From Chlorobiota bacterium (GTDB taxonomy: Bacteria > Bacteroidota > Ignavibacteria > OLB7): DNA of 62,404 bases. The number at the start of each line of letters is the position of its first letter. Position 1 is the stretch's first letter. Positions 1 to 62,404 of this stretch are shown piece by piece. The notes beneath the pieces were generated by a model. That model was not told where the DNA came from and searched no databases. It worked only from the letters and a program-made list of their open reading frames with translations. The translations under genes were made by a program, and so were the position numbers. The stretch spans positions 1 to 62,404 of the forward strand of contig JAEUSP010000010.1 of the NCBI GenBank assembly GCA_016788565.1, read 5' to 3'.

Positions 1-1
1 T

Positions 2-1168
2 GTTGCCGCGCCGTTCAGCGTTGGAAATGTTTCCGGGATGACGTTGCCGAACGGAGTTGAGCAATCACTCACGGTGAGTTTTGCGCCGACGCAAGATGGA
101 ATGTTCAGCGAGAAACTGATGCTGAATTTGCAGCCGTGCGGAATCGTGAAAGAGGTGGTGGTGCAAGGCCAGAGAATCACCCCCAGCCTGGCCGCAACCT
201 CACTTGACTTCGGCACTCAGCCGGTTGGAAGTGTGGTGACGGGATTGGTGGAGTTCATCAACACGGGCCAAGTTGCGCTTCGCGTTGCGAGCCTGAGCGG
301 AGTTCAGCCGCCGTTCGCGGTGGCCACAACGCAGCCACCGCTCCCCGCCGATTTGAAGCCTAGCGACACGCTGCGAGCAAGCGTGAGTTACCAACCAGAA
401 GAGGGCCAGCAAACCGCAACCGCCGTTGCCACCACCGTGTTGCCGTGCGAGATTCAAGCCAGCGCGAGGCTCCGAGGGATGGGAGAAAAGAGTGGCCAAC
501 TCACATTCCAGCTTCCGATTGTGGAAGCCTCGGCAGGCGAGCGGGTGCGGGTTCCGATTCGGGCAACCGTCAGTGGCGGCGGGCTTGCTGGAAGCGGCTC
601 GACCAGCTTCAGCGGAGTGCTTCGATTCAACAACAGCCTGCTCTTCCCGGCGGGATCAACACCGATTGGGAGCGTAGCCGATGGCGAGCGGTTGGTTCCG
701 GTGACGGGGGAAATTCCAGCGGAGTTCAGCAGCGGTGAGGTTGCCAGCTACGAGTTCACCGCAACGCTCGGCAACGCCGAAGCCACATCGTTAAAGCTGA
801 CGGATGTGCAATTCAGCAAGCCAGTGACGGCCACCGCAGAGCCAGGCGAATTTCGGCTGAACGGCATCTGCAGATTTGGAACGTTGCGGCTGATTGAGGC
901 GGAAGGAAAATTAGTGCTGAAACCGAACCGCCCGAACCCGGTGACGTGGGAGACAGAGATTGAGTACGAGCTGATCGAAGGCGGCGCAACGAAGCTCTAC
1001 GTGGTGAGCGCGTTGGGCCAAGAGGTGTTGCGTCTGGTGGATGGAATCGCACGTCGCGGTCGGTACGTGGTTCGTTTCGATGCAGGGGTACTTCCCAGCG
1101 GCAGCTACATCTACATTTTAGAAACGCCAACCCAACGGCTAACGCGCGTGATGAATGTGGCGAAGTAG
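2..1168 (+). CDS. T9SS cargo protein, 3' part (choice-of-anchor/Ig-like repeats, C-terminal sorting domain)
   Basis: The frame is open to the left edge, so the start lies outside the window. The visible part begins with two Ig-like modules of the choice-of-anchor D/ASPM-SPD2-Hydin kind; the second starts near the LDFGTQPVGS motif. A cohesin-like beta domain follows (around RVRVPIRATVSGG). The last ~80 residues are a type A T9SS sorting domain with NRPNPVTWETEIEYEL, GQEVLRL and LPSGSYIYILET, ending in VMNVAK. Family knowledge says such proteins cross the outer membrane by T9SS and are surface-attached or released. The true function is unknown. A CGCAAAG-rich repeat and a hairpin separate it from the convergent TonB receptor gene. 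Confidence 0.85.
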   Translation, partial: VAAPFSVGNVSGMTLPNGVEQSLTVSFAPTQDGMFSEKLMLNLQPCGIVKEVVVQGQRITPSLAATSLDFGTQPVGSVVTGLVEFINTGQVALRVASLSGVQPPFAVATTQPPLPADLKPSDTLRASVSYQPEEGQQTATAVATTVLPCEIQASARLRGMGEKSGQLTFQLPIVEASAGERVRVPIRATVSGGGLAGSGSTSFSGVLRFNNSLLFPAGSTPIGSVADGERLVPVTGEIPAEFSSGEVASYEFTATLGNAEATSLKLTDVQFSKPVTATAEPGEFRLNGICRFGTLRLIEAEGKLVLKPNRPNPVTWETEIEYELIEGGATKLYVVSALGQEVLRLVDGIARRGRYVVRFDAGVLPSGSYIYILETPTQRLTRVMNVAK

Positions 1169-1189
1169 GGAGGGGGAGAAGAGAAGAGG

Positions 1190-1230
1190 TTCACGCAAAG
1201 ACGCAAAGGGGGAACGCAAAGGGCGCGAAG
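1190..1230. repeat. ACGCAAAG-type intergenic short repeat
   Basis: Three spaced ACGCAAAG units within a purine-rich stretch between two convergent genes. This resembles the CGCAAAG/CACAGAG intergenic repeats scattered through many environmental bacterial genomes; related CACAGAG tracts occur at 4520, 12885 and 49760 in this window. No coding potential was seen. Confidence 0.6.
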
Positions 1231-1261
1231 AAGGGGGGGAAGAGTGGGAGTTTTTGAAAAT

Positions 1262-1297
1262 GAAGCCGGGGGCTTGAGCGATCAGGCTCCCGGCTTC
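1262..1297 (-). terminator. Hairpin terminator candidate after the TonB receptor gene
   Basis: Arms GAAGCCGGG (1262-1270) and CCCGGCTTC (1289-1297) pair perfectly, with partial further pairing inside. It begins 14 bases past the receptor stop codon. On the minus strand it is followed by CATTTTCAAAAACTCC, a modest U tract. The plus-strand side has no T run, so the receptor gene is the likely user. Confidence 0.6.
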
Positions 1298-1310
1298 GGT
1301 GGTTGCTCAA

Positions 1311-3686
1311 TCAAAACTCAATTCTGAAGCCGCCAATTGGTAGCAGCCCGGTTTGGTGGACAATCTCAACTTGGTCGCGAAGTGGATCATACTGGCGTTC
1401 TTGGATGTTTTTGCGGTTGGTGACGTTCTCCACCGAAACGAACCCAATCAGCGACCAGCCGCCGAAATTTTGGCGGAAGTCGGTCCGCAAATCAAGCCGT
1501 GCGTAGTCGCTATTCCGTTCGGCGTAGCGGCGGCCGTCGTCCAGATAGGTGGCGTGGATTAGCCGAGAGGTCGCAAGGTCAATCGGCGTGTAGGGCGCGC
1601 CGCCAGCAAGGGTAAATTTCCCGCCGAACTCCACCGTGAACCCACTGGATATTTTCCACTCGTAGCCGGCCAGCAGGTTCAGGATGTAGCGGTTATCGAA
1701 CGCACCGTTTCGCCACACTCCATCCGATCCTGCATATTCCTGCCGGAACAGCGATGCTGTGGCGGTCACGTACCACCCCTCCACAAACCGCCGCCGCAAG
1801 GTCAATTCTGCGCCGTAACTGCGTCCCTTCCCTTCGCTGGTTAATCGTTCGCTTGCTCCAATGGTGTTGAAGGAAGCTCCCTGGTTCAACAGTGAGTAAC
1901 TGGTGGCCGAATCGCGACTAACCGGAACGTGGCCCAGTTGCTTCCAGTATGTTTCGGCTTTCACCAACCAGTTCTGAGCAATGGTGCTGCTGTAGCCCAG
2001 CACGTAGTGGGTTGCCTCGGTAAAATCCAAACTACGATTGTCGTCCGGGTAGAAATAGACTGGCAACGCCTGGGCCTGCCGATGCACCCCAACGCCAGCA
2101 CTGACGCTTTGCCCCGGCTGCAACTGCCACGCCAGCGATAACCGTGGCTCAATCGAACTCTTCTGGCTGATCCCCAGATATTGCCCAAACACTCCGGCGT
2201 TCAAGCTAAGCTCATCCGTCGGTCGCCAGTTCCAGTTGAAGTATCCCAGGGCTTGCCCGGTGGAGCCATCATCCTTGATTCGGGCTTGCTCACCGTTGAC
2301 GTTCGGGGTGTAGCGTTGCCGATCCAGCGCAAACCCCAAGCTGCGCCCTTCGGCTCCGGCGGTGAGGTAATGGCTTGGCGAAGGGACAACGGTGAACTCC
2401 ATTTTGGCCGAGAGATAGCGTTCGGAGGAATTGTCGTTCATCCAGCGGGTACTGTTTAGAACCTCACTTTCGCCGTTGGTGGTCAGCGAGTCAACCCTCA
2501 GCTGGTAGCCGGTGAAGACGTGGCTAAGAGTGAGTTTGCCGACAACGGTTTCGGAAAAAAGGTGCCGCCACTGGGCCCCCACCACCGCAAGATCGGAGCC
2601 ACTCACGATGTCCTGATCGCCGGTAAACACCGAGTCATCGTCGCTGGCGAAAAGGTCAATATCGCTTACCCCGGCCAGGGCCATCAGGCTTATCTGGTCG
2701 CGGTCGGTTGGGGTCAGGTCAATCTTTGCCATGCCGTCCCAATACTTGGGCACCGCATCAATGCCGATGGGGATGCTAAGCCCGTCGAACACCTGCAAGG
2801 TGGAGCGGCGGTAGCTGGCGATAAACGCTCCGGCAGGAACGGGGCCTTCGATCATCCCTTCAAACCCCGCAAACCCCATCTGGGCAACGGCCTCGTAGCG
2901 TTCGTCGTTGCCGCGGCGGGTGCGAAGATCGAACACCCCCGACAACCGCCCGCCGTACTCGGCAGGAAACGCTCCGGTAAGAAAATCGCTGTTGGCCAGC
3001 AAGTTGGTGTTGATTGCGTTGACCGGCCCACCGGTTCCCCCCTGCGTGGCAAAATGATTGGGGTTGGGGATTTCGATTCCATCAATCCGCCACAGGAGTT
3101 CGGTTGGCGATCCGCCACGGATCACAATGTCGTTCCGAAGGCCAGTGCTGCCAAGAACCCCGGCAAAATTTTGCGCCATTCGTGCGGGGTCATCGCGCGC
3201 GCCAGCGTAGCGGCTGACCTCATCCACCGTGAAGGCATCGGCGCTGACCAACGCGGCTTCGTTGATCGGTTTGAAGGGATCATCGCTGTTGGCTGTCACC
3301 ACCAATTCTTTCGATTGCATCACCGACTCCTGAAGCTGGAACGACAGCACCACTTGCCTGCCGGAGGTGACGATGATGTCGGTAGTAATCGGCTGGAACC
3401 CCACCGAACTGACCCGCACAACGTGCCGCCCAACCGGAACTTGCTCGATGCGGAAGGAGCCGTCGGGGCGGGAGATTCCCCCCAACGTTGTGCCAGCCAC
3501 CGCCACCGTTGCCCCGGCCACCGGAGCCCCAGTTTGCAGGTTCATCACTTCCCCTTTCACCGTCTGGGTCGGTGTGGATTGTTGCTCAGTTTCCTGGGCT
3601 GTTGTTGTGGCCGCAGCCAGCAACAGCAATGCCAATGCGGCCGTGGTTGCCAGCATCCTGCGCGTACTCTGTGTAAGCCGTTTCAT
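1311..3686 (-). CDS. TonB-dependent outer-membrane receptor with CarboxypepD-reg N-domain
   Basis: 791 residues. An N-terminal signal peptide (Arg-rich start, Ala/Leu-rich core, AQE cleavage region near 30) is followed by a carboxypeptidase-regulatory-like beta-sandwich at about 42-125 (VKGEVMNLQTGAPVAGATV). The plug domain is at about 140-250 (RNDIVIRGGSPTELLWRIDG, AEYGGRLSG). The rest is a 22-strand-type barrel ending in the aromatic GGFRIEF. Such receptors take up a large or scarce ligand with TonB energy; the ligand cannot be told here. No SusD partner lies beside it, which argues against a polysaccharide locus. It lies 90 bp downstream of a TetR gene on the same strand, with an operator in the gap identical in its arms to that in front of tetR. 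Confidence 0.92.
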   Translation of the reverse strand: MKRLTQSTRRMLATTAALALLLLAAATTTAQETEQQSTPTQTVKGEVMNLQTGAPVAGATVAVAGTTLGGISRPDGSFRIEQVPVGRHVVRVSSVGFQPITTDIIVTSGRQVVLSFQLQESVMQSKELVVTANSDDPFKPINEAALVSADAFTVDEVSRYAGARDDPARMAQNFAGVLGSTGLRNDIVIRGGSPTELLWRIDGIEIPNPNHFATQGGTGGPVNAINTNLLANSDFLTGAFPAEYGGRLSGVFDLRTRRGNDERYEAVAQMGFAGFEGMIEGPVPAGAFIASYRRSTLQVFDGLSIPIGIDAVPKYWDGMAKIDLTPTDRDQISLMALAGVSDIDLFASDDDSVFTGDQDIVSGSDLAVVGAQWRHLFSETVVGKLTLSHVFTGYQLRVDSLTTNGESEVLNSTRWMNDNSSERYLSAKMEFTVVPSPSHYLTAGAEGRSLGFALDRQRYTPNVNGEQARIKDDGSTGQALGYFNWNWRPTDELSLNAGVFGQYLGISQKSSIEPRLSLAWQLQPGQSVSAGVGVHRQAQALPVYFYPDDNRSLDFTEATHYVLGYSSTIAQNWLVKAETYWKQLGHVPVSRDSATSYSLLNQGASFNTIGASERLTSEGKGRSYGAELTLRRRFVEGWYVTATASLFRQEYAGSDGVWRNGAFDNRYILNLLAGYEWKISSGFTVEFGGKFTLAGGAPYTPIDLATSRLIHATYLDDGRRYAERNSDYARLDLRTDFRQNFGGWSLIGFVSVENVTNRKNIQERQYDPLRDQVEIVHQTGLLPIGGFRIEF

Positions 3687-3745
3687 GTCTGAACCTTGTA
3701 GATATTGGATGTGCTTGATAGATGATTTTGAACGTTTTTGAAATT

Positions 3746-3760
3746 TTGAACATTGTTCAA
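3746..3760. promoter_or_regulatory. Predicted TetR operator in front of the TonB receptor gene
   Basis: TTGAAC-ATT-GTTCAA, a perfect 6-bp inverted repeat with a 3-bp centre, 60 bases upstream of the receptor ATG. An extra half site TTGAAC lies at 3728-3733. The same arms occur at 4420-4434 in front of the tetR gene. These are the only two full copies noticed in the window. Confidence 0.75.
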
Positions 3761-3776
3761 TAAGCGGACAAAAAAA

Positions 3777-4415
3777 TTACCGGATAGATAGCTCACTCAC
3801 CATGAAATCAATCGCACGGTTCACCACCTGCTCAAGCCCTTCTTCGGGGATCATCGGCAGCCGTTGGCGGATTCGGAGCGAGGCAAGGCCGTGGACGAAC
3901 GACCAGTAGGCAATGGTGGCCGCATCAATATCGGTGGCTGGTGGGAAGTAGCCTTCGGCCACACAATCGCAGATCGTGTCGCGTAAAATTTGGAACGAGC
4001 CGTAGAAAACATCCCACTTTTCTTGGTGTTCATCCGCTTCCTTCCGAAGCTCTTCCTGCCGCCGCATTGGTGCTCGGATGATGAACATCAGGTCATAAAA
4101 TTCCTGATGTTCCAACGCAAACCGCAGGTACATCCGCGAGCCAGCCCGCAGCCGCTCCATTGGGTCACGAACGTCACGCATTGGCTTCAGGGCTTTGAAA
4201 AATTCGCCAAACGCAACCGAACAGAGTGCCAGCAGAACGTCATCTTTGTCCTTAAAGTAGAAGTAGATGGTCCCCGGGCTGTACTCGATCTTGTCGGCAA
4301 TTTTGCGGATGGTGACGTTCTCGTATCCCTGTTCCACAAACAACTCCATCGCCGTCTCCAAGATGAGTTGGCGCATCTCCTGCCGTTCCCGTTCCTTTCG
4401 TTCGACGCTTCCCAT
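3777..4415 (-). CDS. TetR/AcrR-family transcriptional regulator
   Basis: 212 residues, the usual TetR length. The N-terminal helix-turn-helix is clear: MELFVEQGYENVTIRKIADK, then YSPGTIYFYFKDKDDVLLAL as recognition helix and wing-adjacent segment. The C-terminal ligand domain (about 70-205) is diverged and does not reveal the inducer. A predicted promoter lies at 4444-4475. The operator 4420-4434 sits between the promoter and the ATG, so autorepression is likely. The same operator precedes the downstream TonB receptor gene, which suggests both genes answer one signal, probably a ligand the receptor imports. That last point is inference. Confidence 0.92.
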   Translation of the reverse strand: MGSVERKERERQEMRQLILETAMELFVEQGYENVTIRKIADKIEYSPGTIYFYFKDKDDVLLALCSVAFGEFFKALKPMRDVRDPMERLRAGSRMYLRFALEHQEFYDLMFIIRAPMRRQEELRKEADEHQEKWDVFYGSFQILRDTICDCVAEGYFPPATDIDAATIAYWSFVHGLASLRIRQRLPMIPEEGLEQVVNRAIDFMVSELSIR

Positions 4416-4419
4416 AAAA

Positions 4420-4434
4420 TTGAACGTTGTTCAA
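4420..4434. promoter_or_regulatory. Predicted TetR autoregulatory operator
   Basis: TTGAAC-GTT-GTTCAA, perfect arms with a 3-bp centre, ending 5 bases before the tetR ATG and lying just downstream of the predicted -7 box. A bound dimer would cover the transcription start and the ribosome-binding region. Confidence 0.8.
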
Positions 4435-4443
4435 AAAACGATG

Positions 4444-4475
4444 CAAAGGTACGTTGGTGGTGGTGGAGAAGTCAA
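4444..4475 (-). promoter_or_regulatory. Bacteroidota-type promoter for tetR
   Basis: On the minus strand: TTGAC (-33 region, the TTG at 4473-4475), 21 bases, then TACCTTTG (4451 down to 4444), matching TAnnTTTG. The expected transcription start is near 4438, directly over the operator. Confidence 0.7.
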
Positions 4476-4519
4476 GAGGGGAAGCGAAAAAAAATTGGAG
4501 AAGAGAAAAAGATGAAGAG

Positions 4520-4539
4520 AACCACAGAGGCACAGAGGG
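4520..4539. repeat. ACCACAGAGGCACAGAG intergenic repeat
   Basis: ACCACAGAG-GCACAGAGG followed by an AAGAAAGAAGAGAGGGG tail, between tetR and the rhodanese gene. Close relatives lie at 12885-12913 and 49760-49788 in this window. Confidence 0.7.
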
Positions 4540-4646
4540 AAGAAAGAAGAGAGGGGCATGCTCCTCTGTTGGGCTTGTCCCCCTGTGTTGCGGTGGTTCA
4601 TAAAAAAATCCTACGGTGCTCTGGCTTCTGGCTCGTAATTTCCCCC

Positions 4647-5201
4647 ATGTCTCAATTTTCCAAACTACTTGGTATTGCGGTTGGCACGGCGGCGGTGCTT
4701 GGGGTTGGCGGTGCGTTGTTCATCACCAAAACCGAACGCGGGTTCCAGCTCTTTCTGGATTGGATGTACCAACGCCGGTTCGCCGATGTCCCGCTGATAT
4801 CACCCGACTCCCTTGCTGCCGCGTTGGCAACCCGCACCCCACCGCTGCTGTTGGATGTCCGCACTCCCGAAGAATTTGCCGTCAGCCACTTGCGTGGCGC
4901 ACGCCGTGTTGATTCCGACACGCTTGCCGACCTGGATGAAATTGACCTTGCCGGAACCGACCGTGACCAACCGATTGTGGCCTACTGCTCAATCGGCTAC
5001 CGCAGCGGAGTAGTTGCCCGCCAGCTTCAAGAACTGGGGTTCACCAACGTGCGGAATTTGTACGGCGGGATTTTTCTGTGGCACAACCAACGGCGCGCTC
5101 TTTGGGCCGGGGATGGCCTAACTGGGGATAGCCTATCTGGGGATAGCCCCTCCGACAACGTTCATCCCTACGATTGGATGTGGGGTCAGTTTGTGCAGTA
5201 G
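4647..5201 (+). CDS. Membrane-anchored rhodanese-like sulfurtransferase
   Basis: 184 residues. The start is set at ATG 4647 because it gives a clean N-terminal hydrophobic anchor (about 5-27); the longer frame upstream runs across tetR antisense. A single rhodanese domain spans about 50-155: LLLDVRTPEEFAVSHLRGA, then the active loop YCSIGYRSG with Cys114 as persulfide carrier, then LGFTNVRNLYGGIFLW. Rhodaneses move sulfane sulfur or act in redox relay; the partner is not known. The C-terminal tail contains a short repeat (GDGLTGDSLSGDS). The 3' end overlaps a convergent small gene by 69 bp. Confidence 0.88.
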   Translation: MSQFSKLLGIAVGTAAVLGVGGALFITKTERGFQLFLDWMYQRRFADVPLISPDSLAAALATRTPPLLLDVRTPEEFAVSHLRGARRVDSDTLADLDEIDLAGTDRDQPIVAYCSIGYRSGVVARQLQELGFTNVRNLYGGIFLWHNQRRALWAGDGLTGDSLSGDSPSDNVHPYDWMWGQFVQ

Positions 5202-5345
5202 TTTTTTCGGCGTTGCGATGCCCCCTTCTATCCAATGATCCTGCCCTTGTTGCGGGATTGGCTGCCCGCAGCAGGGGCAGGCAGCCGATCCTTTCCACGC
5301 CAACGACCCGCAGGCTGGGCAGCGCACAAACCGGTACTCGCTCAT
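5133..5345 (-). CDS. Small zinc-ribbon protein
   Basis: 70 residues from the ATG at 5345 (MSEYRFVRCPACGS). Two CxxC knuckles, CPAC and CPCC about 16 residues apart, form a compact treble-clef or rubredoxin-like metal site. The rest (HKLTPHPIVGMNVVGG) shows no known domain. A longer in-frame start at 5393 adds an Arg/His-rich leader that looks non-coding. It is convergent with and overlaps the rhodanese gene, and lies just downstream of the secreted protein gene at 5390-5908. Function unknown; the paired cysteine motif is the main evidence that it is real. Confidence 0.55.
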   Translation of the reverse strand: MSEYRFVRCPACGSLAWKGSAACPCCGQPIPQQGQDHWIEGGIATPKKLLHKLTPHPIVGMNVVGGAIPR

Positions 5346-5389
5346 CAGCGGATGCGGATGGCGGCGGCGTGATGCGGCGCGGTAGGTAA

Positions 5390-5908
5390 TCATTCCGGTT
5401 GGGGAGCTTGATCCACGGGTGCTGGTGCTTCCTCAGTGGCCGCCTCATCATCATCGAACGCCTTCAGCAAGTCATCCAACGCTTGCATCCCTTTCGCCAC
5501 GGCTTTGGCTCCGGTTTTCACCACCTTTGTTCCGTTGTTCAACTGCTGCATTGCTCCGTTCAGCGTGGCATCAATCGTTGTTGCGGTTGGTGGCGGTTGG
5601 GTCTGGGGTTGGTTCAGTGGAGCCGTTCCAACAGCAGTTGGCTGTGCGGTGTTTTCGGTTGCGGGCGCGGCGGCGGTTGCGTCCGGTTGGCTTGGGTTAT
5701 CTGCAGATGGAGCTTCGGATGGAGTTCCGGATGGAGTTCCGGATGGAGTTTCCATCTGGGGGTCTTGTGTGGTCTGCTCGATTGCGGGCGTTTCGGCGGC
5801 GGGTGATGTTGTTCCGCTGCATTGGGCGGTCGCGCTTCCGGTTGTGGCGGCAATCAGCAGCCCCACAACCGCAATCAGCCGTAGTGTTTGTGTTAGATAA
5901 TTTTTCAT
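5390..5908 (-). CDS. Secreted low-complexity protein
   Basis: 172 residues. The N-terminus is a signal peptide (MKNYLTQTLRLIAVVGLLIA, cleavage near TAQC). Residues ~30-110 are Pro/Thr/Ala-rich low complexity with a tandem GTPS motif, encoded by three 12-bp units at 5716-5751. The C-terminal part (LNGAMQQLNNGTKVVKTGAK, then MQALDDLLKAFDDDE) is a short amphipathic helix region. The ATG has a good ribosome site (GAAGGAGAGCG). A cysteine follows the signal region (AQCSG), so a lipoprotein is possible but the lipobox is poor. No family recognised. Confidence 0.75.
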   Translation of the reverse strand: MKNYLTQTLRLIAVVGLLIAATTGSATAQCSGTTSPAAETPAIEQTTQDPQMETPSGTPSGTPSEAPSADNPSQPDATAAAPATENTAQPTAVGTAPLNQPQTQPPPTATTIDATLNGAMQQLNNGTKVVKTGAKAVAKGMQALDDLLKAFDDDEAATEEAPAPVDQAPQPE

Positions 5909-6055
5909 CGCTCTCCTTCTCCATTTTGTTGATGAGTTGATAAATCGCGTGTGCCTTTCGGCGGCACCATACTGGGTTCATTCGCTCAGCGCAGCATGGT
6001 GCACAACATCAAGGTATCGGAGGGCGGTTAAAAAAGGGGGGGCGGGTGGTTACAC

Positions 6056-6083
6056 TGGGGATCGGGGGGCGAGGGGCGGGGAG
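6056..6083. repeat. GGGGATCGG-type G-rich repeat, copy 1
   Basis: GGGGATCGGGGGGCGAGGGG followed by CGGGGAG. The same motif recurs at 7129-7198, 11261-11302 and, more diverged, 17960-18003. Four or more G runs make G-quadruplex formation possible. Confidence 0.65.
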
Positions 6084-6105
6084 TGGAAGATTTGAGCCTT
6101 GCTTG

Positions 6106-6162
6106 TTCGGTGGCTTCTGCTCATACTTCGACGGGGCTCAGCATGAGCGGAGGGCGGCATTC
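6106..6162. repeat. Partial copy of the 215-bp dispersed repeat (CTTCGACGGGGCTCAGCATG core)
   Basis: The 57 bases match 61718-61775 with only a few mismatches (shared core CATACTTCGACGGGGCTCAG followed by CATGAGCGGAGGGCG). The rest of the 215-bp element is absent here. Confidence 0.8.
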
Positions 6163-6212
6163 GGTGACTTCCGCTCTTGATTCTATTTCCTACACTCTTC
6201 CATTCGGCATCC

Positions 6213-6240
6213 GACACTCGACACTCGACACTCGACACTC
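6213..6240. repeat. Four tandem GACACTC units
   Basis: A perfect 7-bp unit repeated four times in a non-coding stretch; copy number could vary by slippage. Confidence 0.85.
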
Positions 6241-6361
6241 GGCATTCCCACACCCCTCTCCCGCGCGGCGACGAAACGATGGAGGCTCTATTCAACAACT
6301 TCTTCTGATATTCACAATCGGTCGGAGGAGTGTCTCCATCACAATCAATCAAGGCATCACC

Positions 6362-7126
6362 ATGAACTATCCAAAACGTGTTATCAAGAAGGGGGAGAAG
6401 GATGAGAAGATCGTGCGCGCAATCCAGAAGGAGCTGAACGCTCGCGGCTGCGGCCCGGTGACTGTTGACGGCGATTTTGGGCCAAAGACGTTGGCCGCAG
6501 TGAAGCTGTTCCAAACCCGATTCACCGACCAAAACGGGAACCCGTTGGTGGTGGATGGTGAGATTGGAGCAGTGACATGGGCCGCCTTGTTCGGCCAAGA
6601 AAAAATTCCTGTTGTGGACGCTACCAAGTCATCGCTTGCGGCGGCTGCGGTTGCCGTTGCCGAAAGCCAACTCGGAGTTCTGGAAAGCCCGCTTGGCTCT
6701 AACAAAGGTCCGGAAGTGAACGCCTACTTGGAGAGCGTTGGCTTGGGACCGGGGCATTTCTGGTGCATGGCGTTTGTCTATTGGTGCTACCAGCAAGCCG
6801 CCCAGAAACTGAAGAAGAACAATCCGCTGGTGCGCACCGCTGGGGTGATGGCACACTGGAACGCCGCCCGCAAAGCGGGAACCCGCTGCATCACCACAAA
6901 GGAAGCTGCCGACAATCCAGGGTTGATAAAGCCTGGGATGATCTTCATCATCAGCCACGGCGGGGGGCTGGGGCACACGGGATTGGTGGAGAGCGTGCAT
7001 GGGGGAATGCTGGTGACGATTGAGGGGAACACCAACAAGGAGGGATCGCGCAACGGCATTGGCGTGTTCCGCCGCACCGGGCGGAGCATCAAGTCCATCA
7101 ACAAAGGGTTTATTGAGTATCGGTAG
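6362..7126 (+). CDS. Peptidoglycan-binding CHAP-domain amidase/peptidase
   Basis: 254 residues from ATG 6362; upstream in-frame sequence is repeat-derived. An N-terminal PG_binding_1 three-helix module (about 12-78, VRAIQKELNARGCGPVTVDG then DFGPKTLAAVKLFQ) is joined to a CHAP cysteine peptidase/amidase domain (about 95-250). The likely nucleophile is Cys135 in FWCMAFVYWCY and the likely base His205 in GLGHTGLVE; EGNTN fits the acidic/asparagine end of the site. It should cut cell-wall peptide or amide bonds. No signal peptide is visible, so export could depend on another route or a phage-lysin-like origin; no phage genes are nearby. Confidence 0.88.
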   Translation: MNYPKRVIKKGEKDEKIVRAIQKELNARGCGPVTVDGDFGPKTLAAVKLFQTRFTDQNGNPLVVDGEIGAVTWAALFGQEKIPVVDATKSSLAAAAVAVAESQLGVLESPLGSNKGPEVNAYLESVGLGPGHFWCMAFVYWCYQQAAQKLKKNNPLVRTAGVMAHWNAARKAGTRCITTKEAADNPGLIKPGMIFIISHGGGLGHTGLVESVHGGMLVTIEGNTNKEGSRNGIGVFRRTGRSIKSINKGFIEYR

Positions 7127-7128
7127 TC

Positions 7129-7198
7129 GGGGATCGGGGGGCGGGGATCGGGGGGCGGGAGGTGGGGATCGGGGGGCGGAGGTCGGGGGGCGGGGCGG
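7129..7198. repeat. GGGGATCGG-type G-rich repeat, copy 2 (longest)
   Basis: Tandem degenerate units of (T)CGGGGATCGGGGGGC fill the space right after the CHAP gene stop codon. It has many runs of four to six G. Confidence 0.8.
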
Positions 7199-7234
7199 TG
7201 GATGGAGTGTGTGCATTTCCCAGGAGAAGAGACC

Positions 7235-7306
7235 GTATCGTTCAAACAGAGTGGTTTGCGAGAACTCTAAACACAAGTTTTTTCGCAAACCACTTTCATT
7301 GGAGTA
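7235..7306. mobile_element. MITE of the TACTCC/GAGTA family, copy 1 (degenerate left end)
   Basis: The right end GTTTTTTCGCAAACCAC..ATTGGAGTA is the inverse of the left GTGGTTTGCGA end; the outermost left bases have drifted (TATCGTTCAAACAG instead of TACTCCAAACAG). About 72 bp. The right end stops 3 bases past the stop codon of the large cargo gene at 7310. No clear TA duplication remains on the right. Compare 46582-46723 and 52032-52143. Confidence 0.7.
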
Positions 7307-7309
7307 TCT

Positions 7310-10300
7310 CTACAACCGTACCACCATCACCGATTCCACCACTCCCTCACCCACCAAACGGCAGCGATAGGTTCCGGCGGCAACCATTCTTCCTGTGTTG
7401 TCGGCACCATCCCACAGAACTACCCCTGTGTGCAACGCCTCAGCTTCGTAGCTGCGCACAATGTTCCCTAACGGATCCACGATTTCCAGCCGCGCGCCAC
7501 GGGCAAGCGGTGTTGGCAGGGTGATCTGTACCAGCCCGTAGGTTGGGTTCGGCACGCTACGCAGGTGAGTGCTTCGGAGGCTGGCTGCTTGCTGAACATC
7601 CGACACGAACCCAGAGGTGCTGGATCGTGAGCCGAACCACAGCCGAAGCATCGGCATCCATCCGCCGCGCTGATATGTTGGGAAGCCCGCAACATCGCCA
7701 CGCCAATTCAAGTGTGGATATACTCCATGCCCGTTGATGGGCTGCATCGGCTGCCATTCCCCTTGCGCCGTTGCCCAGGCTTGGGCTTCACGTAACTCTG
7801 GATGAATCGGGATCGAGACGTTGTTCCGATGATCGAAAAAATCATCATCCCCCACAGTTGTCACCGACCCCATGCGGCTTGCATCCGCGCCAAGCTGAAG
7901 GGGGTTGCTTGTGGTAGCGGAGGTAGCAGCCACAAGGAAATACGCTCCAGAATCAAGGATGACCGGGCTGGGCAACAGATAGGTAACGTAGCGTCCGTAG
8001 TGATACTCTCCGCTTGGGCTATCCAACCCACGTTTTGTTAGGAGGTTCGCTTTGGCCACCCCGCCAGTGGCTGGTGGATCGGAGGGATTTGCCGAAGTCT
8101 GGATCACGGAAAAGGAGACCTCATCCGGTGCGGTGCTTGCTTGGCCGAAGTAGGCTTGGAAACCATACAGCGTATCGGCAGCACGAAGGTGATAGCGAAG
8201 GGCAATCATCCCTACTTGCGGGGTTTGCGAACCAAAGGGCGTTTGGCCATTGAAGTCGTTTGCGGTGAGGGATAGATTCAACCCACGCCCCTGCTGCTTG
8301 GCAAATTCCGGTACGTCGTTCGTGCCGTCGTCGTAGGCAAGCGCAGGGCCCAGCGTTAGGGAGAAATCGGAATGAGTTTCGTTATTAATAAGATAGCTAC
8401 CATCGTAGGATGGCCATACCCTTGCGGTAATCCGATAGCGAGTCGCCCTAACTGCGAATGGAGAATCTGGAGGGGGGAAATCACAGCCGAAATTGCGGGC
8501 ATCCCATGTAGGAAATTGTACTATGTTTTTCCCTCTTGCAGCTACACTCACAATCGCTTGATAGCGGTAATAACTATAGGTGTCGGTGGAAGGTGGATTG
8601 TCAAGATTTTGAATTGCTACTATCACCCCAAAACGATAACCAGCGGTTCCACCATTATTTGCGACACACATTGCTATTGGAACAGACGAGGATTGGGAAG
8701 CCGGAGCTTGAGTATAAGGCCATTCTGCCTTCACCCAAAAAATTTCAATTTCTGGGCGAGGTTCTTCAAGCACCATCAGGTTATCCACAAAAAACGGATC
8801 ATCGTCATCGTTGGGAAGGCCATCGGGGTTGCTGTGGTCGTTGGCAACCAGACGCAACCGGAAACGGAACATCTTGTTCCCGGTGCTTGACTTCTGCCAG
8901 CGTGTTGGTATCGGAATCACGGCTCGGTAGAACTGGAAATCCTTCCCAGCATCCATTTCATCAACAATGATCCTTCCGCTTGTGTCGGTGCCTGACCCAC
9001 CACCGCCACCAAATACTCCCCAGCGTGGCGAGGTCTGGCCCCACGTTAATCGGCCAACGCTGTCGCGGAACTCGGCATCGCGCCACTGGGTGGGGTTGGC
9101 GATATTTTGCAGACCATCGGGGCTTGGTTCGGCAAACTCCACAACCAGCGCGTCAGGTTTTTGGAAGAACTGGTCTTTGCGGGTGTTATAAACTGCCCCC
9201 TCTGGGCCAACACGCACGTCATCGCTCCAACCACGAGCATAGCTCTGCTTCGCTCCACGCTGGTAGGAGAAGATCAGATAGGCTTGGGAGAGTGTTGTGG
9301 AAAGATTGAGGGGGAAAGAGATCAACGTATCACCAACATCAATTCCTTGATAGAGGTTTCCCTGTTCGTCGCGGCGGTCAAGGCGTAGCACGGCAGAGGA
9401 TAAACCGAGCTTCCCCCCTTTCCCACGAGGTGGTGGCGGGTTATTGGTTGCTTGGTCGCCATCAACCACCTCTGCGCCCAACGAGACCAGCCGTGTTACT
9501 GGAGGCAAGACTTTTCCAGCAATGGTATCGTAGTCGCTAAAGGTGAAGATTTCGGGTAGCACCGGCCGTCGTATCCCGAACAACCTGCCTGTGATCCGGT
9601 TATCAAACGGCCACTCTTCTGATAGTGTATCACCAAGCGCATTCAGTGGGATAACTACCAGCTCGGTAGTGAAGCGATGGAGCTTATAAAATTCTGGTCC
9701 CCCTACATAAGGGTCAAAGAAGATGGTATCAATGTTGGGCCGATTAGGGTTAGCATTGGCGTAACCATACTTCCCTTCGGCTGGATACAGCGGACGGCTT
9801 GATAATGCTTGTTGGTACCACGGCTGGCGCATGTTCACTTTGTCGTGTATCCGCAGGATTACACGGTAGCGCATCGGCTGTGCGGTGTAGTGTACTCCGG
9901 CTATCCCTTGCCGGTCGCTGCTGACGTTCTCAATAATTCCCAGCGGTGTTGCAGCATCCAACAGCGGATTCCCAAACAACAACTCCATCTTGTTTTCTGC
10001 TTCTGGTTCCACTGGGCGATCAAAAATTTTCGGATTGGAAGTGTTGGGTCGTAACCACCCAATCTTCAAGGCTCTCCCCACATTTCGCCACTGCTTGAAC
10101 TTCACCGCAAGGGTGTTGCGCAGCGGCAACACTGCTCGATTGTTTACGCTCCCAAATCCACCATCTACCAGATAATTCGTGTGCTGCCCGCCGCGCCCCT
10201 GTACTCCCACGGTGCTGTTGGCCGCGAACATCAACACTGCTGGCAAAATCCGGTTGGTTAGAGTGTCGGTGTAGCTCCCAAGGAACCGAACGTAGTTCAC

Positions 10301-11206
10301 CTGCACGCTGCTGTCGGCTCCGTCCAGCACCACTTGGTAGCTGACGTGCACCGATCCTTCTGTTATCGGGGCTGGTGTTTGCCGTGTTGCTGTCATCGGA
10401 ACGTTTTTCACCCCGTTCATCACAAGGTTCTCTAAAAAAATCGTTAATCGCGTTCCGTCGCGGCGGTAGGAAACCTTGCTGAGTTCGGTAAGCTGGCAGT
10501 CGCCCCACAGCGGAGCAATCATGGCGATGCTGGTATCAACGGGCAACGCAATGTTCTTGGCCAGACGGATGCCAGACGTTGACGCGGCAAGGTGCCGCCA
10601 GCCATCGTCGTCGGGTGTTGGGTCGGTGGCGGCGGTTGTGGTGTGTGGTCGCGGGTCGTTGCTGTGAGGATCGTAGCCGATGCGGTTGCCGTTGGCATCA
10701 TAGCGGTAGCGTCGGGTGCTAAGGCCAATCAACCCATTGGTGGAGATGTAAAAGCTATCGCACCGCCCACCGTAAAAGTAGAACGGGAAACCGATCGAGA
10801 TCGGCCCGGCAACAGCATTGTCGATTGTGTCCGACGGGTTCTCAGGATTGCGAAAAAATGCCCAGCCATCGCTGTTCGGTTGTATCCAATCTGAGAGTGG
10901 GCGTTGGTTCGGGCCGTTCAGCACCCGATTCCACCCGCTGGCTGTTGCGCCAGCAGTATCAATAAACGTGTAGCTGGGAGTCCACGGAGAACCAAGCGTG
11001 GGGGGATTGTTGTCGTTGAAGTAATAACCGGTAGCCAACGGCGCAAACTGTGAAGGACCTCCCGGGTCGCTTTCAGGATTGGCAAGAGAATCCATCGGCC
11101 TTGTGTCGTAGCTATGGCGCAGCAGTGTGGGGCTATCTTGAGCAAATAGCTGTTGAGAGGGAAGAATGGAGCAAAAGAGAAGCGCGATAAGTAGCGGACG
11201 GATCAT
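7310..11206 (-). CDS. Large T9SS cargo protein, 1298 residues
   Basis: The start is placed at ATG 11206: it begins a typical signal peptide (MIRPLLIALLFCSILPSQQL, cleavage FAQ-D) and is preceded by GGAGG at proper spacing; the longer frame is repeat-derived. No catalytic family recognised. The N-terminal ~400 residues hold a Thr/Asp/Gly-rich beta region (ISIGFPFYFYGGRCDSFYIS, the pattern of nidogen-like or PA14-like beta sandwiches in such proteins). The middle contains further Ig-like stretches, and the last ~80 residues are a T9SS sorting domain (VPNPTYGLVQITLPTPLARG, VDPLGNIVRSYE, AAGTYRCRL, VMVVRL). Probably a surface or secreted structural protein. A degenerate MITE abuts its 3' end. Confidence 0.85.
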   Translation of the reverse strand: MIRPLLIALLFCSILPSQQLFAQDSPTLLRHSYDTRPMDSLANPESDPGGPSQFAPLATGYYFNDNNPPTLGSPWTPSYTFIDTAGATASGWNRVLNGPNQRPLSDWIQPNSDGWAFFRNPENPSDTIDNAVAGPISIGFPFYFYGGRCDSFYISTNGLIGLSTRRYRYDANGNRIGYDPHSNDPRPHTTTAATDPTPDDDGWRHLAASTSGIRLAKNIALPVDTSIAMIAPLWGDCQLTELSKVSYRRDGTRLTIFLENLVMNGVKNVPMTATRQTPAPITEGSVHVSYQVVLDGADSSVQVNYVRFLGSYTDTLTNRILPAVLMFAANSTVGVQGRGGQHTNYLVDGGFGSVNNRAVLPLRNTLAVKFKQWRNVGRALKIGWLRPNTSNPKIFDRPVEPEAENKMELLFGNPLLDAATPLGIIENVSSDRQGIAGVHYTAQPMRYRVILRIHDKVNMRQPWYQQALSSRPLYPAEGKYGYANANPNRPNIDTIFFDPYVGGPEFYKLHRFTTELVVIPLNALGDTLSEEWPFDNRITGRLFGIRRPVLPEIFTFSDYDTIAGKVLPPVTRLVSLGAEVVDGDQATNNPPPPRGKGGKLGLSSAVLRLDRRDEQGNLYQGIDVGDTLISFPLNLSTTLSQAYLIFSYQRGAKQSYARGWSDDVRVGPEGAVYNTRKDQFFQKPDALVVEFAEPSPDGLQNIANPTQWRDAEFRDSVGRLTWGQTSPRWGVFGGGGGSGTDTSGRIIVDEMDAGKDFQFYRAVIPIPTRWQKSSTGNKMFRFRLRLVANDHSNPDGLPNDDDDPFFVDNLMVLEEPRPEIEIFWVKAEWPYTQAPASQSSSVPIAMCVANNGGTAGYRFGVIVAIQNLDNPPSTDTYSYYRYQAIVSVAARGKNIVQFPTWDARNFGCDFPPPDSPFAVRATRYRITARVWPSYDGSYLINNETHSDFSLTLGPALAYDDGTNDVPEFAKQQGRGLNLSLTANDFNGQTPFGSQTPQVGMIALRYHLRAADTLYGFQAYFGQASTAPDEVSFSVIQTSANPSDPPATGGVAKANLLTKRGLDSPSGEYHYGRYVTYLLPSPVILDSGAYFLVAATSATTSNPLQLGADASRMGSVTTVGDDDFFDHRNNVSIPIHPELREAQAWATAQGEWQPMQPINGHGVYPHLNWRGDVAGFPTYQRGGWMPMLRLWFGSRSSTSGFVSDVQQAASLRSTHLRSVPNPTYGLVQITLPTPLARGARLEIVDPLGNIVRSYEAEALHTGVVLWDGADNTGRMVAAGTYRCRLVGEGVVESVMVVRL

Positions 11207-11260
11207 GGATACCTCCATAAAAAGAAAAAGCAGTGAGATGATACTCCGCCGCACCGAGCG

Positions 11261-11302
11261 GAGGTCGGGGATCGGGAGTCGGGGATCGGGGGATGGGGTG
11301 TG
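11261..11302. repeat. GGGGATCGG-type G-rich repeat, copy 3
   Basis: GTCGGGGATCGGGAGTCGGG then GATCGGGGGATGGGG, upstream of the large cargo gene and read as CCCCGATCCCC on its coding strand. Confidence 0.75.
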
Positions 11303-11389
11303 CGGCTGCTGAAAAAAAGGAAGAATAACATCAGGTGGTGCAGGGATAACTTCTTCCTGCACCACTTCTGTTGTCGCTCGTTGGCCTTT

Positions 11390-11653
11390 TCAGGCCGATG
11401 CTTGTTGCTGTTTCCCCTTCACCAGCCGATAGATCCACAACAACAGCATTGCCCCCAAGATTGAGGCAATAAATCCTGCCGAGTCACCTTCGTTGTACAG
11501 CCCCAGCAGCTTTCCCAAAAAGGTTGCTGCAATGGAGCCTGCGACTCCCAGCAGGATGGTGATAACGATACCGCCGGGGTCTTTTCCCGGCATCAGCAAT
11601 TTGGCGATGGAACCGGCAATCAAGCCGATGATAGCTGTCCAGAGTATCCACAT
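11390..11653 (-). CDS. GlsB/YeaQ/YmgE-family small membrane protein
   Basis: 87 residues from ATG 11653, preceded by GGAGG at 9 bases. Three hydrophobic helices carry the family glycine pattern: MWILWTAIIGLIAGSIAKLL, then PGGIVITILLGVAGSIAATF, then GFIASILGAMLLLWIYRL. The family (transglycosylase-associated protein by name only) is linked to stress and stationary phase in other bacteria; its molecular role is unsettled. It lies next to DUF4126 and BON-LysM genes on the same strand, a plausible envelope-stress group. Confidence 0.9.
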   Translation of the reverse strand: MWILWTAIIGLIAGSIAKLLMPGKDPGGIVITILLGVAGSIAATFLGKLLGLYNEGDSAGFIASILGAMLLLWIYRLVKGKQQQASA

Positions 11654-11691
11654 GGTGTGCCTCCAAATGGTTTGTGTGATATGCCGCTGGC

Positions 11692-12264
11692 TTAGGTTGC
11701 TTGCTTCCGGCGGAAGAGCAATCGGCCAGCTGCACGGATAAGAAACGCGACAAGAACGGCCACCAGAATCAGCGTCACCACAGGCAGGATCAGTGCCATT
11801 GCGGAAATGGTGGCTGCCCCGGCAAGCTCGGCAGTGGCAAGGAACGGATTCCCCGCCCCTGCTGTGGTTACGGATGACTTTGCCCGCAAGGCAACGCTGG
11901 CCCCTTGCACCACGGTTGCTGCCCCACCCCCGGCCACCACGGCCAACCCCCACCGGATAAACTCAGGCAGGTCAATCATCACCCCAGCCGAGGCCACCAC
12001 CCCAGCAATCATTGCTGCCGGGGTGGCGATGGTGTCCAGCAGGTTATCAAGCCAGGGGATGTAGTAGGCAAGGATTTCCGCAGCGGTTGCTGTGGCCAGC
12101 GCAATCAAGGCGGGGGTTGTTCCCACCCACGCAAAGCCGTTCCCCAACGGTAGCCCCCCGGTTGCTGCGGCAATGCTGACGGCCAGCAACGGCAGGAACA
12201 CCCGGAAGCCACACGCCGCGCTAAGCCCCAAGCCAAGCGCAATGCTGGTGAACGTTTCTGGCAT
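11692..12264 (-). CDS. DUF4126 multi-pass membrane protein
   Basis: 190 residues, family-typical length. MPETFTSIALGLGLSAACGF opens the first helix; further hydrophobic segments lie at about 48-66, 85-115, 140-178. It ends in a basic tail (RAAGRLLFRRKQAT), consistent with an inner-membrane protein with a cytoplasmic C-terminus. The domain family has no assigned function. The gap to the GlsB-like gene downstream is 38 bp, so one transcript is likely. Confidence 0.82.
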   Translation of the reverse strand: MPETFTSIALGLGLSAACGFRVFLPLLAVSIAAATGGLPLGNGFAWVGTTPALIALATATAAEILAYYIPWLDNLLDTIATPAAMIAGVVASAGVMIDLPEFIRWGLAVVAGGGAATVVQGASVALRAKSSVTTAGAGNPFLATAELAGAATISAMALILPVVTLILVAVLVAFLIRAAGRLLFRRKQAT

Positions 12265-12312
12265 AGGCAGGAATTGATGAAAGGAGAGGAGCTGAGAATG
12301 GAGTAGCTGCCG

Positions 12313-12687
12313 CTACTTGCTGGGGATTTTCAGTTGCTGCCCCACCCGAATAATATCTGGATCGGAAAGCTGGTCGCTGTTGGCCTTGAAGATTTCCATG
12401 TAGCGGTTCGGGTCGCCGTAGTGGGCTTTGGAGAGTTTGGAGAGTGTGTCGCCTGGCTTCACCACGTACAGGCCGTACAGGTCTCCGTTGGCAACGGCGA
12501 TGTCCGCTTCCACCTCATTCTCCCAGTTCTCGTAACTCTTGATTTTATCCCACAACCGATCCTTGTCGTACTGGTACGCTGCGGTTCCGGTGATGCGCAG
12601 CTTCCCCCCTTCTTCCTTCCAATCGCCGTTCTGCACGTTAAGCTCAACCCCTAAATCAAGGAGTGATTGATACTTGTCCTTTAACAT
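12313..12687 (-). CDS. BON-like plus LysM domain protein (YgaU/Kbp-like)
   Basis: 124 residues. The N-terminal ~65 residues (LDLGVELNVQNGDWKEEGGK, then LRITGTAAYQYDKDRLWDKI) resemble a BON-type alpha/beta fold. The C-terminal ~50 residues are a LysM module (YVVKPGDTLSKLSKAHYGDP, then IRVGQQLKIPSK). This is the layout of E. coli YgaU/Kbp, a cytoplasmic potassium-binding stress protein; no signal peptide is seen here either. GGAGG precedes the ATG. Neighbours are stress/envelope-type genes. Confidence 0.85.
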   Translation of the reverse strand: MLKDKYQSLLDLGVELNVQNGDWKEEGGKLRITGTAAYQYDKDRLWDKIKSYENWENEVEADIAVANGDLYGLYVVKPGDTLSKLSKAHYGDPNRYMEIFKANSDQLSDPDIIRVGQQLKIPSK

Positions 12688-12884
12688 GGCTATGCCTCCT
12701 GAAATGGATGTCTGGCCCGTTGCCGCCCGGCGGCTGCCAAGCGTTTTGCCTTCTGCAACGTGACGTGCGGAGAACTTAGTTCCCTTCCCCCAGAAAACAA
12801 AAGCGATGAAGGGAGAAAATGAAGGCTGGCGAGAAAAAGATGGGGGAAGAGGGAGATGGAGTGAAGTTGAGATGAAGATGGGAA

Positions 12885-12913
12885 AACCACAGGGACACAG
12901 AGGGCACAGAGGG
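12885..12913. repeat. ACCACAGGGACACAGAG intergenic repeat
   Basis: AACCACAGGGACACAGAGGG then CACAGAGGG and a GAGAGGAAGAGAGGGG tail, within the 308-bp gap between the LysM gene and pnp. Related to copies at 4520 and 49760. Apart from this repeat and the pnp terminator the gap shows nothing. Confidence 0.75.
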
Positions 12914-12928
12914 GGAGAGGAAGAGAGG

Positions 12929-12976
12929 GGGAAAAACCAGAACGCCCACCAGCGTGATTGCTGGTGGGCGTTCTGG
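12929..12976 (-). terminator. Intrinsic terminator of the rimP-pnp operon
   Basis: A perfect 17-bp stem (arms 12937-12953 and 12960-12976) with a 6-nt loop. On the minus strand it is followed directly by TTTTTCCCCC. It starts 20 bases past the pnp stop codon. Confidence 0.92.
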
Positions 12977-12995
12977 TTGTACTGGCAGGTTGTGT

Positions 12996-15272
12996 TTATC
13001 GCCGGCGGTCGCCGCCACGGTCGCCGCCGCGGCCACCACGGTCGTCACGGTTGCCGCCACGATATCCGCCGCGGTCACCACGGTCGCCACCACGGTATCC
13101 GCCGCGGTCGCCGTCGCGACGCTCGCTCCGCTCACGTGGTTGTTCTTCTTCCATCCCTTCCGGGCGCGGAAGTAGTGCTTTGCGGCTCAGGCGGAATTTC
13201 CCGTCGTCCTGGATTTCCACCAACTTCACCTCCACACGGTCGCCAACGGAAAGGACATCTTCCACATTTTCAACACGGTGGTGGTCAATTTGGGAGATGT
13301 GGAGCAAGCCGGTTTTGCGCGGCAGGAACTCGATAATTGCTCCCAAGCCTTCGCGGATTTGGGTCACTTTCCCACGATAGACTTTCCCCGGCTCGGGCTG
13401 TTCGGTCAGGGCGCGGATCATCTCCACCGCCTTCTGCGACGATTCACCGCTGACGGCGGCAATCACCACGGTTCCATCTTCTTCGATGCTGATCTCGGCA
13501 CCCGATTCCGCCACGATTCCGCGAATCGTTTCGCCACCGGTGCCAATCACCGCCCCAATCATCTCCACAGGAATTTGGATGGTGGTAAGCCGTGGTGCAA
13601 ATGGTGAGAGGTCGGCGCGGGCTTCGCTGATTGATTCAGCCATGATGCCCAAGATGTGCATACGGCCTTCGCGGGCTTGGTCCAGCGCGCTTCGCATCAC
13701 CTCAAGGGAGATGCCTTGAATCTTGATATCCATCTGGCAGGCGGTGATGCCATCGGTGGTTCCGGTCACTTTGAAGTCCATATCCCCCAAGTGATCTTCA
13801 TCCCCCAAGATGTCCGAAAGGATTGCCACGCGGTCGCTGGCTTCATCTTTAATCAGCCCCATGGCGATGCCGGCAACCGGCTTCTTCAGCGGCACGCCGC
13901 CAGCCATCAGCGACAAGGCTCCGGCGCAGACAGTGGCCATTGACGAGGAGCCGTTCGACTCCAGAATATCGGAGACGATGCGGATGGTGTAGGGGAACTC
14001 AGCTTCGTCGGGGAGCATCACTTTCAGTGCGCGTTCAGCAAGGTTGCCGTGGCCGATTTCGCGGCGCGAGGTGCTGCCAAACCGTCCAGTTTCGCCGGTG
14101 CTGAAGGGGGGGAAGTTGTAGTGGAGCATGAAGCGTTTTTCATGCTTCGGAAGGAGGCCGTCAATCAACTGGCGGTCGTTTTTGGTGCCAAGCGTCATCG
14201 AGGTGAGCGATTGGGTTTCGCCGCGTGTGAACAGTGCCGACCCGTGAGTGCGGGGAAGGATGTCAAGCTCGCAGGTGATGCCACGGATTTGGTTGGTGGC
14301 GCGGCCATCCAATCGTTTGCCGTCGGTCAGGATCATCTCCCGCATCACGTCCGACTCCAAGTCATGCAGGACGTTGCCAACAACTTTCTCAACTTCCAAC
14401 CCGGCATGGGCTTCGTCGCTGAATTTTTCGGCAACTAATTGGGCCACTTCCTGGCGCAGTGTGCGGTAGCGTTCTTGGCGGCCTTCCTTGCTGGTGGCTT
14501 CGCGGGCAAACGATTCCAGAGTGGCCGTGGAGTGTTCGCGGATGAACGCTTCGACATCGGCGAAGGTGGTTTTTTCCGGCATTGGAAGCGGGGTCACTTC
14601 GCACTGGGCAATCAGCTGCCGCTGCAAGTCGTTCAGCTGGCGGATATGCTGGTGGCCGAACTCCAACGCCTGAACAAACAGGTCCTCGCTGATTTCCTGG
14701 CATTCCCCTTCCACCATCACGATGGAGGAATCGGTGCCGGAAAGGGTGATGTCCATTTCGGAATTTTCAAGCTGCTGGAAGGTGGGGTTGATGATAAACT
14801 CACCCTCCAGATACCCCACGCGAACGTTGCTGACGGGGCCGTTGAACGGCATTCCGGTAAGCATCAGCGCGCAGGAAGCACCAACGGCAGCCACCACATC
14901 GGCATCGTTTTCTTGGTCGAACGAGTAGGTGGTGCAGATGATTTGGGTTTCGTAGGTCCACCCTTTGGTGAACATCGGGCGGATGGGGCGGTCAATCAGC
15001 CGCGCACTCAGGATTTCTTTTTCGGTGGGGCGTGCTTCCCGTTTGAAGAACCCGCCTGGCACTTTGCCGGCGGCGGCGTATTTATCGCGGAACTCCACCT
15101 GCAACGGCAGGAAGTCAATTCCTTCGCGGGGGGTTCCCGCCGCAACGGCAACCGCCAGCACCATTGTGTCGCCGTAGCGGGCCATCACGGCCCCGTTGGC
15201 AAGTTTGGCAAAGCGTCCCGTCTCAAGGGAGAAGTTTCTTCCCCCGAACTCGATCTCGACAGATTTCATCAT
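12996..15272 (-). CDS. pnp: Polyribonucleotide nucleotidyltransferase (PNPase)
   Basis: 758 residues from ATG 15272, the start that aligns with family N-termini (VEIEFGGRNFSLETGRFAKL); in-frame starts at 15308 and 15311 would add 12-13 residues. It has two RNase PH domains with the helical linker between, then KH (VEMIGAVIGTGGETIRGIVA) and S1 (GKVYRGKVTQIREGLGAIIE) domains. It degrades RNA 3' to 5' with phosphate and is normally a trimer in the degradosome. The last ~35 residues are unusual: an Arg/Gly/Asp-rich RGG-type tail (RGGYRGGDRGDRGGYRGG and on). It lies last in the operon after rpsO, the classic order. Confidence 0.97.
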   Translation of the reverse strand: MMKSVEIEFGGRNFSLETGRFAKLANGAVMARYGDTMVLAVAVAAGTPREGIDFLPLQVEFRDKYAAAGKVPGGFFKREARPTEKEILSARLIDRPIRPMFTKGWTYETQIICTTYSFDQENDADVVAAVGASCALMLTGMPFNGPVSNVRVGYLEGEFIINPTFQQLENSEMDITLSGTDSSIVMVEGECQEISEDLFVQALEFGHQHIRQLNDLQRQLIAQCEVTPLPMPEKTTFADVEAFIREHSTATLESFAREATSKEGRQERYRTLRQEVAQLVAEKFSDEAHAGLEVEKVVGNVLHDLESDVMREMILTDGKRLDGRATNQIRGITCELDILPRTHGSALFTRGETQSLTSMTLGTKNDRQLIDGLLPKHEKRFMLHYNFPPFSTGETGRFGSTSRREIGHGNLAERALKVMLPDEAEFPYTIRIVSDILESNGSSSMATVCAGALSLMAGGVPLKKPVAGIAMGLIKDEASDRVAILSDILGDEDHLGDMDFKVTGTTDGITACQMDIKIQGISLEVMRSALDQAREGRMHILGIMAESISEARADLSPFAPRLTTIQIPVEMIGAVIGTGGETIRGIVAESGAEISIEEDGTVVIAAVSGESSQKAVEMIRALTEQPEPGKVYRGKVTQIREGLGAIIEFLPRKTGLLHISQIDHHRVENVEDVLSVGDRVEVKLVEIQDDGKFRLSRKALLPRPEGMEEEQPRERSERRDGDRGGYRGGDRGDRGGYRGGNRDDRGGRGGDRGGDRRR

Positions 15273-15376
15273 GGCAACAGCAGTAGAAAATGGGTCTGCG
15301 GCACTCATCACCGCAGGTCGTGTGTATTTGGTTCGTTGTGTTCAGCAATGTGTTTGGCTTCCCCGAAAAGCACACA

Positions 15377-15406
15377 AGGGTGGTTCCGCTTTTGGGGGAC
15401 CACCCT
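15377..15406 (-). promoter_or_regulatory. Stem-loop between rpsO and pnp
   Basis: An 11-bp stem (15377-15387 with 15396-15406, one G-T pair) lies 39 bases past the rpsO stop and about 105 bases before the pnp start. The minus-strand tail (TGTGTGCTTTTC) is only weakly U-rich. In enterobacteria the rpsO-pnp gap holds both a leaky terminator and an RNase III hairpin for PNPase autocontrol; a like role here is inference. Confidence 0.55.
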
Positions 15407-15444
15407 ATCTGTGTGTTTGTCGTGTGCCGTGCGTGCCTGTTGGA

Positions 15445-15714
15445 TTACCGGCGAATGCCTAACTCGGCAATGATTGCGCGATAGCGGCTGATGTCGGTTT
15501 TAATCAAATAATCCAGCAGCGAGCGGCGCTTGCCAACCATTTTCAGCAGGCCACGCAGGGAGTGCTTGTCCTTGCGGTTCTTCTCAAAATGTGGGTTCAG
15601 GCCGCTGATGCGTGCGGTCAGCAGTGCAATTTGGACTTCTGGTTTGCCGGAATCGCCGGCGTGGTCGCCGTATTTCGCAACGATCTCGGCGGTGCGCTCT
15701 TTCGTTAAAGGCAT
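15445..15714 (-). CDS. rpsO: 30S ribosomal protein S15
   Basis: 89 residues, exactly the usual S15 length. [20 protein letters not shown] opens it; [20 protein letters not shown] is the rRNA-binding helix-loop-helix signature, and [14 protein letters not shown] closes it. S15 binds the central domain of 16S rRNA early in small-subunit assembly. The start at 15714 excludes a longer non-conserved frame upstream. It sits between ribF and pnp in the operon. Confidence 0.97.
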
Positions 15715-15799
15715 GGTTCTTACGTTGTTTGAACTTGTTGATCTATGTTGTTGTTGAATTCTTCTATCTGATGCGGGAAATCCCCGGCTGTTGCTGCCT

Positions 15800-16723
15800 T
15801 CAGGCGGCGGCTTGGCAGGTTTCGCGGTCGCGCTGCAACTGCTCCAGGAACTCCTGGACGGAACCGAATTTTTGTTCAGAGCGGGCAAACTTACATAATT
15901 CGACCGTCACAATTTGGTGATAAATCTCTTCAGCAAAGTTGAACAGGTTCACCTCAATCGTCCGTTGGGTTGCGTCGGTGAAGGTTGGCCGCACGCCGAT
16001 GTTCCCCATTCCACGGTGCCATGCTCCATCAACCAGCATCCGCACGCAGTACACGCCGTTGGCGGGGATCAGTTTGTTGGGATTGAGCGGACTGATGTTT
16101 GCTGTTGGGATTCCTAATTTTTTGCCCCGCCCATCGCCCTGCACAACCGTGCCGGAAAGGGTGTAGTTGCGCCCCAGATATTCGGTGGCTTTGGCCAGGT
16201 TCCCTTCGGCCAGTGCGCGCCGGATTTTTGTTGAGCTGATCGCGTCATCGCCAATCAGCAGCGGGCCGATTTCCGTCACCCCAAACCCATGTTCGGCACC
16301 GTAGCCCCGCAACGATTCCGCGTTCCCTTTTCGGTCTTTCCCAAATGCGTGGTCGTGGCCAACAATCATGTGAGCAATGCCGATGTGCTGCTGCAACTGC
16401 TGCACAAATTCTTCCCAGGGGGTTGCTGCAAATTCCGGGGTGAAGGGGATCACCACCACCGCATCCACGCCGATGTGCTGGAACTGCTGCTGGCGTTCTT
16501 CAATCGTCGTCAAAATATCCACCGTTGTCCCGTGCCGCCGGATCACCTCCTGCGGGTGTGGGTCGAAGGTGATCACCACACTTCGCCCGCCAAACTGGCG
16601 TGCCTTGCTGGTTAAGGCCCCGATCACTTGCTGATGCCCACGATGCACCCCATCGAACGTGCCGATGGTGAGGACGCTGAGGGGGTTGTGCGGGATTTCT
16701 GCAAGCGAACGATAGACGGTCAT
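15800..16723 (-). CDS. ribF: Bifunctional riboflavin kinase / FAD synthetase
   Basis: 307 residues. The N-terminal nucleotidyltransferase (FAD synthetase) domain shows [19 protein letters not shown] and [33 protein letters not shown] leads into the C-terminal flavokinase domain ([24 protein letters not shown]). It makes FMN then FAD from riboflavin and ATP in the cytoplasm. Its place between truB and rpsO is common in this operon across bacteria. Confidence 0.96.
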
Positions 16724-16787
16724 ATGCCAAGATCACGAAGCTGTAAGAAAAAAACGGAGGTCGTTCCTGTTTACGATTCGGGGCGGT

Positions 16788-17537
16788 TCAACGCTGCTGG
16801 TTCAACACCGCCGTCAGCAACTCCATCGTTAGGGCATCCTCAACATGGAAGTTGCCGCTTCGGGTGCGGCGCAGTGCTGTTAGATGTGCGCCAGATTGAA
16901 GACTCCGCCCCAAGTCGCGCGCCAGCGCACGGATGTAAGTCCCTTTGGAGCAAACGATGCGGAACTCAACTTCGGGAATATCCACCCTGCTAATCTGGAA
17001 TTGGCGGACGGTGATGCTTCGGGGTGGGGCTTCCACCGTCACCCCTTTCCGCGCCAGCTTGTACATCCGTTGCCCGCCAACTTTCCGTGCCGAGTAGCTT
17101 GGCGGAGTCTGAAGCTGCTCCCCCACCATCGCTTCGGCTGCGTCGCAGATCAGTGTGTTGGTCAGGTGCGCGGTGGGGCTGGTTTGCGTCACCGTTCCGT
17201 CGGCATCGTCGCTGTCGGTTTCCGCGCCGAACAGGATTGTGCCGGTGTACTCCTTCTCTTCGGCCTGTATCTGGTCGGCAAGCCGCGTTGCCTTCCCCAA
17301 GCAGATTGCCAGCAGTCCGGTTGCCATTGGGTCCAGCGTTCCCGTGTGGCCCACTTTTTTGATGTTCAGCATCCCACGGGTTTTTGCCACCACGTCGAAC
17401 GAGGTCCATGTTTGCGGCTTGTCAATCAGCAGAATCGCGCCGCTGGTTTCCCACAATTCCCGTTGATCCAGCAGCCCAACCGTTGCACGGGTGATGAGGG
17501 GAACGCCAAACGGAATGGATGATGAGGGAGTAGTCAC
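16788..17537 (-). CDS. truB: tRNA pseudouridine-55 synthase
   Basis: 249 residues. The catalytic motif GHTGTLDPMATGLL places the nucleophile at Asp69. LLIDKPQTWTSFDVV and PPSYSARKVGGQRMYKLAR are further family motifs, with CSKGTYIRALARDLG in the C-terminal half. It makes the T-loop pseudouridine of tRNA. The C-terminal PUA extension is short or missing. Its ATG overlaps the rbfA stop by 4 bp (ATGA), showing translational coupling. Confidence 0.96.
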   Translation of the reverse strand: MTTPSSSIPFGVPLITRATVGLLDQRELWETSGAILLIDKPQTWTSFDVVAKTRGMLNIKKVGHTGTLDPMATGLLAICLGKATRLADQIQAEEKEYTGTILFGAETDSDDADGTVTQTSPTAHLTNTLICDAAEAMVGEQLQTPPSYSARKVGGQRMYKLARKGVTVEAPPRSITVRQFQISRVDIPEVEFRIVCSKGTYIRALARDLGRSLQSGAHLTALRRTRSGNFHVEDALTMELLTAVLNQQR

Positions 17538-17959
17538 GGCGTGGGGGAAGCGGCTTCTGGCGCTGGTGCGTCTGGCTGGTTCTGGGAATCCCCTTCCGGC
17601 AGCGAAGGCTGGCTGCTGCTGGCCGGGCTGACGGAGTTAAGCAGTTGGGTGATCCGCTCGACAGCTTCGAAGGTGTCGTCGCGGTAAAAACGGAGTTCGG
17701 GGATTGATTTCATGCTGACCAGCCCTGTCAGTTTTTTCCGAAGCTCCGGCATGTGTGTGTTCATCCGCTTCACCAGCAGGTCGGGGTCGGTGCTGCTGCG
17801 GTAGATGCTGACATAGACTTTGGCAATGGAAAGATCGGGGGACATTTTTACCGAGACCACGGTAATCATGCCATCCAGATACTCTGGCAGGCTCCGTTGG
17901 AACATTGCTGCCAGTGATTCGCGGAGCATTGCCCCAACACGTTCAGTGCGTATTGACAT
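17534..17959 (-). CDS. rbfA: 30S ribosome-binding factor A
   Basis: 141 residues. MSIRTERVGAMLRESLAAMF, MITVVSVKMSPDLSIAKVYV and SIPELRFYRDDTFEAVERI are the RbfA KH-like domain; the end is a Pro/Ala/Ser-rich tail of about 25 residues. It helps the last steps of 16S rRNA 5'-end maturation. A G-rich repeat sits directly upstream of the ATG, in the infB-rbfA gap. Confidence 0.95.
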   Translation of the reverse strand: MSIRTERVGAMLRESLAAMFQRSLPEYLDGMITVVSVKMSPDLSIAKVYVSIYRSSTDPDLLVKRMNTHMPELRKKLTGLVSMKSIPELRFYRDDTFEAVERITQLLNSVSPASSSQPSLPEGDSQNQPDAPAPEAASPTP

Positions 17960-18003
17960 CGGGAGTCGGTTGTCGGGGATCGGTTATCGGGAGTCGGGGA
18001 TGG
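17960..18003. repeat. GGGGATCGG-type G-rich repeat, copy 4 (diverged)
   Basis: CGGGAGTCGGTTGTCGGGGA then TCGGTTATCGGGAGTCGGGG, abutting the rbfA start codon. On the transcript it reads as C-rich sequence upstream of rbfA. Confidence 0.65.
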
Positions 18004-18022
18004 CGACTGGTTTTTAACAACG

Positions 18023-18055
18023 CCGACCAGGCGGCAGTTTGTTTCGCCTGGTCGG
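18023..18055 (-). promoter_or_regulatory. Stem-loop between infB and rbfA
   Basis: Perfect 11-bp arms CCGACCAGGCG (18023-18033) and CGCCTGGTCGG (18045-18055) with an 11-nt loop, 21 bases past the infB stop. No U run follows on the minus strand, so RNA processing or stabilisation is more likely than termination. Confidence 0.6.
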
Positions 18056-18076
18056 GAGTAGGTTATTGGAGCCGGG

Positions 18077-21000
18077 TTATGCTGTTCCGGCGGTCTCTAA
18101 TTTCCGCTTCACTTCCACCATCTTGAAGGCTTCGATCACGTCCCCTTGCTTGATGTCGTTCATGCCGTCAAGGGTGATGCCGCACTCGTAGCCTTGTTCA
18201 ACTTCGCGAACGTCATCTTTTATGCGACGCAGCGATGAGATGCTTCCGCTGAACACCTCCAGCCCATCGCGCAGCAGCCGGATTTTGTCGTTGCGGACGA
18301 TTTTGCCATCCTGCACGTAGCAACCGGCAATGGTTCCAACGCGGGAAATTTTGAAGATGTCGCGGACCTCCACGGTGGCCGTGATGACTTCTTTGAATTC
18401 CGGTTTCAGCATCCCTTCCAACGCCGCACGGACTTCGTTGACGGTGTCGTAGATAATCTGGTAGGTGCGGATTTCCACCCCTTCGCGTTCGGCCAATTTG
18501 CGTGCCTTCAGGTTCGGGCGGACGTGGAAGCCGATGATAATCGCGTTGGATGCCGTGGCCAGCAGCACGTCCGATTCGGAAATTTCCCCGACCGATTTCA
18601 TAATCACCGTCACTTGGACTTCCGGCGTGGAAAGGCGCAGCAGCGCATCGGCCAGTGCTTCCACCGAGCCGTCCACGTCGCCTTTGATAATCAGCGGCAG
18701 ATTCTGCACGCCGCCACGGGCGATTTGGTCCGAGAGTTCGTCCAGCGTTAAGTGGCGGCCTTGCTTGAACTCCTGTTCGCGGCGGACTTGCTGGCGGCGT
18801 GTGGCGATTTCGCGGGCATCGCGGTCGCTCTCCATCACCACAATCACATCGCCTGCGGTTGGTGGGCCGTCGAATCCAAGTATCTGCGCCGGTTCGGACG
18901 GGCCAACCTGCTGCAATCGCTGGCCACGCTCATCCATCATGGCGCGGACGCGCCCGTAGTGGTGGCCGGCCACAAAAGCGTCGCCAACTTTCAGCGTTCC
19001 TTTCTGCACCAGCACGGTTGCCACCACACCTTTGCCACGGTCAATTTCCGACTCGATCACCACGCCACGTGCTTGGCGGTTGGGGTTGGCTTTCAGGTCC
19101 AGCAGCTCGGCTTCCAGAAGGATTGCGTCCAGCAGTTTATCAACGTTCAAGCCTTGCCGTGCGGAGATTTCCACACACTGATATTTCCCACCCCATTGTT
19201 CCACCAGGATACCACGGTCGGCAAGCTGTTGCTTGATTCGGTCGGGGTTTGCGTCCGGCTTATCAATTTTGTTGATGGTGATAATCATCGGCACGTTGGC
19301 GGCTTGCGCGTGCGAGATTGCCTCCAGAGTTTGGGGCATCACTGCGTCGTCGGCAGCAACAATCAGCACCACAATATCTGTCACCTGTGCGCCGCGTGCA
19401 CGCATGGCGGTGAAGGCTTCGTGGCCTGGCGTATCAAGGAAGGTGATCTTCCGTTTGTCCGCCAGCGTCACGCTGTACGCACCGATATGCTGGGTGATGC
19501 CGCCAGCCTCGCCAGCCACCACGTTCGCGCTGCGGATGTGATCCAGCAAGGAGGTCTTGCCGTGATCGACGTGGCCCATAATCGTGACGATTGGCGCACG
19601 TTGCGTCAGCGTCTCCGGCGCATCTTCGGTGTCGGCCAGGGCATCCTCGGCAAACTCCTCGGTGAACTCGACGGTGTAGCCAAACTCATCGGAAACAAGC
19701 TGGATGGTGTCGCGGTCCAAGCGTTGGTTGATGGAGACCATCAGCCCAAGCCCGATACACTTGCCGATAACTTGGCTTACGTCCACATTCATCAGGTTGG
19801 CAAGCTCGGCAACGGTGACGAACTCCGTCACACGCAAAATTGTTGCTTCGGCACTTTCGCGTTCGCGCTGTGCTTGGGCGCGTGCTTCGTGCTGCGCACG
19901 TTTGTTTTTGCTGTGCTGCTGCCGCCCCGAACGTGAGTTGCTCCCCCCCATGCGGGAGAATGTTTGGCTAAGTTGTTTGTTGACCTCGTTGCGGTCAACC
20001 TCTGGCCCTTTCCGCCCACGCTTATTTCCTGCTCCGGTGGTTGCCCCGGTGGTTGTGCCGGTGCGCCCTGTGTTGCCTCCGGTTTGGGAAGCGTTCGGGC
20101 GTGGTGTGGTTCCGGCGGCCCCGCCGGTGGTTCCGCCAGCGGTTCGCGCCCGCGTAGCTTCGGCATTGATATCAATGGCTTTGCCGCGTGTGCGTGTGCG
20201 GGTGCGTTTTTTGTCTTTCTCCTTTTCCTTCTCCTTTTTCCCGCCGATCTCAATTTTCCCAAGCACTGTTAGCCCTTGCAGCTTGGGTGGTGGCGAGACA
20301 AACCCTGAGTCCTTGCCGCCACCTTCGGTTGCGACTGGAGGTGGCGGTTCTGGGGTTGGTTCTGGTTCGGGGATTGGTTCTGGTTCGGGGGCTGGGGGCT
20401 CTTCGGTTTCGCGGCCACGCATGGCAATGCGGCGAAGCTCCTCAATCCGCGAACGGCGTGCTGCCTCCAATTGGGCCGCACGTTCTTCGGGGCTGATGGT
20501 TGGTGTGGCTGGCTCGGCTTCTGTAGCTGCTTCCACAACTGGTGCTGGCGGCGGCGTTACCGGCTGGGGTGGCAAGTCGGCCACTGGTGCCGAAGCATCT
20601 GCGTTGCTGGTTTGCGCCGTTGCTGGGGAATGCGTGGGTTGTTGCGGCTGGACTGGTGCAACATCCGCCGGTTGGGTGTGTGGGATTTCTGCCGGCGTTG
20701 GCGGCTGGATCGCTGCCGATGGAGTGGGAGCAGTAGCCGCCGCAACCGGCGTATCCGCCTGGGCTGCGGTGGCCGGAAGCTCCGTAGCCACAGGTGCTGG
20801 CGGTTCGGGCTGCAAGGGCTGAACCGGAAGCTCGGGTGCTTCGGTGGCTGCCACAGGGGTCACTTCTTCGGGCGATTCTTCCGTTGAAGTTGAGTCGTCG
20901 GTGGCTTCTTTCCCTTTCCCTTTTTTTGCGGTGGCTGCCTCATCTTTGGGGCGCACCCGCTTTTCGTGGTAGGCATCTACCTTCTTGCGTTGCTTCTCGA

Positions 21001-21196
21001 TCTGCCGGTGCTCTTTCTCAAATTTGTCCATGACAAGGTCGTACATCTCCTGCGACAGTTGCTCTGTCGGTTTTGGGGAGATGTCGAATCCTTTGGCGCG
21101 CAGGAATTCCGCGATGGTCTCCTTACCGATGTTCAGTTCGGCAGCCACCTTGAAAAGCCTATAGGTTGCACCTTTTGCTGTTGTTGTTGCAGGCAT
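18077..21196 (-). CDS. infB: Translation initiation factor IF-2
   Basis: 1039 residues, long for the family because of a Pro/Ala/Thr/Gln-rich linker. The IF2-N module is at about 8-60 ([20 protein letters not shown]). Low-complexity and basic linker runs to about 440, then a second IF2-N-like segment ([20 protein letters not shown]). The G domain starts with [15 protein letters not shown] near residue 541; DTPGHEAF and NKIDKPDAN complete the GTPase motifs. Domain II and the fMet-tRNA-binding C-domain follow. It brings initiator tRNA to the 30S subunit. The gap to nusA upstream (214 bp) lacks a ylxR gene. Confidence 0.97.
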
Positions 21197-21370
21197 TCAG
21201 TTGATAATAGTCAGAAAGAGCTGGCAAACGTCGGGCGGGCAATGCGATACCCGTTGATGACGCGGCACAACTCCCCATCCGTGCTGGTGGGGATGCTGTG
21301 CAGAAAACGAGAGAGAAGCCGCCTGACAGCGGTTGCGGCTTGGCAGTGACGAACCACTGCGGGGAATCAT

Positions 21371-21399
21371 GCCAACCGCCAGCAGTTGCTGGCGGTGGC
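21371..21399 (-). promoter_or_regulatory. Strong stem-loop between nusA and infB
   Basis: Arms of about 12 bp (GCCAACCGCCAGC with GCTGGCGGTGGC, one mismatch) around a 3-4 nt loop, starting 12 bases past the nusA stop. On the plus strand it is followed by TTTTT and looks like a terminator, but no plus-strand gene leads into it. On the operon strand it could be a processing or attenuation hairpin. Confidence 0.6.
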
Positions 21400-21410
21400 T
21401 TTTTGGTTGT

Positions 21411-22793
21411 TTATTCTTCTTGCTTATCGGCTTCAACCGCCGCGTTTTCGGCGGCTGGATTTTCAGCAACTGCGCTTTCGGGTGCGGCTTGGGAAACTGG
21501 GCGGATGTCAATATCACGCAGTTCGTCTTCTTCAAATTCTGCCATCATCACTTTGCGTAGCTCTTCCAGCTTGGTTGGAGTCATTCCTTCAAACGATAGA
21601 AGCGTGGCCGGGTCCGCTTTCAGGAATTCTTTTGCCGTTTCGATTTCGGCTTCCACCAACAGCTTGAACAGGTCGTCGCCAACTTCCTCGCGGAATTCTA
21701 CCAGTTCGATATCCTCGCCCCCTTCTTTCACCAGCGAGATGGAGTAGCCGGTGAGTTTCATGGCAAGGCGGACGTTTTGGCCGTTTTTGCCAATGGCAAG
21801 CGACACTTGGTCATCGGGGACTACCACGGTTGCGGTGCGGGTGTCGTTGTCAATCGTGATCTCTTTCACTTTTGCTGGCTGCAACGCACGCGCAACAAAC
21901 TGCTTGGCATCGCTGGACCAGGGGATCACGTCAATGTTCTCGTTGGAAAGCTCGCGGACGATGGAGTGGATGCGCACCCCTTTCATCCCGACGCACGCGC
22001 CCACAGGGTCCACGCGCTCATCAAGGGACATCACGGCCACTTTTGCGCGCTCGCCTGGTTCGCGGGCAATCCCTTTCATCTCAATGATGCCATCGTAGAT
22101 TTCTGGAATCTCAATCTCAAACAACCTCTGCAGAAATTGGGGGTCGCTGCGGCTGATGATAATCTCCGGCTGGCCCTGCCCTTCGTGAACGCGCACCTCC
22201 TTCAGCAATGCCCTGACGGACTCTCCTTTCTTGTAGCGTTCGCGCCAGATTTGTTCGTTGCGGGGCATCCGCATCTCCACTTTGCCGTGCATCACGTACA
22301 CGTCGTTGCGGCGCACTTGATAGACTTCGGTGACGATAATCTCCCCCACTTTTTGGTTGTATTCCGCCACCACGTTATCGCGCTCAACTTCACGGACGCG
22401 CTGGCTTAGGGTTTGCGCGGCCATGGAGATCATTCGGCGGCCAAAGAACTCCGAAAGGTTTTCAAGGTTCAGCTCGGTTAGATGCTCATCGCCAACTTCA
22501 TAATTTTCGCCGGCGTGATTGGCTTCCTCGAGGGCAATCTGCAGGTTGGGGTCTTCGACCTCATCCACGACTTCGCGCAGCAGGTAGATTTCGATATCCC
22601 CTTTGTCCATGTTGACGATGATGTCGAAGTTGGAATCTTGGCCATACTTCTTGCGCACCATCTGGCTGAATGTGTCTTCAATAATTCCCTGCAACAGGTC
22701 GCGATCAATGTTTTTTTGGCGCGCCATTTCGGCAAACGCTTCAATGATCAACTGCTTATTGATGCTCGATTTGGCTGATTTTCTCTTGGCCAT
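21411..22793 (-). CDS. nusA: Transcription termination/antitermination factor NusA
   Basis: 460 residues. The N-terminal RNA polymerase-binding domain is at about 10-140, S1 at about 148-212 ([20 protein letters not shown]), and two KH domains follow ([40 protein letters not shown]). A short acidic C-terminus ([18 protein letters not shown]) ends the protein. It controls pausing, termination and rRNA antitermination. It follows rimP by 41 bp. Confidence 0.97.
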
Positions 22794-22834
22794 GACGTTA
22801 ATCGTAAACGCTTGTGCAGGGTTGGTTCAATAGT

Positions 22835-23311
22835 TTATAATTCCGGCTCAACCACTGCTCGCTTCACATCGGCAAGCGGGATGGTAAGCTGCTCGGCGGT
22901 GTCGCGGCGGCCGGCGCGGCGGGTTAGCGTTAGCGCGTCGGCGGTTGCTTCGGTAAGTCGGAAGATGTCGGTGCGGGCTGTCCCTTCTGGATCGGAGTAC
23001 TGAAGTTTCAGCAGCCGCCCGATGTTTTTGCGGTATTGCCAATCGAACTGAAGCGGGCGATCCAGCCCCGCCGAGGAGACCTCCAAGCGGTAGCGGCCAG
23101 CGATTGCTTCTTCGTGCTGATCCAGCAAGGCACTCACCCAACGGCTTAGCTCGGTTAGCTGATCCAGCAGCACCCCTTGTTCGGAGTCCACAATCACCTC
23201 CACCACAGCGGTGTTCCGCTGCCCGCGCCGCAAAACCTCCAACAGCACCATGCCGCGCTGTTCGGTTTCTTGGCGGATCATCTCTTCGATTTGTTGCGGC
23301 AGTCCGCTCAT
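22835..23311 (-). CDS. rimP: Ribosome maturation factor RimP
   Basis: 158 residues. LEVLRRGQRNTAVVEVIVDS, LTELSRWVSALLDQHEE and YRLEVSSAGLDRPLQ are the RimP signature (the SSAGLDRPL element is the best conserved). It helps 30S maturation. First gene of the operon: its predicted promoter lies ~215 bases upstream, leaving a long leader with a terminator-like hairpin near its 5' end. Confidence 0.95.
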   Translation of the reverse strand: MSGLPQQIEEMIRQETEQRGMVLLEVLRRGQRNTAVVEVIVDSEQGVLLDQLTELSRWVSALLDQHEEAIAGRYRLEVSSAGLDRPLQFDWQYRKNIGRLLKLQYSDPEGTARTDIFRLTEATADALTLTRRAGRRDTAEQLTIPLADVKRAVVEPEL

Positions 23312-23473
23312 TCGTTCGGGTTATTCCAAGCCGTGAAGGGCCTGCGGCATACGCCCCCAGACCCGTTGGCAATGTTGTCAGTATTGCCGCCTCCCTTTTT
23401 TCCTTGGTGTAGCTTCAGCCCCAACGGTTGGGTTGCGGTGCAATACCGTGCGGCGTGAAAGCAAATGGAGTGG

Positions 23474-23519
23474 AAAAAAAAGTGGGCACGCGTTTCCGCC
23501 CTTGCCCACCTGCGAAAGG
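23474..23519 (-). terminator. Terminator-like hairpin at the 5' end of the rimP-nusA operon leader
   Basis: On the minus strand GTGGGCA (23519-23513) pairs with TGCCCAC (23488-23482) and is followed by eight T (23481-23474). The loop AGGGCGGAAACGCG may pair further. It lies just downstream of the predicted promoter 23527-23558 and ~165 bases before rimP. No minus-strand gene lies upstream, so it can only act on this operon's own transcript, as an attenuator. Confidence 0.7.
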
Positions 23520-23526
23520 AGTGCTG

Positions 23527-23558
23527 CAAAGATACGGTTGCGCCGCAAGCCGACGCAA
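23527..23558 (-). promoter_or_regulatory. Promoter of the rimP-nusA-infB-pnp operon
   Basis: On the minus strand TTG (23558-23556), 21 bases, TATCTTTG (23534-23527). Box and spacing match the groS and tetR promoters in this window. The expected start is around 23521. Confidence 0.7.
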
Positions 23559-23604
23559 GCGGAGCAGGGGGAAAAGAAGGAACGTTACGGGTTGAGAACA
23601 TTGG

Positions 23605-23634
23605 TTGGGCGTGGGGGAAGTTGCCGTAACTTTG
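23605..23634 (+). promoter_or_regulatory. Promoter candidate for the 23758 cargo gene
   Basis: TTG (23605-23607), 19 bases, TAACTTTG (23627-23634), a full TAnnTTTG match, 124 bases before the ATG. The 446-bp gap 23312-23757 holds this promoter, the divergent operon promoter and its leader hairpin, and no gene. Confidence 0.6.
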
Positions 23635-23757
23635 CATCCCCTTTCCGTGATTGCCTGCGGTTGCAGTTGCTTGCTTCCGGGGCAGCGCGGTGATAGATGG
23701 TGATAGATATAGCACATCCATAACTCAGTTCAACCATACAAGCACATAGGTTTTTCC

Positions 23758-26700
23758 ATGCGCAGATTTCTACAATTCCCCATCGGCTGCGTGGCGTTGC
23801 TGCTGTTGTTTGCTGTTGCCAGCAATGCAACGGCGCAAGGGCGGCGCATCAGCAGCTTCCCCTACAACCAACTGTTCGGGTTCGTTGGCGCTGGCGTTAC
23901 TCAGTTCCCTACCACGAATGTGGATGGCGGCGAGTTCGTTGCTGATGATTCAACGGCTACAACGTGGGTTGGTGCCACAAGTGCAGGCTTGTACAACGCC
24001 GGCGGCAAACTCCGAATCCAGACAACAGTCGCAAAAATGCGACAAGGCTTTGTTTGGTATGGCGATTTTAGCAACGCCAACGCCGATAGCCTAAGCATTG
24101 CCTGGAATAAAGTGACGAACCTTCCTTCCGGAACCCGCATAAGCGAGCTTCGGATTGCAACGAACGGAGGTAGTGGTGGCACGTTCACCGATGTGCCGGG
24201 TATTACCTGGCCCACGTTCGATAATTCAACTACGCCGCAAACCGGAAACCTTAAAATCAAGCTGCCGGCATCGCTGCATGGGCGTTCGGATGTTCGCATC
24301 CGCATCTACGTCAATCATGGTGGAACTGGAAGCGGAGATCAGCCACACCTTGAAGTGGACAGCCTGAAAATCACCACCACCTGCCTTGGCCCCGCAACCG
24401 CTGCGTTCGATTCGGCGGGGGCGTTTGGAACCCAGAATCTGTGGCTTTACTTCAAAGCAGGCCTCCGCACCGATTCGATGCTGGTGATTAAGCGGAATGG
24501 AACGTCCGCACCAACGGCAATGCCAGCCGACGGCACACGCTACGCCGCCGGGCAAGGGCTGAATGGAACCGATACGGTGGTGTTCTGGGGGCCGGCAACC
24601 AAAGCACGCGCCTGCGTTGATAGTCTGCAAAGTGCCACCACCTACAGCTTCACCATCTACGGCTGGCGGACTTGTTCGGCCACGTATTCGGTGGGGGATA
24701 CGATTGCTGCGGCAACGCTATCGGCCTGCACCGCAACGCCGGATAAAATCACGAACATCACCGCACCCCATGTTGATTCCACAACGGTGCAGTTCGATTT
24801 CACCACCGGTTTCCGCACCGATAGCGTGCTGATTGTCCGCCGCAAAAATGCCCCGCCTGGGATCGGCCCATCGCCGGGCAAACGGTACTTCGTTGGGCAG
24901 ATTATGGGGCTGGATAACACCGTTGTCTATTTCGGCCCACCCACCACCCCGGTAACGGCAATTGGCCAGTTATCGGACTCGACTTACGTCTATGCCTTCT
25001 ACGCATTCCAGTCGTGCAATGCCACCTACAACGGCATTGGGTCGCTGGATACTGTGCGGATGCTCTGCACCGGGCGGCCACGCGATGTGTCGTCGCTGAC
25101 CAGCCGCTACACTAGTTCCAGCAGTGCCGGGTTGCAGATTTCGCTGACCGGGTTTGCCGACCGCTACATCGTCTTCCGCGACGGCGGCAACGGGACACGG
25201 CCAACGCTGACCAACGGAACCGATTACCCCGTTGGCACAATCGTTGGCGACGACACTGTGAAATACTACGGAACCAGCCGCCGCCCAGCCATTACCGGGT
25301 TGCCTTCTTCAACGGCGGTCACGTTCCATGCGTTCGCGGTTCGCCAGTGCAACAGCACCTACTCTAATGCTGGGGCCTCCGCCACAGCAATCACAAAGGC
25401 CGCTTGTGCCGCCAGCCCAGATATGCTGAACGTGCAAGGCATCGAGATTCTGAAAAACGTGGCCGACACTCTGCAACTCCGCTGGCGGAAGCTGAACGGT
25501 GTGGATAGCTTTGTGGTGGTTGCCCGCATTGACTCCACCCCGGGCTACGCGCCACGTAGCGGTTGGATGTACGACAAAACCGATCAGTTCGGCGGGGCCT
25601 ACGTTCTGGCCACCGTGCCAGCAACCGATACGCAAGCAACAATCCTGCGATTGCCAAGCAACACCGCCTACTTCTTGCAGATTTACGGGCTGCGTGCCTG
25701 CGATCTTGCCTACAGTTTCAGTTCGGCAACGTTGGCGTTTGCCACCCCTGGCACTCAGGCTTCGCAACGGTTTGCGGTGCGGGCCAAAACCTTGCCAAGC
25801 CTAAACTTTGGCTTTGCCACCATCACCTTCACCAAAGCCCCGTTGGCCGATGGCAGCTTGCTGATAACCCGCCGTGGCGGCCCCCCCGGCCCAGGAACCC
25901 GAGGACTTCCTTTCTTCCGCGCCGGGAAATCGCCGGTGGATGTGGTGAGCAGCTACCGCTGGTGGAGCTTTAACCGCTCGGGGCTGGATAGCTTCCAGTA
26001 TGACATGCGGCTTGATGTCACAGGAATCACCGGGGTGAAAGACACCAATGATTTAGAGATTCTCTACCGCCCACATCCCGATAGCGTGTGGCTGGATATC
26101 ATCACCACCGCGCGGGAAACCGGCGATGGAAAACTGGTGATCCGCGCCAACAATCGCCACTTCTTCAGCGATTACGCAATCGGTGCCAACAGCAAAAACA
26201 ACGTGCTTCCGGTGAAGCTGATCTCCTTCACCGGATACGCCCGCCCGGGCCAAGCAACGCTCCGCTGGCGAACCGCTGGCGAACTGAACACACTTGGCTT
26301 CCGGGTCTATCGCGCTCGCGTGGCGGCAAACGGGGTTGCTGGCGATCAGGCAATCGTGGCTGATTACATCAGCGATAATCGCTTGCGCAGCAACGGCATC
26401 ACCACCACCCCGCGCGACTACGCACTGATTGACACCGACGATGCTTTACTCACCCCCGGGAACTATCAGTACCGGTTGGAAGAGGTCACGGTGGATGGAA
26501 CAACCGAAGCAGTAGGGGAGTTGATGGTGGAAGTTGGCCAGGAATCTATCGGCGCGTTGCAGTTTGGCCCGATAACGCCAAACCCAACAACCGGAGCAAT
26601 GAGCCTGCGGTTTGCCTTGCCGGAAGAAAGCAGCGTCCGTGTGGCACTGCACGACCTAACCGGGCGCGAAGTACGGGCGCTGGTTGCCGACGAACAGATG

Positions 26701-26817
26701 AGCGCAGGAACCCACACCGTTGCGGTGGCTGGCGATGACCTTCCGGCAGGAACCTACTACTGCCGATTGACCTGCAACGGGCAAACAAAACTTCAGCCTG
26801 TGGTGATTGTTCGGTAG
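23758..26817 (+). CDS. T9SS cargo protein with repeated fibronectin-like modules
   Basis: 1019 residues. The signal peptide is MRRFLQFPIGCVALLLLFAV, cleavage near ATAQ. Four or five Fn3-like repeats of ~110 residues span about 190-680; each carries FRTDSVLIVRR or a variant (LRTDSMLVIKR, FADRYIVFRDG) and a DTVVFWGP/DNTVVYFGP/DTVKYYGT strand. A VKLISFTGYARPGQATLRWR module typical of Bacteroidota surface proteins follows, then the T9SS sorting domain (ITPNPTTGAMSLRFALPEES, LTGREVRALVAD, LPAGTYYCRL, VVIVR). Likely cell-surface or secreted; no enzyme motif seen. A strong hairpin terminator follows. Confidence 0.88.
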   Translation: MRRFLQFPIGCVALLLLFAVASNATAQGRRISSFPYNQLFGFVGAGVTQFPTTNVDGGEFVADDSTATTWVGATSAGLYNAGGKLRIQTTVAKMRQGFVWYGDFSNANADSLSIAWNKVTNLPSGTRISELRIATNGGSGGTFTDVPGITWPTFDNSTTPQTGNLKIKLPASLHGRSDVRIRIYVNHGGTGSGDQPHLEVDSLKITTTCLGPATAAFDSAGAFGTQNLWLYFKAGLRTDSMLVIKRNGTSAPTAMPADGTRYAAGQGLNGTDTVVFWGPATKARACVDSLQSATTYSFTIYGWRTCSATYSVGDTIAAATLSACTATPDKITNITAPHVDSTTVQFDFTTGFRTDSVLIVRRKNAPPGIGPSPGKRYFVGQIMGLDNTVVYFGPPTTPVTAIGQLSDSTYVYAFYAFQSCNATYNGIGSLDTVRMLCTGRPRDVSSLTSRYTSSSSAGLQISLTGFADRYIVFRDGGNGTRPTLTNGTDYPVGTIVGDDTVKYYGTSRRPAITGLPSSTAVTFHAFAVRQCNSTYSNAGASATAITKAACAASPDMLNVQGIEILKNVADTLQLRWRKLNGVDSFVVVARIDSTPGYAPRSGWMYDKTDQFGGAYVLATVPATDTQATILRLPSNTAYFLQIYGLRACDLAYSFSSATLAFATPGTQASQRFAVRAKTLPSLNFGFATITFTKAPLADGSLLITRRGGPPGPGTRGLPFFRAGKSPVDVVSSYRWWSFNRSGLDSFQYDMRLDVTGITGVKDTNDLEILYRPHPDSVWLDIITTARETGDGKLVIRANNRHFFSDYAIGANSKNNVLPVKLISFTGYARPGQATLRWRTAGELNTLGFRVYRARVAANGVAGDQAIVADYISDNRLRSNGITTTPRDYALIDTDDALLTPGNYQYRLEEVTVDGTTEAVGELMVEVGQESIGALQFGPITPNPTTGAMSLRFALPEESSVRVALHDLTGREVRALVADEQMSAGTHTVAVAGDDLPAGTYYCRLTCNGQTKLQPVVIVR

Positions 26818-26838
26818 CTCCGAACCTCTATCTTCTGC

Positions 26839-26890
26839 GCCGCCGCCTTTTTGGGAGAACCGTTCTCCCGGAAGGCGGCGGCTTGTTGTT
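26839..26890 (+). terminator. Intrinsic terminator after the 23758 cargo gene
   Basis: Outer arms GCCGCCGCCTT (26839-26849) and AAGGCGGCGGC (26872-26882), inner arms GGGAGAA and TTCTCCC, then TTGTTGTT. Confidence 0.85.
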
Positions 26891-26910
26891 CCCCGCCGGG
26901 GGGCAATACC

Positions 26911-26939
26911 TTGTTGAACCAGCGATTCTATTACTTTTG
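26911..26939 (+). promoter_or_regulatory. Promoter candidate for the hybrid sensor kinase
   Basis: TTG (26911-26913), 18 bases, TACTTTTG (26932-26939), a TAnnTTTG match 44 bases before the ATG at 26984. Confidence 0.55.
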
Positions 26940-26983
26940 CTTCCCGAACAATCATACCTGACCGGTAGCCTACCTTTTTGCCA

Positions 26984-29900
26984 ATGAAGGCCCCTTTCCC
27001 AGCAAACGAAACCGACCGACTTGCCGCACTGCTCCGCTACGGCGTTCTTGATACCGAAGCCGAGCAGTCGTTTGATGACCTGACGGAGCTGGCCGCCCAA
27101 ATCTGCGGAACTCCAATCGCGCTGATAACGCTGGTTGATGCCGACCGGCTATGGTTCAAATCCAACATCGGGATGAATGCCAGCCAGATCAGCCGCGACA
27201 TCGCCTTCTGCGCCCACGCAATCCTGACCCCTGATAACCTGTTCGTTGTTCCCGACACGTTGCTGGATGAACGCTTTGCCACCAACCCGTTAGTGGTGGG
27301 GGAAACCAATATCCGGTTTTACGCCGGCGCGCCAATCGTCACCCCCGATGGATACCCGCTGGGCAACGTGTGCGTGCTTGATTGCGTGCCACGAACCCTT
27401 ACCCAACAACAGAAATCCACACTGCAAAAACTTAGCCGCCAAGCAATCCGATTGCTTGAGCTTCGGCTGAACCTTACGCAACTGCACGACACCCATACCT
27501 TGCTGCACCAAAGTGAGCAACGCTACCGGATGCTGGTGGAGCTATCCGGCGATATGGTGACGCAGTTGGAGTTAGATGGAACCTACACCTACGCTTCGCC
27601 GGCAAGCCGCTCGGTGGTGGGATATGAACCGGAGGAAATAGTCGGCAAAAACGCTACCGAATTTCTTCATCCCGACGACCTTCAGCGGATGATTGAAGTC
27701 TATGAACGGGGGGAAGGAAGCGAGGATTTGGTCCAGACCTACAACTACCGATTCCGCCACCGCGAAGGGCACTGGGTGTGGCTGGAAACCGCCAGCCGTG
27801 TTGTGCTTCGATTGCCCAGCCGTGGCCGCAGTATCGTGGCCACCTCGCGCGATATCACCTCCGGCATTGAAGCCGAGCAAACATTACGCGAAAGCGAGGA
27901 GCAATACCGCTCGGTGGTGGCAACCTTGACAGAGGGGGTGATGCTGATAGCCGGAAACGGCGAGATCACCGCCTGCAACGCAGCCGCCGAAACAATCCTT
28001 GGAGCCTCCAGCGACCGGCTGCTTGGCCAAAACATTTTTGTTGCAGAATCGCGCAACATCCACGAAGATGGAGCACCATTCCATATCGAAAAATATCCGG
28101 CCTACATCACCGCCACAACTGGGAAGCCATGCACCGACGTGGTGATGGGGCTTCCGCATCCAGATAGAGGGATTATCTGGATTGCGCTGAACTCGCTGCC
28201 GGTGATGCACGAAGGGGCAACCGCCCCGTACACCACGGTCGTCTCCTTCAGTGATGTCACCGAACGGAAACGTGCCGAGGACGAGCTTCGCGCAAGCGAG
28301 GAGCGGTACAAGTACCTTGTGGATCACGCCAGCGACATCATCTACCGTGCCAACGCCGAAGGGCAATTCACCTTTGTGAACCCAACCGCCGGGCGCGTGC
28401 TGGGATTCCAGCTGGATGAGTTGATCGGGAAACATTATCTAGAACTTGTTGCCCCAGCCCAGCGCGACGCAGCAAAACGCTTCTACCTGAAGCAGTTCAT
28501 CACCCAAACCCGCAACACCTACTACGAGTTCTCCTGCACTGCGCACGACGGGCGGACGTTGTGGTTCGGCCAAAACGCTCACTTGATTCTTGAGCAGGGA
28601 AGGATGGTGGGATTCCAAGCCGTTGCGCGCGACATCACCGAGCGGAAGCAAGTGGAGGAAGCTCTGCGCGAAAGCGAAGCGCTGTTCCACACTGCGTTCG
28701 ATTCCGCGCCAATCGGGATGGCACTGGTCTCCATTGAAGGGCATTGGCTGCAAGCCAATCACGCCTTGTGCCAGATTGTGGGATACAGCGAGGAGGAGTT
28801 GCTGCGAACCAACTTCCAAAGCATCACCCACACCGACGACTTAGAGCCGCAGATGGACTTGCTGTACCGAACATTAATCGGCGAGCTTCCCGGATACCAA
28901 ATGGAGAAGCGGTACATCCACAAACAGGGATACCCGGTTTGGACACAACTCAGCGTTTCCATCGTTCGCGATCCGCAAAACAAACCGCTCTATTTCATTT
29001 CCCAAATTCAAGACATCACCGCCCAACGCCAGACCCTGACCGAGCTTGCCGAAGCCCGCGACGCGGCGTTGGAATCCACGCGGTTGAAGTCGCAGTTTTT
29101 GGCCAACATGAGCCACGAAATCCGCACCCCGATGAACGGCATTATCGGCATGGCCGACCTGCTGATGACCACGCACCTGGGACCGCAACAATACCAGTTT
29201 GCCAACACCATCCAAGCCTCGGCATTGGACCTTCTGACGATCCTGAACGACATCTTGGATTTCTCCAAAATTGAGGCCGGGAGGGTCAGCTTTGAAAATA
29301 TCCCCTTCTCGATTCGCGGGGCATTGGCGGCCACCACCCAACTGCTGTGGCAGCGCGCCAACGCCAAAGGGCTTCAGCTTGCCTTCAGCGTTCCCCCCGA
29401 CGTTCCCGACCGCGTGATGGGTGACCCGGTCAGGCTGCGGCAAGTGCTGAACAACCTTCTGAACAACGCCATAAAATTCACGGCCTTTGGCGAAGTAGTG
29501 GTTCGGGTGGTGGGATTGCCGTCGCCGCAGGGGTCGGTTGCTGTCCGGTTCGAGGTGAGCGATACCGGAATCGGAATTTCTAGCGACGCGCTTCCGCAGT
29601 TGTTCACCCCGTTTAACCAAGCCGATAACTCCACCACACGCAAATATGGCGGAACCGGTTTGGGGCTTGCCATTTGCCAGCAGTTGGTGGAGCTTATGGG
29701 GGGAACAATCGGCGTGCAAAGCCAAAGCGGAACTGGCTCCACCTTCTGGTTTGTGCTCACCTTCCCGCTGGCATCGCAGGCAACTGCGGAGACGGCTGTG
29801 GAAACTCAACCGATCTCCCCGCCAGAATTGGGCTATCCAGAACGTGAGGGACAATCGCCCCAAAACTCCACCATGCGGATACTGGTGGCCGAGGATAACC

Positions 29901-30643
29901 CGATAAACCAACGGGTGACACTGGGCCAGCTTGCGCGGCTTGGCTTCCAAGCTGATGTGGTGAACAACGGAGTGGAGGCGCTGGACGCATTATCGCGCAC
30001 GCGGTACGACCTTGTGTTTATGGATTGCCAGATGCCGGAAATGGATGGCTACCAGGCCGCGCGCGAAATCCGCCGCCGCGAAGGGCCGCGCCGCACCACG
30101 ATTATCGCGCTGACCGCCGGGGCAATGCAGGGCGTACGGGAAGAATGCCTTGCGGCCGGGATGGATGATTACATCGCCAAACCGGTGCAGCTGGAAAAAC
30201 TGCAAGCGATTCTGGAACAATGGGCTGGCCAACCCCAGAGCATTGCTGCTGCTACCGATTCTGATTCTAACACCACCACCGACGCGGCACCGCCCCCATT
30301 AGATAGTGAGGTGATTGCAAGCCTTCGTGCGTTGGGGGGGAATGGTGGCGAAGGAATTCTGGATGAGTTGATTGATCTGTTCCGGGGCGATGTCCCGGTT
30401 GCGCTTGCCCAGCTACGCGACGCGCTGCAAAACGATGACACCCTCATCACTGCCGGGCGGATCAGCCACCGGATAAAGGGAAGCAGCGCAATCCTTGGAG
30501 CCGTTCCCCTTGCCGAATCGCTGAACGCCATGGAGGAAGCCTGCCGCCGTGGCGAACGCACCACCGCACTGCAGATGCTTCCAAAACTTGAAGAGCAGAT
30601 TGCCGCCGTGATCCAGGCACTGAAACGGGAACAACACCGCTAA
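26984..30643 (+). CDS. GAF-PAS4 hybrid sensor histidine kinase with receiver and Hpt domains
   Basis: 1219 residues from ATG 26984 (a TTG two codons earlier is less likely). Domains in order: GAF (~20-160, ITLVDADRLWFKSNIG), four PAS/PAC modules (~170-290, 300-420, 425-545, 550-670), HisKA with phospho-acceptor His711 in ANMSHEIRTPMNGI, HATPase_c (NNAIKF; VSDTGIGIS; YGGTGLGLAICQQL), receiver with Asp1014 in DLVFMDCQMPEMDG, and Hpt with His1162 in ISHRIKGSSAIL. No membrane segment is visible, so it should sense a cytoplasmic signal. The internal His-Asp-His chain implies a separate response regulator; none is adjacent. The next gene, a methyltransferase, starts 25 bp later. Confidence 0.95.
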   Translation: MKAPFPANETDRLAALLRYGVLDTEAEQSFDDLTELAAQICGTPIALITLVDADRLWFKSNIGMNASQISRDIAFCAHAILTPDNLFVVPDTLLDERFATNPLVVGETNIRFYAGAPIVTPDGYPLGNVCVLDCVPRTLTQQQKSTLQKLSRQAIRLLELRLNLTQLHDTHTLLHQSEQRYRMLVELSGDMVTQLELDGTYTYASPASRSVVGYEPEEIVGKNATEFLHPDDLQRMIEVYERGEGSEDLVQTYNYRFRHREGHWVWLETASRVVLRLPSRGRSIVATSRDITSGIEAEQTLRESEEQYRSVVATLTEGVMLIAGNGEITACNAAAETILGASSDRLLGQNIFVAESRNIHEDGAPFHIEKYPAYITATTGKPCTDVVMGLPHPDRGIIWIALNSLPVMHEGATAPYTTVVSFSDVTERKRAEDELRASEERYKYLVDHASDIIYRANAEGQFTFVNPTAGRVLGFQLDELIGKHYLELVAPAQRDAAKRFYLKQFITQTRNTYYEFSCTAHDGRTLWFGQNAHLILEQGRMVGFQAVARDITERKQVEEALRESEALFHTAFDSAPIGMALVSIEGHWLQANHALCQIVGYSEEELLRTNFQSITHTDDLEPQMDLLYRTLIGELPGYQMEKRYIHKQGYPVWTQLSVSIVRDPQNKPLYFISQIQDITAQRQTLTELAEARDAALESTRLKSQFLANMSHEIRTPMNGIIGMADLLMTTHLGPQQYQFANTIQASALDLLTILNDILDFSKIEAGRVSFENIPFSIRGALAATTQLLWQRANAKGLQLAFSVPPDVPDRVMGDPVRLRQVLNNLLNNAIKFTAFGEVVVRVVGLPSPQGSVAVRFEVSDTGIGISSDALPQLFTPFNQADNSTTRKYGGTGLGLAICQQLVELMGGTIGVQSQSGTGSTFWFVLTFPLASQATAETAVETQPISPPELGYPEREGQSPQNSTMRILVAEDNPINQRVTLGQLARLGFQADVVNNGVEALDALSRTRYDLVFMDCQMPEMDGYQAAREIRRREGPRRTTIIALTAGAMQGVREECLAAGMDDYIAKPVQLEKLQAILEQWAGQPQSIAAATDSDSNTTTDAAPPPLDSEVIASLRALGGNGGEGILDELIDLFRGDVPVALAQLRDALQNDDTLITAGRISHRIKGSSAILGAVPLAESLNAMEEACRRGERTTALQMLPKLEEQIAAVIQALKREQHR

Positions 30644-30668
30644 CCAAACCCCAACTATCCCAACCACT

Positions 30669-31625
30669 GTGGCATCACCACGATATTCAGAAGAACTTGT
30701 CCTGCGGGTCAATGAGCTGTACTACGATTTCACCTTCCAGCAGTATGGCGCGATTCATAGCGAGATGGGGGCCAACGAGAAGAAGCGGTGGGAAAACATT
30801 GCGCAGCAATTTCTGCAATTCCCCCACCCTGCGGCCATTGCCGATTTGGGAACCGGGAACGGGTTTGTTCCGCTAACGATTGCTCCATTTCTGCGCCCCC
30901 ACGACACCATTCACTGCGCCGACATTTCCGCCGGGATGTTGCAGGCCGCACAGCGCAACCTGCAAGCCGCCACGTTGCCCCCCGCTTTCAAGTTCGTGAA
31001 AATTGAAAGCCAGGCCCCGCTGCGGCTCCCCTTCGATTCGGAAACGCTGGATGCGGTGGCGATGAACTCCGTGCTGCATCACATCCGCAACACCAGCGAA
31101 TTTCTGGCCGAGATAGACCGCATCCTGAAACCGGGCGGGTTGGTGGTGATTGGCCACGAGCCGAACGGGTTGTTCCGCCAGCATCCATTTTTGTGGCGGA
31201 ATTACCGGTTCCTCTCTTCGGTGATTCACCCCACCATCGGGGCAACTGTTGTTTCGCAGAAGCTGCGGCTGTACGGCCCCATGATGAAACTCTACTATCG
31301 CCTGTTTCCGGAAAAAGGGGAGCGGAGCCGAAGGATGATGGAGCAGATAAACCGAACCCTGATCGAAGAAGGGATCAGCCAAAAACCGATCCAGTTGGAA
31401 GAGCTTGCCAACATCACCGACATCCGCGACATGGAGGGCTTTGTTCCCGACCAACTGCTTCCCAACTACCGGTTGCTTCACCTGGAATCGTATGACTACC
31501 TGCGGGTGATAAACCGCCACCGCCCGAACAACCCGATTGTCGGCTGGTACAATCGCCAGTTGGCCAAACGATTTCCAACCTGTGGCGGGACCTTTTTTGT
31601 GGTGCTTCGCAAGCCGGGTGAGTAA
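30669..31625 (+). CDS. Class I SAM-dependent methyltransferase
   Basis: 318 residues from a GTG start. The Rossmann motifs are clear: AIADLGTGNGFVPLTIAPFL (motif I), IHCADISAGMLQAAQ (motif II, the acidic residue binding SAM ribose), LDAVAMNSVLHHI (motif IV) and LKPGGLVVIGHE (post-IV). The C-terminal ~130 residues (PEKGERSRRMMEQINRTLIE and on) are not recognised. The substrate is unknown; the motif set fits small-molecule or lipid methylation. It follows the sensor kinase closely and may be co-transcribed. It ends 2 bp before the stop of the convergent gene. Confidence 0.9.
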   Translation: MASPRYSEELVLRVNELYYDFTFQQYGAIHSEMGANEKKRWENIAQQFLQFPHPAAIADLGTGNGFVPLTIAPFLRPHDTIHCADISAGMLQAAQRNLQAATLPPAFKFVKIESQAPLRLPFDSETLDAVAMNSVLHHIRNTSEFLAEIDRILKPGGLVVIGHEPNGLFRQHPFLWRNYRFLSSVIHPTIGATVVSQKLRLYGPMMKLYYRLFPEKGERSRRMMEQINRTLIEEGISQKPIQLEELANITDIRDMEGFVPDQLLPNYRLLHLESYDYLRVINRHRPNNPIVGWYNRQLAKRFPTCGGTFFVVLRKPGE

Positions 31626-31627
31626 GC

Positions 31628-34600
31628 CTACCGGCCAACAACCGTCACCACTGCCCGCCCGATAATTTCGCCGCCGTTGCTCCGCACCACCACCATGTAG
31701 TTCCCCGAAGGTAGCCCGGCGGTGGGCCAGCGGTCGCGGTACAGGTTGGCTTCGCGATGTTGGCCGGCTATTGGTGTGGCAATTTTCCGCCCCAGCATAT
31801 CCCACAGCTCAAGCGTCACGCGGCTTGGTGTGCGCAGCCGCGATTCTACCAGAAGTTCACCTCCACTACTCCACGCAGCCACCTGAGCCTGATACTCCGG
31901 TTCGGGGGAAACTGAGGTTGCAATCTCCCCGGTTGTGAAGCTCCATGTTGGGGACCATTGGCTTGGTCCCAACCGGTTGTTCCCCATCACACGCCAGTAG
32001 TATTTGCTGTTGGTTTGCAACCCGCTGTACCCGAACTGCGGGGCGGTAACGGAATCGGCATCAATCAGCGTGGCGGAGAAATCCTGGGCCGAAGAAAGCT
32101 GCACCCGATACCAGGCCGCGCCGGAAAGATCGTTCCAGTAAAGTTTCCGGGTTGTGGGGACCGCCGCCGAATCGTTTTCTGGAGAAAGCAGCGCGGGGCC
32201 AACGGATAGCTGCGGCGTTGCCACCTTCACCGAATCAAGTATCCCGGTTCCAAGATTCCAGTAGGTTCCCCCCCCCGATTGCTGAAGCCGCACGGGGCGA
32301 ACCAGATAGACGTTGTTCCCATCCGGCGCGGCAAGGTCGTGAAAAATGGAGGTGGCAATGGGGGATTGCGTCAGTCGGGTGAACGGGCTATCAATGGAAG
32401 CGGCGCGGTAGATATGCCACCCCTGAACGCTGTCATCTGGCAAGCCCCACTCCAACCGAACCAGCGGCCGCGATGACGGTGTGGAAACGGAAAATCCCAC
32501 CGCCGATTTCACAACGTGCAGCCGCAAGGTTGGGTCCCCCATCAGCGCGATGTGGACCCCACGGGCGTAGAGTTGGTTGCCGGGGATGTAGCCCTGGCTG
32601 TTGTTTTGGGTTTGCCGAACGCTTTCGCCGATTGTTCCCCCGGTTCCCATCTGGTGGAAAAACCAGTTCGGGGCGTTCCCTGCCCAGCAGACCGCAAGCG
32701 AGGGGATTGCCCCGCCCAACGGCATTCGCAGAAGTGTGTTTTGCGCCCGCTTCCAATCGTAGAAATTGTTGCCGTACAGCAACGTGAAGGTGCTGCGGAA
32801 CGGTTGCGAAGCCCACAAACTGCTGGTTAGCCGGTTGATCCCAATCACAGTGTCGCTTCCCCGCCCGCCGGCGTAGCTGAACAGATATGCGCTGTCCTGA
32901 AGCTCGCGCAGATATTCCCAATTCCGCCCCGACTTCACCCCGCTGCTTCCGAACAACGCCCCGATGTTGCGGAACGCATTGGCCGAGACCTCCGGTTGGA
33001 TGTTATCAAACGAAGTCTCGATGTACCCCCGCTCCGGCACCCTCCCCGCGGCCCCGGTGCGGAACTGGTGGTTGGCATCGAAGTAGCGTTTCAGCAGAGC
33101 GGCTTCGGTTTCGTTCAAGGCGGGAAGATTCCCCAGCCACAGCCGCCCCACTTGCAACTCAACATCGGAGGGGAGCTCCGATTGGTCGAACTTCCCGTCG
33201 CCGGTGATGTTCGGGGTTTGCACGCCGTTCCCTTTTGCATCATAGACGATGGAGTCAGTCCAGGCCCCGTTCATCTCGCCGAAATAGACATCGGCAGGCT
33301 GCGCGCCAATCCGCTCGGCAACGCCATCGGGGGCAAAATCGCCGGAGTATGCGGGGAGGAAATCGCCCACAAACAGCACTGCTTTCAGGTTGGCGGAATC
33401 GGCGCGGTAGCGGGCAATAATGGTGTCGCGCATGGCGGCGGGGGGAATATCCGCTGGCTGAAGCATGGTTTCCACCTGCCAGCCATCGCCAACAAGGTCG
33501 GCACGGAACTGCTGCAACTGGGGGGCAAGCTGGGGCGCAAGATTTTTTTCAACAATCACCAATATCCCCCCGCGCTTTTCCACAATCGGGAGCTCGATTC
33601 CCGCCGCCAGATAGCCGTAGCCGTTCAGCAGTGGGGTGGTTTTCAGGATGCGATACTCATACTGCTTCCCAAGCTCCACCGGCGTGTGCCGCCACGTCGC
33701 GGCGGTTCCGGGAAGCTGCGCAACGTTGCGCCAGGGTTCGGCTGGGTTGGTTCGCACCGCCACGCTGAACCCGGTTGCCAGCGGGTCGGCTGGCCAGACC
33801 AGGGTGATGGAGGGGGGATTGCTGCTGGTGGTTGCCGAAGCCATCACGGCAAAGTCGCGCCCAACGGCGCGGTCAATGATGCTGAAGTTTCCGTTGCTGC
33901 TGTCGGCGTTGGCTGGGTTGGCCACATCACTAATCCGAATCCGGCATTCCGTGGAGGGGGTGTTGGGAACAACCCAGGCGTAGCTTCCGGCGGCGGCGGG
34001 GGTGTTGCCAACCAGTGTGGACCATTTCACCCCGCCGTCGGTGGAGAACTCGATGCGAAGGTCCGCCACCCCTTTCGATCCCCACGTAATCGCCCGTTGC
34101 GACCCCACATCCCACACTTGCCCACCATCGGGACCAAACAGCGTCAGCGGCTGGGGCGCGACGTAGCGTTGGTAGCGGATGATTGCCCCGCTATCGCCAA
34201 CGGCAACGCCAACGGTGTCGTTAAAAAAACTGATGGAGTAGAGGTTGTGTGGGGTGCTGGAGTATTCGGCATTCCACCCCGTGCCGTTGTATCGAATCAC
34301 CGTCCCGCGATCGCCCACCGCCCAGCCGTTTGCGGGGGCGGTGAAGCAAAGGCTCCATAAATCGAATCCGGTGCCGGAGTTTGCGCTGCGCCAGGGGGTC
34401 GCGCCACGGTCGCGTGTGGTGCGGATGATCCCTTTGGCTCCGGCAATCCACCCGGTGTCGGCACCGGTGAACCAGACGGCATAAAAGTTTGTTCCGATTG
34501 GGGCCGCGGTGTTGGTTTGGGGAATCCATTCGCTGGCCAGGTTTACGTTTTTCATCAGTGCCCCGGTTCCCGGGTTGGCGGTAGTCCCAACTGCCCAGCC

Positions 34601-35125
34601 AGCAACGGGAGTTTGGAAATGGAGGTCGGTGACGGTGGGGGCCGTCACGTTCGACATCGGTTGCCACAGCACCCCGCCGTTGTTGGTGCGAAGGATGGTG
34701 TAGTTCGCTCCGCCAACCCACCCCGTGGTGGGTGAGCTAAAAAAAATCGTGTGGAGTGGTTGCGTTGTTCCGGTTACTTGCCGTGTCCACGTTGTTCCGC
34801 CGTTGGCGGTGGCCAGCACCGTGCCGGAATCCCCCGCCGCCCACCCCTTGATGGAGTCGCTAAAAAACACCGAGCGGAGCTTCACGGTTGTGCCACTGGT
34901 TTGCTGGCTCCAGCTTCGCCCGCCATCGGCTGTTTTTAGGATCACCCCCTGATCGCCCACGCACCAACCGGACCAGCGTGTGGCCATGCAGACACCGTTC
35001 AACGAGGTCGGGACTCCGCTGGGCTGAGTAGTCCATTGCTGAGATTGAACGCGGCCAAACCCAGCCGCAATCAGCATGATGAACGGCAGCAGCCGCAACC
35101 GAAAAGAGAAGTGGAACAACGACAT
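31628..35125 (-). CDS. T9SS cargo: YCF48/BNR propeller joined to a gingipain (C25)-like domain
   Basis: 1165 residues from ATG 35125, which begins a signal peptide (MSLFHFSFRLRLLPFIMLIA, cleavage near VQSQ). Residues ~30-370 hold six or seven YCF48-type blades (VILKTADGGRSWSQQTSGTT; GTVLATANGGTTWTRQVTGT). A beta sandwich follows (~370-530). Residues ~560-900 look like peptidase family C25: NLKAVLFVGDFLPAYSG, PADVYFGEMNG, DVELQVGRLWLGN, ALMGDPTLRLHVV. Where gingipains have the catalytic GHG, this protein reads AGGRGSDT (Arg755), and the nearest cysteine candidate is Cys813 in AVCWAGN, farther away than usual, so it may be inactive. It ends in a T9SS domain (WDMLGRKIATP; LPSGNYMVVV). Confidence 0.85.
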   Translation of the reverse strand: MSLFHFSFRLRLLPFIMLIAAGFGRVQSQQWTTQPSGVPTSLNGVCMATRWSGWCVGDQGVILKTADGGRSWSQQTSGTTVKLRSVFFSDSIKGWAAGDSGTVLATANGGTTWTRQVTGTTQPLHTIFFSSPTTGWVGGANYTILRTNNGGVLWQPMSNVTAPTVTDLHFQTPVAGWAVGTTANPGTGALMKNVNLASEWIPQTNTAAPIGTNFYAVWFTGADTGWIAGAKGIIRTTRDRGATPWRSANSGTGFDLWSLCFTAPANGWAVGDRGTVIRYNGTGWNAEYSSTPHNLYSISFFNDTVGVAVGDSGAIIRYQRYVAPQPLTLFGPDGGQVWDVGSQRAITWGSKGVADLRIEFSTDGGVKWSTLVGNTPAAAGSYAWVVPNTPSTECRIRISDVANPANADSSNGNFSIIDRAVGRDFAVMASATTSSNPPSITLVWPADPLATGFSVAVRTNPAEPWRNVAQLPGTAATWRHTPVELGKQYEYRILKTTPLLNGYGYLAAGIELPIVEKRGGILVIVEKNLAPQLAPQLQQFRADLVGDGWQVETMLQPADIPPAAMRDTIIARYRADSANLKAVLFVGDFLPAYSGDFAPDGVAERIGAQPADVYFGEMNGAWTDSIVYDAKGNGVQTPNITGDGKFDQSELPSDVELQVGRLWLGNLPALNETEAALLKRYFDANHQFRTGAAGRVPERGYIETSFDNIQPEVSANAFRNIGALFGSSGVKSGRNWEYLRELQDSAYLFSYAGGRGSDTVIGINRLTSSLWASQPFRSTFTLLYGNNFYDWKRAQNTLLRMPLGGAIPSLAVCWAGNAPNWFFHQMGTGGTIGESVRQTQNNSQGYIPGNQLYARGVHIALMGDPTLRLHVVKSAVGFSVSTPSSRPLVRLEWGLPDDSVQGWHIYRAASIDSPFTRLTQSPIATSIFHDLAAPDGNNVYLVRPVRLQQSGGGTYWNLGTGILDSVKVATPQLSVGPALLSPENDSAAVPTTRKLYWNDLSGAAWYRVQLSSAQDFSATLIDADSVTAPQFGYSGLQTNSKYYWRVMGNNRLGPSQWSPTWSFTTGEIATSVSPEPEYQAQVAAWSSGGELLVESRLRTPSRVTLELWDMLGRKIATPIAGQHREANLYRDRWPTAGLPSGNYMVVVRSNGGEIIGRAVVTVVGR

Positions 35126-35207
35126 GGGCAGAGAGGAAAATTGAGCAAGATTAAGCAAGGTTGATTTGGCTGCCGTGGCATCGCGGCGATTGGCTCGGAA
35201 TCTCCAT

Positions 35208-35720
35208 TCAGGAAAGCTGGCGCAGCACCGATTGGATGAACTCCGCTTTGCCCTCGGTGTAGGCCATGCGGTCGTGCGGAAATCGTGCGGCAAGCTCTTC
35301 TTTCAGTTGTTGGTATTGGGCCACCGCATCGGGATTGCGCCGAAGGTGGTCGCGGAAGGGGATCAGCGTACTCCACTGGTACCCGCCCACCACCACCATG
35401 TGGAGATGATGCGTCCGGTGTGGCAGGCCACGGGTGAAGTAGTGGCGTTCCGGCAATCCGTTTTCCCCTTTGTACTCATATCCCAACCCAGCCAGCGGGG
35501 CCACACACGCCGGGACATGATCCAGCGATTCCACCCCAATGGCGATATCCAAAATTGGTTTTGCGGCAAGGCCCGGCACGGCGGTGCTGCCAACGTGTTC
35601 AATGGCCAGCGCGTGGTGGCCAATGGCCGCCGCAATCCGCTCCCGTTCGGCAACGAACAACCGTTCCCACACGGGATTGTACGGAACGATCTTCACAGTT
35701 CCAGCTTCCAGTCCAATCAT
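35208..35720 (-). CDS. GrpB-family nucleotidyltransferase-fold protein
   Basis: 170 residues from ATG 35720. VKIVPYNPVWERLFVAERER opens the domain; IEHVGSTAVPGLAAKPILDI is the signature carrying the nucleotidyltransferase-like GS-x-D motif (GSTAVPGLAAKPILDIAIGV). HRTHHLHMVV and FRDHLRRNPDAVAQYQQLK complete the family pattern. GrpB proteins stand alone or fuse to dephospho-CoA kinase; their substrate is not established. It lies 82 bp upstream of the YCF48/C25 gene on the same strand. Confidence 0.93.
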   Translation of the reverse strand: MIGLEAGTVKIVPYNPVWERLFVAERERIAAAIGHHALAIEHVGSTAVPGLAAKPILDIAIGVESLDHVPACVAPLAGLGYEYKGENGLPERHYFTRGLPHRTHHLHMVVVGGYQWSTLIPFRDHLRRNPDAVAQYQQLKEELAARFPHDRMAYTEGKAEFIQSVLRQLS

Positions 35721-35850
35721 GGCGCAATTTAGCAAGAATGGAGAGGCACAACAGGGTAACAACTGCGTCAAGGCAACAGTAGGTTGGTTTCAGTATCACG
35801 AACGCTTCACCGTGTACGGTCTGCACCCGCAACCTTATTCAGGAAGCCAT

Positions 35851-37167
35851 ATGCACACTCTACTTTCCCGAACTGCAATTGCCAGGGCGCAACGTGGTTG
35901 TTCCATTGCTGGCATTCTTGCTTGTTGCTTGGGGGCAGCAAGCAGCGTGGCCACTGCCCAGTGGCAAACAATACCGTTCCCCCAAACCGATGCTCATGGG
36001 CAGGAAATCCGCCTATCCACAATCTCCTTCAGCGGCGGCAGCGTTGGCTATGCTGGCGGAGAAGCAAACAGCAGTGGAGTTGTGGCCACTACCCACGATG
36101 GAGGAGCCACATGGAGCTTTATTGATGTGGATCCATTGGTTCCCACCAGAATCATCCTGCAATCCGAAGGGATGGGCTACCTCTGTGGCCGCCGAACCGA
36201 TATCGAGGCTGGGTTCATCGGAAAAATTTTGGATGGCCAGGAGGATAACTGGGAGTTCTGGTACACGGCCCCGCCGGTCTATGTTGCCGACATCGCCACC
36301 CCCAACGCTAACACCATCGTTGCCGTTGGCGATAGCGGCCACGTGATTGCCACCACCGATGGGGGCAAAAATTGGTTGCTCCGTTCCACCAACCGCTCCG
36401 AATCGCTTCAGCAAATTGTCTTTCCAAACTCGGCAACCGGATACGCGCTGGCCGGAGCACCGGGCGCGGAAGTCCAGCCCAACCTTGTGATGAAATGCGG
36501 AGAAGCCGGAGCCGATTGGACGCTGGCATATCAGTTCCCAGCCACCACCATGCTGGGCGGCATTGCCTTCACCAGCCCCGAAATTGGTGTGGTTGTTGGC
36601 AAGGATGAAAACGGGCCGGTGATCCTGAAAACGGCTAACGGCGGCGCGGAATGGAAACAGGTCTATCACAGCAAATGGGGCCAGCTTACCAACGTCCAGT
36701 TTGTGAACCAGACGGAAGGCTACGCCGTTGGAACCGGCGGGCTGATCCTCCGGACAATGGACGCGGGAGAGTCCTGGACGGCAGAGGAATCGGGAAGCAC
36801 GAAGGACCTGTTCGGCATCTGCAAAGCGGGGAACTCACTCTGGGTGGTGGGCACCTCGGGAACGGTGCTGAAACGTGCGCTCCCCTCGGCAGCCCCGCTG
36901 ACCGAAGGGGGAATCGGCTTGGCAACGCGGTCGGCATTGATTGCCCCGCATCCGGTGGAGTCAGTTTCCAGAATTCAGCTGGGGGAAGCAATGCCGCAAG
37001 GAAGCGAACTCACCCTGATAGATTTGCTGGGCCGCACCGTAGCCCAGTTTCCGGTGGACCCGGAAGGGAACGCCGTGATTGACCGCAGCGGACTGGCAGC
37101 GGGGCTTTATCAGTTCGTTGTGGGAAGTGGCGAACAATCCAGAACGGGAACGGTGGTGGTGCGGTAA
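35851..37167 (+). CDS. T9SS cargo: YCF48-type beta-propeller protein
   Basis: 438 residues from ATG 35851, the start that gives a signal peptide (ACCLGAASSVATAQ). Blades recur through residues ~40-350: GVVATTHDGGATWSF, HVIATTDGGKNWLLRSTNRS, PVILKTANGGAEWKQVYHSK, GLILRTMDAGESWTAEESGS. These are YCF48/BNR-like propeller repeats named after a photosystem II assembly factor; in Bacteroidota they are common in exported proteins and imply no photosynthesis. The last ~75 residues are a T9SS sorting domain (APHPVESVSRIQLGEAMPQG; IDLLGRTVAQF; LAAGLYQFVV; GTVVVR). Confidence 0.88.
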   Translation: MHTLLSRTAIARAQRGCSIAGILACCLGAASSVATAQWQTIPFPQTDAHGQEIRLSTISFSGGSVGYAGGEANSSGVVATTHDGGATWSFIDVDPLVPTRIILQSEGMGYLCGRRTDIEAGFIGKILDGQEDNWEFWYTAPPVYVADIATPNANTIVAVGDSGHVIATTDGGKNWLLRSTNRSESLQQIVFPNSATGYALAGAPGAEVQPNLVMKCGEAGADWTLAYQFPATTMLGGIAFTSPEIGVVVGKDENGPVILKTANGGAEWKQVYHSKWGQLTNVQFVNQTEGYAVGTGGLILRTMDAGESWTAEESGSTKDLFGICKAGNSLWVVGTSGTVLKRALPSAAPLTEGGIGLATRSALIAPHPVESVSRIQLGEAMPQGSELTLIDLLGRTVAQFPVDPEGNAVIDRSGLAAGLYQFVVGSGEQSRTGTVVVR

Positions 37168-37198
37168 GTTGGGATGAACAGTGTGGTGAACGACTTCC

Positions 37199-37236
37199 GC
37201 AGGGGCATGAGCAAATCATGCCCCTGCTGTTTTTTA
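37199..37236 (+). terminator. Intrinsic terminator after the 35851 cargo gene
   Basis: Perfect 12-bp arms GCAGGGGCATGA (37199-37210) and TCATGCCCCTGC (37216-37227), a 5-nt loop, then TGTTTTTT. Confidence 0.92.
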
Positions 37237-37261
37237 CTCCAGTCAATACCGGAGCCTTCAC

Positions 37262-37476
37262 CGAACGTCGCTCGCCGCTCATGCTGAAGCCCCGTCGAAG
37301 AATGAGCGGATCCACCGAACCGAGAAGCCATTGCTGCCTGCCCTCACCCCCCGCCCTCTCCCAATCGTGTGAAGGTGCTGGTTGCCTCACATCCGTCGGG
37401 TGGGAGAGGGAGCCAAAGCGAAGAGTGAAGAGTGAAATGGGAAGAGTGAAATGAAGCCAAAGCCAGAAACTCACTA
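37262..37476 (-). repeat. 215-bp dispersed intergenic repeat, copy A (inverted)
   Basis: Reverse complement of 61561-61775 over its full length at high identity by eye. Shared landmarks: AGTGAGTTTC at one end, CTTCATTTCACTCTTCCCAT, TTCACTCTTCGCTTTGG, CTCTCCCACCCGACGGA, GGGAGAGGGCGGGGGGTGAG, and CTTCGACGGGGCT. An open frame inside it (SLSHPTDVRQPAPSHDWERA) is mirrored in the other copy but looks like repeat-derived translation rather than a gene. The rest of the 37168-37695 gap holds the terminator, the groS promoter and CIRCE. Confidence 0.9.
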
Positions 37477-37573
37477 ATGACTAATGACCACCTCACCGCG
37501 AACCCAGCCCCCTTCCCTGCCTGCCCTCACCCAATCGTGTGGCCACCATTAACATCTCCTAACCTCCCCATGC

Positions 37574-37605
37574 TTGACATCCCTGTGGTTTGGCGGCTAT
37601 CTTTG
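37574..37605 (+). promoter_or_regulatory. groS-groL promoter
   Basis: TTG of CTTGACAT (37574-37576), 21 bases, TATCTTTG (37598-37605), a full TAnnTTTG box just upstream of the CIRCE operator. Confidence 0.85.
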
Positions 37606-37613
37606 CAGCCGTG

Positions 37614-37640
37614 TTAGCACTCCACCGCTAAGAGTGCTAA
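37614..37640. promoter_or_regulatory. CIRCE operator (HrcA site)
   Basis: TTAGCACTC, 9 bases (CACCGCTAA), GAGTGCTAA: a perfect match to the CIRCE consensus, 56 bases before groS and overlapping the expected transcription start. HrcA repression relieved by heat is the established mode for this element. Confidence 0.97.
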
Positions 37641-37695
37641 TGCCACTGATCTTGCATCATCAACAATCCTTGTTTACTACAGGAGAGACCAAACC

Positions 37696-37983
37696 ATGGA
37701 ACTAACACCGCTTAGTGATCGCGTTCTTGTGAAGCCCTCGGCAGCCGAGGAAGTCACCAAAGGTGGATTAATCATCCCCGACACCGCAAAAGAGAAGCCA
37801 CAGCGTGGCGAAATCGTGGCCGTTGGAACCGGCAAAACGTTGGAGAACGGCAGCATCGTTCCCCTGAGCGTGAAGGTTGGCGACAGCGTGTTGTACGGCA
37901 AGTATGCCGGCACCGAAATCAGCGTGGAAGGGGTGGACTACCTGATCATGCGCGAATCGGACATCTTCGCCATCTGCAAGTAA
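37696..37983 (+). CDS. groS: Co-chaperonin GroES
   Basis: 95 residues. [20 protein letters not shown], then the mobile loop [20 protein letters not shown] that contacts GroEL, and [18 protein letters not shown]. Seven subunits cap the GroEL ring. ACAGGAGAG precedes the ATG. Transcribed with groL from a CIRCE-controlled promoter. Confidence 0.98.
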
Positions 37984-38058
37984 GGTCTCTGCTGGCAGAG
38001 TGCCGGAGAACCGAAACGGGTTTCTATCGGCCTTTGCTTTCGGGGCTTGCTTCCGTAA

Positions 38059-39732
<1,674 letters not shown>

Positions 39733-39763
39733 TCGCCACTTCTCCAGAAGTGAGTAATCACCG

Positions 39764-39800
39764 CAGGGGCGCGACGTTTCGCGCCCCTGTTGTGTTTCTT
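39764..39800 (+). terminator. Intrinsic terminator of groS-groL
   Basis: Perfect 11-bp arms CAGGGGCGCGA (39764-39774) and TCGCGCCCCTG (39779-39789) with a 4-nt loop, then TTGTGTTTCTT. Confidence 0.9.
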
Positions 39801-39991
39801 GGGTTGCACACGCGGTAAGTGCGGGGTTATCTTAATGCCGCTTCGGCAAACGATACCTGCCCACCCAGCGCACAGTTTCGCGTAACTTCTGGCAGTCTGG
39901 CAGGGTCTTTATCTGGCACTTCCCTGCTGTGGCAGTTTTGCTGCCCTCCTATCCGAACTACTCACAACCAAACTCATCATCGGGGTTTATC

Positions 39992-41461
39992 ATGGCCAAA
40001 TGGCTTCGCTTTGCACAGGTTTTTATGCTTCTGTTGCTTGTTTCGGCAGTGGCTCCATCGTTAGTGTTTGCCCAGGGGGGGGAAACGCCAATCCGCATCC
40101 CACCGGCCTTAACTGGCCGCGACGGCAAAGTGCTGGTTGGGAATGCGCGTGGGGTGATCTACAAATCCACCGTCAAGCCGGACAAAAGCATGTTGCTGGA
40201 AGACTCCATCAAAGCTGGCCAAGCTGGGTTGCCCGATAGCCTTGACGGTGTCTGGTATCTTGCCATGCCACGCCCGGGCGATAAAAACTATGTGATGGGC
40301 CTTGCCAGCATTAAAAATAATGGCGCAAAAAAATACTGCCTGATCCACAGCAGCGATTTTGGAACATCCTGGACGGTCACCGAGCCAGCCGCATTGGCCG
40401 ACCCCCAATTCACCGTCACCACAAATTTCTGGCTGCAAGGATTAACCGAGATGTTCTGGATGAACGGCGGCCAGCGCGGTTGGATGTATGGCAAAAAGGG
40501 AATTGTGGCAACCACCGATGGCGGCGCGACATGGCAAGTTCAACTAAAAACCGTCGCTGATGAACGAGAAGGTTTCAACGAGGGAGTGTGGGCGCTCTGC
40601 TTCCGTGATTCGCAGAATGGAGTGGCGGCAATCGGCATCCCGGCAAGCATGAAATTCAAATACACCACCGATGGTGGTGCATCGTGGACTCCGTCCAATG
40701 GCAGCGCCCCCGAACTGCTGCGCGTAAATCAGATTGATTGGGTGAACAAGGAGTACCGCGCCTTCTGCTTCGACCGCAACCAGCTCTCCAGCAATGGCTA
40801 CTGGTACTTCTCTCCCGATGGAGTATCATGGGGAAGCTCCAAACGGATTTTCAACATCACTCGCGAGCAATCATACATGAGCGAGATGTTCTGGGTTGGG
40901 CATAACCAGGGGCTGATGGTGTTACGCAGTGGTGATATTTTCCGCACCGACTACAACAGCGATGCCACCTACTACCCAGGGCGGAACTGGACAAAGGTCC
41001 AACCTGCCGATTCCGTTGTCTATCCCATCCCCGTCAGTGGCGGATCGGGCTGGGGGCAAAAAACAATTTTGATTAAAGACCAAGCCGGCAACGACCTCTT
41101 TGTCCACACCAGCACCCTGCGGCCAGATGGCAGCATCTATCGCCTGTTGGCATGGGGGATTGAGATTCTTTCCAGCGCGCCGATTGACCCAGCGTTCACC
41201 CAAGAACTTCACCTTAACGCCTACCCCAACCCAGCAACCGGAACAAGCCAACTTCAGTTCCAACTATCGGCCCCCGAAGCAGGGATGGTGGTGGTGGTGG
41301 ACCCGTTAGGACGCGAAGTAATCCGCCGCAACCTTGGCTTGTTGGATGCCGGGCAACAGCAGGTGGCGCTGGATGTGGCCGGGCTGCCCGCCGGAATGTA
41401 CCGCTACATCCTTCAGCTTGGCCAGCGCCGTGCTGGTGGGGCTGTGGTGGTGGCGCGGTAG
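39992..41461 (+). CDS. T9SS cargo: YCF48-type propeller protein
   Basis: 489 residues from ATG 39992, giving a signal peptide (RFAQVFMLLLLVSAVAPSLV, cleavage FAQ-G). YCF48-like blades are visible (CLIHSSDFGTSWTVTEPAAL; GIVATTDGGATWQVQLKTVA; KYTTDGGASWTPSNGS). The T9SS sorting domain closes it: LNAYPNPATGTSQLQFQL, VDPLGREVIRRNLG, LPAGMYRYIL, AVVVAR. Third YCF48-type exported protein in 10 kb. The 259-bp gap before it holds the groL terminator and no clear promoter. Confidence 0.87.
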   Translation: MAKWLRFAQVFMLLLLVSAVAPSLVFAQGGETPIRIPPALTGRDGKVLVGNARGVIYKSTVKPDKSMLLEDSIKAGQAGLPDSLDGVWYLAMPRPGDKNYVMGLASIKNNGAKKYCLIHSSDFGTSWTVTEPAALADPQFTVTTNFWLQGLTEMFWMNGGQRGWMYGKKGIVATTDGGATWQVQLKTVADEREGFNEGVWALCFRDSQNGVAAIGIPASMKFKYTTDGGASWTPSNGSAPELLRVNQIDWVNKEYRAFCFDRNQLSSNGYWYFSPDGVSWGSSKRIFNITREQSYMSEMFWVGHNQGLMVLRSGDIFRTDYNSDATYYPGRNWTKVQPADSVVYPIPVSGGSGWGQKTILIKDQAGNDLFVHTSTLRPDGSIYRLLAWGIEILSSAPIDPAFTQELHLNAYPNPATGTSQLQFQLSAPEAGMVVVVDPLGREVIRRNLGLLDAGQQQVALDVAGLPAGMYRYILQLGQRRAGGAVVVAR

Positions 41462-41510
41462 CAACTGGCTGCACCGTTGCAATTGTTTGGCACGCCACGA
41501 ATGCCTTGTA

Positions 41511-41586
41511 AGAAAAAAAGAGAGCATCTTTGATGGAACCTTCCCCAAAAACAGACCGTTCGGGGACTTCATCAACGATGCTCTCT
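41511..41586. terminator. Large imperfect hairpin, possibly a bidirectional terminator
   Basis: Left arm AGAGAGCATCTTTGATGGAA.. and right arm ..TTCATCAACGATGCTCTCT pair over more than 20 bases with few interruptions; CCCC and GGGG close an inner stem. The minus strand carries TTTTTTT right after it; the plus strand continues TCTTCTTTG. It lies between the 39992 cargo gene and the PH-domain pair, where termination of the former is expected. Confidence 0.6.
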
Positions 41587-41617
41587 TCTTTGCCACATCC
41601 ACCTTTCCCATTTTATC

Positions 41618-42160
41618 ATGCAGCACGACGACGACGCGCACCTTGCGCCGATTGACGACGCAACAATCTTCGCGCTAACCCGCCCCGATAACAACTTGCT
41701 CCCGCTGTTCATCATCTATGCGGTGATGTCCACCGTGGCCTTTCCTCTGACCATGCCCTACCTCTATTTCCGTTTCCGCACCCTTCGCTACCGGTTCGAT
41801 AACGAAGGGCTTGCCGTCAGCTACGGCCTGCTGTGGCGGCGCGAATCCTACCTGACCTACGCCCGCATCCAGGACATCCACGTCACCCGCAACTTGTTTG
41901 AACGTTGGCTGGGAATTGGGACAGTGAAAATCCAAACCGCATCGGGGAGTTCGCAGGCCGAGGAGGAGATCACCGGAATCCGCCAGTTCAACCAGGTGCG
42001 GAACTTCCTCTACGCCCGAATGCGCGGGCATACTCTGCAGAGCCAGGCTGCGGCCGGAGCAGAAGATCAAGCAGCCACCACAACCGAAGAAACGCTGGCG
42101 GCAATTCGCGATGAGCTTCGTGCAATCCGGTTGGCGATTGGGGAAGGGGGGACAGCATGA
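41618..42160 (+). CDS. PH (bPH2/DUF304) domain membrane protein, YdbS-like
   Basis: 180 residues. A hydrophobic segment at about 28-50 (LPLFIIYAVMSTVAFPLTMP) is followed by a bacterial PH domain: LRYRFDNEGLAVSYGLLWRR, LTYARIQDIHVTRNLFERWL, GIGTVKIQTASGSSQAEEEI. This is the YdbS pattern. The C-terminus is a charged helix. It overlaps the next PH gene by 4 bp, the usual ydbS-ydbT type pairing. Role in the envelope is not established. Confidence 0.85.
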   Translation: MQHDDDAHLAPIDDATIFALTRPDNNLLPLFIIYAVMSTVAFPLTMPYLYFRFRTLRYRFDNEGLAVSYGLLWRRESYLTYARIQDIHVTRNLFERWLGIGTVKIQTASGSSQAEEEITGIRQFNQVRNFLYARMRGHTLQSQAAAGAEDQAATTTEETLAAIRDELRAIRLAIGEGGTA

Positions 42161-42921
42161 TTGAGTTCCTGAAACGCCTGATTTTTCCGCTGCTAAAAAT
42201 TGAGCTTGGCCAACCGAACCCACCCGCTGGCTACGATCCCCACGAATTTCTGCGGGTGGAGCGCGCCGCGCCGGAGTATCTGCGGTATCGTTTGCTGGGC
42301 TGGGGCGCAACCGCCGCGCTGCTGATGTTGGGGCTGATTGGCAGCATCGTTGCCACCGCAATTTTCCTTCCGGGTTGGTGGTGGGTTGAGCTTCCGTTGG
42401 TGGTGTTCGCGCTTGCCAAAATCGCCATCCTGTACGTTGCCACGCGGATTGAGTACGATCTGCGCTGGTACATCATCACCGACCGCAGCTTGCTGATTCG
42501 CGAGGGGGTGTGGGTGATTCGCGAAATCACCCTGACGTTTGCCAACGCCCAAAACGTCCGCGTCACGCAAGGGCCGTTGCAACGCTGGTTCGGTTTCTCA
42601 AATATCCAGATTGACACCGCCGGAGGTGGTGGAAAAACGCAGGAGGGGCAAGCCGTTCCGCACAGGGCAGTGCTGCGTGGAATAAAAAATCCTGAAGAAT
42701 TGCGCGACCTTATTTTGGAGTTGCTCCGCCGCCACCGCACCACAGGGCTTGGAGATCTTGATGAGCATAACCGCGCCGCAACGCCGCAGGTAGAATCAGA
42801 ACGGAGCAGGGCGTTGTTGGGGGAGATATTGACGGAGACGCAAGGGGTGGCGCAAGCAATTCAGCAACGGAAAGCATTGCCACCGAAAGGCTCGGCAGAA
42901 GGTTCGGCACATCAGACGTAA
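42157..42921 (+). CDS. PH (bPH2/DUF304) domain membrane protein, YdbT-like partner
   Basis: 254 residues. Two membrane helices at about 48-70 and 75-95 (LLMLGLIGSIVATAIFLPGW; LPLVVFALAKIAILYVATRI) lead into the PH domain: DLRWYIITDRSLLIREGVWV, EITLTFANAQNVRVTQGPLQ, RWFGFSNIQIDTAGGGGKTQ. The charged C-terminal tail (~60 residues) is unrelated to known domains. Start ATG overlaps the stop of the first PH gene. Confidence 0.85.
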   Translation: MIEFLKRLIFPLLKIELGQPNPPAGYDPHEFLRVERAAPEYLRYRLLGWGATAALLMLGLIGSIVATAIFLPGWWWVELPLVVFALAKIAILYVATRIEYDLRWYIITDRSLLIREGVWVIREITLTFANAQNVRVTQGPLQRWFGFSNIQIDTAGGGGKTQEGQAVPHRAVLRGIKNPEELRDLILELLRRHRTTGLGDLDEHNRAATPQVESERSRALLGEILTETQGVAQAIQQRKALPPKGSAEGSAHQT

Positions 42922-42956
42922 TCTGTACCCAGCATCCTCCCTATCTTCGCCCCACC

Positions 42957-43601
42957 ATGACTATCCTTCTTGCTACCAACAACCCCCACAAAGCCGATGA
43001 GCTTGGGGCGATTCTTGCCCAAAGCGGGGGCGTGACGGTGCTGACGCTACGCGATCTTCCCGCCGGGATACCCGAGCCGATTGAGGATGGCGAAACCCTT
43101 GAGGCCAACGCCTACATCAAAGCTGCCGAGATATTCCAAGCCACCGGAATCCCCACCATTGCCGACGACACCGGCCTGGAAGTGGAAGCCCTGGGGGGCG
43201 CGCCCGGGGTGTATTCCGCACGCTACGCCGGACCGGATGCGACCTACGCCGACAACTGCCAAAAACTGCTGAACTCACTTGCCGAACAACCCAATCGCCA
43301 CGCCAAATTCCGCACCGTGCTTTGCTTCACCGATGGGCTGCGGACGCTGTTTGCCGAAGGGAGCGTTGGCGGGGTGATTCTGCGCCAGGCTCGCGGCAAT
43401 GCCGGATTCGGCTACGATCCCATTTTTCTTCCAGAAGGGCACAACCTCACCTTTGCGGAAATGGCCCCCGAACAGAAAAACAGCATCAGCCACCGTGGGC
43501 GGGCGTTGGTTGCCTTGTGCGCGGCCATTGCCCCAATCCTTGCCGAAGCTGAATTGCAGGAAGGCCACACGCAGCAATGGAGTTTTTCTGCAGATGTCTG
43601 A
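42957..43601 (+). CDS. rdgB: Non-canonical purine NTP pyrophosphatase (XTP/dITP)
   Basis: 214 residues. TILLATNNPHKADELGAIL opens it with the substrate motif; PTIADDTGLEVEALGGAPGV holds the catalytic Asp; YSARYAGPDATYADNCQKLL and GNAGFGYDPIFLPEGHNLTF follow, with SHRGRALVAL near the end. It removes ITP, dITP and XTP from the pool. The 3' end overlaps the pseudouridine synthase gene by 8 bp. Confidence 0.96.
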   Translation: MTILLATNNPHKADELGAILAQSGGVTVLTLRDLPAGIPEPIEDGETLEANAYIKAAEIFQATGIPTIADDTGLEVEALGGAPGVYSARYAGPDATYADNCQKLLNSLAEQPNRHAKFRTVLCFTDGLRTLFAEGSVGGVILRQARGNAGFGYDPIFLPEGHNLTFAEMAPEQKNSISHRGRALVALCAAIAPILAEAELQEGHTQQWSFSADV

Positions 43602-44727
43602 ACCGGTCACAAACCAGTATCCCGAACGGATTCCGCAAACCCGGCTGCTAACCGTTGCCGCCGGCCAGGCTGCCGAACGGATTGATGTTTACCTCACCCG
43701 CTCGGTGCTGCGTGCAACCCGCAACAAGGTGCAGGAAGCGATTGCCGAGGGCGCGGTGCTGGTGAACGGGCGGCCAACAAAATCGAACTACAAGGTGCGC
43801 CCCGGCGACGTTATTCAGCTGACGATGATGAAGCCGCCGCCAATCGAGCTGATCCCCCAGGATATTCCGCTCGATATTCTGCACGAGGATGACGATCTGC
43901 TGGTGATCAACAAGCCGGCCGGGCTTGTCACCCACCCGGCCTACGGCAACCGCGACGGCACCTTGCTGAACGCCGTGCTGTTCCATGTTGGCGGAAGCCT
44001 GCTTCAAGCGGTGGCGCAACCGCCCAGCACAAACGCTGCCGACGACGGCGATGAACTCGACGACCTCACCGCCGACAGTGATGTAGGCAGTGATGCTGGC
44101 AGCGATGATGCCAGCAGTGATGATGGCGACGACGATGACGTGCTGAATATCCCCCGCCCGGGAATCGTCCACCGGTTGGACAAGGACACCAGCGGGGTGA
44201 TGGTGATTGCAAAAAACATGAACGCCATCAGTTTCCTGGCAAAACAGTTTGCCGACCGGACAGTGAAGCGTGAGTATTGGGCCGTCGTTTGGGGCGTGGT
44301 GGAAGCCAACGAAGGGGAGATTGAAGGGAACATTGCCCGCGACCCCAGCGACCGAAAGAAATTTGCGGTAAGCCGCCGCTCCGGAAAGTACGCGCTCACC
44401 CGTTTTCGGGTGGTGGAACGGTTCGAGTTTGCCACGTTGCTGGCGCTTCGGTTAGCAACAGGGCGGACCCACCAGATTCGGGTTCACTGCGCCCACATCC
44501 GCCACCCGTTGTTTGGCGACAGCACCTACGGCGGTGCGCAGGTGGTCTATCCCGGAACCGGCCCGAAGCATCGCCAGCGGGTTGCCAATCTGCTGGAACT
44601 GATCCCGCGCCAGGCACTTCATGCCCGCACGCTTGGCTTCCGTCACCCCCGAACCGGGGCCATGATGGAGTTCGATTCGGAGTTGCCGGAGGATATGATG
44701 GAGTTGGTGAAGGAGTTAAAAAAATAA
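43594..44727 (+). CDS. RluA-family 23S rRNA pseudouridine synthase with acidic insertion
   Basis: 377 residues from ATG 43594. An S4 RNA-binding domain (about 22-80, AERIDVYLTRSVLRATRNKV) precedes the catalytic domain. PGIVHRLDKDTSGVMVIAKN gives catalytic Asp196; TGRTHQIRVHCAHIRHPLFG is the second hallmark. The S4 plus RluA layout fits RluD (positions 1911/1915/1917) best, but the subtype is not certain. Residues ~150-183, just before the catalytic motif, form a low-complexity Asp/Ser insertion that RluD proteins usually lack. Confidence 0.93.
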   Translation: MSEPVTNQYPERIPQTRLLTVAAGQAAERIDVYLTRSVLRATRNKVQEAIAEGAVLVNGRPTKSNYKVRPGDVIQLTMMKPPPIELIPQDIPLDILHEDDDLLVINKPAGLVTHPAYGNRDGTLLNAVLFHVGGSLLQAVAQPPSTNAADDGDELDDLTADSDVGSDAGSDDASSDDGDDDDVLNIPRPGIVHRLDKDTSGVMVIAKNMNAISFLAKQFADRTVKREYWAVVWGVVEANEGEIEGNIARDPSDRKKFAVSRRSGKYALTRFRVVERFEFATLLALRLATGRTHQIRVHCAHIRHPLFGDSTYGGAQVVYPGTGPKHRQRVANLLELIPRQALHARTLGFRHPRTGAMMEFDSELPEDMMELVKELKK

Positions 44728-45011
44728 ATGGAATTTATAGGGTGGGCGTGGTCTTTTTTTTGGTTTATTTGCGTGTGTTCTGCAAGGGAATGCTGTTGGG
44801 TAACTACACATATTCTTCCACTCGCCCCAGAAGGTCCAGAACTCTTTGCAATTAAAGAGTAGCACGTATCCGATTTCTTCGCACGACACCCCCTGACGGC
44901 CAACTATAGCTGACAAAAAAATGCTTTTGCAAAATGGAGTCCAGCGACCATTCTAAAAAACGGGGCGTAACCGAAAAGCCATACGAGTAGGGAGTCAAAC
45001 TAAAAAGCATC
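44728..45011. other. AT-rich gap at the left edge of an accessory island
   Basis: No supportable gene. Base composition shifts sharply from GC-rich to AT-rich near 44,730 (ATAAATGGAATTTATAGGG). No tRNA or integrase was found at this edge. Confidence 0.5.
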
Positions 45012-45284
45012 ATGCCAAAGTACGTCATTGAAAGGGAAATCCCAGGAGCAGGCAACCTGACCGCAGAGCAACTGAAAGGCATTTCACAAACTTCTTGCGG
45101 AGTGCTTAGTAAATTAGGTTCTCAAATTCAGTGGCTTCACAGCTATGTGACTGACGACAAAATTTACTGCGTTTACATCGCGCCAAACAAGGAGATGGTT
45201 CTTGAACACGCAAAGCAAGGCGGTTTCCCAGCAAATTCCGTAAACCACGTGGCTACAATCATTGATCCCACAACGGCTGAGTAA
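45012..45284 (+). CDS. DUF4242 small protein
   Basis: 90 residues. MPKYVIEREIPGAGNLTAEQ, then LKGISQTSCGVLSKLGSQIQ, WLHSYVTDDKIYCVYIAPNK and GFPANSVNHVATIIDPTTAE match the DUF4242 (nickel-binding-like ferredoxin-fold) family end to end. Such proteins are found as single small genes, often gained by transfer. Biochemical role not established. First gene of the AT-rich island; no operon partner. Confidence 0.88.
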   Translation: MPKYVIEREIPGAGNLTAEQLKGISQTSCGVLSKLGSQIQWLHSYVTDDKIYCVYIAPNKEMVLEHAKQGGFPANSVNHVATIIDPTTAE

Positions 45285-45348
45285 CTTGGGTTGGGGGTGA
45301 AAAGTCAACATAATGAGCCAGGTTCCAAGATAGCCTGCCATAATATCG

Positions 45349-45418
45349 GCTTGTCAAAGGCGGTGGGTAGTATGCACAATTGAAGGATTATGCTCCTATT
45401 GCTCCGCCTTTGGCAAGC
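45349..45418. repeat. 70-bp palindromic hairpin in the DUF4242-mrr gap
   Basis: Arms GCTTGTCAAAGGCGG (45349-45363) and CCGCCTTTGGCAAGC (45404-45418) pair with one mismatch and continue partly inward. It has REP-like size and shape. The remainder of the 284-bp gap 45285-45568 shows no gene. Confidence 0.6.
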
Positions 45419-45568
45419 TGCTGATCGTATCGGCAACGCCATTCGACTCAATCGGCTGCATTTTTTTTGACCAACTTGCTTTGCAACCAACTTCAAATCA
45501 TTTCTTGCTGGTAAAGAGAGCAGAAGCACAAGGAAATCTGTTGTCAGTACTACAATAATAAATGAACA

Positions 45569-46495
45569 ATGGAAAAAGAATTAAAAAAAATGTCACTGTC
45601 CAGTCAATCATCAGCCAAGACAATGTTTGCGGCTTTTAGAATCTTACAAGAAGCAGGCGGGCAACTCCCAGGCAAACAAGTTTTTGACAAAATCCGAGAG
45701 ACAGTTGACTTTACAGACTGGGAAAAACAGTCCTATGAAAAGACAGGAGCTATCCGCTGGGAATCCATTCTAAACTTCTATACTATTGATGCTGTTAAGG
45801 CCGGATTCTTAATAAAGAATAAAGGCATATGGTATTTGACAAACGAAGGTGAAAAGGCAATAAAACTTGGAGCTATTACGCTGCATGAAACGGCTTCACA
45901 ACTATACAAAACTTGGGCTGCCGACAACAAAGGAACAAAGCCAAGAAAAAGCAAAGACACGGAAGAACTAGTCGAGCTTGAAAAGAATAAAGCTCAGACT
46001 CAAAAAGCAAACCTTGATTTGTTAGAAGAGCAAGCCATTGCAGGTATTAAAGATTTTATTAGAAGCAAAAACGCTTATGAATTTCAAGACATGGTTGCCG
46101 CATTATTAAGAGCAATGAACTATCACACGCCATTTATTTCACCCAGAGGTAAAGACGGTGGTTTGGATGTTATTGCATACAATGATCCATTGGGCGCAAC
46201 AACTCCAAGACTAAAAGTGCAAGTAAAACACAGACCAGATTCATCGGTTCCTGTTGACGACATCCGCAGCCTTACAGGGCTTCTTAACAAAGATGGTGAC
46301 ATCGGCTTGTTCGTAACATCGGGGACTTTTACTTCGGAAGCAGAACGTTCCGCAAGAGAAAGCCATAGGCACATTAAGTTATTAGACGTTGATAATTTTA
46401 TTGCCCTTTGGCAAGAGTTTTATAACAAGCTGACTGACGACGACAAAAATATGCTTCCACTTCATTCAATCTATTTTTTAGGTAGTAATGATTGA
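45569..46495 (+). CDS. Mrr-like restriction endonuclease
   Basis: 308 residues. An N-terminal winged-helix region (about 15-110) carries IRWESILNFYTIDAVKAGFL and WYLTNEGEKAIKLG, typical of Mrr N-domains. A short coiled coil follows (~125-165). The Mrr_cat nuclease domain (~170-285) shows FQDMVAALLRAMNYHTPFIS, then KDGGLDVIAYNDPLG with Asp200 and KVQVKHR with Gln218 and Lys220, the PD-(D/E)xK variant with QxK of the family. It likely cuts modified foreign DNA (type IV). No modification gene is beside it, which fits a stand-alone type IV enzyme. AT-rich, so probably acquired. Confidence 0.9.
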   Translation: MEKELKKMSLSSQSSAKTMFAAFRILQEAGGQLPGKQVFDKIRETVDFTDWEKQSYEKTGAIRWESILNFYTIDAVKAGFLIKNKGIWYLTNEGEKAIKLGAITLHETASQLYKTWAADNKGTKPRKSKDTEELVELEKNKAQTQKANLDLLEEQAIAGIKDFIRSKNAYEFQDMVAALLRAMNYHTPFISPRGKDGGLDVIAYNDPLGATTPRLKVQVKHRPDSSVPVDDIRSLTGLLNKDGDIGLFVTSGTFTSEAERSARESHRHIKLLDVDNFIALWQEFYNKLTDDDKNMLPLHSIYFLGSND

Positions 46496-46749
46496 TGCAA
46501 AAATCAGAAAAACAAGTGCGATATTCAGAATGTCTGGCTTGCGAACATTGACTCTGCGGATATATTTCCCACCTATTGTTATACTCCAAATAAATTGAAA
46601 TGCGAAAAACATAATCGTTGTCATTCCCTGTGTACCCCAACCAGTCGGGGCGAAGGCGGGAGCCGAATGCCTGCGCAGCTCATCCATGAGGTCTATTTCC
46701 GCAAACCAATTTGTGCCGAGTATAGATCAATAATGGATATGATTGCCAT
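46478..46749 (-). pseudogene. Small membrane-type ORF interrupted by MITE copy 2
   Basis: If the MITE (46582-46723) and one TA are removed, a continuous minus-strand frame appears: MAIISIIDLTIGG, then KYIRRVNVRKPDI and LNIALVFLIFASIITT, 42 residues with a hydrophobic C-terminal helix. A stop codon lies in frame upstream. It could be a small membrane protein or the tail of a larger lost gene. Its 3' end overlaps the mrr stop region. Coding status is uncertain. Confidence 0.35.
46582..46723. mobile_element. MITE of the TACTCC/GAGTA family, copy 2 (142 bp)
   Basis: Flanked by TA on both sides (46580-46581, 46724-46725). The left end TACTCCAAATAAATTG..TGCGAAAAAC and right end TTTCCGCAAACCAATTTGTG then CCGAGTA are imperfect inverted repeats of ~26 bp. 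The inside shares ATAATCGTTGTCATTCCC with copy 3 and then differs. No coding capacity. Confidence 0.8.
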
Positions 46750-46786
46750 TGCAACAAAAAGTCTTCTGGATTAAAACGCTATTCTT

Positions 46787-48235
46787 ATGAACATACAAGC
46801 GATTTTAAAAGAACTAAATAAATTTGCAATTTCTTCCAGAGAACTTGATATTGAGGAGACTGAAAGAGTAGAATTGCTTCGGCAGGTTGCTGATTATACG
46901 AGTACATTTATTGTAGGCCTGAACAAGGTGAAAGGTTTTAGTCAAAACGAGGTGGGCGATCTATCTATTAAAAATGGCAAACACTCGCTTCATCAATTGC
47001 TATCCCAATATCAAGCGGAAGTTGCCGAAAATGGAATCAATGCTGCTTCCCCTAAACACTTAGGGTATATTCCTGGCGGCGGAGTTTTTGCCTCTGCACT
47101 TGCAGATTTTATCGTTGCTGTCACCAACCCATTCTCCAGTGCTTACTATGCTTCCCCCGGTGCTGCTGCCATGGAAAATGAAGTGGTTAAGTGGTTAAAG
47201 TCTGTTTTTTTATTCCCCGATAGTGCGGTAGGATGCCTGACTTCAGGTGGTTCAGTTTCTACACTGATTGCGCTTACTGCTGCCAGAGATAAATTCAAAA
47301 TAAAAAACGATAAAATCTTTTCAAGTGTGGTTTATCTGAGCCAGCAGGTTCATCACTCTACCCAAAAGGCCTTGCGCATCATAGGTCTGGAAGATGTAAT
47401 TGTTCGCTATGTTCCAATTGACGAACAACACCGAATTGTCCCGGGTGCTTTAAATGAGCAGATTGAAAAAGATACAGCAGATGGGCTGAACCCTTTCTTA
47501 ATTATAGCAACAGCCGGTACTACCGATACAGGAACCGTTGACCCGCTACATGATATCGCAGATGTGGCTATGAATCACAAGCTGTGGTTCCATGTTGATG
47601 CAGCATATGGAGGTTTTTTTATTCTAACTTCAAAAAAAGATCTGTTTAAAGGAATTGAAAGAACCGATTCGCTGATCATTGACCCACATAAAAGCTTGTT
47701 CCTTCCTTATGGTGTTGGGGCAGTACTGGTAAAGGATAGCGATGCCGTGCTTCACTCGCATTACTATACCGCAAATTATATGCAGGATGGGCATAACGAG
47801 GAGCTATTGAAAAGCCCTGCCAACATATCCCCCGAACTCACAAAACATTTTCGCGGATTTCGAGTATGGCTGCCGCTACAACTCCACGGCATTGAGCCAT
47901 TCATTTCCTGCTTAGAAGAAAAACTGCTCTTGGTACAGTATTTCAGGCTTAAACTAAGTGAAATGGGATTTTGTGTTGGGCCGGAACCGGACCTTTCTGT
48001 AAGCTATTTTTGGTATCCCTTTAGTTCAAATCCTGATGAAAAGAATCGCCAGCTAATGGATGAAATACACAAAGATGGCTCGGTATTTTTAAGTTCATCA
48101 GTTATTGATGGAAGGTTTGTAATAAGAATCGCCATCTTAGCCTTCCGGACAAAAAAAGAAACCGTAGATGAGGCCGTGGAAATGATAGAACGCTGTTTGA
48201 AAAACTGTTTATTCGAATCCCTTCCACCACAGTAA
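46787..48235 (+). CDS. PLP-dependent group II amino-acid decarboxylase (aromatic-type)
   Basis: 482 residues. HLGYIPGGGVFASALADFIV, GCLTSGGSVSTLIALTAARD and ATAGTTDTGTVDPLHDIADV precede WFHVDAAYGGFFIL, then DPHKSLFLPYGVGAVLVKD with the PLP Schiff-base Lys302. This is the aromatic-L-amino-acid/tyrosine/histidine decarboxylase family; which amino acid is used cannot be told. It releases CO2 and an amine in the cytoplasm. AT-rich like the two genes before it and unlike the GC-rich flanks; probably transferred from a low-GC Bacteroidota donor. Confidence 0.93.
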   Translation: MNIQAILKELNKFAISSRELDIEETERVELLRQVADYTSTFIVGLNKVKGFSQNEVGDLSIKNGKHSLHQLLSQYQAEVAENGINAASPKHLGYIPGGGVFASALADFIVAVTNPFSSAYYASPGAAAMENEVVKWLKSVFLFPDSAVGCLTSGGSVSTLIALTAARDKFKIKNDKIFSSVVYLSQQVHHSTQKALRIIGLEDVIVRYVPIDEQHRIVPGALNEQIEKDTADGLNPFLIIATAGTTDTGTVDPLHDIADVAMNHKLWFHVDAAYGGFFILTSKKDLFKGIERTDSLIIDPHKSLFLPYGVGAVLVKDSDAVLHSHYYTANYMQDGHNEELLKSPANISPELTKHFRGFRVWLPLQLHGIEPFISCLEEKLLLVQYFRLKLSEMGFCVGPEPDLSVSYFWYPFSSNPDEKNRQLMDEIHKDGSVFLSSSVIDGRFVIRIAILAFRTKKETVDEAVEMIERCLKNCLFESLPPQ

Positions 48236-48245
48236 CCACAACGCC

Positions 48246-48977
48246 GTGGATGCAATGATCCTTGCGGCGGGGTTTGGAACCCGCCTTCGCCCGATCACCG
48301 ATAACATTCCCAAAGCCCTGATCCCCATTGGTGGGACGCCGATGGTGGAGCGGGTTGCGCGGCGGCTGATTGCCGCCGGAGCCACGCGGCTTATCATCAA
48401 CACCCACCACCATGCCAGCCAGATTGAGGCGTTCCTGCGGGAGCGTGATGGATTCGGGGTTCAGGTGTCAATCTCGCACGAATCGGAGGAGGTGCTGGAA
48501 ACCGGAGGCGGTTTGTGGTATGCCGCCCCGTTCTTCCAACGCGATTCCCCGTTCTTCCTGCACACCGTTGATGTGATCAGCGATTGCGATCTGCAGAGTA
48601 TCTACGCCGTACACCAACAGCAGCAGCCGATAGCAACGCTTGCCGTCAGCAACCGCAAATCGTCACGCTACTTCTTGTTTGATGATGATGGGCTTTGCGG
48701 GCATGGAAACGATGCGACCGGGGTTGTGCGCCAAGCTCGGCGGGCGGTTGGCCCACAGCGGAAGATGAGCTTCTGTGGCATCCACGTCATCTCTCCACGT
48801 ATCTTTGAATTGATGACCGAGCGGGGCAAATTCTCCATTGTTGATCTGTATCTTAGGCTTGCAGCAAATGGCGAACGCCTGCTTCCGCACGACATCAGCG
48901 GAAGCCAATGGATAGATATCGGGAAGCCCGAGCAATTACGACAAGCCGAAGCGATTGCTGCCACGCTGGCGCCATAG
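48246..48977 (+). CDS. Sugar-phosphate nucleotidyltransferase (MurU/mannose-1-P guanylyltransferase type)
   Basis: 243 residues from a GTG at 48246; ATG 48255 is also possible and gives AMILAAGFGTRLRP at the very start. Signature motifs: MILAAGFGTRLRPITDNIPK, ALIPIGGTPMVERV, and VLETGGGLWYAAPFF; the SWIDIGKPE-type end reads GSQWIDIGKPEQL. It activates a sugar-1-phosphate with an NTP, perhaps for cell-wall recycling (MurU) or polysaccharide synthesis. Composition returns to GC-rich at this gene, so it marks the right edge of the AT-rich island. Confidence 0.9.
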   Translation: MDAMILAAGFGTRLRPITDNIPKALIPIGGTPMVERVARRLIAAGATRLIINTHHHASQIEAFLRERDGFGVQVSISHESEEVLETGGGLWYAAPFFQRDSPFFLHTVDVISDCDLQSIYAVHQQQQPIATLAVSNRKSSRYFLFDDDGLCGHGNDATGVVRQARRAVGPQRKMSFCGIHVISPRIFELMTERGKFSIVDLYLRLAANGERLLPHDISGSQWIDIGKPEQLRQAEAIAATLAP

Positions 48978-49032
48978 TCCTCACGGAAAACAACCTGCAC
49001 GATTGACCTTGAAGATTTTTTTGCACGAACAG

Positions 49033-49722
49033 ATGCACCGATTTTTTGGGCTTGCCGCTACAATGGTTGGGCTTGTTGCCGCCGCCATGCTGCATGGCTG
49101 TGGCGACGACCAACCGGTGGCTCCTATCGCCCCTCCGATTCCGGTGGGGAGCTGGGGAAGCGACCAAAACTTCAGCGTTGGCGGGGTTGAACGGATGCGG
49201 CACAGCCGATTAGAGCTGACCTCGCAAACCACCGGAACCGTCACCGACTCACTTTTTACCCGGCAAGGGGCTGGTTGGCAATTTGATTCGGTGGAGATAC
49301 GGCAACTGCAATTCCAGGGGGTTGCCGATGGCTACCAGCGGACGTTGGAAATCCGCCAGCCGGGCCAAACCACTCCCGACACAACGCTCAGTTATCGCTA
49401 CTTCTTCCGCCGTGGCGATTCCTTGTTCTACTACGTTGGCATGAGGTTCGCCGGGGCAAATGCGGGGCTGCAAGGCGTTTGGAGCAACGACCCTGCCGAC
49501 ACCACGATGCTAGGCGGATGCCTGCAACTGGCGTTCGCTTCCGACAGCGTGGCCATCGGAAGTTGCGCGGCTTCCGCAGCAACGGCCTACTCCTATCACA
49601 CAACCCACGACACCTTAATCGTGAACGGCCGCCCGTTGTACGGAACCCGCTACGAAGTTGTCCCGGGCTGGTCGCTGTACATCACCAGCCGCGCAACCGG
49701 GGGCTACCGGATTGTGAAATGA
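49033..49722 (+). CDS. Lipoprotein of unknown function
   Basis: 229 residues from ATG 49033. The signal is type II: hydrophobic MHRFFGLAATMVGLVAAAML then LHGC with lipidated Cys23. The mature part is beta-rich (VGSWGSDQNFSVGGVERMRH, LELTSQTTGTVTDSLFTRQG, FDSVEIRQLQFQGVADGYQR), reading like a small lipocalin-like or META-like barrel, without a firm family match. It starts 55 bases after the nucleotidyltransferase stop. Confidence 0.78.
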   Translation: MHRFFGLAATMVGLVAAAMLHGCGDDQPVAPIAPPIPVGSWGSDQNFSVGGVERMRHSRLELTSQTTGTVTDSLFTRQGAGWQFDSVEIRQLQFQGVADGYQRTLEIRQPGQTTPDTTLSYRYFFRRGDSLFYYVGMRFAGANAGLQGVWSNDPADTTMLGGCLQLAFASDSVAIGSCAASAATAYSYHTTHDTLIVNGRPLYGTRYEVVPGWSLYITSRATGGYRIVK

Positions 49723-49759
49723 AAAATGCGGTTCATCTTCAGAAGCGAAGAAGAGAAAA

Positions 49760-49788
49760 AAACCACAGAGACACAGAGAGCACAGAGG
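49760..49788. repeat. ACCACAGAGACACAGAG intergenic repeat
   Basis: AACCACAGAGACACAGAGAG then CACAGAGG followed by GAAAGAGAGGGAAG units. Third and longest copy of this type in the window. Confidence 0.8.
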
Positions 49789-49922
49789 AAGAAAGAGAGG
49801 GAAGAAAGAGAGGGGAGAAAGAGCGTTGGAGTATCGCCGCTCGCTCACTCTTGATGAACCAAGCACTCAGCTTCCCAGCCGTGGCGGGTTTTGCGGCAAG
49901 CCAAAAAACAACAAGCGATTAT

Positions 49923-49957
49923 CAACTTCTGCACCAACTTCTGCACCAACTTCTGCA
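49923..49957. repeat. Three tandem CAACTTCTGCAC units before the hydratase start
   Basis: A 12-bp unit repeated three times (the last unit diverges only at its final base) ending at the ATG of the next gene. The unit length is a multiple of three, so copy number changes would alter leader length only. Confidence 0.85.
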
Positions 49958-50746
49958 ATGACTAATTCCCAGCTTGCTTCCATCCTGTGGGATGCTCAAT
50001 TTTCCGGCTTGCCTTGCCAGCCGCTTACTCAGCTTCAACCCGGGCTGACGTTGGAGGATGCGTACGCAATTCAGCGCATCAACTTGGATCGCCGGATGAA
50101 CGAACGCGGGTTGTTCGGCAAGCGGGCGCGGAGCGTCGGGAAAAAAATTGGGATCACCAGCCGCGCTGTGCAAACTTGGCTGAAAGTGAGCGAACCAGAT
50201 TTTGGTGGGTTGCTGGACGACATGAGCGTCCCGAACGCCGGCCGTGCCGATATCACCAAACTGCTTCAGCCACGGGTGGAAGGGGAAATCGCGTTCGTGC
50301 TGAAAAAATGCTTGGTCGGCCCAGGGATTACTCCAGCTCAAGTTGTGGAAGCAACCGATTGCGTGCTGCCAGCCATTGAGATTATTGACTCGCGGGTGAA
50401 AGATTGGCAGATCACCATCCAGGACACCGTTGCCGACAACGCCAGCAGCGGGATGTTCGTGCTTGGTTCGCAACCCGCACTGCTTCGCCAGCTTGACCTG
50501 CGAACAGTTGGGATGACCCTCCGGAAAAATGGCCAAGTGATGTCCACCGGGGCCGGGGCTGCCTGCATGGGCGATCCGGTGAACGCGGTGGTCTGGTTGG
50601 CTAACCGGTTGGGGGAATTTGGCGAGCAACTTTCTGCGGGCCAGGTGATTCTTTCCGGCGCGCTTGGCCCGGTTCAGCCGGTGGCCGCTGGCGATTGGGC
50701 CACCGTTCATGTTGGCAACCTGAGCGAAGTGGTTGTCAGTTTCTAA
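49958..50746 (+). CDS. mhpD: 2-keto-4-pentenoate hydratase
   Basis: 262 residues from ATG 49958, family-typical length; upstream frame is repeat-derived. [75 protein letters not shown] and [20 protein letters not shown] are the MhpD/DmpE fumarylacetoacetase-fold motifs; metal ligands lie in the EGE and E..D region. It hydrates 2-hydroxypenta-2,4-dienoate to 4-hydroxy-2-oxovalerate in meta-cleavage pathways. It is followed at 41 bp by acetaldehyde dehydrogenase. Confidence 0.92.
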
Positions 50747-50787
50747 CCTACTCTACCGTCTTCTTTCACATCATACATCACACACGC

Positions 50788-51711
50788 ATGGCTTCAACTG
50801 TTGCAATCATCGGCTCCGGAAACATTGGGACTGATCTAATGGTGAAAATTCTTCGGAACGGAACGCACCTTCGGATGGGGGTGTTTGTGGGGATTGACCC
50901 CGGGTCCGACGGGCTGCGGCGCGCCCAAAACATGGGGGTTGCCACAACCCACGAAGGGATTAATGGCTTGGTTGCTCACCCGCTGTTCCCAGAAATTGAC
51001 ATCGTGTTCGATGCCACCTCGGCAAAGGCACATCAGCACCATGCCGAAGTGCTGCGGGCGCATGGGAAACGTGTGGTGGACCTTACCCCGGCGGCCGTTG
51101 GCCCATACGTTATTCCGGTGGCGAACTTGCAGCAGCACATCAACGCCGATAACGTGAACATGGTGACCTGTGGCGGGCAAGCAACAATCCCGATTGTGTG
51201 GGCTGTGAACCAGGTTTCGCCGGTGGAGTATGGCGAAATTGTGGCATCCATCGCCAGCAAATCCGCCGGTCCGGGAACCCGCGCCAACATTGATGAATTC
51301 ACCCAAACCACCGCGCGTGCAATCGAGCTGATTGGCGGGGCCAAACGAGGGAAAGCGATTATCATCCTGAACCCTGCCGAGCCACCGCTGATTATGCGCG
51401 ACACCGTCTATACCTACTGCGCTCCGGCCAGCCAGCAGGCCATTGCCGAATCTATCAACCAGGTTGTTGCGCGTGTGGCGGAGTACGTCCCGGGCTACCG
51501 TTTGCTGAAGCCACCGATTTTTGATGAAGTCAGCGTCACCATCCCCGGCGTTGGCCCCTTCGTCGGGCTGAAAGTTACCTGCTTATTGGAGGTGGAAGGC
51601 GCAGGCCACTACCTTCCGAACTACGCCGGCAATCTGGATATTATGACCAGCGCAGCAATGCGAATGGGTGAGGAAATGGCGAGAGAGAAAACCCAAAGTC
51701 ACTCTGAGTAA
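50788..51711 (+). CDS. mhpF: Acetaldehyde dehydrogenase (acylating)
   Basis: 307 residues from ATG 50788. [20 protein letters not shown] is the NAD Rossmann motif. Cys128 in [20 protein letters not shown] is the expected acyl-enzyme nucleophile. [20 protein letters not shown] matches the MhpF/DmpF C-domain. It turns acetaldehyde and CoA into acetyl-CoA. MhpF normally works bound to the aldolase MhpE/DmpG, which channels acetaldehyde; that gene is missing next door and would have to be elsewhere. Decayed accessory DNA follows directly. Confidence 0.93.
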
Positions 51712-51802
51712 AATCTAGATTATGAAGTCTGCAAAAACTCAGCCATTTCCATCTTCGCGAAAACAGGAGGTGGCAGGCCTGAATAGCAAATAATTATTGA
51801 TA

Positions 51803-52296
51803 ATGAAAAACAAAGATATCCGCTGGCGGCAACGCTTCAAAATTTCAATAAAGCAATGGGGCATTTGGAAATTGCTTTAGCGATAGAGAAGCCAGACATT
51901 GAAATGAGCTTTGAATTGACGTGGAATGTTGTCAAAGATTTTTTAGAGGAACAAGGGTTTGTAGATGTGAAATCGCCAAGAGCCGCGTTGAAGAAAGCGT
52001 TTGAAATAGGTGTGATTGACAACGGGCATTATACTCCAAACAGAATGGTTTGCGAAAAATCTAGTCGTTGTCATTCCCGCGAAAGCGGGAATCCATACCA
52101 CACCTAGCTGAGTAGAGTTTCGCAAACCAATTTCATCCGAGTATATTGGATGGATGTGCTGATAGACAGAAACCTTACTGAGCACACCTATGATGAACTA
52201 AAAGCTACCGAAATGGAAACCCTTATTAAGCAAAAGTATTTTCCTTTGCTAAAAGCATTGCAGGAGAGTTTTAATCAACAATCAGATGCACAATAA
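51803..52296 (+). pseudogene. HI0074-family nucleotidyltransferase substrate-binding protein, broken
   Basis: Three lesions in one gene. The start MKNKDIRWRQRFK is family-typical, but one base is lost in an A run near 51839-51842, shifting the frame. After correction it reads NFNKAMGHLEIALAIEKPDI, EMSFELTWNVVKDFLEEQGF, VDVKSPRAALKKAFEIGVID, NGH. Compared with family members, ~10 residues seem missing between KPDI and EMSFEL (inference). A MITE then splits the gene at NGH-YWMDVL; removing it and one TA restores YWMDVLIDRNLTEHTYDELK and on to TAA 52296. The family pairs with an MNT-type nucleotidyltransferase in toxin-antitoxin-like modules; the remnant partner start overlaps at 52286. Confidence 0.88.
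52032..52143. mobile_element. MITE of the TACTCC/GAGTA family, copy 3 (112 bp), within the HI0074 pseudogene
   Basis: TA on both sides (52030-52031, 52144-52145). Ends TACTCCAAACAGAATGGTTT then GCGAAA and, inverted, TACTCGGATGAAATTGGTTT then GCGAAA: 26-bp imperfect terminal repeats. The centre holds the hairpin GTCATTCCCGC-GAAA-GCGGGAATCC. TA duplication and end layout fit an IS630/mariner-type parent; no transposase is in the window. Confidence 0.88.
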
Positions 52297-52330
52297 ATTC
52301 GGGCTTTTAGAAAAAAAATTCCTGACATGA
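52286..52330 (+). pseudogene. N-terminal stub of the partner nucleotidyltransferase gene
   Basis: ATG 52286 overlaps the end of the HI0074 gene and encodes MHNKFGLLEKKFLT then stop. KFGL-x-EKD/K is a common N-terminus of Bacteroidota MNT-type nucleotidyltransferases that follow HI0074-type genes. No GS-x-D catalytic motif follows before 52453. Short, so identification rests on position and overlap. Confidence 0.45.
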
Positions 52331-52452
52331 TTTTAGTTTTATAAAAAAGAATAAAAAAATAGGAGATTTGGCACATCTGAAATTTGCTTCCTGTACTCGC
52401 TAACTATAGATGAGCCAACACACTATTCATTCCGCGCTGCCAGCAACAAACC

Positions 52453-54765
52453 ATGCGTATTTCCACCATTCCCCTTTCCTTGCTGATCCCGTTTGCAACG
52501 CTGATGCTTGCCGCGCTTGGATTGCAGTTCCTTCCGCTGACGGGGGAGCTTCACTATGAGTTTTCCGCTGCGATGGCACTGATTGCAAGCCTTGTGGTGG
52601 GGCTGGGGGTGCTTTGGCGCGGGGCATCGTGGTGCACGCTCCCTTCGGGCCAGGGGAATGTTGATGAACATACCGCGCAACGCTACCGCGATTCCATTGC
52701 TGCGGACTTCCGCAAAACCTCAATCCGTGCGCTCCTGCTCACCCTTCCGCCGCTGCTGATCCCGTTGGTGCGTGGTGCGTTTGGCCACAGTTGCGGGCTT
52801 GCCGATGGCCTGCTGTGGTATCTGCTGCTGGTCCCCACTTCGGCATGGATCAGCTGTGTGCTGGCGTTGCTTTCGGGGATGACCTTCTGCCGGCGGTGGG
52901 TTCAGCTTTGCGGGTTTTTGGGGCTGTGGTCGCTGACGCTGTTTCGCGGCGGACACGAGGCATACCACGGGCCGCATATCTTCATGTTTGCGTGGCAGAT
53001 TGGCTTCTTTCCGGGGGGATCGTGGGACCCCGAACTTCCGATAACCGAGCGGTTGCTGCTCTACCGAATCGCCCACATCACCATTGCCGCCGGGCTGCTG
53101 CTGGTTGTTCAAGAAATGCAAGGATTGCGGCTTGGGGTCCAGCAGGGAATTGTGCGGAAAGGTGGAGTTCTGCTTGCTGGTTTTTTGGCGGTGGGGGCCG
53201 CTGTCTGTATCCCTTTCCGCTCCGACCTTGGCCTTTCCCGCACCGATGGCTGGCTACGTGCCGCCCTGGGCGATACGCTGGCAACACGCCACGCCACCAT
53301 CTACTACAACGCTTCGGCTACCGATTCGCTGGATCGCTGGCGTGCGGCCAACCTCACCGATTTCTACCTTGAAGAACACGCCCGAACGTTAGGAATACCC
53401 ACCGCAGAAATTGAGCCAGTGACGCTCTATCTTTTCTCCTCGCCCGATCAGCAAAAACTGCTGGTTGGCACAAGCTCGGCCAGCTTCACCAAGCCGTGGA
53501 AACGGGAGTTGTGCCAGACGTTCGACCGCATCGAAGGGTCGCTGAAGCATGAGCTTGCACACTTGGTGCTGGCCCGGTACGGTGCGGTGTTGGGTATCTC
53601 GATCAACCAGGGATTGCTGGAAGGTGGGGCGGTGGCGTTGGATGATTCGTGGGGAAGTTGGGGGCTGCATCAGTACGCACGGGCAATCGGCGATTTTCGG
53701 CTTGCCCCGCCCGTGGCGGAGGTGATGACCACCAGCGGGTTCAGCCGCCAGAAGGCATCGCTTGCGTATGTGATGGCCGGATCGTTCTGCCAATGGCTGC
53801 TGGCCACCTACGGGGCCGAACGATTCAGCCAAGCCTATGGCTGGGGGGATTTTTTGGAGGCCTACGGGAAACCGCTTGATTCGCTTGCAGCCCAGTACGG
53901 ACGGTTCATTGCTGCAATGCCGCCAACGCCCCCGCGGTACCGCCCAACGGCACGCTACTTGTTCGGCGGCGGGTCGTTTTTTGCGCAACGCTGTCTGCGG
54001 AACATTGCAACGCTGAATGCTGTTGGATATGATGCGTTGGCCGAACAACGGTGGGGCAATGCGTTGCTGGCGTTTCGGGAATCGGAGCGTGAGGGGGTAA
54101 GCTACGGCGCGCGCGCGGGAAGCATTCGGGCGTTGTACGGCCAGCAACGGTGGCGCGAACTGATAGACTCCTGCGCCGCTTGGGGGCGCGACACCGCCAG
54201 CTATCCGCTCCTTCCATTGTTGATTGAACAGGGGGATGCCTACTGGGGGTTGCGGGATACCACAACGGCGCGGCGGCTGTACGATTCGGTGATCCAACTC
54301 AGTATCAGCGTGCCGCTCACCTATCGCGCAATGTTGCGGAGCTACTTCTTGGATGACACCGCGATCGCCAAGCCGATGCGGCAATACTTCACAGCGCAGT
54401 GGGGCGTGGCCGAACGGATCAACTTCCTGAATCGAATGCGGGAAGTGAGGAAGGATGATGATGGAGTGATGGAGTTGATGGAACTCACTCTACTTGCCAA
54501 CCTCACCCCGCACCAGGCGGCGCGGCGGCTTCAAACTGTGCTGAACTCCAACCTGAATTTCACCGAATCGGATAGCTTGCTTCGGCGGCGCAACCCGCGG
54601 GCCAGGGCGATTGCGTGGCTGGTTTCGTATCAACTGCGCCCCCTGTTCTCCATTGCTCGGCTCCCCTTCCCTCCGCCCCCCGCCACGCTTGATTTTCCAT
54701 TGCTGAATACTCGCCAATCGGAGCAGCAGCGGCTGCTGGAGTGGTTGCAGAATCAGCCCCACTGA
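52453..54765 (+). CDS. Polytopic membrane protein with extracytoplasmic gluzincin-like peptidase domain
   Basis: 770 residues. About seven hydrophobic segments lie in the first ~255 residues (e.g. SLLIPFATLMLAALGLQFL; ALLLTLPPLLIPLVRGAF; VLLAGFLAVGAAVCI). A soluble domain (~265-520) carries HELAH at 366-370 and LLEGGAVALDD with Glu390, the HExxH plus downstream Glu of gluzincin (peptidase MA-like) zinc proteases. Residues ~520-770 are helical and TPR-like (ALLAFRESEREGVSYGARAG; LIEQGDAYWGLRDTTTARRL). It could be a membrane-tethered protease with a peptide-holding tail. No named family recognised. Starts 156 bp after the decayed module. Confidence 0.8.
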   Translation: MRISTIPLSLLIPFATLMLAALGLQFLPLTGELHYEFSAAMALIASLVVGLGVLWRGASWCTLPSGQGNVDEHTAQRYRDSIAADFRKTSIRALLLTLPPLLIPLVRGAFGHSCGLADGLLWYLLLVPTSAWISCVLALLSGMTFCRRWVQLCGFLGLWSLTLFRGGHEAYHGPHIFMFAWQIGFFPGGSWDPELPITERLLLYRIAHITIAAGLLLVVQEMQGLRLGVQQGIVRKGGVLLAGFLAVGAAVCIPFRSDLGLSRTDGWLRAALGDTLATRHATIYYNASATDSLDRWRAANLTDFYLEEHARTLGIPTAEIEPVTLYLFSSPDQQKLLVGTSSASFTKPWKRELCQTFDRIEGSLKHELAHLVLARYGAVLGISINQGLLEGGAVALDDSWGSWGLHQYARAIGDFRLAPPVAEVMTTSGFSRQKASLAYVMAGSFCQWLLATYGAERFSQAYGWGDFLEAYGKPLDSLAAQYGRFIAAMPPTPPRYRPTARYLFGGGSFFAQRCLRNIATLNAVGYDALAEQRWGNALLAFRESEREGVSYGARAGSIRALYGQQRWRELIDSCAAWGRDTASYPLLPLLIEQGDAYWGLRDTTTARRLYDSVIQLSISVPLTYRAMLRSYFLDDTAIAKPMRQYFTAQWGVAERINFLNRMREVRKDDDGVMELMELTLLANLTPHQAARRLQTVLNSNLNFTESDSLLRRRNPRARAIAWLVSYQLRPLFSIARLPFPPPPATLDFPLLNTRQSEQQRLLEWLQNQPH

Positions 54766-54811
54766 GCTTGCATCGAAGCCCCCTCCGTTGCGCTGCTATT
54801 CCAGCCAGTTG

Positions 54812-56812
54812 TTACCCCAGCAGCGTCAGCGGTCCTTCTCGGTCGGCAAGATTGAAGTCGTAGGCGGCGGTGGGAAGCTCTAAAACAAACAGCGCGCCGT
54901 TCCCCGGCTCCGACTGGCACCAGACACTCCCCCGCATCAACTCCATCAGCCGTTGAACGATGGATAGCCCCAGCCCCGTGGAGTGCTCCCCAGCGGTGGG
55001 GCGTGCCGACAGCCGCGCAAACTTTCCGAACAGCCGCTGGCGATCCTTCGCCGTCAGCCCCGGGCCTTGATCTTGAACCTCAATCCTGGCTTTGTTCCCC
55101 ACCACTGCGGCCCGCAGCGTGATCTGTTTTCCACGCGGAGAAAATTTAATGGCGTTGGAGAGAAGGTTGTCCAGTGCTTGCACCAGCAGGTTGGCATCGG
55201 CCATCACGCGGATTGCACGCTCGGCTGGCTGAATCACCAGAGTCTGCCCTTTTTGCGAAGCACGATCCAAGTAAGGGCGCGCCACCCTTTCGATGATTCC
55301 GGCAACATCAACGGCGGTTGTCCGCATCTGCATTTGCCCTTCTTCCAGCCGGTTGATGTCCAACAAGTTGGTGATGGTCTCGAACATCCGGTCGGCGGTT
55401 TGCAAGATGTCGGTGGCAAGCTCGGCAACAAACGTTGGGTCGTTGGCCATTGTGCGGTCGCGCAGCAATCCGGCAAAACCCCGGATTGCTGCAATCGGGT
55501 TTTTCAGGTCGTGGGCGGTGATCCCCAAAAACTCATTCTTCTCGTAGTTCAATCCCACCAACCGCTCGTTCGCTTGCTGAAGTTCGGCGTTGGCGTGGGC
55601 AAGCTCAACATTCCGCAGGTGGGCAATCTCCGCCTCCTTTCGTGCCTGTTCGGTGTCGAACTGAAGCATCATCGTTTTGATTCGCATGGTGCTTCGCTCG
55701 CTTGCGGCCTGGTCCTTCAGCGCGTAATGTTCGGAAAGGTGGTGGAATGCCGGCTGAAACTGTTCGGCAAGCCGATAGGCTTCGGCAAGCTCGCGGTGGA
55801 TGTCGGCGCGGCGCAGGAGGTCGCGGTCGGCAACGGTGGTTAGGGCTTTTTGCAGAAGTGAGATGGCCAGTTCATACTCCCCCACGTCGTCGCGTTGGTA
55901 TCCCGCCAGCGACATCAGCGCGGTGGTGTGGTAGCCGGCAAGGTGTGGGGCTGTTGTCATCGCCAGCCCGCGTTCCCAATGCTCCATTGCTTCGTTTTTG
56001 CGGCCCAGCAGCACCATCACATCGCCGATGTTGATGGTTGCGGCGGCCACCCCACGTTGGTCGCCAACTTCTTGGTAGATCTGCAGTGCTTGCTGGTATT
56101 GCAGCAATGCTTTCTCATACTCCTTCTCCCCGTTTTTCAGGCAGTTGGCCAGGTTGTTCAGGGTGTCGGCAATCGCGCCCTGGTTCTCGGTTTCTTGGGC
56201 AAGCTCCAGCGCTTGGTGGTGGTAGCGCGCCGCACTGCTGTGGTCGCCAAGTTGCGCGTGCAGCAGGCCGATGTTATTCAGTGCGAACAGGGTTCCGGTG
56301 CTGTCGCCCGCTTCCCGTTTCCGTTCCAGATTTTCGCCGAACAGCTCCAACGCTTTCTCCGCATCCCCCAGCGAATCGTACACCAGGGCAATGTTGTTCA
56401 GCAGTGATGAAACCAGCGCGTCGGCAAGGGCCGGGTTTGTTTGGCGAAATCGCGTGGCAAGCTCGCGCGATTCCAGAAAGAACTGCAACGCACGGGGAAG
56501 GTCATCAAGGCTAAGGTGGCAACTGGCGATGGTGTTCAGGCAGCGGGCAAGCTCAATCGGAAGGTCCACCACGCCGAACAGTTGGCGCGACTCTTCGGCA
56601 AGCTGAATTGCTTGGTGGTAATCGGCACGCAGGAAAAAATAGCAAGCATGAAGCCACCGCAGCCGCGCCAACCCAGCCCGGTCATTGCTCTTCAACGCCA
56701 ACGACCAGGCATCTTCGATGGCAGCAAGAAGATCATCAGCCCCGCCGGTTCGCAGTCGGGCGCTGATGTTCTTGATCTGTTCATCCAGATGTTGCTGTTC
56801 TTCTGTTGGCAT
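54812..56812 (-). CDS. Cytoplasmic TPR-repeat sensor histidine kinase
   Basis: 666 residues. The N-terminal ~350 residues are about eight TPR motifs (LARCLNTIASCHLSLDDLPR; ALVYDSLGDAEKALELFGEN; GVAAATINIGDVMVLLGRKN). A coiled coil spans ~370-425. HisKA has His434 in GITAHDLKNPIAAIRGFAGL. HATPase_c follows (LLSNAIKFSPRGKQITLRAA; QDQGPGL; TGLGLSIVQRLMELMRGSVW). No membrane segment and no receiver domain. Such TPR kinases act as phosphodonors to a separate regulator; none is adjacent. It lies 42 bp downstream of an aminotransferase gene on the same strand. Confidence 0.92.
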   Translation of the reverse strand: MPTEEQQHLDEQIKNISARLRTGGADDLLAAIEDAWSLALKSNDRAGLARLRWLHACYFFLRADYHQAIQLAEESRQLFGVVDLPIELARCLNTIASCHLSLDDLPRALQFFLESRELATRFRQTNPALADALVSSLLNNIALVYDSLGDAEKALELFGENLERKREAGDSTGTLFALNNIGLLHAQLGDHSSAARYHHQALELAQETENQGAIADTLNNLANCLKNGEKEYEKALLQYQQALQIYQEVGDQRGVAAATINIGDVMVLLGRKNEAMEHWERGLAMTTAPHLAGYHTTALMSLAGYQRDDVGEYELAISLLQKALTTVADRDLLRRADIHRELAEAYRLAEQFQPAFHHLSEHYALKDQAASERSTMRIKTMMLQFDTEQARKEAEIAHLRNVELAHANAELQQANERLVGLNYEKNEFLGITAHDLKNPIAAIRGFAGLLRDRTMANDPTFVAELATDILQTADRMFETITNLLDINRLEEGQMQMRTTAVDVAGIIERVARPYLDRASQKGQTLVIQPAERAIRVMADANLLVQALDNLLSNAIKFSPRGKQITLRAAVVGNKARIEVQDQGPGLTAKDRQRLFGKFARLSARPTAGEHSTGLGLSIVQRLMELMRGSVWCQSEPGNGALFVLELPTAAYDFNLADREGPLTLLG

Positions 56813-56854
56813 TGGGGAGGTTTGGAATATCCATTTCTGAAGCTATGCTTCGTA

Positions 56855-58168
56855 TCACCGCAAGGCGGCCAGTGCTTGGCGCAGCCGTGGGAGCATTGCT
56901 GCAATTTCCTGGATCGAGACGGCCCCGACCGACAGCCGGAACCACCCGCTGTCCTCAACCATTCCAAAGGCTTGAAAGGGGACGATGGCGATGCCCGATT
57001 CTTGCAGCAGGTAGTGACGGATCTGCTCGTTGGTGGCCAGCGTGGTTTCATCGGGGGTCTGCATTCCGTTGATGGGGAATCGGACGCTGAGGTAAATCGC
57101 CCCCATCGGCGCGATTGCCTGCACCGGAAGGCCATCGCTGCGGAGCGATTCCATTCCATCAAACAACGCCTGCAACCGGGTTTCCACGCCGGGGCGCATT
57201 GTTGCGTGGAACTGATCCATTGCGGAGTCGTCGGCAAGGAGTGTTGCGGTGGCAAGCTGCTCGGCACGGGGTGCCCACGCGCCAACGTGGCCAATAAAAC
57301 TGGCCATGCGGTGGGTGATATCCTCCGGCCCAACAGTCCACCCAACCCGGACCCCGGTTGCGGCAAATGCTTTGGATATGCCATCAACAAAAATGGTGAA
57401 TGGCTGCATTGCTGGCCGCAGCGTCACGGGGTTCACGTGGCTAACATCGCCGAAGGTCAGCATCCAATAGACTTGGTCGTACATCAAGTACAGCGGGCGT
57501 TCGTGCGGTAAGCGGCGGGCGTTTTCCTCCAGCACAGCATCGCACACGTCGGCAAGTTGTTCGGGGGTGAAAGCGGTTCCGGTGGGGTTCAGGGGTGAGT
57601 TCAGCGCAAGCAACCGTGCGCCCCGCAAGGCTTCCCGCAGTTGCTTCCCGGTTGGCAAAAAGTTGCTGCTGCTGCTGCACGTCACCGGAACCCCAACCGC
57701 GCCAACAAGGTGGCAGTAGTGGTTGTTGTTCCAGCTTGGAACCGGATAAACAACGCGGTCGCCAGCGTCCACCACTGCGCGGTAGGCGGCGTAAATCCCC
57801 GGGCGCGATCCCCCCGTGACCAGCACCGACTCAACCGGGTAGCACAGCCCCAGCCGACGCTGGTAGAACTCCACCACCGCACGCCGCAACGGCGCAACGC
57901 CATCCGAGGGTGGATAGTTGGTTTCGCCGGCGCGAATCCGCTCCACGATTGCATCCTCCAGCTCCATCGGGATTCTGAATTGGGCAGGGCTGAAATCCCC
58001 CACCGTAAGATTGCACACCGAATGCCCAGCCGCCACCAACCCACGGATGTCGGAGGCGATCTTCAGAATCTCCGATCCAATCAGCCCATCGGCCATTGCC
58101 GAAAGGCGGCTGGCGGGTTCGGAAAGAAGCTCAAGGTCGTTGGTTTCAACGTTATCGTCAATAATCAT
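56855..58168 (-). CDS. Class I/II pyridoxal-phosphate aminotransferase
   Basis: 437 residues from ATG 58168, which has GGAGG at good spacing; the longer start adds an unconserved Ser-rich leader. VLVTGGSRPGIYAAYRAVVD binds PLP phosphate; VVYPVPSWNNNHYCHLVGAV, ALNSPLNPTGTAFTPEQLAD (substrate carboxylate region), then FVDGISKAFAATGVRVGWTV with PLP-binding Lys266. Fold type I aspartate-aminotransferase superfamily. The amino donor and product cannot be told. Likely co-transcribed with the TPR kinase downstream. Confidence 0.92.
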   Translation of the reverse strand: MIIDDNVETNDLELLSEPASRLSAMADGLIGSEILKIASDIRGLVAAGHSVCNLTVGDFSPAQFRIPMELEDAIVERIRAGETNYPPSDGVAPLRRAVVEFYQRRLGLCYPVESVLVTGGSRPGIYAAYRAVVDAGDRVVYPVPSWNNNHYCHLVGAVGVPVTCSSSSNFLPTGKQLREALRGARLLALNSPLNPTGTAFTPEQLADVCDAVLEENARRLPHERPLYLMYDQVYWMLTFGDVSHVNPVTLRPAMQPFTIFVDGISKAFAATGVRVGWTVGPEDITHRMASFIGHVGAWAPRAEQLATATLLADDSAMDQFHATMRPGVETRLQALFDGMESLRSDGLPVQAIAPMGAIYLSVRFPINGMQTPDETTLATNEQIRHYLLQESGIAIVPFQAFGMVEDSGWFRLSVGAVSIQEIAAMLPRLRQALAALR

Positions 58169-58531
58169 GGCACTGCCTCCGGTTTGATTCTGTGTGAAGC
58201 GGGAAGATAGGGATGCAGGGGAATTATGCAAGAGGTTGGAAGATCAAAGTGTAATCAGGAACGGGCAGTGTGGCCAATTCCATCTGTGGTTGCCGGTTGG
58301 CACACGCCGACGATGACAGGGAACCAATTCAGGCGGAAGCAATGTTGAAGCAGGGAACAAAAAGGCTTCTTCGCAAGCGATACCGGCTGCCCAATTTCTT
58401 TCAAGTGTTTCTTCAAAATTCCTTCCTGTTATCGCTTGCTAAAGTAACCGTTATCGGTAGTAGATACCTTGTCTGGCAGTTCAACACTTCATCCATCGAA
58501 CATCAATCGAACATAACCGGATACCACGATC
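58169..58531. other. 363-bp divergent intergenic region
   Basis: No gene found. It holds a 10-bp inverted repeat GCAAGCGATA (58373-58382) and TATCGCTTGC (58430-58439), 47 bases apart, which could be a regulator site for the divergent genes. TACCTTGT at 58465 is a weak -7-like box for the adhesin gene. Confidence 0.4.
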
Positions 58532-61384
58532 ATGCAGAACGCTACCCAGCTACGACTAACCGCACTATTGCTTGTTTTTTTTGGAGTTACGCCATTTCTG
58601 GCGGCCCAGCAGCCAATGGTTGATATCAACGGCCACATGGGAATCGGGACGCTTGCGCCAAACCCAGCCGCCATTCTGGATTTGAGTTCCACCACCGCCG
58701 GGTTCCTTACCCCACGGATGACCACCGCCCAGCGGGACGCAATCGCAAGCCCGCCATCGGGTTTGCTGATTTTTAACACCGACATCAACTCCTTCCAACA
58801 TTACGTTGGCCCGCCAACTTCGGCCTGGACCACCATCGTCACCGATTTCAATTTGGGTGGAGTTGTCTGGAAATTATCCGGCAACGCCGGAACCACCGCC
58901 GGAACCAATTTTTTAGGAACCACCGACAACCAACCGCTGGAACTTCACGTGGATGAAGCCGGATTCACCATCAGCCCAACATCGGGGCGCGGGCGGGTGA
59001 TGCGGTTCGAGCCGAAAGCAACCTCACCCAACATCATTGGCGGCCACCACACCAACAGCGTTGCAAGTGGGCTTTTTGCTGCGGTGATCGGTGGGGGTGG
59101 GGCCAACGGGTTTAGCAACAGCATCACCGCCGCAGGAAATTATGCAGTGGTGAATGGCGGGCTGAACAACGTTGCTTCTGCGATTGGAACCGTGATTGGT
59201 GGCGGTAACGGCCATCGCGCTTCGGGGGCGTGGAGTGTTATCGGAGGGGGAAGTCTGGACACAGCATCCGGCGGTTTCTCGGTAGTTGGGGGGGGCGTGT
59301 ATAACCATGCCAGCCAGGATATGGCATCCATCGGCGGCGGGCAGAGGAATGTGGCTTCAGGAGCGGCTTCCAGGGTTGGCGGTGGCCAGGAGAATCTTGC
59401 TTCGGCTGATTACGCCACCGTTGGCGGCGGCTTCCGCGACACCGCATCGGGGAACGGCGCGACCGTTGGCGGCGGGCGGGGGAATGTGGCTTCGGGGGGT
59501 GTTTCCACGATTGCTGGCGGGCGGCGGAATGTTGCTTCTGGGGATTATGCGTTTATCGGCGGCGGCTACCAAGACACCGCGTATGCCGATTACAGCGTGA
59601 TTGCTGGCGGGCTGGATAACGACATCGCCGCAACTGGTTATGGTGGGGTGATTGGCGGTGGCGACTCCAACTCAGTCACGGGGGATCGCGGGACAATCGG
59701 CGGCGGCCATCACCACCTTGCTTCCGGAACCTACTCAACTATTGGCGGCGGCTTCCGCGACACGGCTTCCGGCAACGGCGCAACCGTTGGCGGCGGGCGG
59801 GGGAACGTGGCTTCCGGGTTTAGCGCGACCGTAGCGGGTGGACGGCGCGGGGTGGCTTCGGGGGATTATTCGGCAATCGGCGGCGGGTTCCAAGATACTG
59901 TCACTGGTGAGTACGCAGTGATTGCTGGCGGGGTAAACAATGGCGTGTGGGCAAATCAATCAGGCATCATTGGTGGCGAGCAGAACGCTATCTACGGCAC
60001 ACGCTCCTTTATCGGTGTTGGCTTACGCGACACCATCACCGGGCAGCTGAGCGTGATTAATGGTGGACTGGATAACAGAGTAACCGCCGATGCGGCTGTC
60101 GTTGGTGGTGGCCAAGAAAACCTTGCTTCGGCTGTTTATGCCACCGTTGGCGGCGGCTTCCGCGACACGGCTTCCGGCAACGGCGCAACCGTTGGCGGCG
60201 GGCGGGGGAATGTGGCCTCGGGAAGTAGCGCGACCGTGGCTGGCGGGCGGCGCGGGGTGGCTTCAGGAGATTTCTCAGCTATCGGCGGCGGCTGGCAGGA
60301 TACCGTTTATGGTGTTTACTCAACTGTTGCTGGTGGATTCCAGAACATTGTGACCCAAAACTACTCCACGATTGCTGGCGGCTGGCTGAACCGAGTGGAT
60401 AGTGGAACTACCAGTGCGATTGGCGGTGGCTGGACCAACCGCATTGTTGCCGGCGAAGGATCGGTGATTGCTGGCGGTTGGGCCAACCAGATTGACTCAT
60501 CATTGGGGACAATCGGTGGTGGACAGGAGAACCTTGCTTCCAACTACTACGCCACTGTTGGCGGCGGATTCCGCGACACGGCTTCCGGCAACGGCGCAAC
60601 CGTTGGCGGCGGGCGGGGGAATGTGGCTTCGGGGCTTGCCGCAACTGTGGCTGGCGGGCGGCGGAATGTTTCTTCTGGAGATTATGCGTTTATCGGCGGT
60701 GGCTACCAGGACACCGCCGTTGGCAACTACTCGGTGATTGGCGGCGGGTTGAACAACAACACCACTGGCGATTATTCAGCGATTGCTGGCGGGAGCGGGT
60801 TGATTCTTGGAGCCAACAGTTTCGGGTTCAACGGGACCACAACCGCCCCCCGAACTGATCTTACCGGGTTCACCGGGCTTGCATTTTTTGGCAATGCCGA
60901 CCTCTGGATTGGCAACGACAACAGCACTGCCCGCGCCCTGCGATTCTACGAACCAAACAGCGACCTTGATTACTCCAGCGCGAACTACTCAGCCTTCCGG
61001 GCGCAAACACAAACGGGGGATATCACCTACACACTTCCTGCCGCTGTTCCCGCTGCGGCTGGCGCAAACCAACTTGGCACGGGGATGATGCTCACCGACA
61101 ACAGTGGCAACCTCTCCTGGAAGCAAGCAAGAACCACCAGCCAAGCATTGGCGTTTGCTTCCACAGCAACCGGTGCCACCGACGATCAAACCATAACGCT
61201 GACGGGTGCTACCGTTGGCGATATCGTTTCGCTTGGTGTGCCGAATGCGGCTGTGCCAGCAGGGTATGCCTTCTTCAATGCGTGGGTGTCGGCGGCGAAT
61301 ACCGTGACAGTTCGGTTCTTCAATAACACCGGCGCAAGCCAAGCTCCATCGGGAACCTTCAGCGTTATGGTGGTGAAGCCGTAG
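58532..61384 (+). CDS. Hep/Hag (YadA-head-like) repeat surface protein
   Basis: 950 residues. Signal peptide (MQNATQLRLTALLLVFFGVT, cleavage LAAQ). N-terminal segment IGTLAPNPAAILDLSSTTAG plus FLTPRMTTAQRDAIASP is a module common in Bacteroidota repeat proteins. Residues ~165-760 are ~30 short repeats of the Hep/Hag head type with VGGG-x-x-N/D-x-ASG (ATVGGGRGNVASG; GGGFRDTASGNG; VIAGGLDN), expected to form a left-handed beta-roll trimer. Unlike true trimeric autotransporters it has no visible YadA membrane anchor, and the C-terminus (FFNNTGASQAPSGTFSVMVV KP) lacks a T9SS sorting domain. How it is exported is unclear. A strong terminator follows. Confidence 0.85.
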   Translation: MQNATQLRLTALLLVFFGVTPFLAAQQPMVDINGHMGIGTLAPNPAAILDLSSTTAGFLTPRMTTAQRDAIASPPSGLLIFNTDINSFQHYVGPPTSAWTTIVTDFNLGGVVWKLSGNAGTTAGTNFLGTTDNQPLELHVDEAGFTISPTSGRGRVMRFEPKATSPNIIGGHHTNSVASGLFAAVIGGGGANGFSNSITAAGNYAVVNGGLNNVASAIGTVIGGGNGHRASGAWSVIGGGSLDTASGGFSVVGGGVYNHASQDMASIGGGQRNVASGAASRVGGGQENLASADYATVGGGFRDTASGNGATVGGGRGNVASGGVSTIAGGRRNVASGDYAFIGGGYQDTAYADYSVIAGGLDNDIAATGYGGVIGGGDSNSVTGDRGTIGGGHHHLASGTYSTIGGGFRDTASGNGATVGGGRGNVASGFSATVAGGRRGVASGDYSAIGGGFQDTVTGEYAVIAGGVNNGVWANQSGIIGGEQNAIYGTRSFIGVGLRDTITGQLSVINGGLDNRVTADAAVVGGGQENLASAVYATVGGGFRDTASGNGATVGGGRGNVASGSSATVAGGRRGVASGDFSAIGGGWQDTVYGVYSTVAGGFQNIVTQNYSTIAGGWLNRVDSGTTSAIGGGWTNRIVAGEGSVIAGGWANQIDSSLGTIGGGQENLASNYYATVGGGFRDTASGNGATVGGGRGNVASGLAATVAGGRRNVSSGDYAFIGGGYQDTAVGNYSVIGGGLNNNTTGDYSAIAGGSGLILGANSFGFNGTTTAPRTDLTGFTGLAFFGNADLWIGNDNSTARALRFYEPNSDLDYSSANYSAFRAQTQTGDITYTLPAAVPAAAGANQLGTGMMLTDNSGNLSWKQARTTSQALAFASTATGATDDQTITLTGATVGDIVSLGVPNAAVPAGYAFFNAWVSAANTVTVRFFNNTGASQAPSGTFSVMVVKP
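59413..60720 (+). repeat. Near-identical DNA blocks inside the Hep/Hag gene
   Basis: A ~60-bp block, GGCGGCGGCTTCCGCGACAC.. then ..AACCGTTGGCGGCGGGCGGG, recurs near 59430, 59744, 60148 and 60561 with few changes. The copies are more alike than protein selection needs, suggesting recent duplication or gene conversion. They are coding, not CRISPR. Confidence 0.85.
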
Positions 61385-61415
61385 TCTTGACTGTGTGATT
61401 TTATGAGATGGTCGA

Positions 61416-61451
61416 GTGCCTGCATCACACAACGTGATGCAGGCACTTTTT
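61416..61451 (+). terminator. Intrinsic terminator after the Hep/Hag gene
   Basis: Perfect 13-bp arms GTGCCTGCATCAC (61416-61428) and GTGATGCAGGCAC (61434-61446), a 5-nt loop, then TTTTT. Confidence 0.95.
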
Positions 61452-61468
61452 GTGTGAGTGGAAGTCAT

Positions 61469-61559
61469 TAGAGTTGTTCCCAAATAAGTTTTTCGTGGTC
61501 ACGAGGCCAGTAACTACAAGGCTCCAGCATGCCCAAAAATCAATTTCAGAACAACTCTA
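61469..61559. mobile_element. Second candidate MITE type (91 bp)
   Basis: Perfect 11-bp terminal repeats TAGAGTTGTTC and GAACAACTCTA, extended imperfectly to ~26 bp (AAAT-n3-TTTTT shared on both arms). No coding capacity. It abuts the 215-bp repeat. Target duplication is not clear, so the mobile nature is inference. Confidence 0.55.
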
Positions 61560-61560
61560 T

Positions 61561-61775
61561 TAGTGAGTTTCCGGCTTTGTCTTCATTTCACTCTTCCCAT
61601 CTCACTCTTCACTCTTCGCTTTGGCCCCCTCTCCCACCCGACGGAAGTGAGGCAACCAGCACTATCACACGTTTGGGAGAGGGCGGGGGGTGAGGGCAGG
61701 CAGCGAGGGCGGTTGAGTTCGGTGGCTCACGCTCATACTTCGACGGGGCTCAGCATGAGCGGAGGGCGCGATTCG
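61561..61775 (+). repeat. 215-bp dispersed intergenic repeat, copy B
   Basis: Inverted relative to copy A at 37262-37476. It runs from TAGTGAGTTTCCGGCTTTG to GCATGAGCGGAGGGCGCG. The final 57 bases are also present alone at 6106-6162. The 438-bp gap 61385-61822 is filled by the terminator, the 91-bp element and this repeat. Confidence 0.9.
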
Positions 61776-61822
61776 TTGGAGTCCTCGGCATTTCCTACTT
61801 CCTACTTCCTCCGCATTCGCCA

Positions 61823-62287
61823 TTAATGCTCATGCCCCCCTTCGCCATGTGCGTGGCCGTGGGCGATTTCCTCAGGGGTGGCTTCGCGGATGCCGATAAG
61901 CTCAACATCAAAGGTGAGGTCGTGGCCGGCCAGCGGGTGGTTGCCATCCATGACAACGGTGTCCCCCTCAATCTCGGTGACAACCATCACCGGGGCATCG
62001 TCGGCAGCTTGAAACATATCGCCGATGTTCAACTCACCCGGCGGCAACTGCTCGCGCTCAACTTGGATCACCCAGTCGTCGTGATATTCCCCAAACGCTT
62101 CTTCGGCCGGGACCACCACCCGCCGTTTTTCCCCTTCGGCCATCTCCGAAAGCACGGGCTCTAGCCCCGGAATAACCTGTCCATTCCCTTCCAAAATTGC
62201 CAGAGGCTCGCTTCCAACCGAGCTAAAAATTTCCTGCCCATCTTCGGCAGTCATGGTGTAGTGAAACGTGATCACCCGTGGATTCAT
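61823..62287 (-). CDS. SlyD-like FKBP-type peptidyl-prolyl isomerase
   Basis: 154 residues from ATG 62287. VITFHYTMTAEDGQEIFSS then PLAILEGNGQVIPGLEPVLS is the first half of the FKBP fold. EGEKRRVVVPAEEAFGEYHD leads into the inserted chaperone (IF) domain (about 70-120), and GNHPLAGHDLTFDVELIGIR closes the FKBP part. The C-terminus GHAHGEGGHEH is a short His-rich metal-binding tail as in SlyD. It catalyses prolyl isomerisation and may help nickel handling or folding in the cytoplasm. Sequence from 62288 to the window end shows no further gene. Confidence 0.94.
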   Translation of the reverse strand: MNPRVITFHYTMTAEDGQEIFSSVGSEPLAILEGNGQVIPGLEPVLSEMAEGEKRRVVVPAEEAFGEYHDDWVIQVEREQLPPGELNIGDMFQAADDAPVMVVTEIEGDTVVMDGNHPLAGHDLTFDVELIGIREATPEEIAHGHAHGEGGHEH

Positions 62288-62404
62288 TGCGGTAGTTTTT
62301 TTGATAAGTAGTTGCTTGATAATGGCTTCTGTGCAAGCGATGCCGCGCAAACGGCGGCGTTTCAGTGTTGTTCAACGCTTGGCGCGCCACGAATTGTTCC
62401 CAAT

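Follow-up and report, generated by a model that had tools for sequence, protein, structure and literature searches.

The closest described counterpart of the element studied here is the rimP-leader of Naville and Gautheret (2010), which in the main text of their paper has a GGGc(...)gCCC stem and is proposed to mediate feedback by NusA (PMC2965389). In that paper the conserved stem was taken to indicate a protein that reads its sequence, and Bacteroidetes are not mentioned in the main text, its supplements aside (PMC2965389). In the S. agalactiae gbs0413-0418 leader, which precedes rimP-nusA-infB, transcription stops at a predicted intrinsic terminator 31 nt from the start; short and long RNAs arise from one start, and NusA feedback was suggested from these RNA end data (PMC4448216). 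In B. subtilis, NusA stimulates intrinsic termination in the 5' leader of the operon that encodes it (review PMC12288461). A report of 2021 lists a structured 5' element of rimP in F. psychrophilum as conserved in Flavobacteriaceae and without an Rfam hit (PMC9723704).

The window analysed here, 62,404 nucleotides of DNA, is contig 77 of a 4.58 Mb genome. Its NusA has its nearest named relatives in Ignavibacteria and Candidatus Kapaibacterium (~60% identity). An earlier note on this DNA had read a terminator-like hairpin at the start of the rimP-nusA-infB transcript and proposed attenuation with negative feedback by NusA. The window element is of a known kind and fits the already described rimP-leader. 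We consider it probable that the operon is attenuated by this promoter-proximal terminator, with NusA most likely raising the stopped fraction.

A terminator hairpin follows the predicted promoter of the rimP-nusA-infB operon

The operon lies on the minus strand. It consists of rimP (22835–23311, start codon at 23311; an ORF with a DUF150_C/PF17384 match and, in the leader loci, a RimP profile match), nusA (21411–22793; an ORF with a NusA_N/PF08529 match), which encodes the proposed effector of the attenuator, and infB for IF-2 (18077–21196; an ORF with a protein motif, named by sequence reading). nusA is downstream of the terminator, and the same holds in the genomes where rimP was undetected.

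The promoter (23527–23558, minus strand) is composed of a TTG at 23558–23556, a spacer of 21 nt and the -7 box TATCTTTG at 23534–23527, an exact match to TAnnTTTG. This is the single full box on the minus strand between the divergent gene and rimP (23312–23757), and the promoter is conserved in the sister species. A sigma-70 promoter scan is unsuited to Bacteroidota. The transcription map of F. psychrophilum, in its description of sigma-A promoters, locates the box at -12 to -5 (PMC9723704). With this register and the box at 23534–23527, the start is predicted at ~23522, and the terminated RNA would be ~49 nt long, close to the ~45 nt expected by the earlier note. About 120 bp 5' of the promoter (~23535–23660; TGCAAAGTTACGGCAACTTCCCCCAC...) are also strongly conserved with the sister species and may contain a regulator site.

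The terminator hairpin GGTGGGCAAGGGCGGAAACGCGTGCCCACT (23481–23510, minus strand) is supported by the sequence, the fold and the leaders of relatives. Its outer stem is formed by GGUGGGCA and UGCCCAC(U), followed by an internal loop AGG/G and an inner stem-loop GCG-GAAA-CGC. A run of eight U (T8, 23474–23481, minus strand), conserved in relatives, follows the stem. The fold energy of the 52-nt RNA is -18.9 kcal/mol (z -2.1). Promoter, GTGGGCA/TGCCCAC hairpin and U-run are thus present as the earlier note had described them, and the gap from the U-run to the ATG of rimP, put at ~165 nt there, measures 162 nt. By comparison with the sister species, this remainder of the leader (23312–23473, minus strand) has diverged in its middle part; the promoter and the hairpin are nearly unchanged between the two close species. 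The last ~65 nt before rimP (23312–23376) are near-identical in the sister species (L003); a GGGUCUG/CAGGCCC hairpin among them may be a second element, acting on translation. No match to Rfam 15 models was found in 23000–23800 at E values up to 10.

Only ~12 nt of RNA separate the predicted start from the hairpin, and no antiterminator is visible. An upstream antiterminator or leader peptide would not fit into this length, and any control would therefore act via the polymerase or a protein. In the full-leader fold, the U-run pairs with the downstream AAAAAAGG; this candidate antiterminator was rejected, since it would form too late and the stretch is missing in the sister species.

The hairpin might instead terminate transcripts that come from upstream, such as a neighbour gene, a tRNA or an antisense RNA, and stand outside the rimP transcript. 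The tRNA-Gln gene directly upstream in several Bacteroidales and metY, which lies directly 5' of the rimP operon in E. coli, count for this. In the window, however, the gene 5' of the leader is divergent (plus strand, from 23758), so nothing on that side is left for the hairpin to terminate, as the earlier note had also stated; upstream on the minus strand, the nearest long gene ends at 31628, beyond two plus-strand genes. In addition, a TAnnTTTG box stands right before the hairpin in the window and in the majority of relatives, and the interval between the hairpin and rimP has no other full box. We therefore regard a terminator for upstream transcripts as very improbable.

This arrangement rarely occurs at other genes. 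The hairpin pattern has a single occurrence in the 4.58 Mb genome (≤3 mismatches). With 2 mismatches allowed, its core was found in just 4 of the 197 class genomes, once in each; all four are from the window's family, and the place is the rimP leader in every case. In 697 kb of control DNA (both strands, from the same genome and four relatives), 502 exact TAnnTTTG boxes were counted, and a compact terminator stood ≤60 nt downstream of only 7, the window's included. By a lax rule, 14 of 88 genes that have a divergent neighbour show a terminator-like hairpin ≤200 nt upstream, and rimP of the window is one of them.

The terminator is conserved before rimP throughout the phylum

The regions 5' of rimP were taken from the window's class and phylum. 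Of the 118 phylum loci, 111 carry a terminator in the 200 nt 5' of rimP; in dinucleotide shuffles of the same stretches the figure is 12%. In an independent named collection, it preceded the RimP gene in all 75 loci, which include Pedobacter, Mucilaginibacter, Hymenobacter, Algoriphagus, Alistipes and Flavobacteriales as well as members of KSB1 and Calditrichaeota. Hairpin conservation in relatives had been proposed in the earlier note as a test of its reading, and a compact terminator is found at 190 of the 193 combined loci, a count that takes in a few upstream-gene terminators (for example at L022) that are not leader elements. Of 189 leaders, 111 have an exact TAnnTTTG box in the 60 nt that precede the hairpin, versus 5% in shuffles and 7 of 188 in the control stretch 120–180 nt upstream; the exact box was used because matching 5 of 6 positions gave 51% in shuffles and was uninformative. 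The terminated RNA is estimated at a median of 45 nt, and the distance from the terminator to the start of the RimP profile match has a median of 40 nt among relatives.

The stem varies among families. It is GUGGGC...GCCCAC in the window, GAGGGGAC...GUCCCCUC in much of Bacteroidia, GUGAGCGUC...GGCACUCAC in family f31, UCGCCCC...GGGCGA in f9 and UAGCCC...GGGCUA in f4. The stems differ yet stay complementary, indicating that structure and position are kept while the sequence changes. This covariation is read directly from the sequences (GUGGGC/GCCCAC versus AUGGGC/GCCCAU) and from the variety of complementary stems; a MAFFT alignment put the 5' arms in the wrong place. By a crude rule, a GGG/CCC stem is present in 122 of 190 leaders. 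The inverted stem, CCC...GGG with a C-rich 5' arm, is present in about 30 of the 190, mostly in the window's own class (38 leaders were flagged, a handful of which are second or upstream hairpins). Because of these inverted stems, a factor reading GGGc...gCCC cannot be the general rule.

The same variation bears on the possibility that the ~49-nt RNA is a trans-acting small RNA, the operon being expressed through readthrough. In S. agalactiae, a discrete short RNA is reported that shares its start with the long one (PMC4448216). However, a trans-acting RNA should retain a seed, whereas the stem is wholly different between families and just ~12 nt of RNA exist besides the hairpin. There is little chance that this explanation is the right one.

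Two further arrangements were observed at rimP leaders. Tandem terminators ~50 nt apart, mostly a G-first stem and then a C-first stem, precede rimP in families f22, f32, f39 and f27 and in a named Rhodothermales MAG (L032, L033, L035, L036, L037, L039, L057, L199; L052, L103, L104). A tRNA-Gln (TTG) gene is located 5' of the leader terminator on the same strand in a number of Bacteroidales and related MAGs (L187:1880-1953, L191:1884-1955, L202:1881-1952, L238:1813-1886, L241:1883-1956, L244:1694-1765), which resembles the way metY (tRNA-fMet) and rimP are arranged in E. coli.

Where rimP is undetected or displaced, the terminator precedes nusA

Families f13 (10 genomes) and f18 (8 genomes) belong to the same class as the window. 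Neither a RimP_N match nor a DUF150_C match was found in any of their 18 genomes; the DUF150_C profile is weak in this class and misses G263, which is RimP_N-positive, so that absence of rimP here means that it is not detectable. A hairpin with a U-run stands 5' of nusA in all 18 genomes (10/10 in f13 and 8/8 in f18). In f13 the hairpin is GACGCUCC(U/G)AAAAGCGUC or a close variant and follows a TATATTTG-like box. In f18 most genomes have a UGGGC...GCCCA-type stem; in G150 and G275 a short hairpin, missed by the scanner, was found by eye.

The genomes are G018, G027, G036, G045, G188, G224, G234, G248, G253 and G278 in f13, and G150, G213, G230, G271, G275, G290, G297 and G305 in f18. They are near-complete, and the lack of detectable RimP domains suggests that these families have lost RimP, a widely conserved factor of 30S maturation. 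In G253 (L296, L319), nusA is present twice, both copies preceded by a leader hairpin, by duplication or contamination.

In family f10, rimP and nusA are separated in genera g12 and g37 and adjoining in g18 and g115. A convincing leader terminator before rimP was found in none of the 13 f10 loci. In g18, g37 and g115 (5 genomes), a conserved promoter-like element is followed by a terminator, which stands 28–51 nt ahead of the NusA_N match. No terminator was found at this pre-nusA position in g12 (7 genomes) and g110. Since g12 has no terminator between a promoter-like element and nusA, the terminator has been lost in this genus and is dispensable. The presence of the terminator before nusA where rimP is undetected, or has moved or lacks a terminator, points to nusA rather than rimP as the target.

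Discussion

In the proposed mechanism, the intrinsic terminator, placed ~12 to 49 nt past the predicted start, would act as an attenuator of the rimP-nusA-infB operon. Some RNA polymerases would halt after an RNA of ~49 nt, and the remainder would read through into the operon. Abundant NusA would most likely raise the stopping fraction and so exert negative feedback on its own synthesis. We infer that polymerases do stop here in vivo, though only in part, and that NusA determines how many of them do so. Attenuation of the operon, as the earlier note proposed, is strongly supported by the conservation of promoter, hairpin and U-run across the phylum. Its NusA feedback is supported indirectly by the terminator that stays with nusA, and has precedents reported in B. 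subtilis (review PMC12288461) and proposed in S. agalactiae (PMC4448216).

A real attenuator could also be a fixed throttle, or respond to an input other than NusA, such as NusG, sigma release, elongation rate or RimP. The hairpin is strong (-18.9 kcal/mol) and the U-run perfect, so that no helper may be needed, and the widely varying stem sequence and polarity argue against one sequence-reading protein. The strong stem with U8 is unlike a weak NusA-dependent terminator, and NusA might be unneeded. On the other hand, a RimP sensor leaves unexplained why the terminator keeps to nusA where rimP is undetected or moved, and NusA autoregulation through leader termination is reported in B. subtilis (PMC12288461). 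A fixed throttle or another input is therefore unlikely, though it deserves more weight than the two explanations discussed above.

Feedback by NusA is the preferred reading. NusA is the best candidate: besides promoting intrinsic termination, it is the product of a gene close downstream, and in B. subtilis it regulates its own operon through the leader (PMC12288461). We more tentatively suggest that the rimP-leader may be in fact a nusA-leader, ancestral in Bacteroidota, which would halt polymerase in the first ~50 nt and so sense the NusA level just at the sigma/NusA exchange on the early elongation complex. Because the stem is freely inverted or replaced, such sensing would need no sequence-reading RNA-binding step. 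NusA affects termination at many intrinsic terminators, and the constancy of its level matters for gene expression generally. The element would be a simple two-state readout, and it marks the operon start throughout the phylum.

The window element resembles the rimP-leader, as presented in the main text of its description, in being a short intrinsic terminator in the rimP-nusA-infB 5' UTR, in its stem (GUGGGCA...UGCCCAC for GGGc(...)gCCC) and in having no antiterminator, with NusA feedback proposed for both (PMC2965389). It differs in standing right at the promoter, 162 nt from the gene, whereas 4–130 nt is given in the published text as a reported observation, not a criterion, and most relatives are inside that range; the B. 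subtilis rimP leader is ~180 nt long according to the same text (PMC2965389). Some members of the window's class also differ from the published stem in having the inverse one (CCC...GGG), and these families speak against a sequence-reading protein as a general rule. The S. agalactiae leader belongs to another phylum and has another promoter type, and it was seen by RNA-seq, whereas the element here is a sequence prediction (PMC4448216). NusA autoregulation was demonstrated in B. subtilis, while the window element is known from its sequence. The F. psychrophilum element is from the same phylum and is listed without a mechanism in the entry devoted to it (PMC9723704). The analysis adds a survey across the phylum and cases in which terminator and rimP are uncoupled: the lineages in which rimP is undetected or moved turn the question of RimP versus NusA into a genome comparison, which favours NusA.
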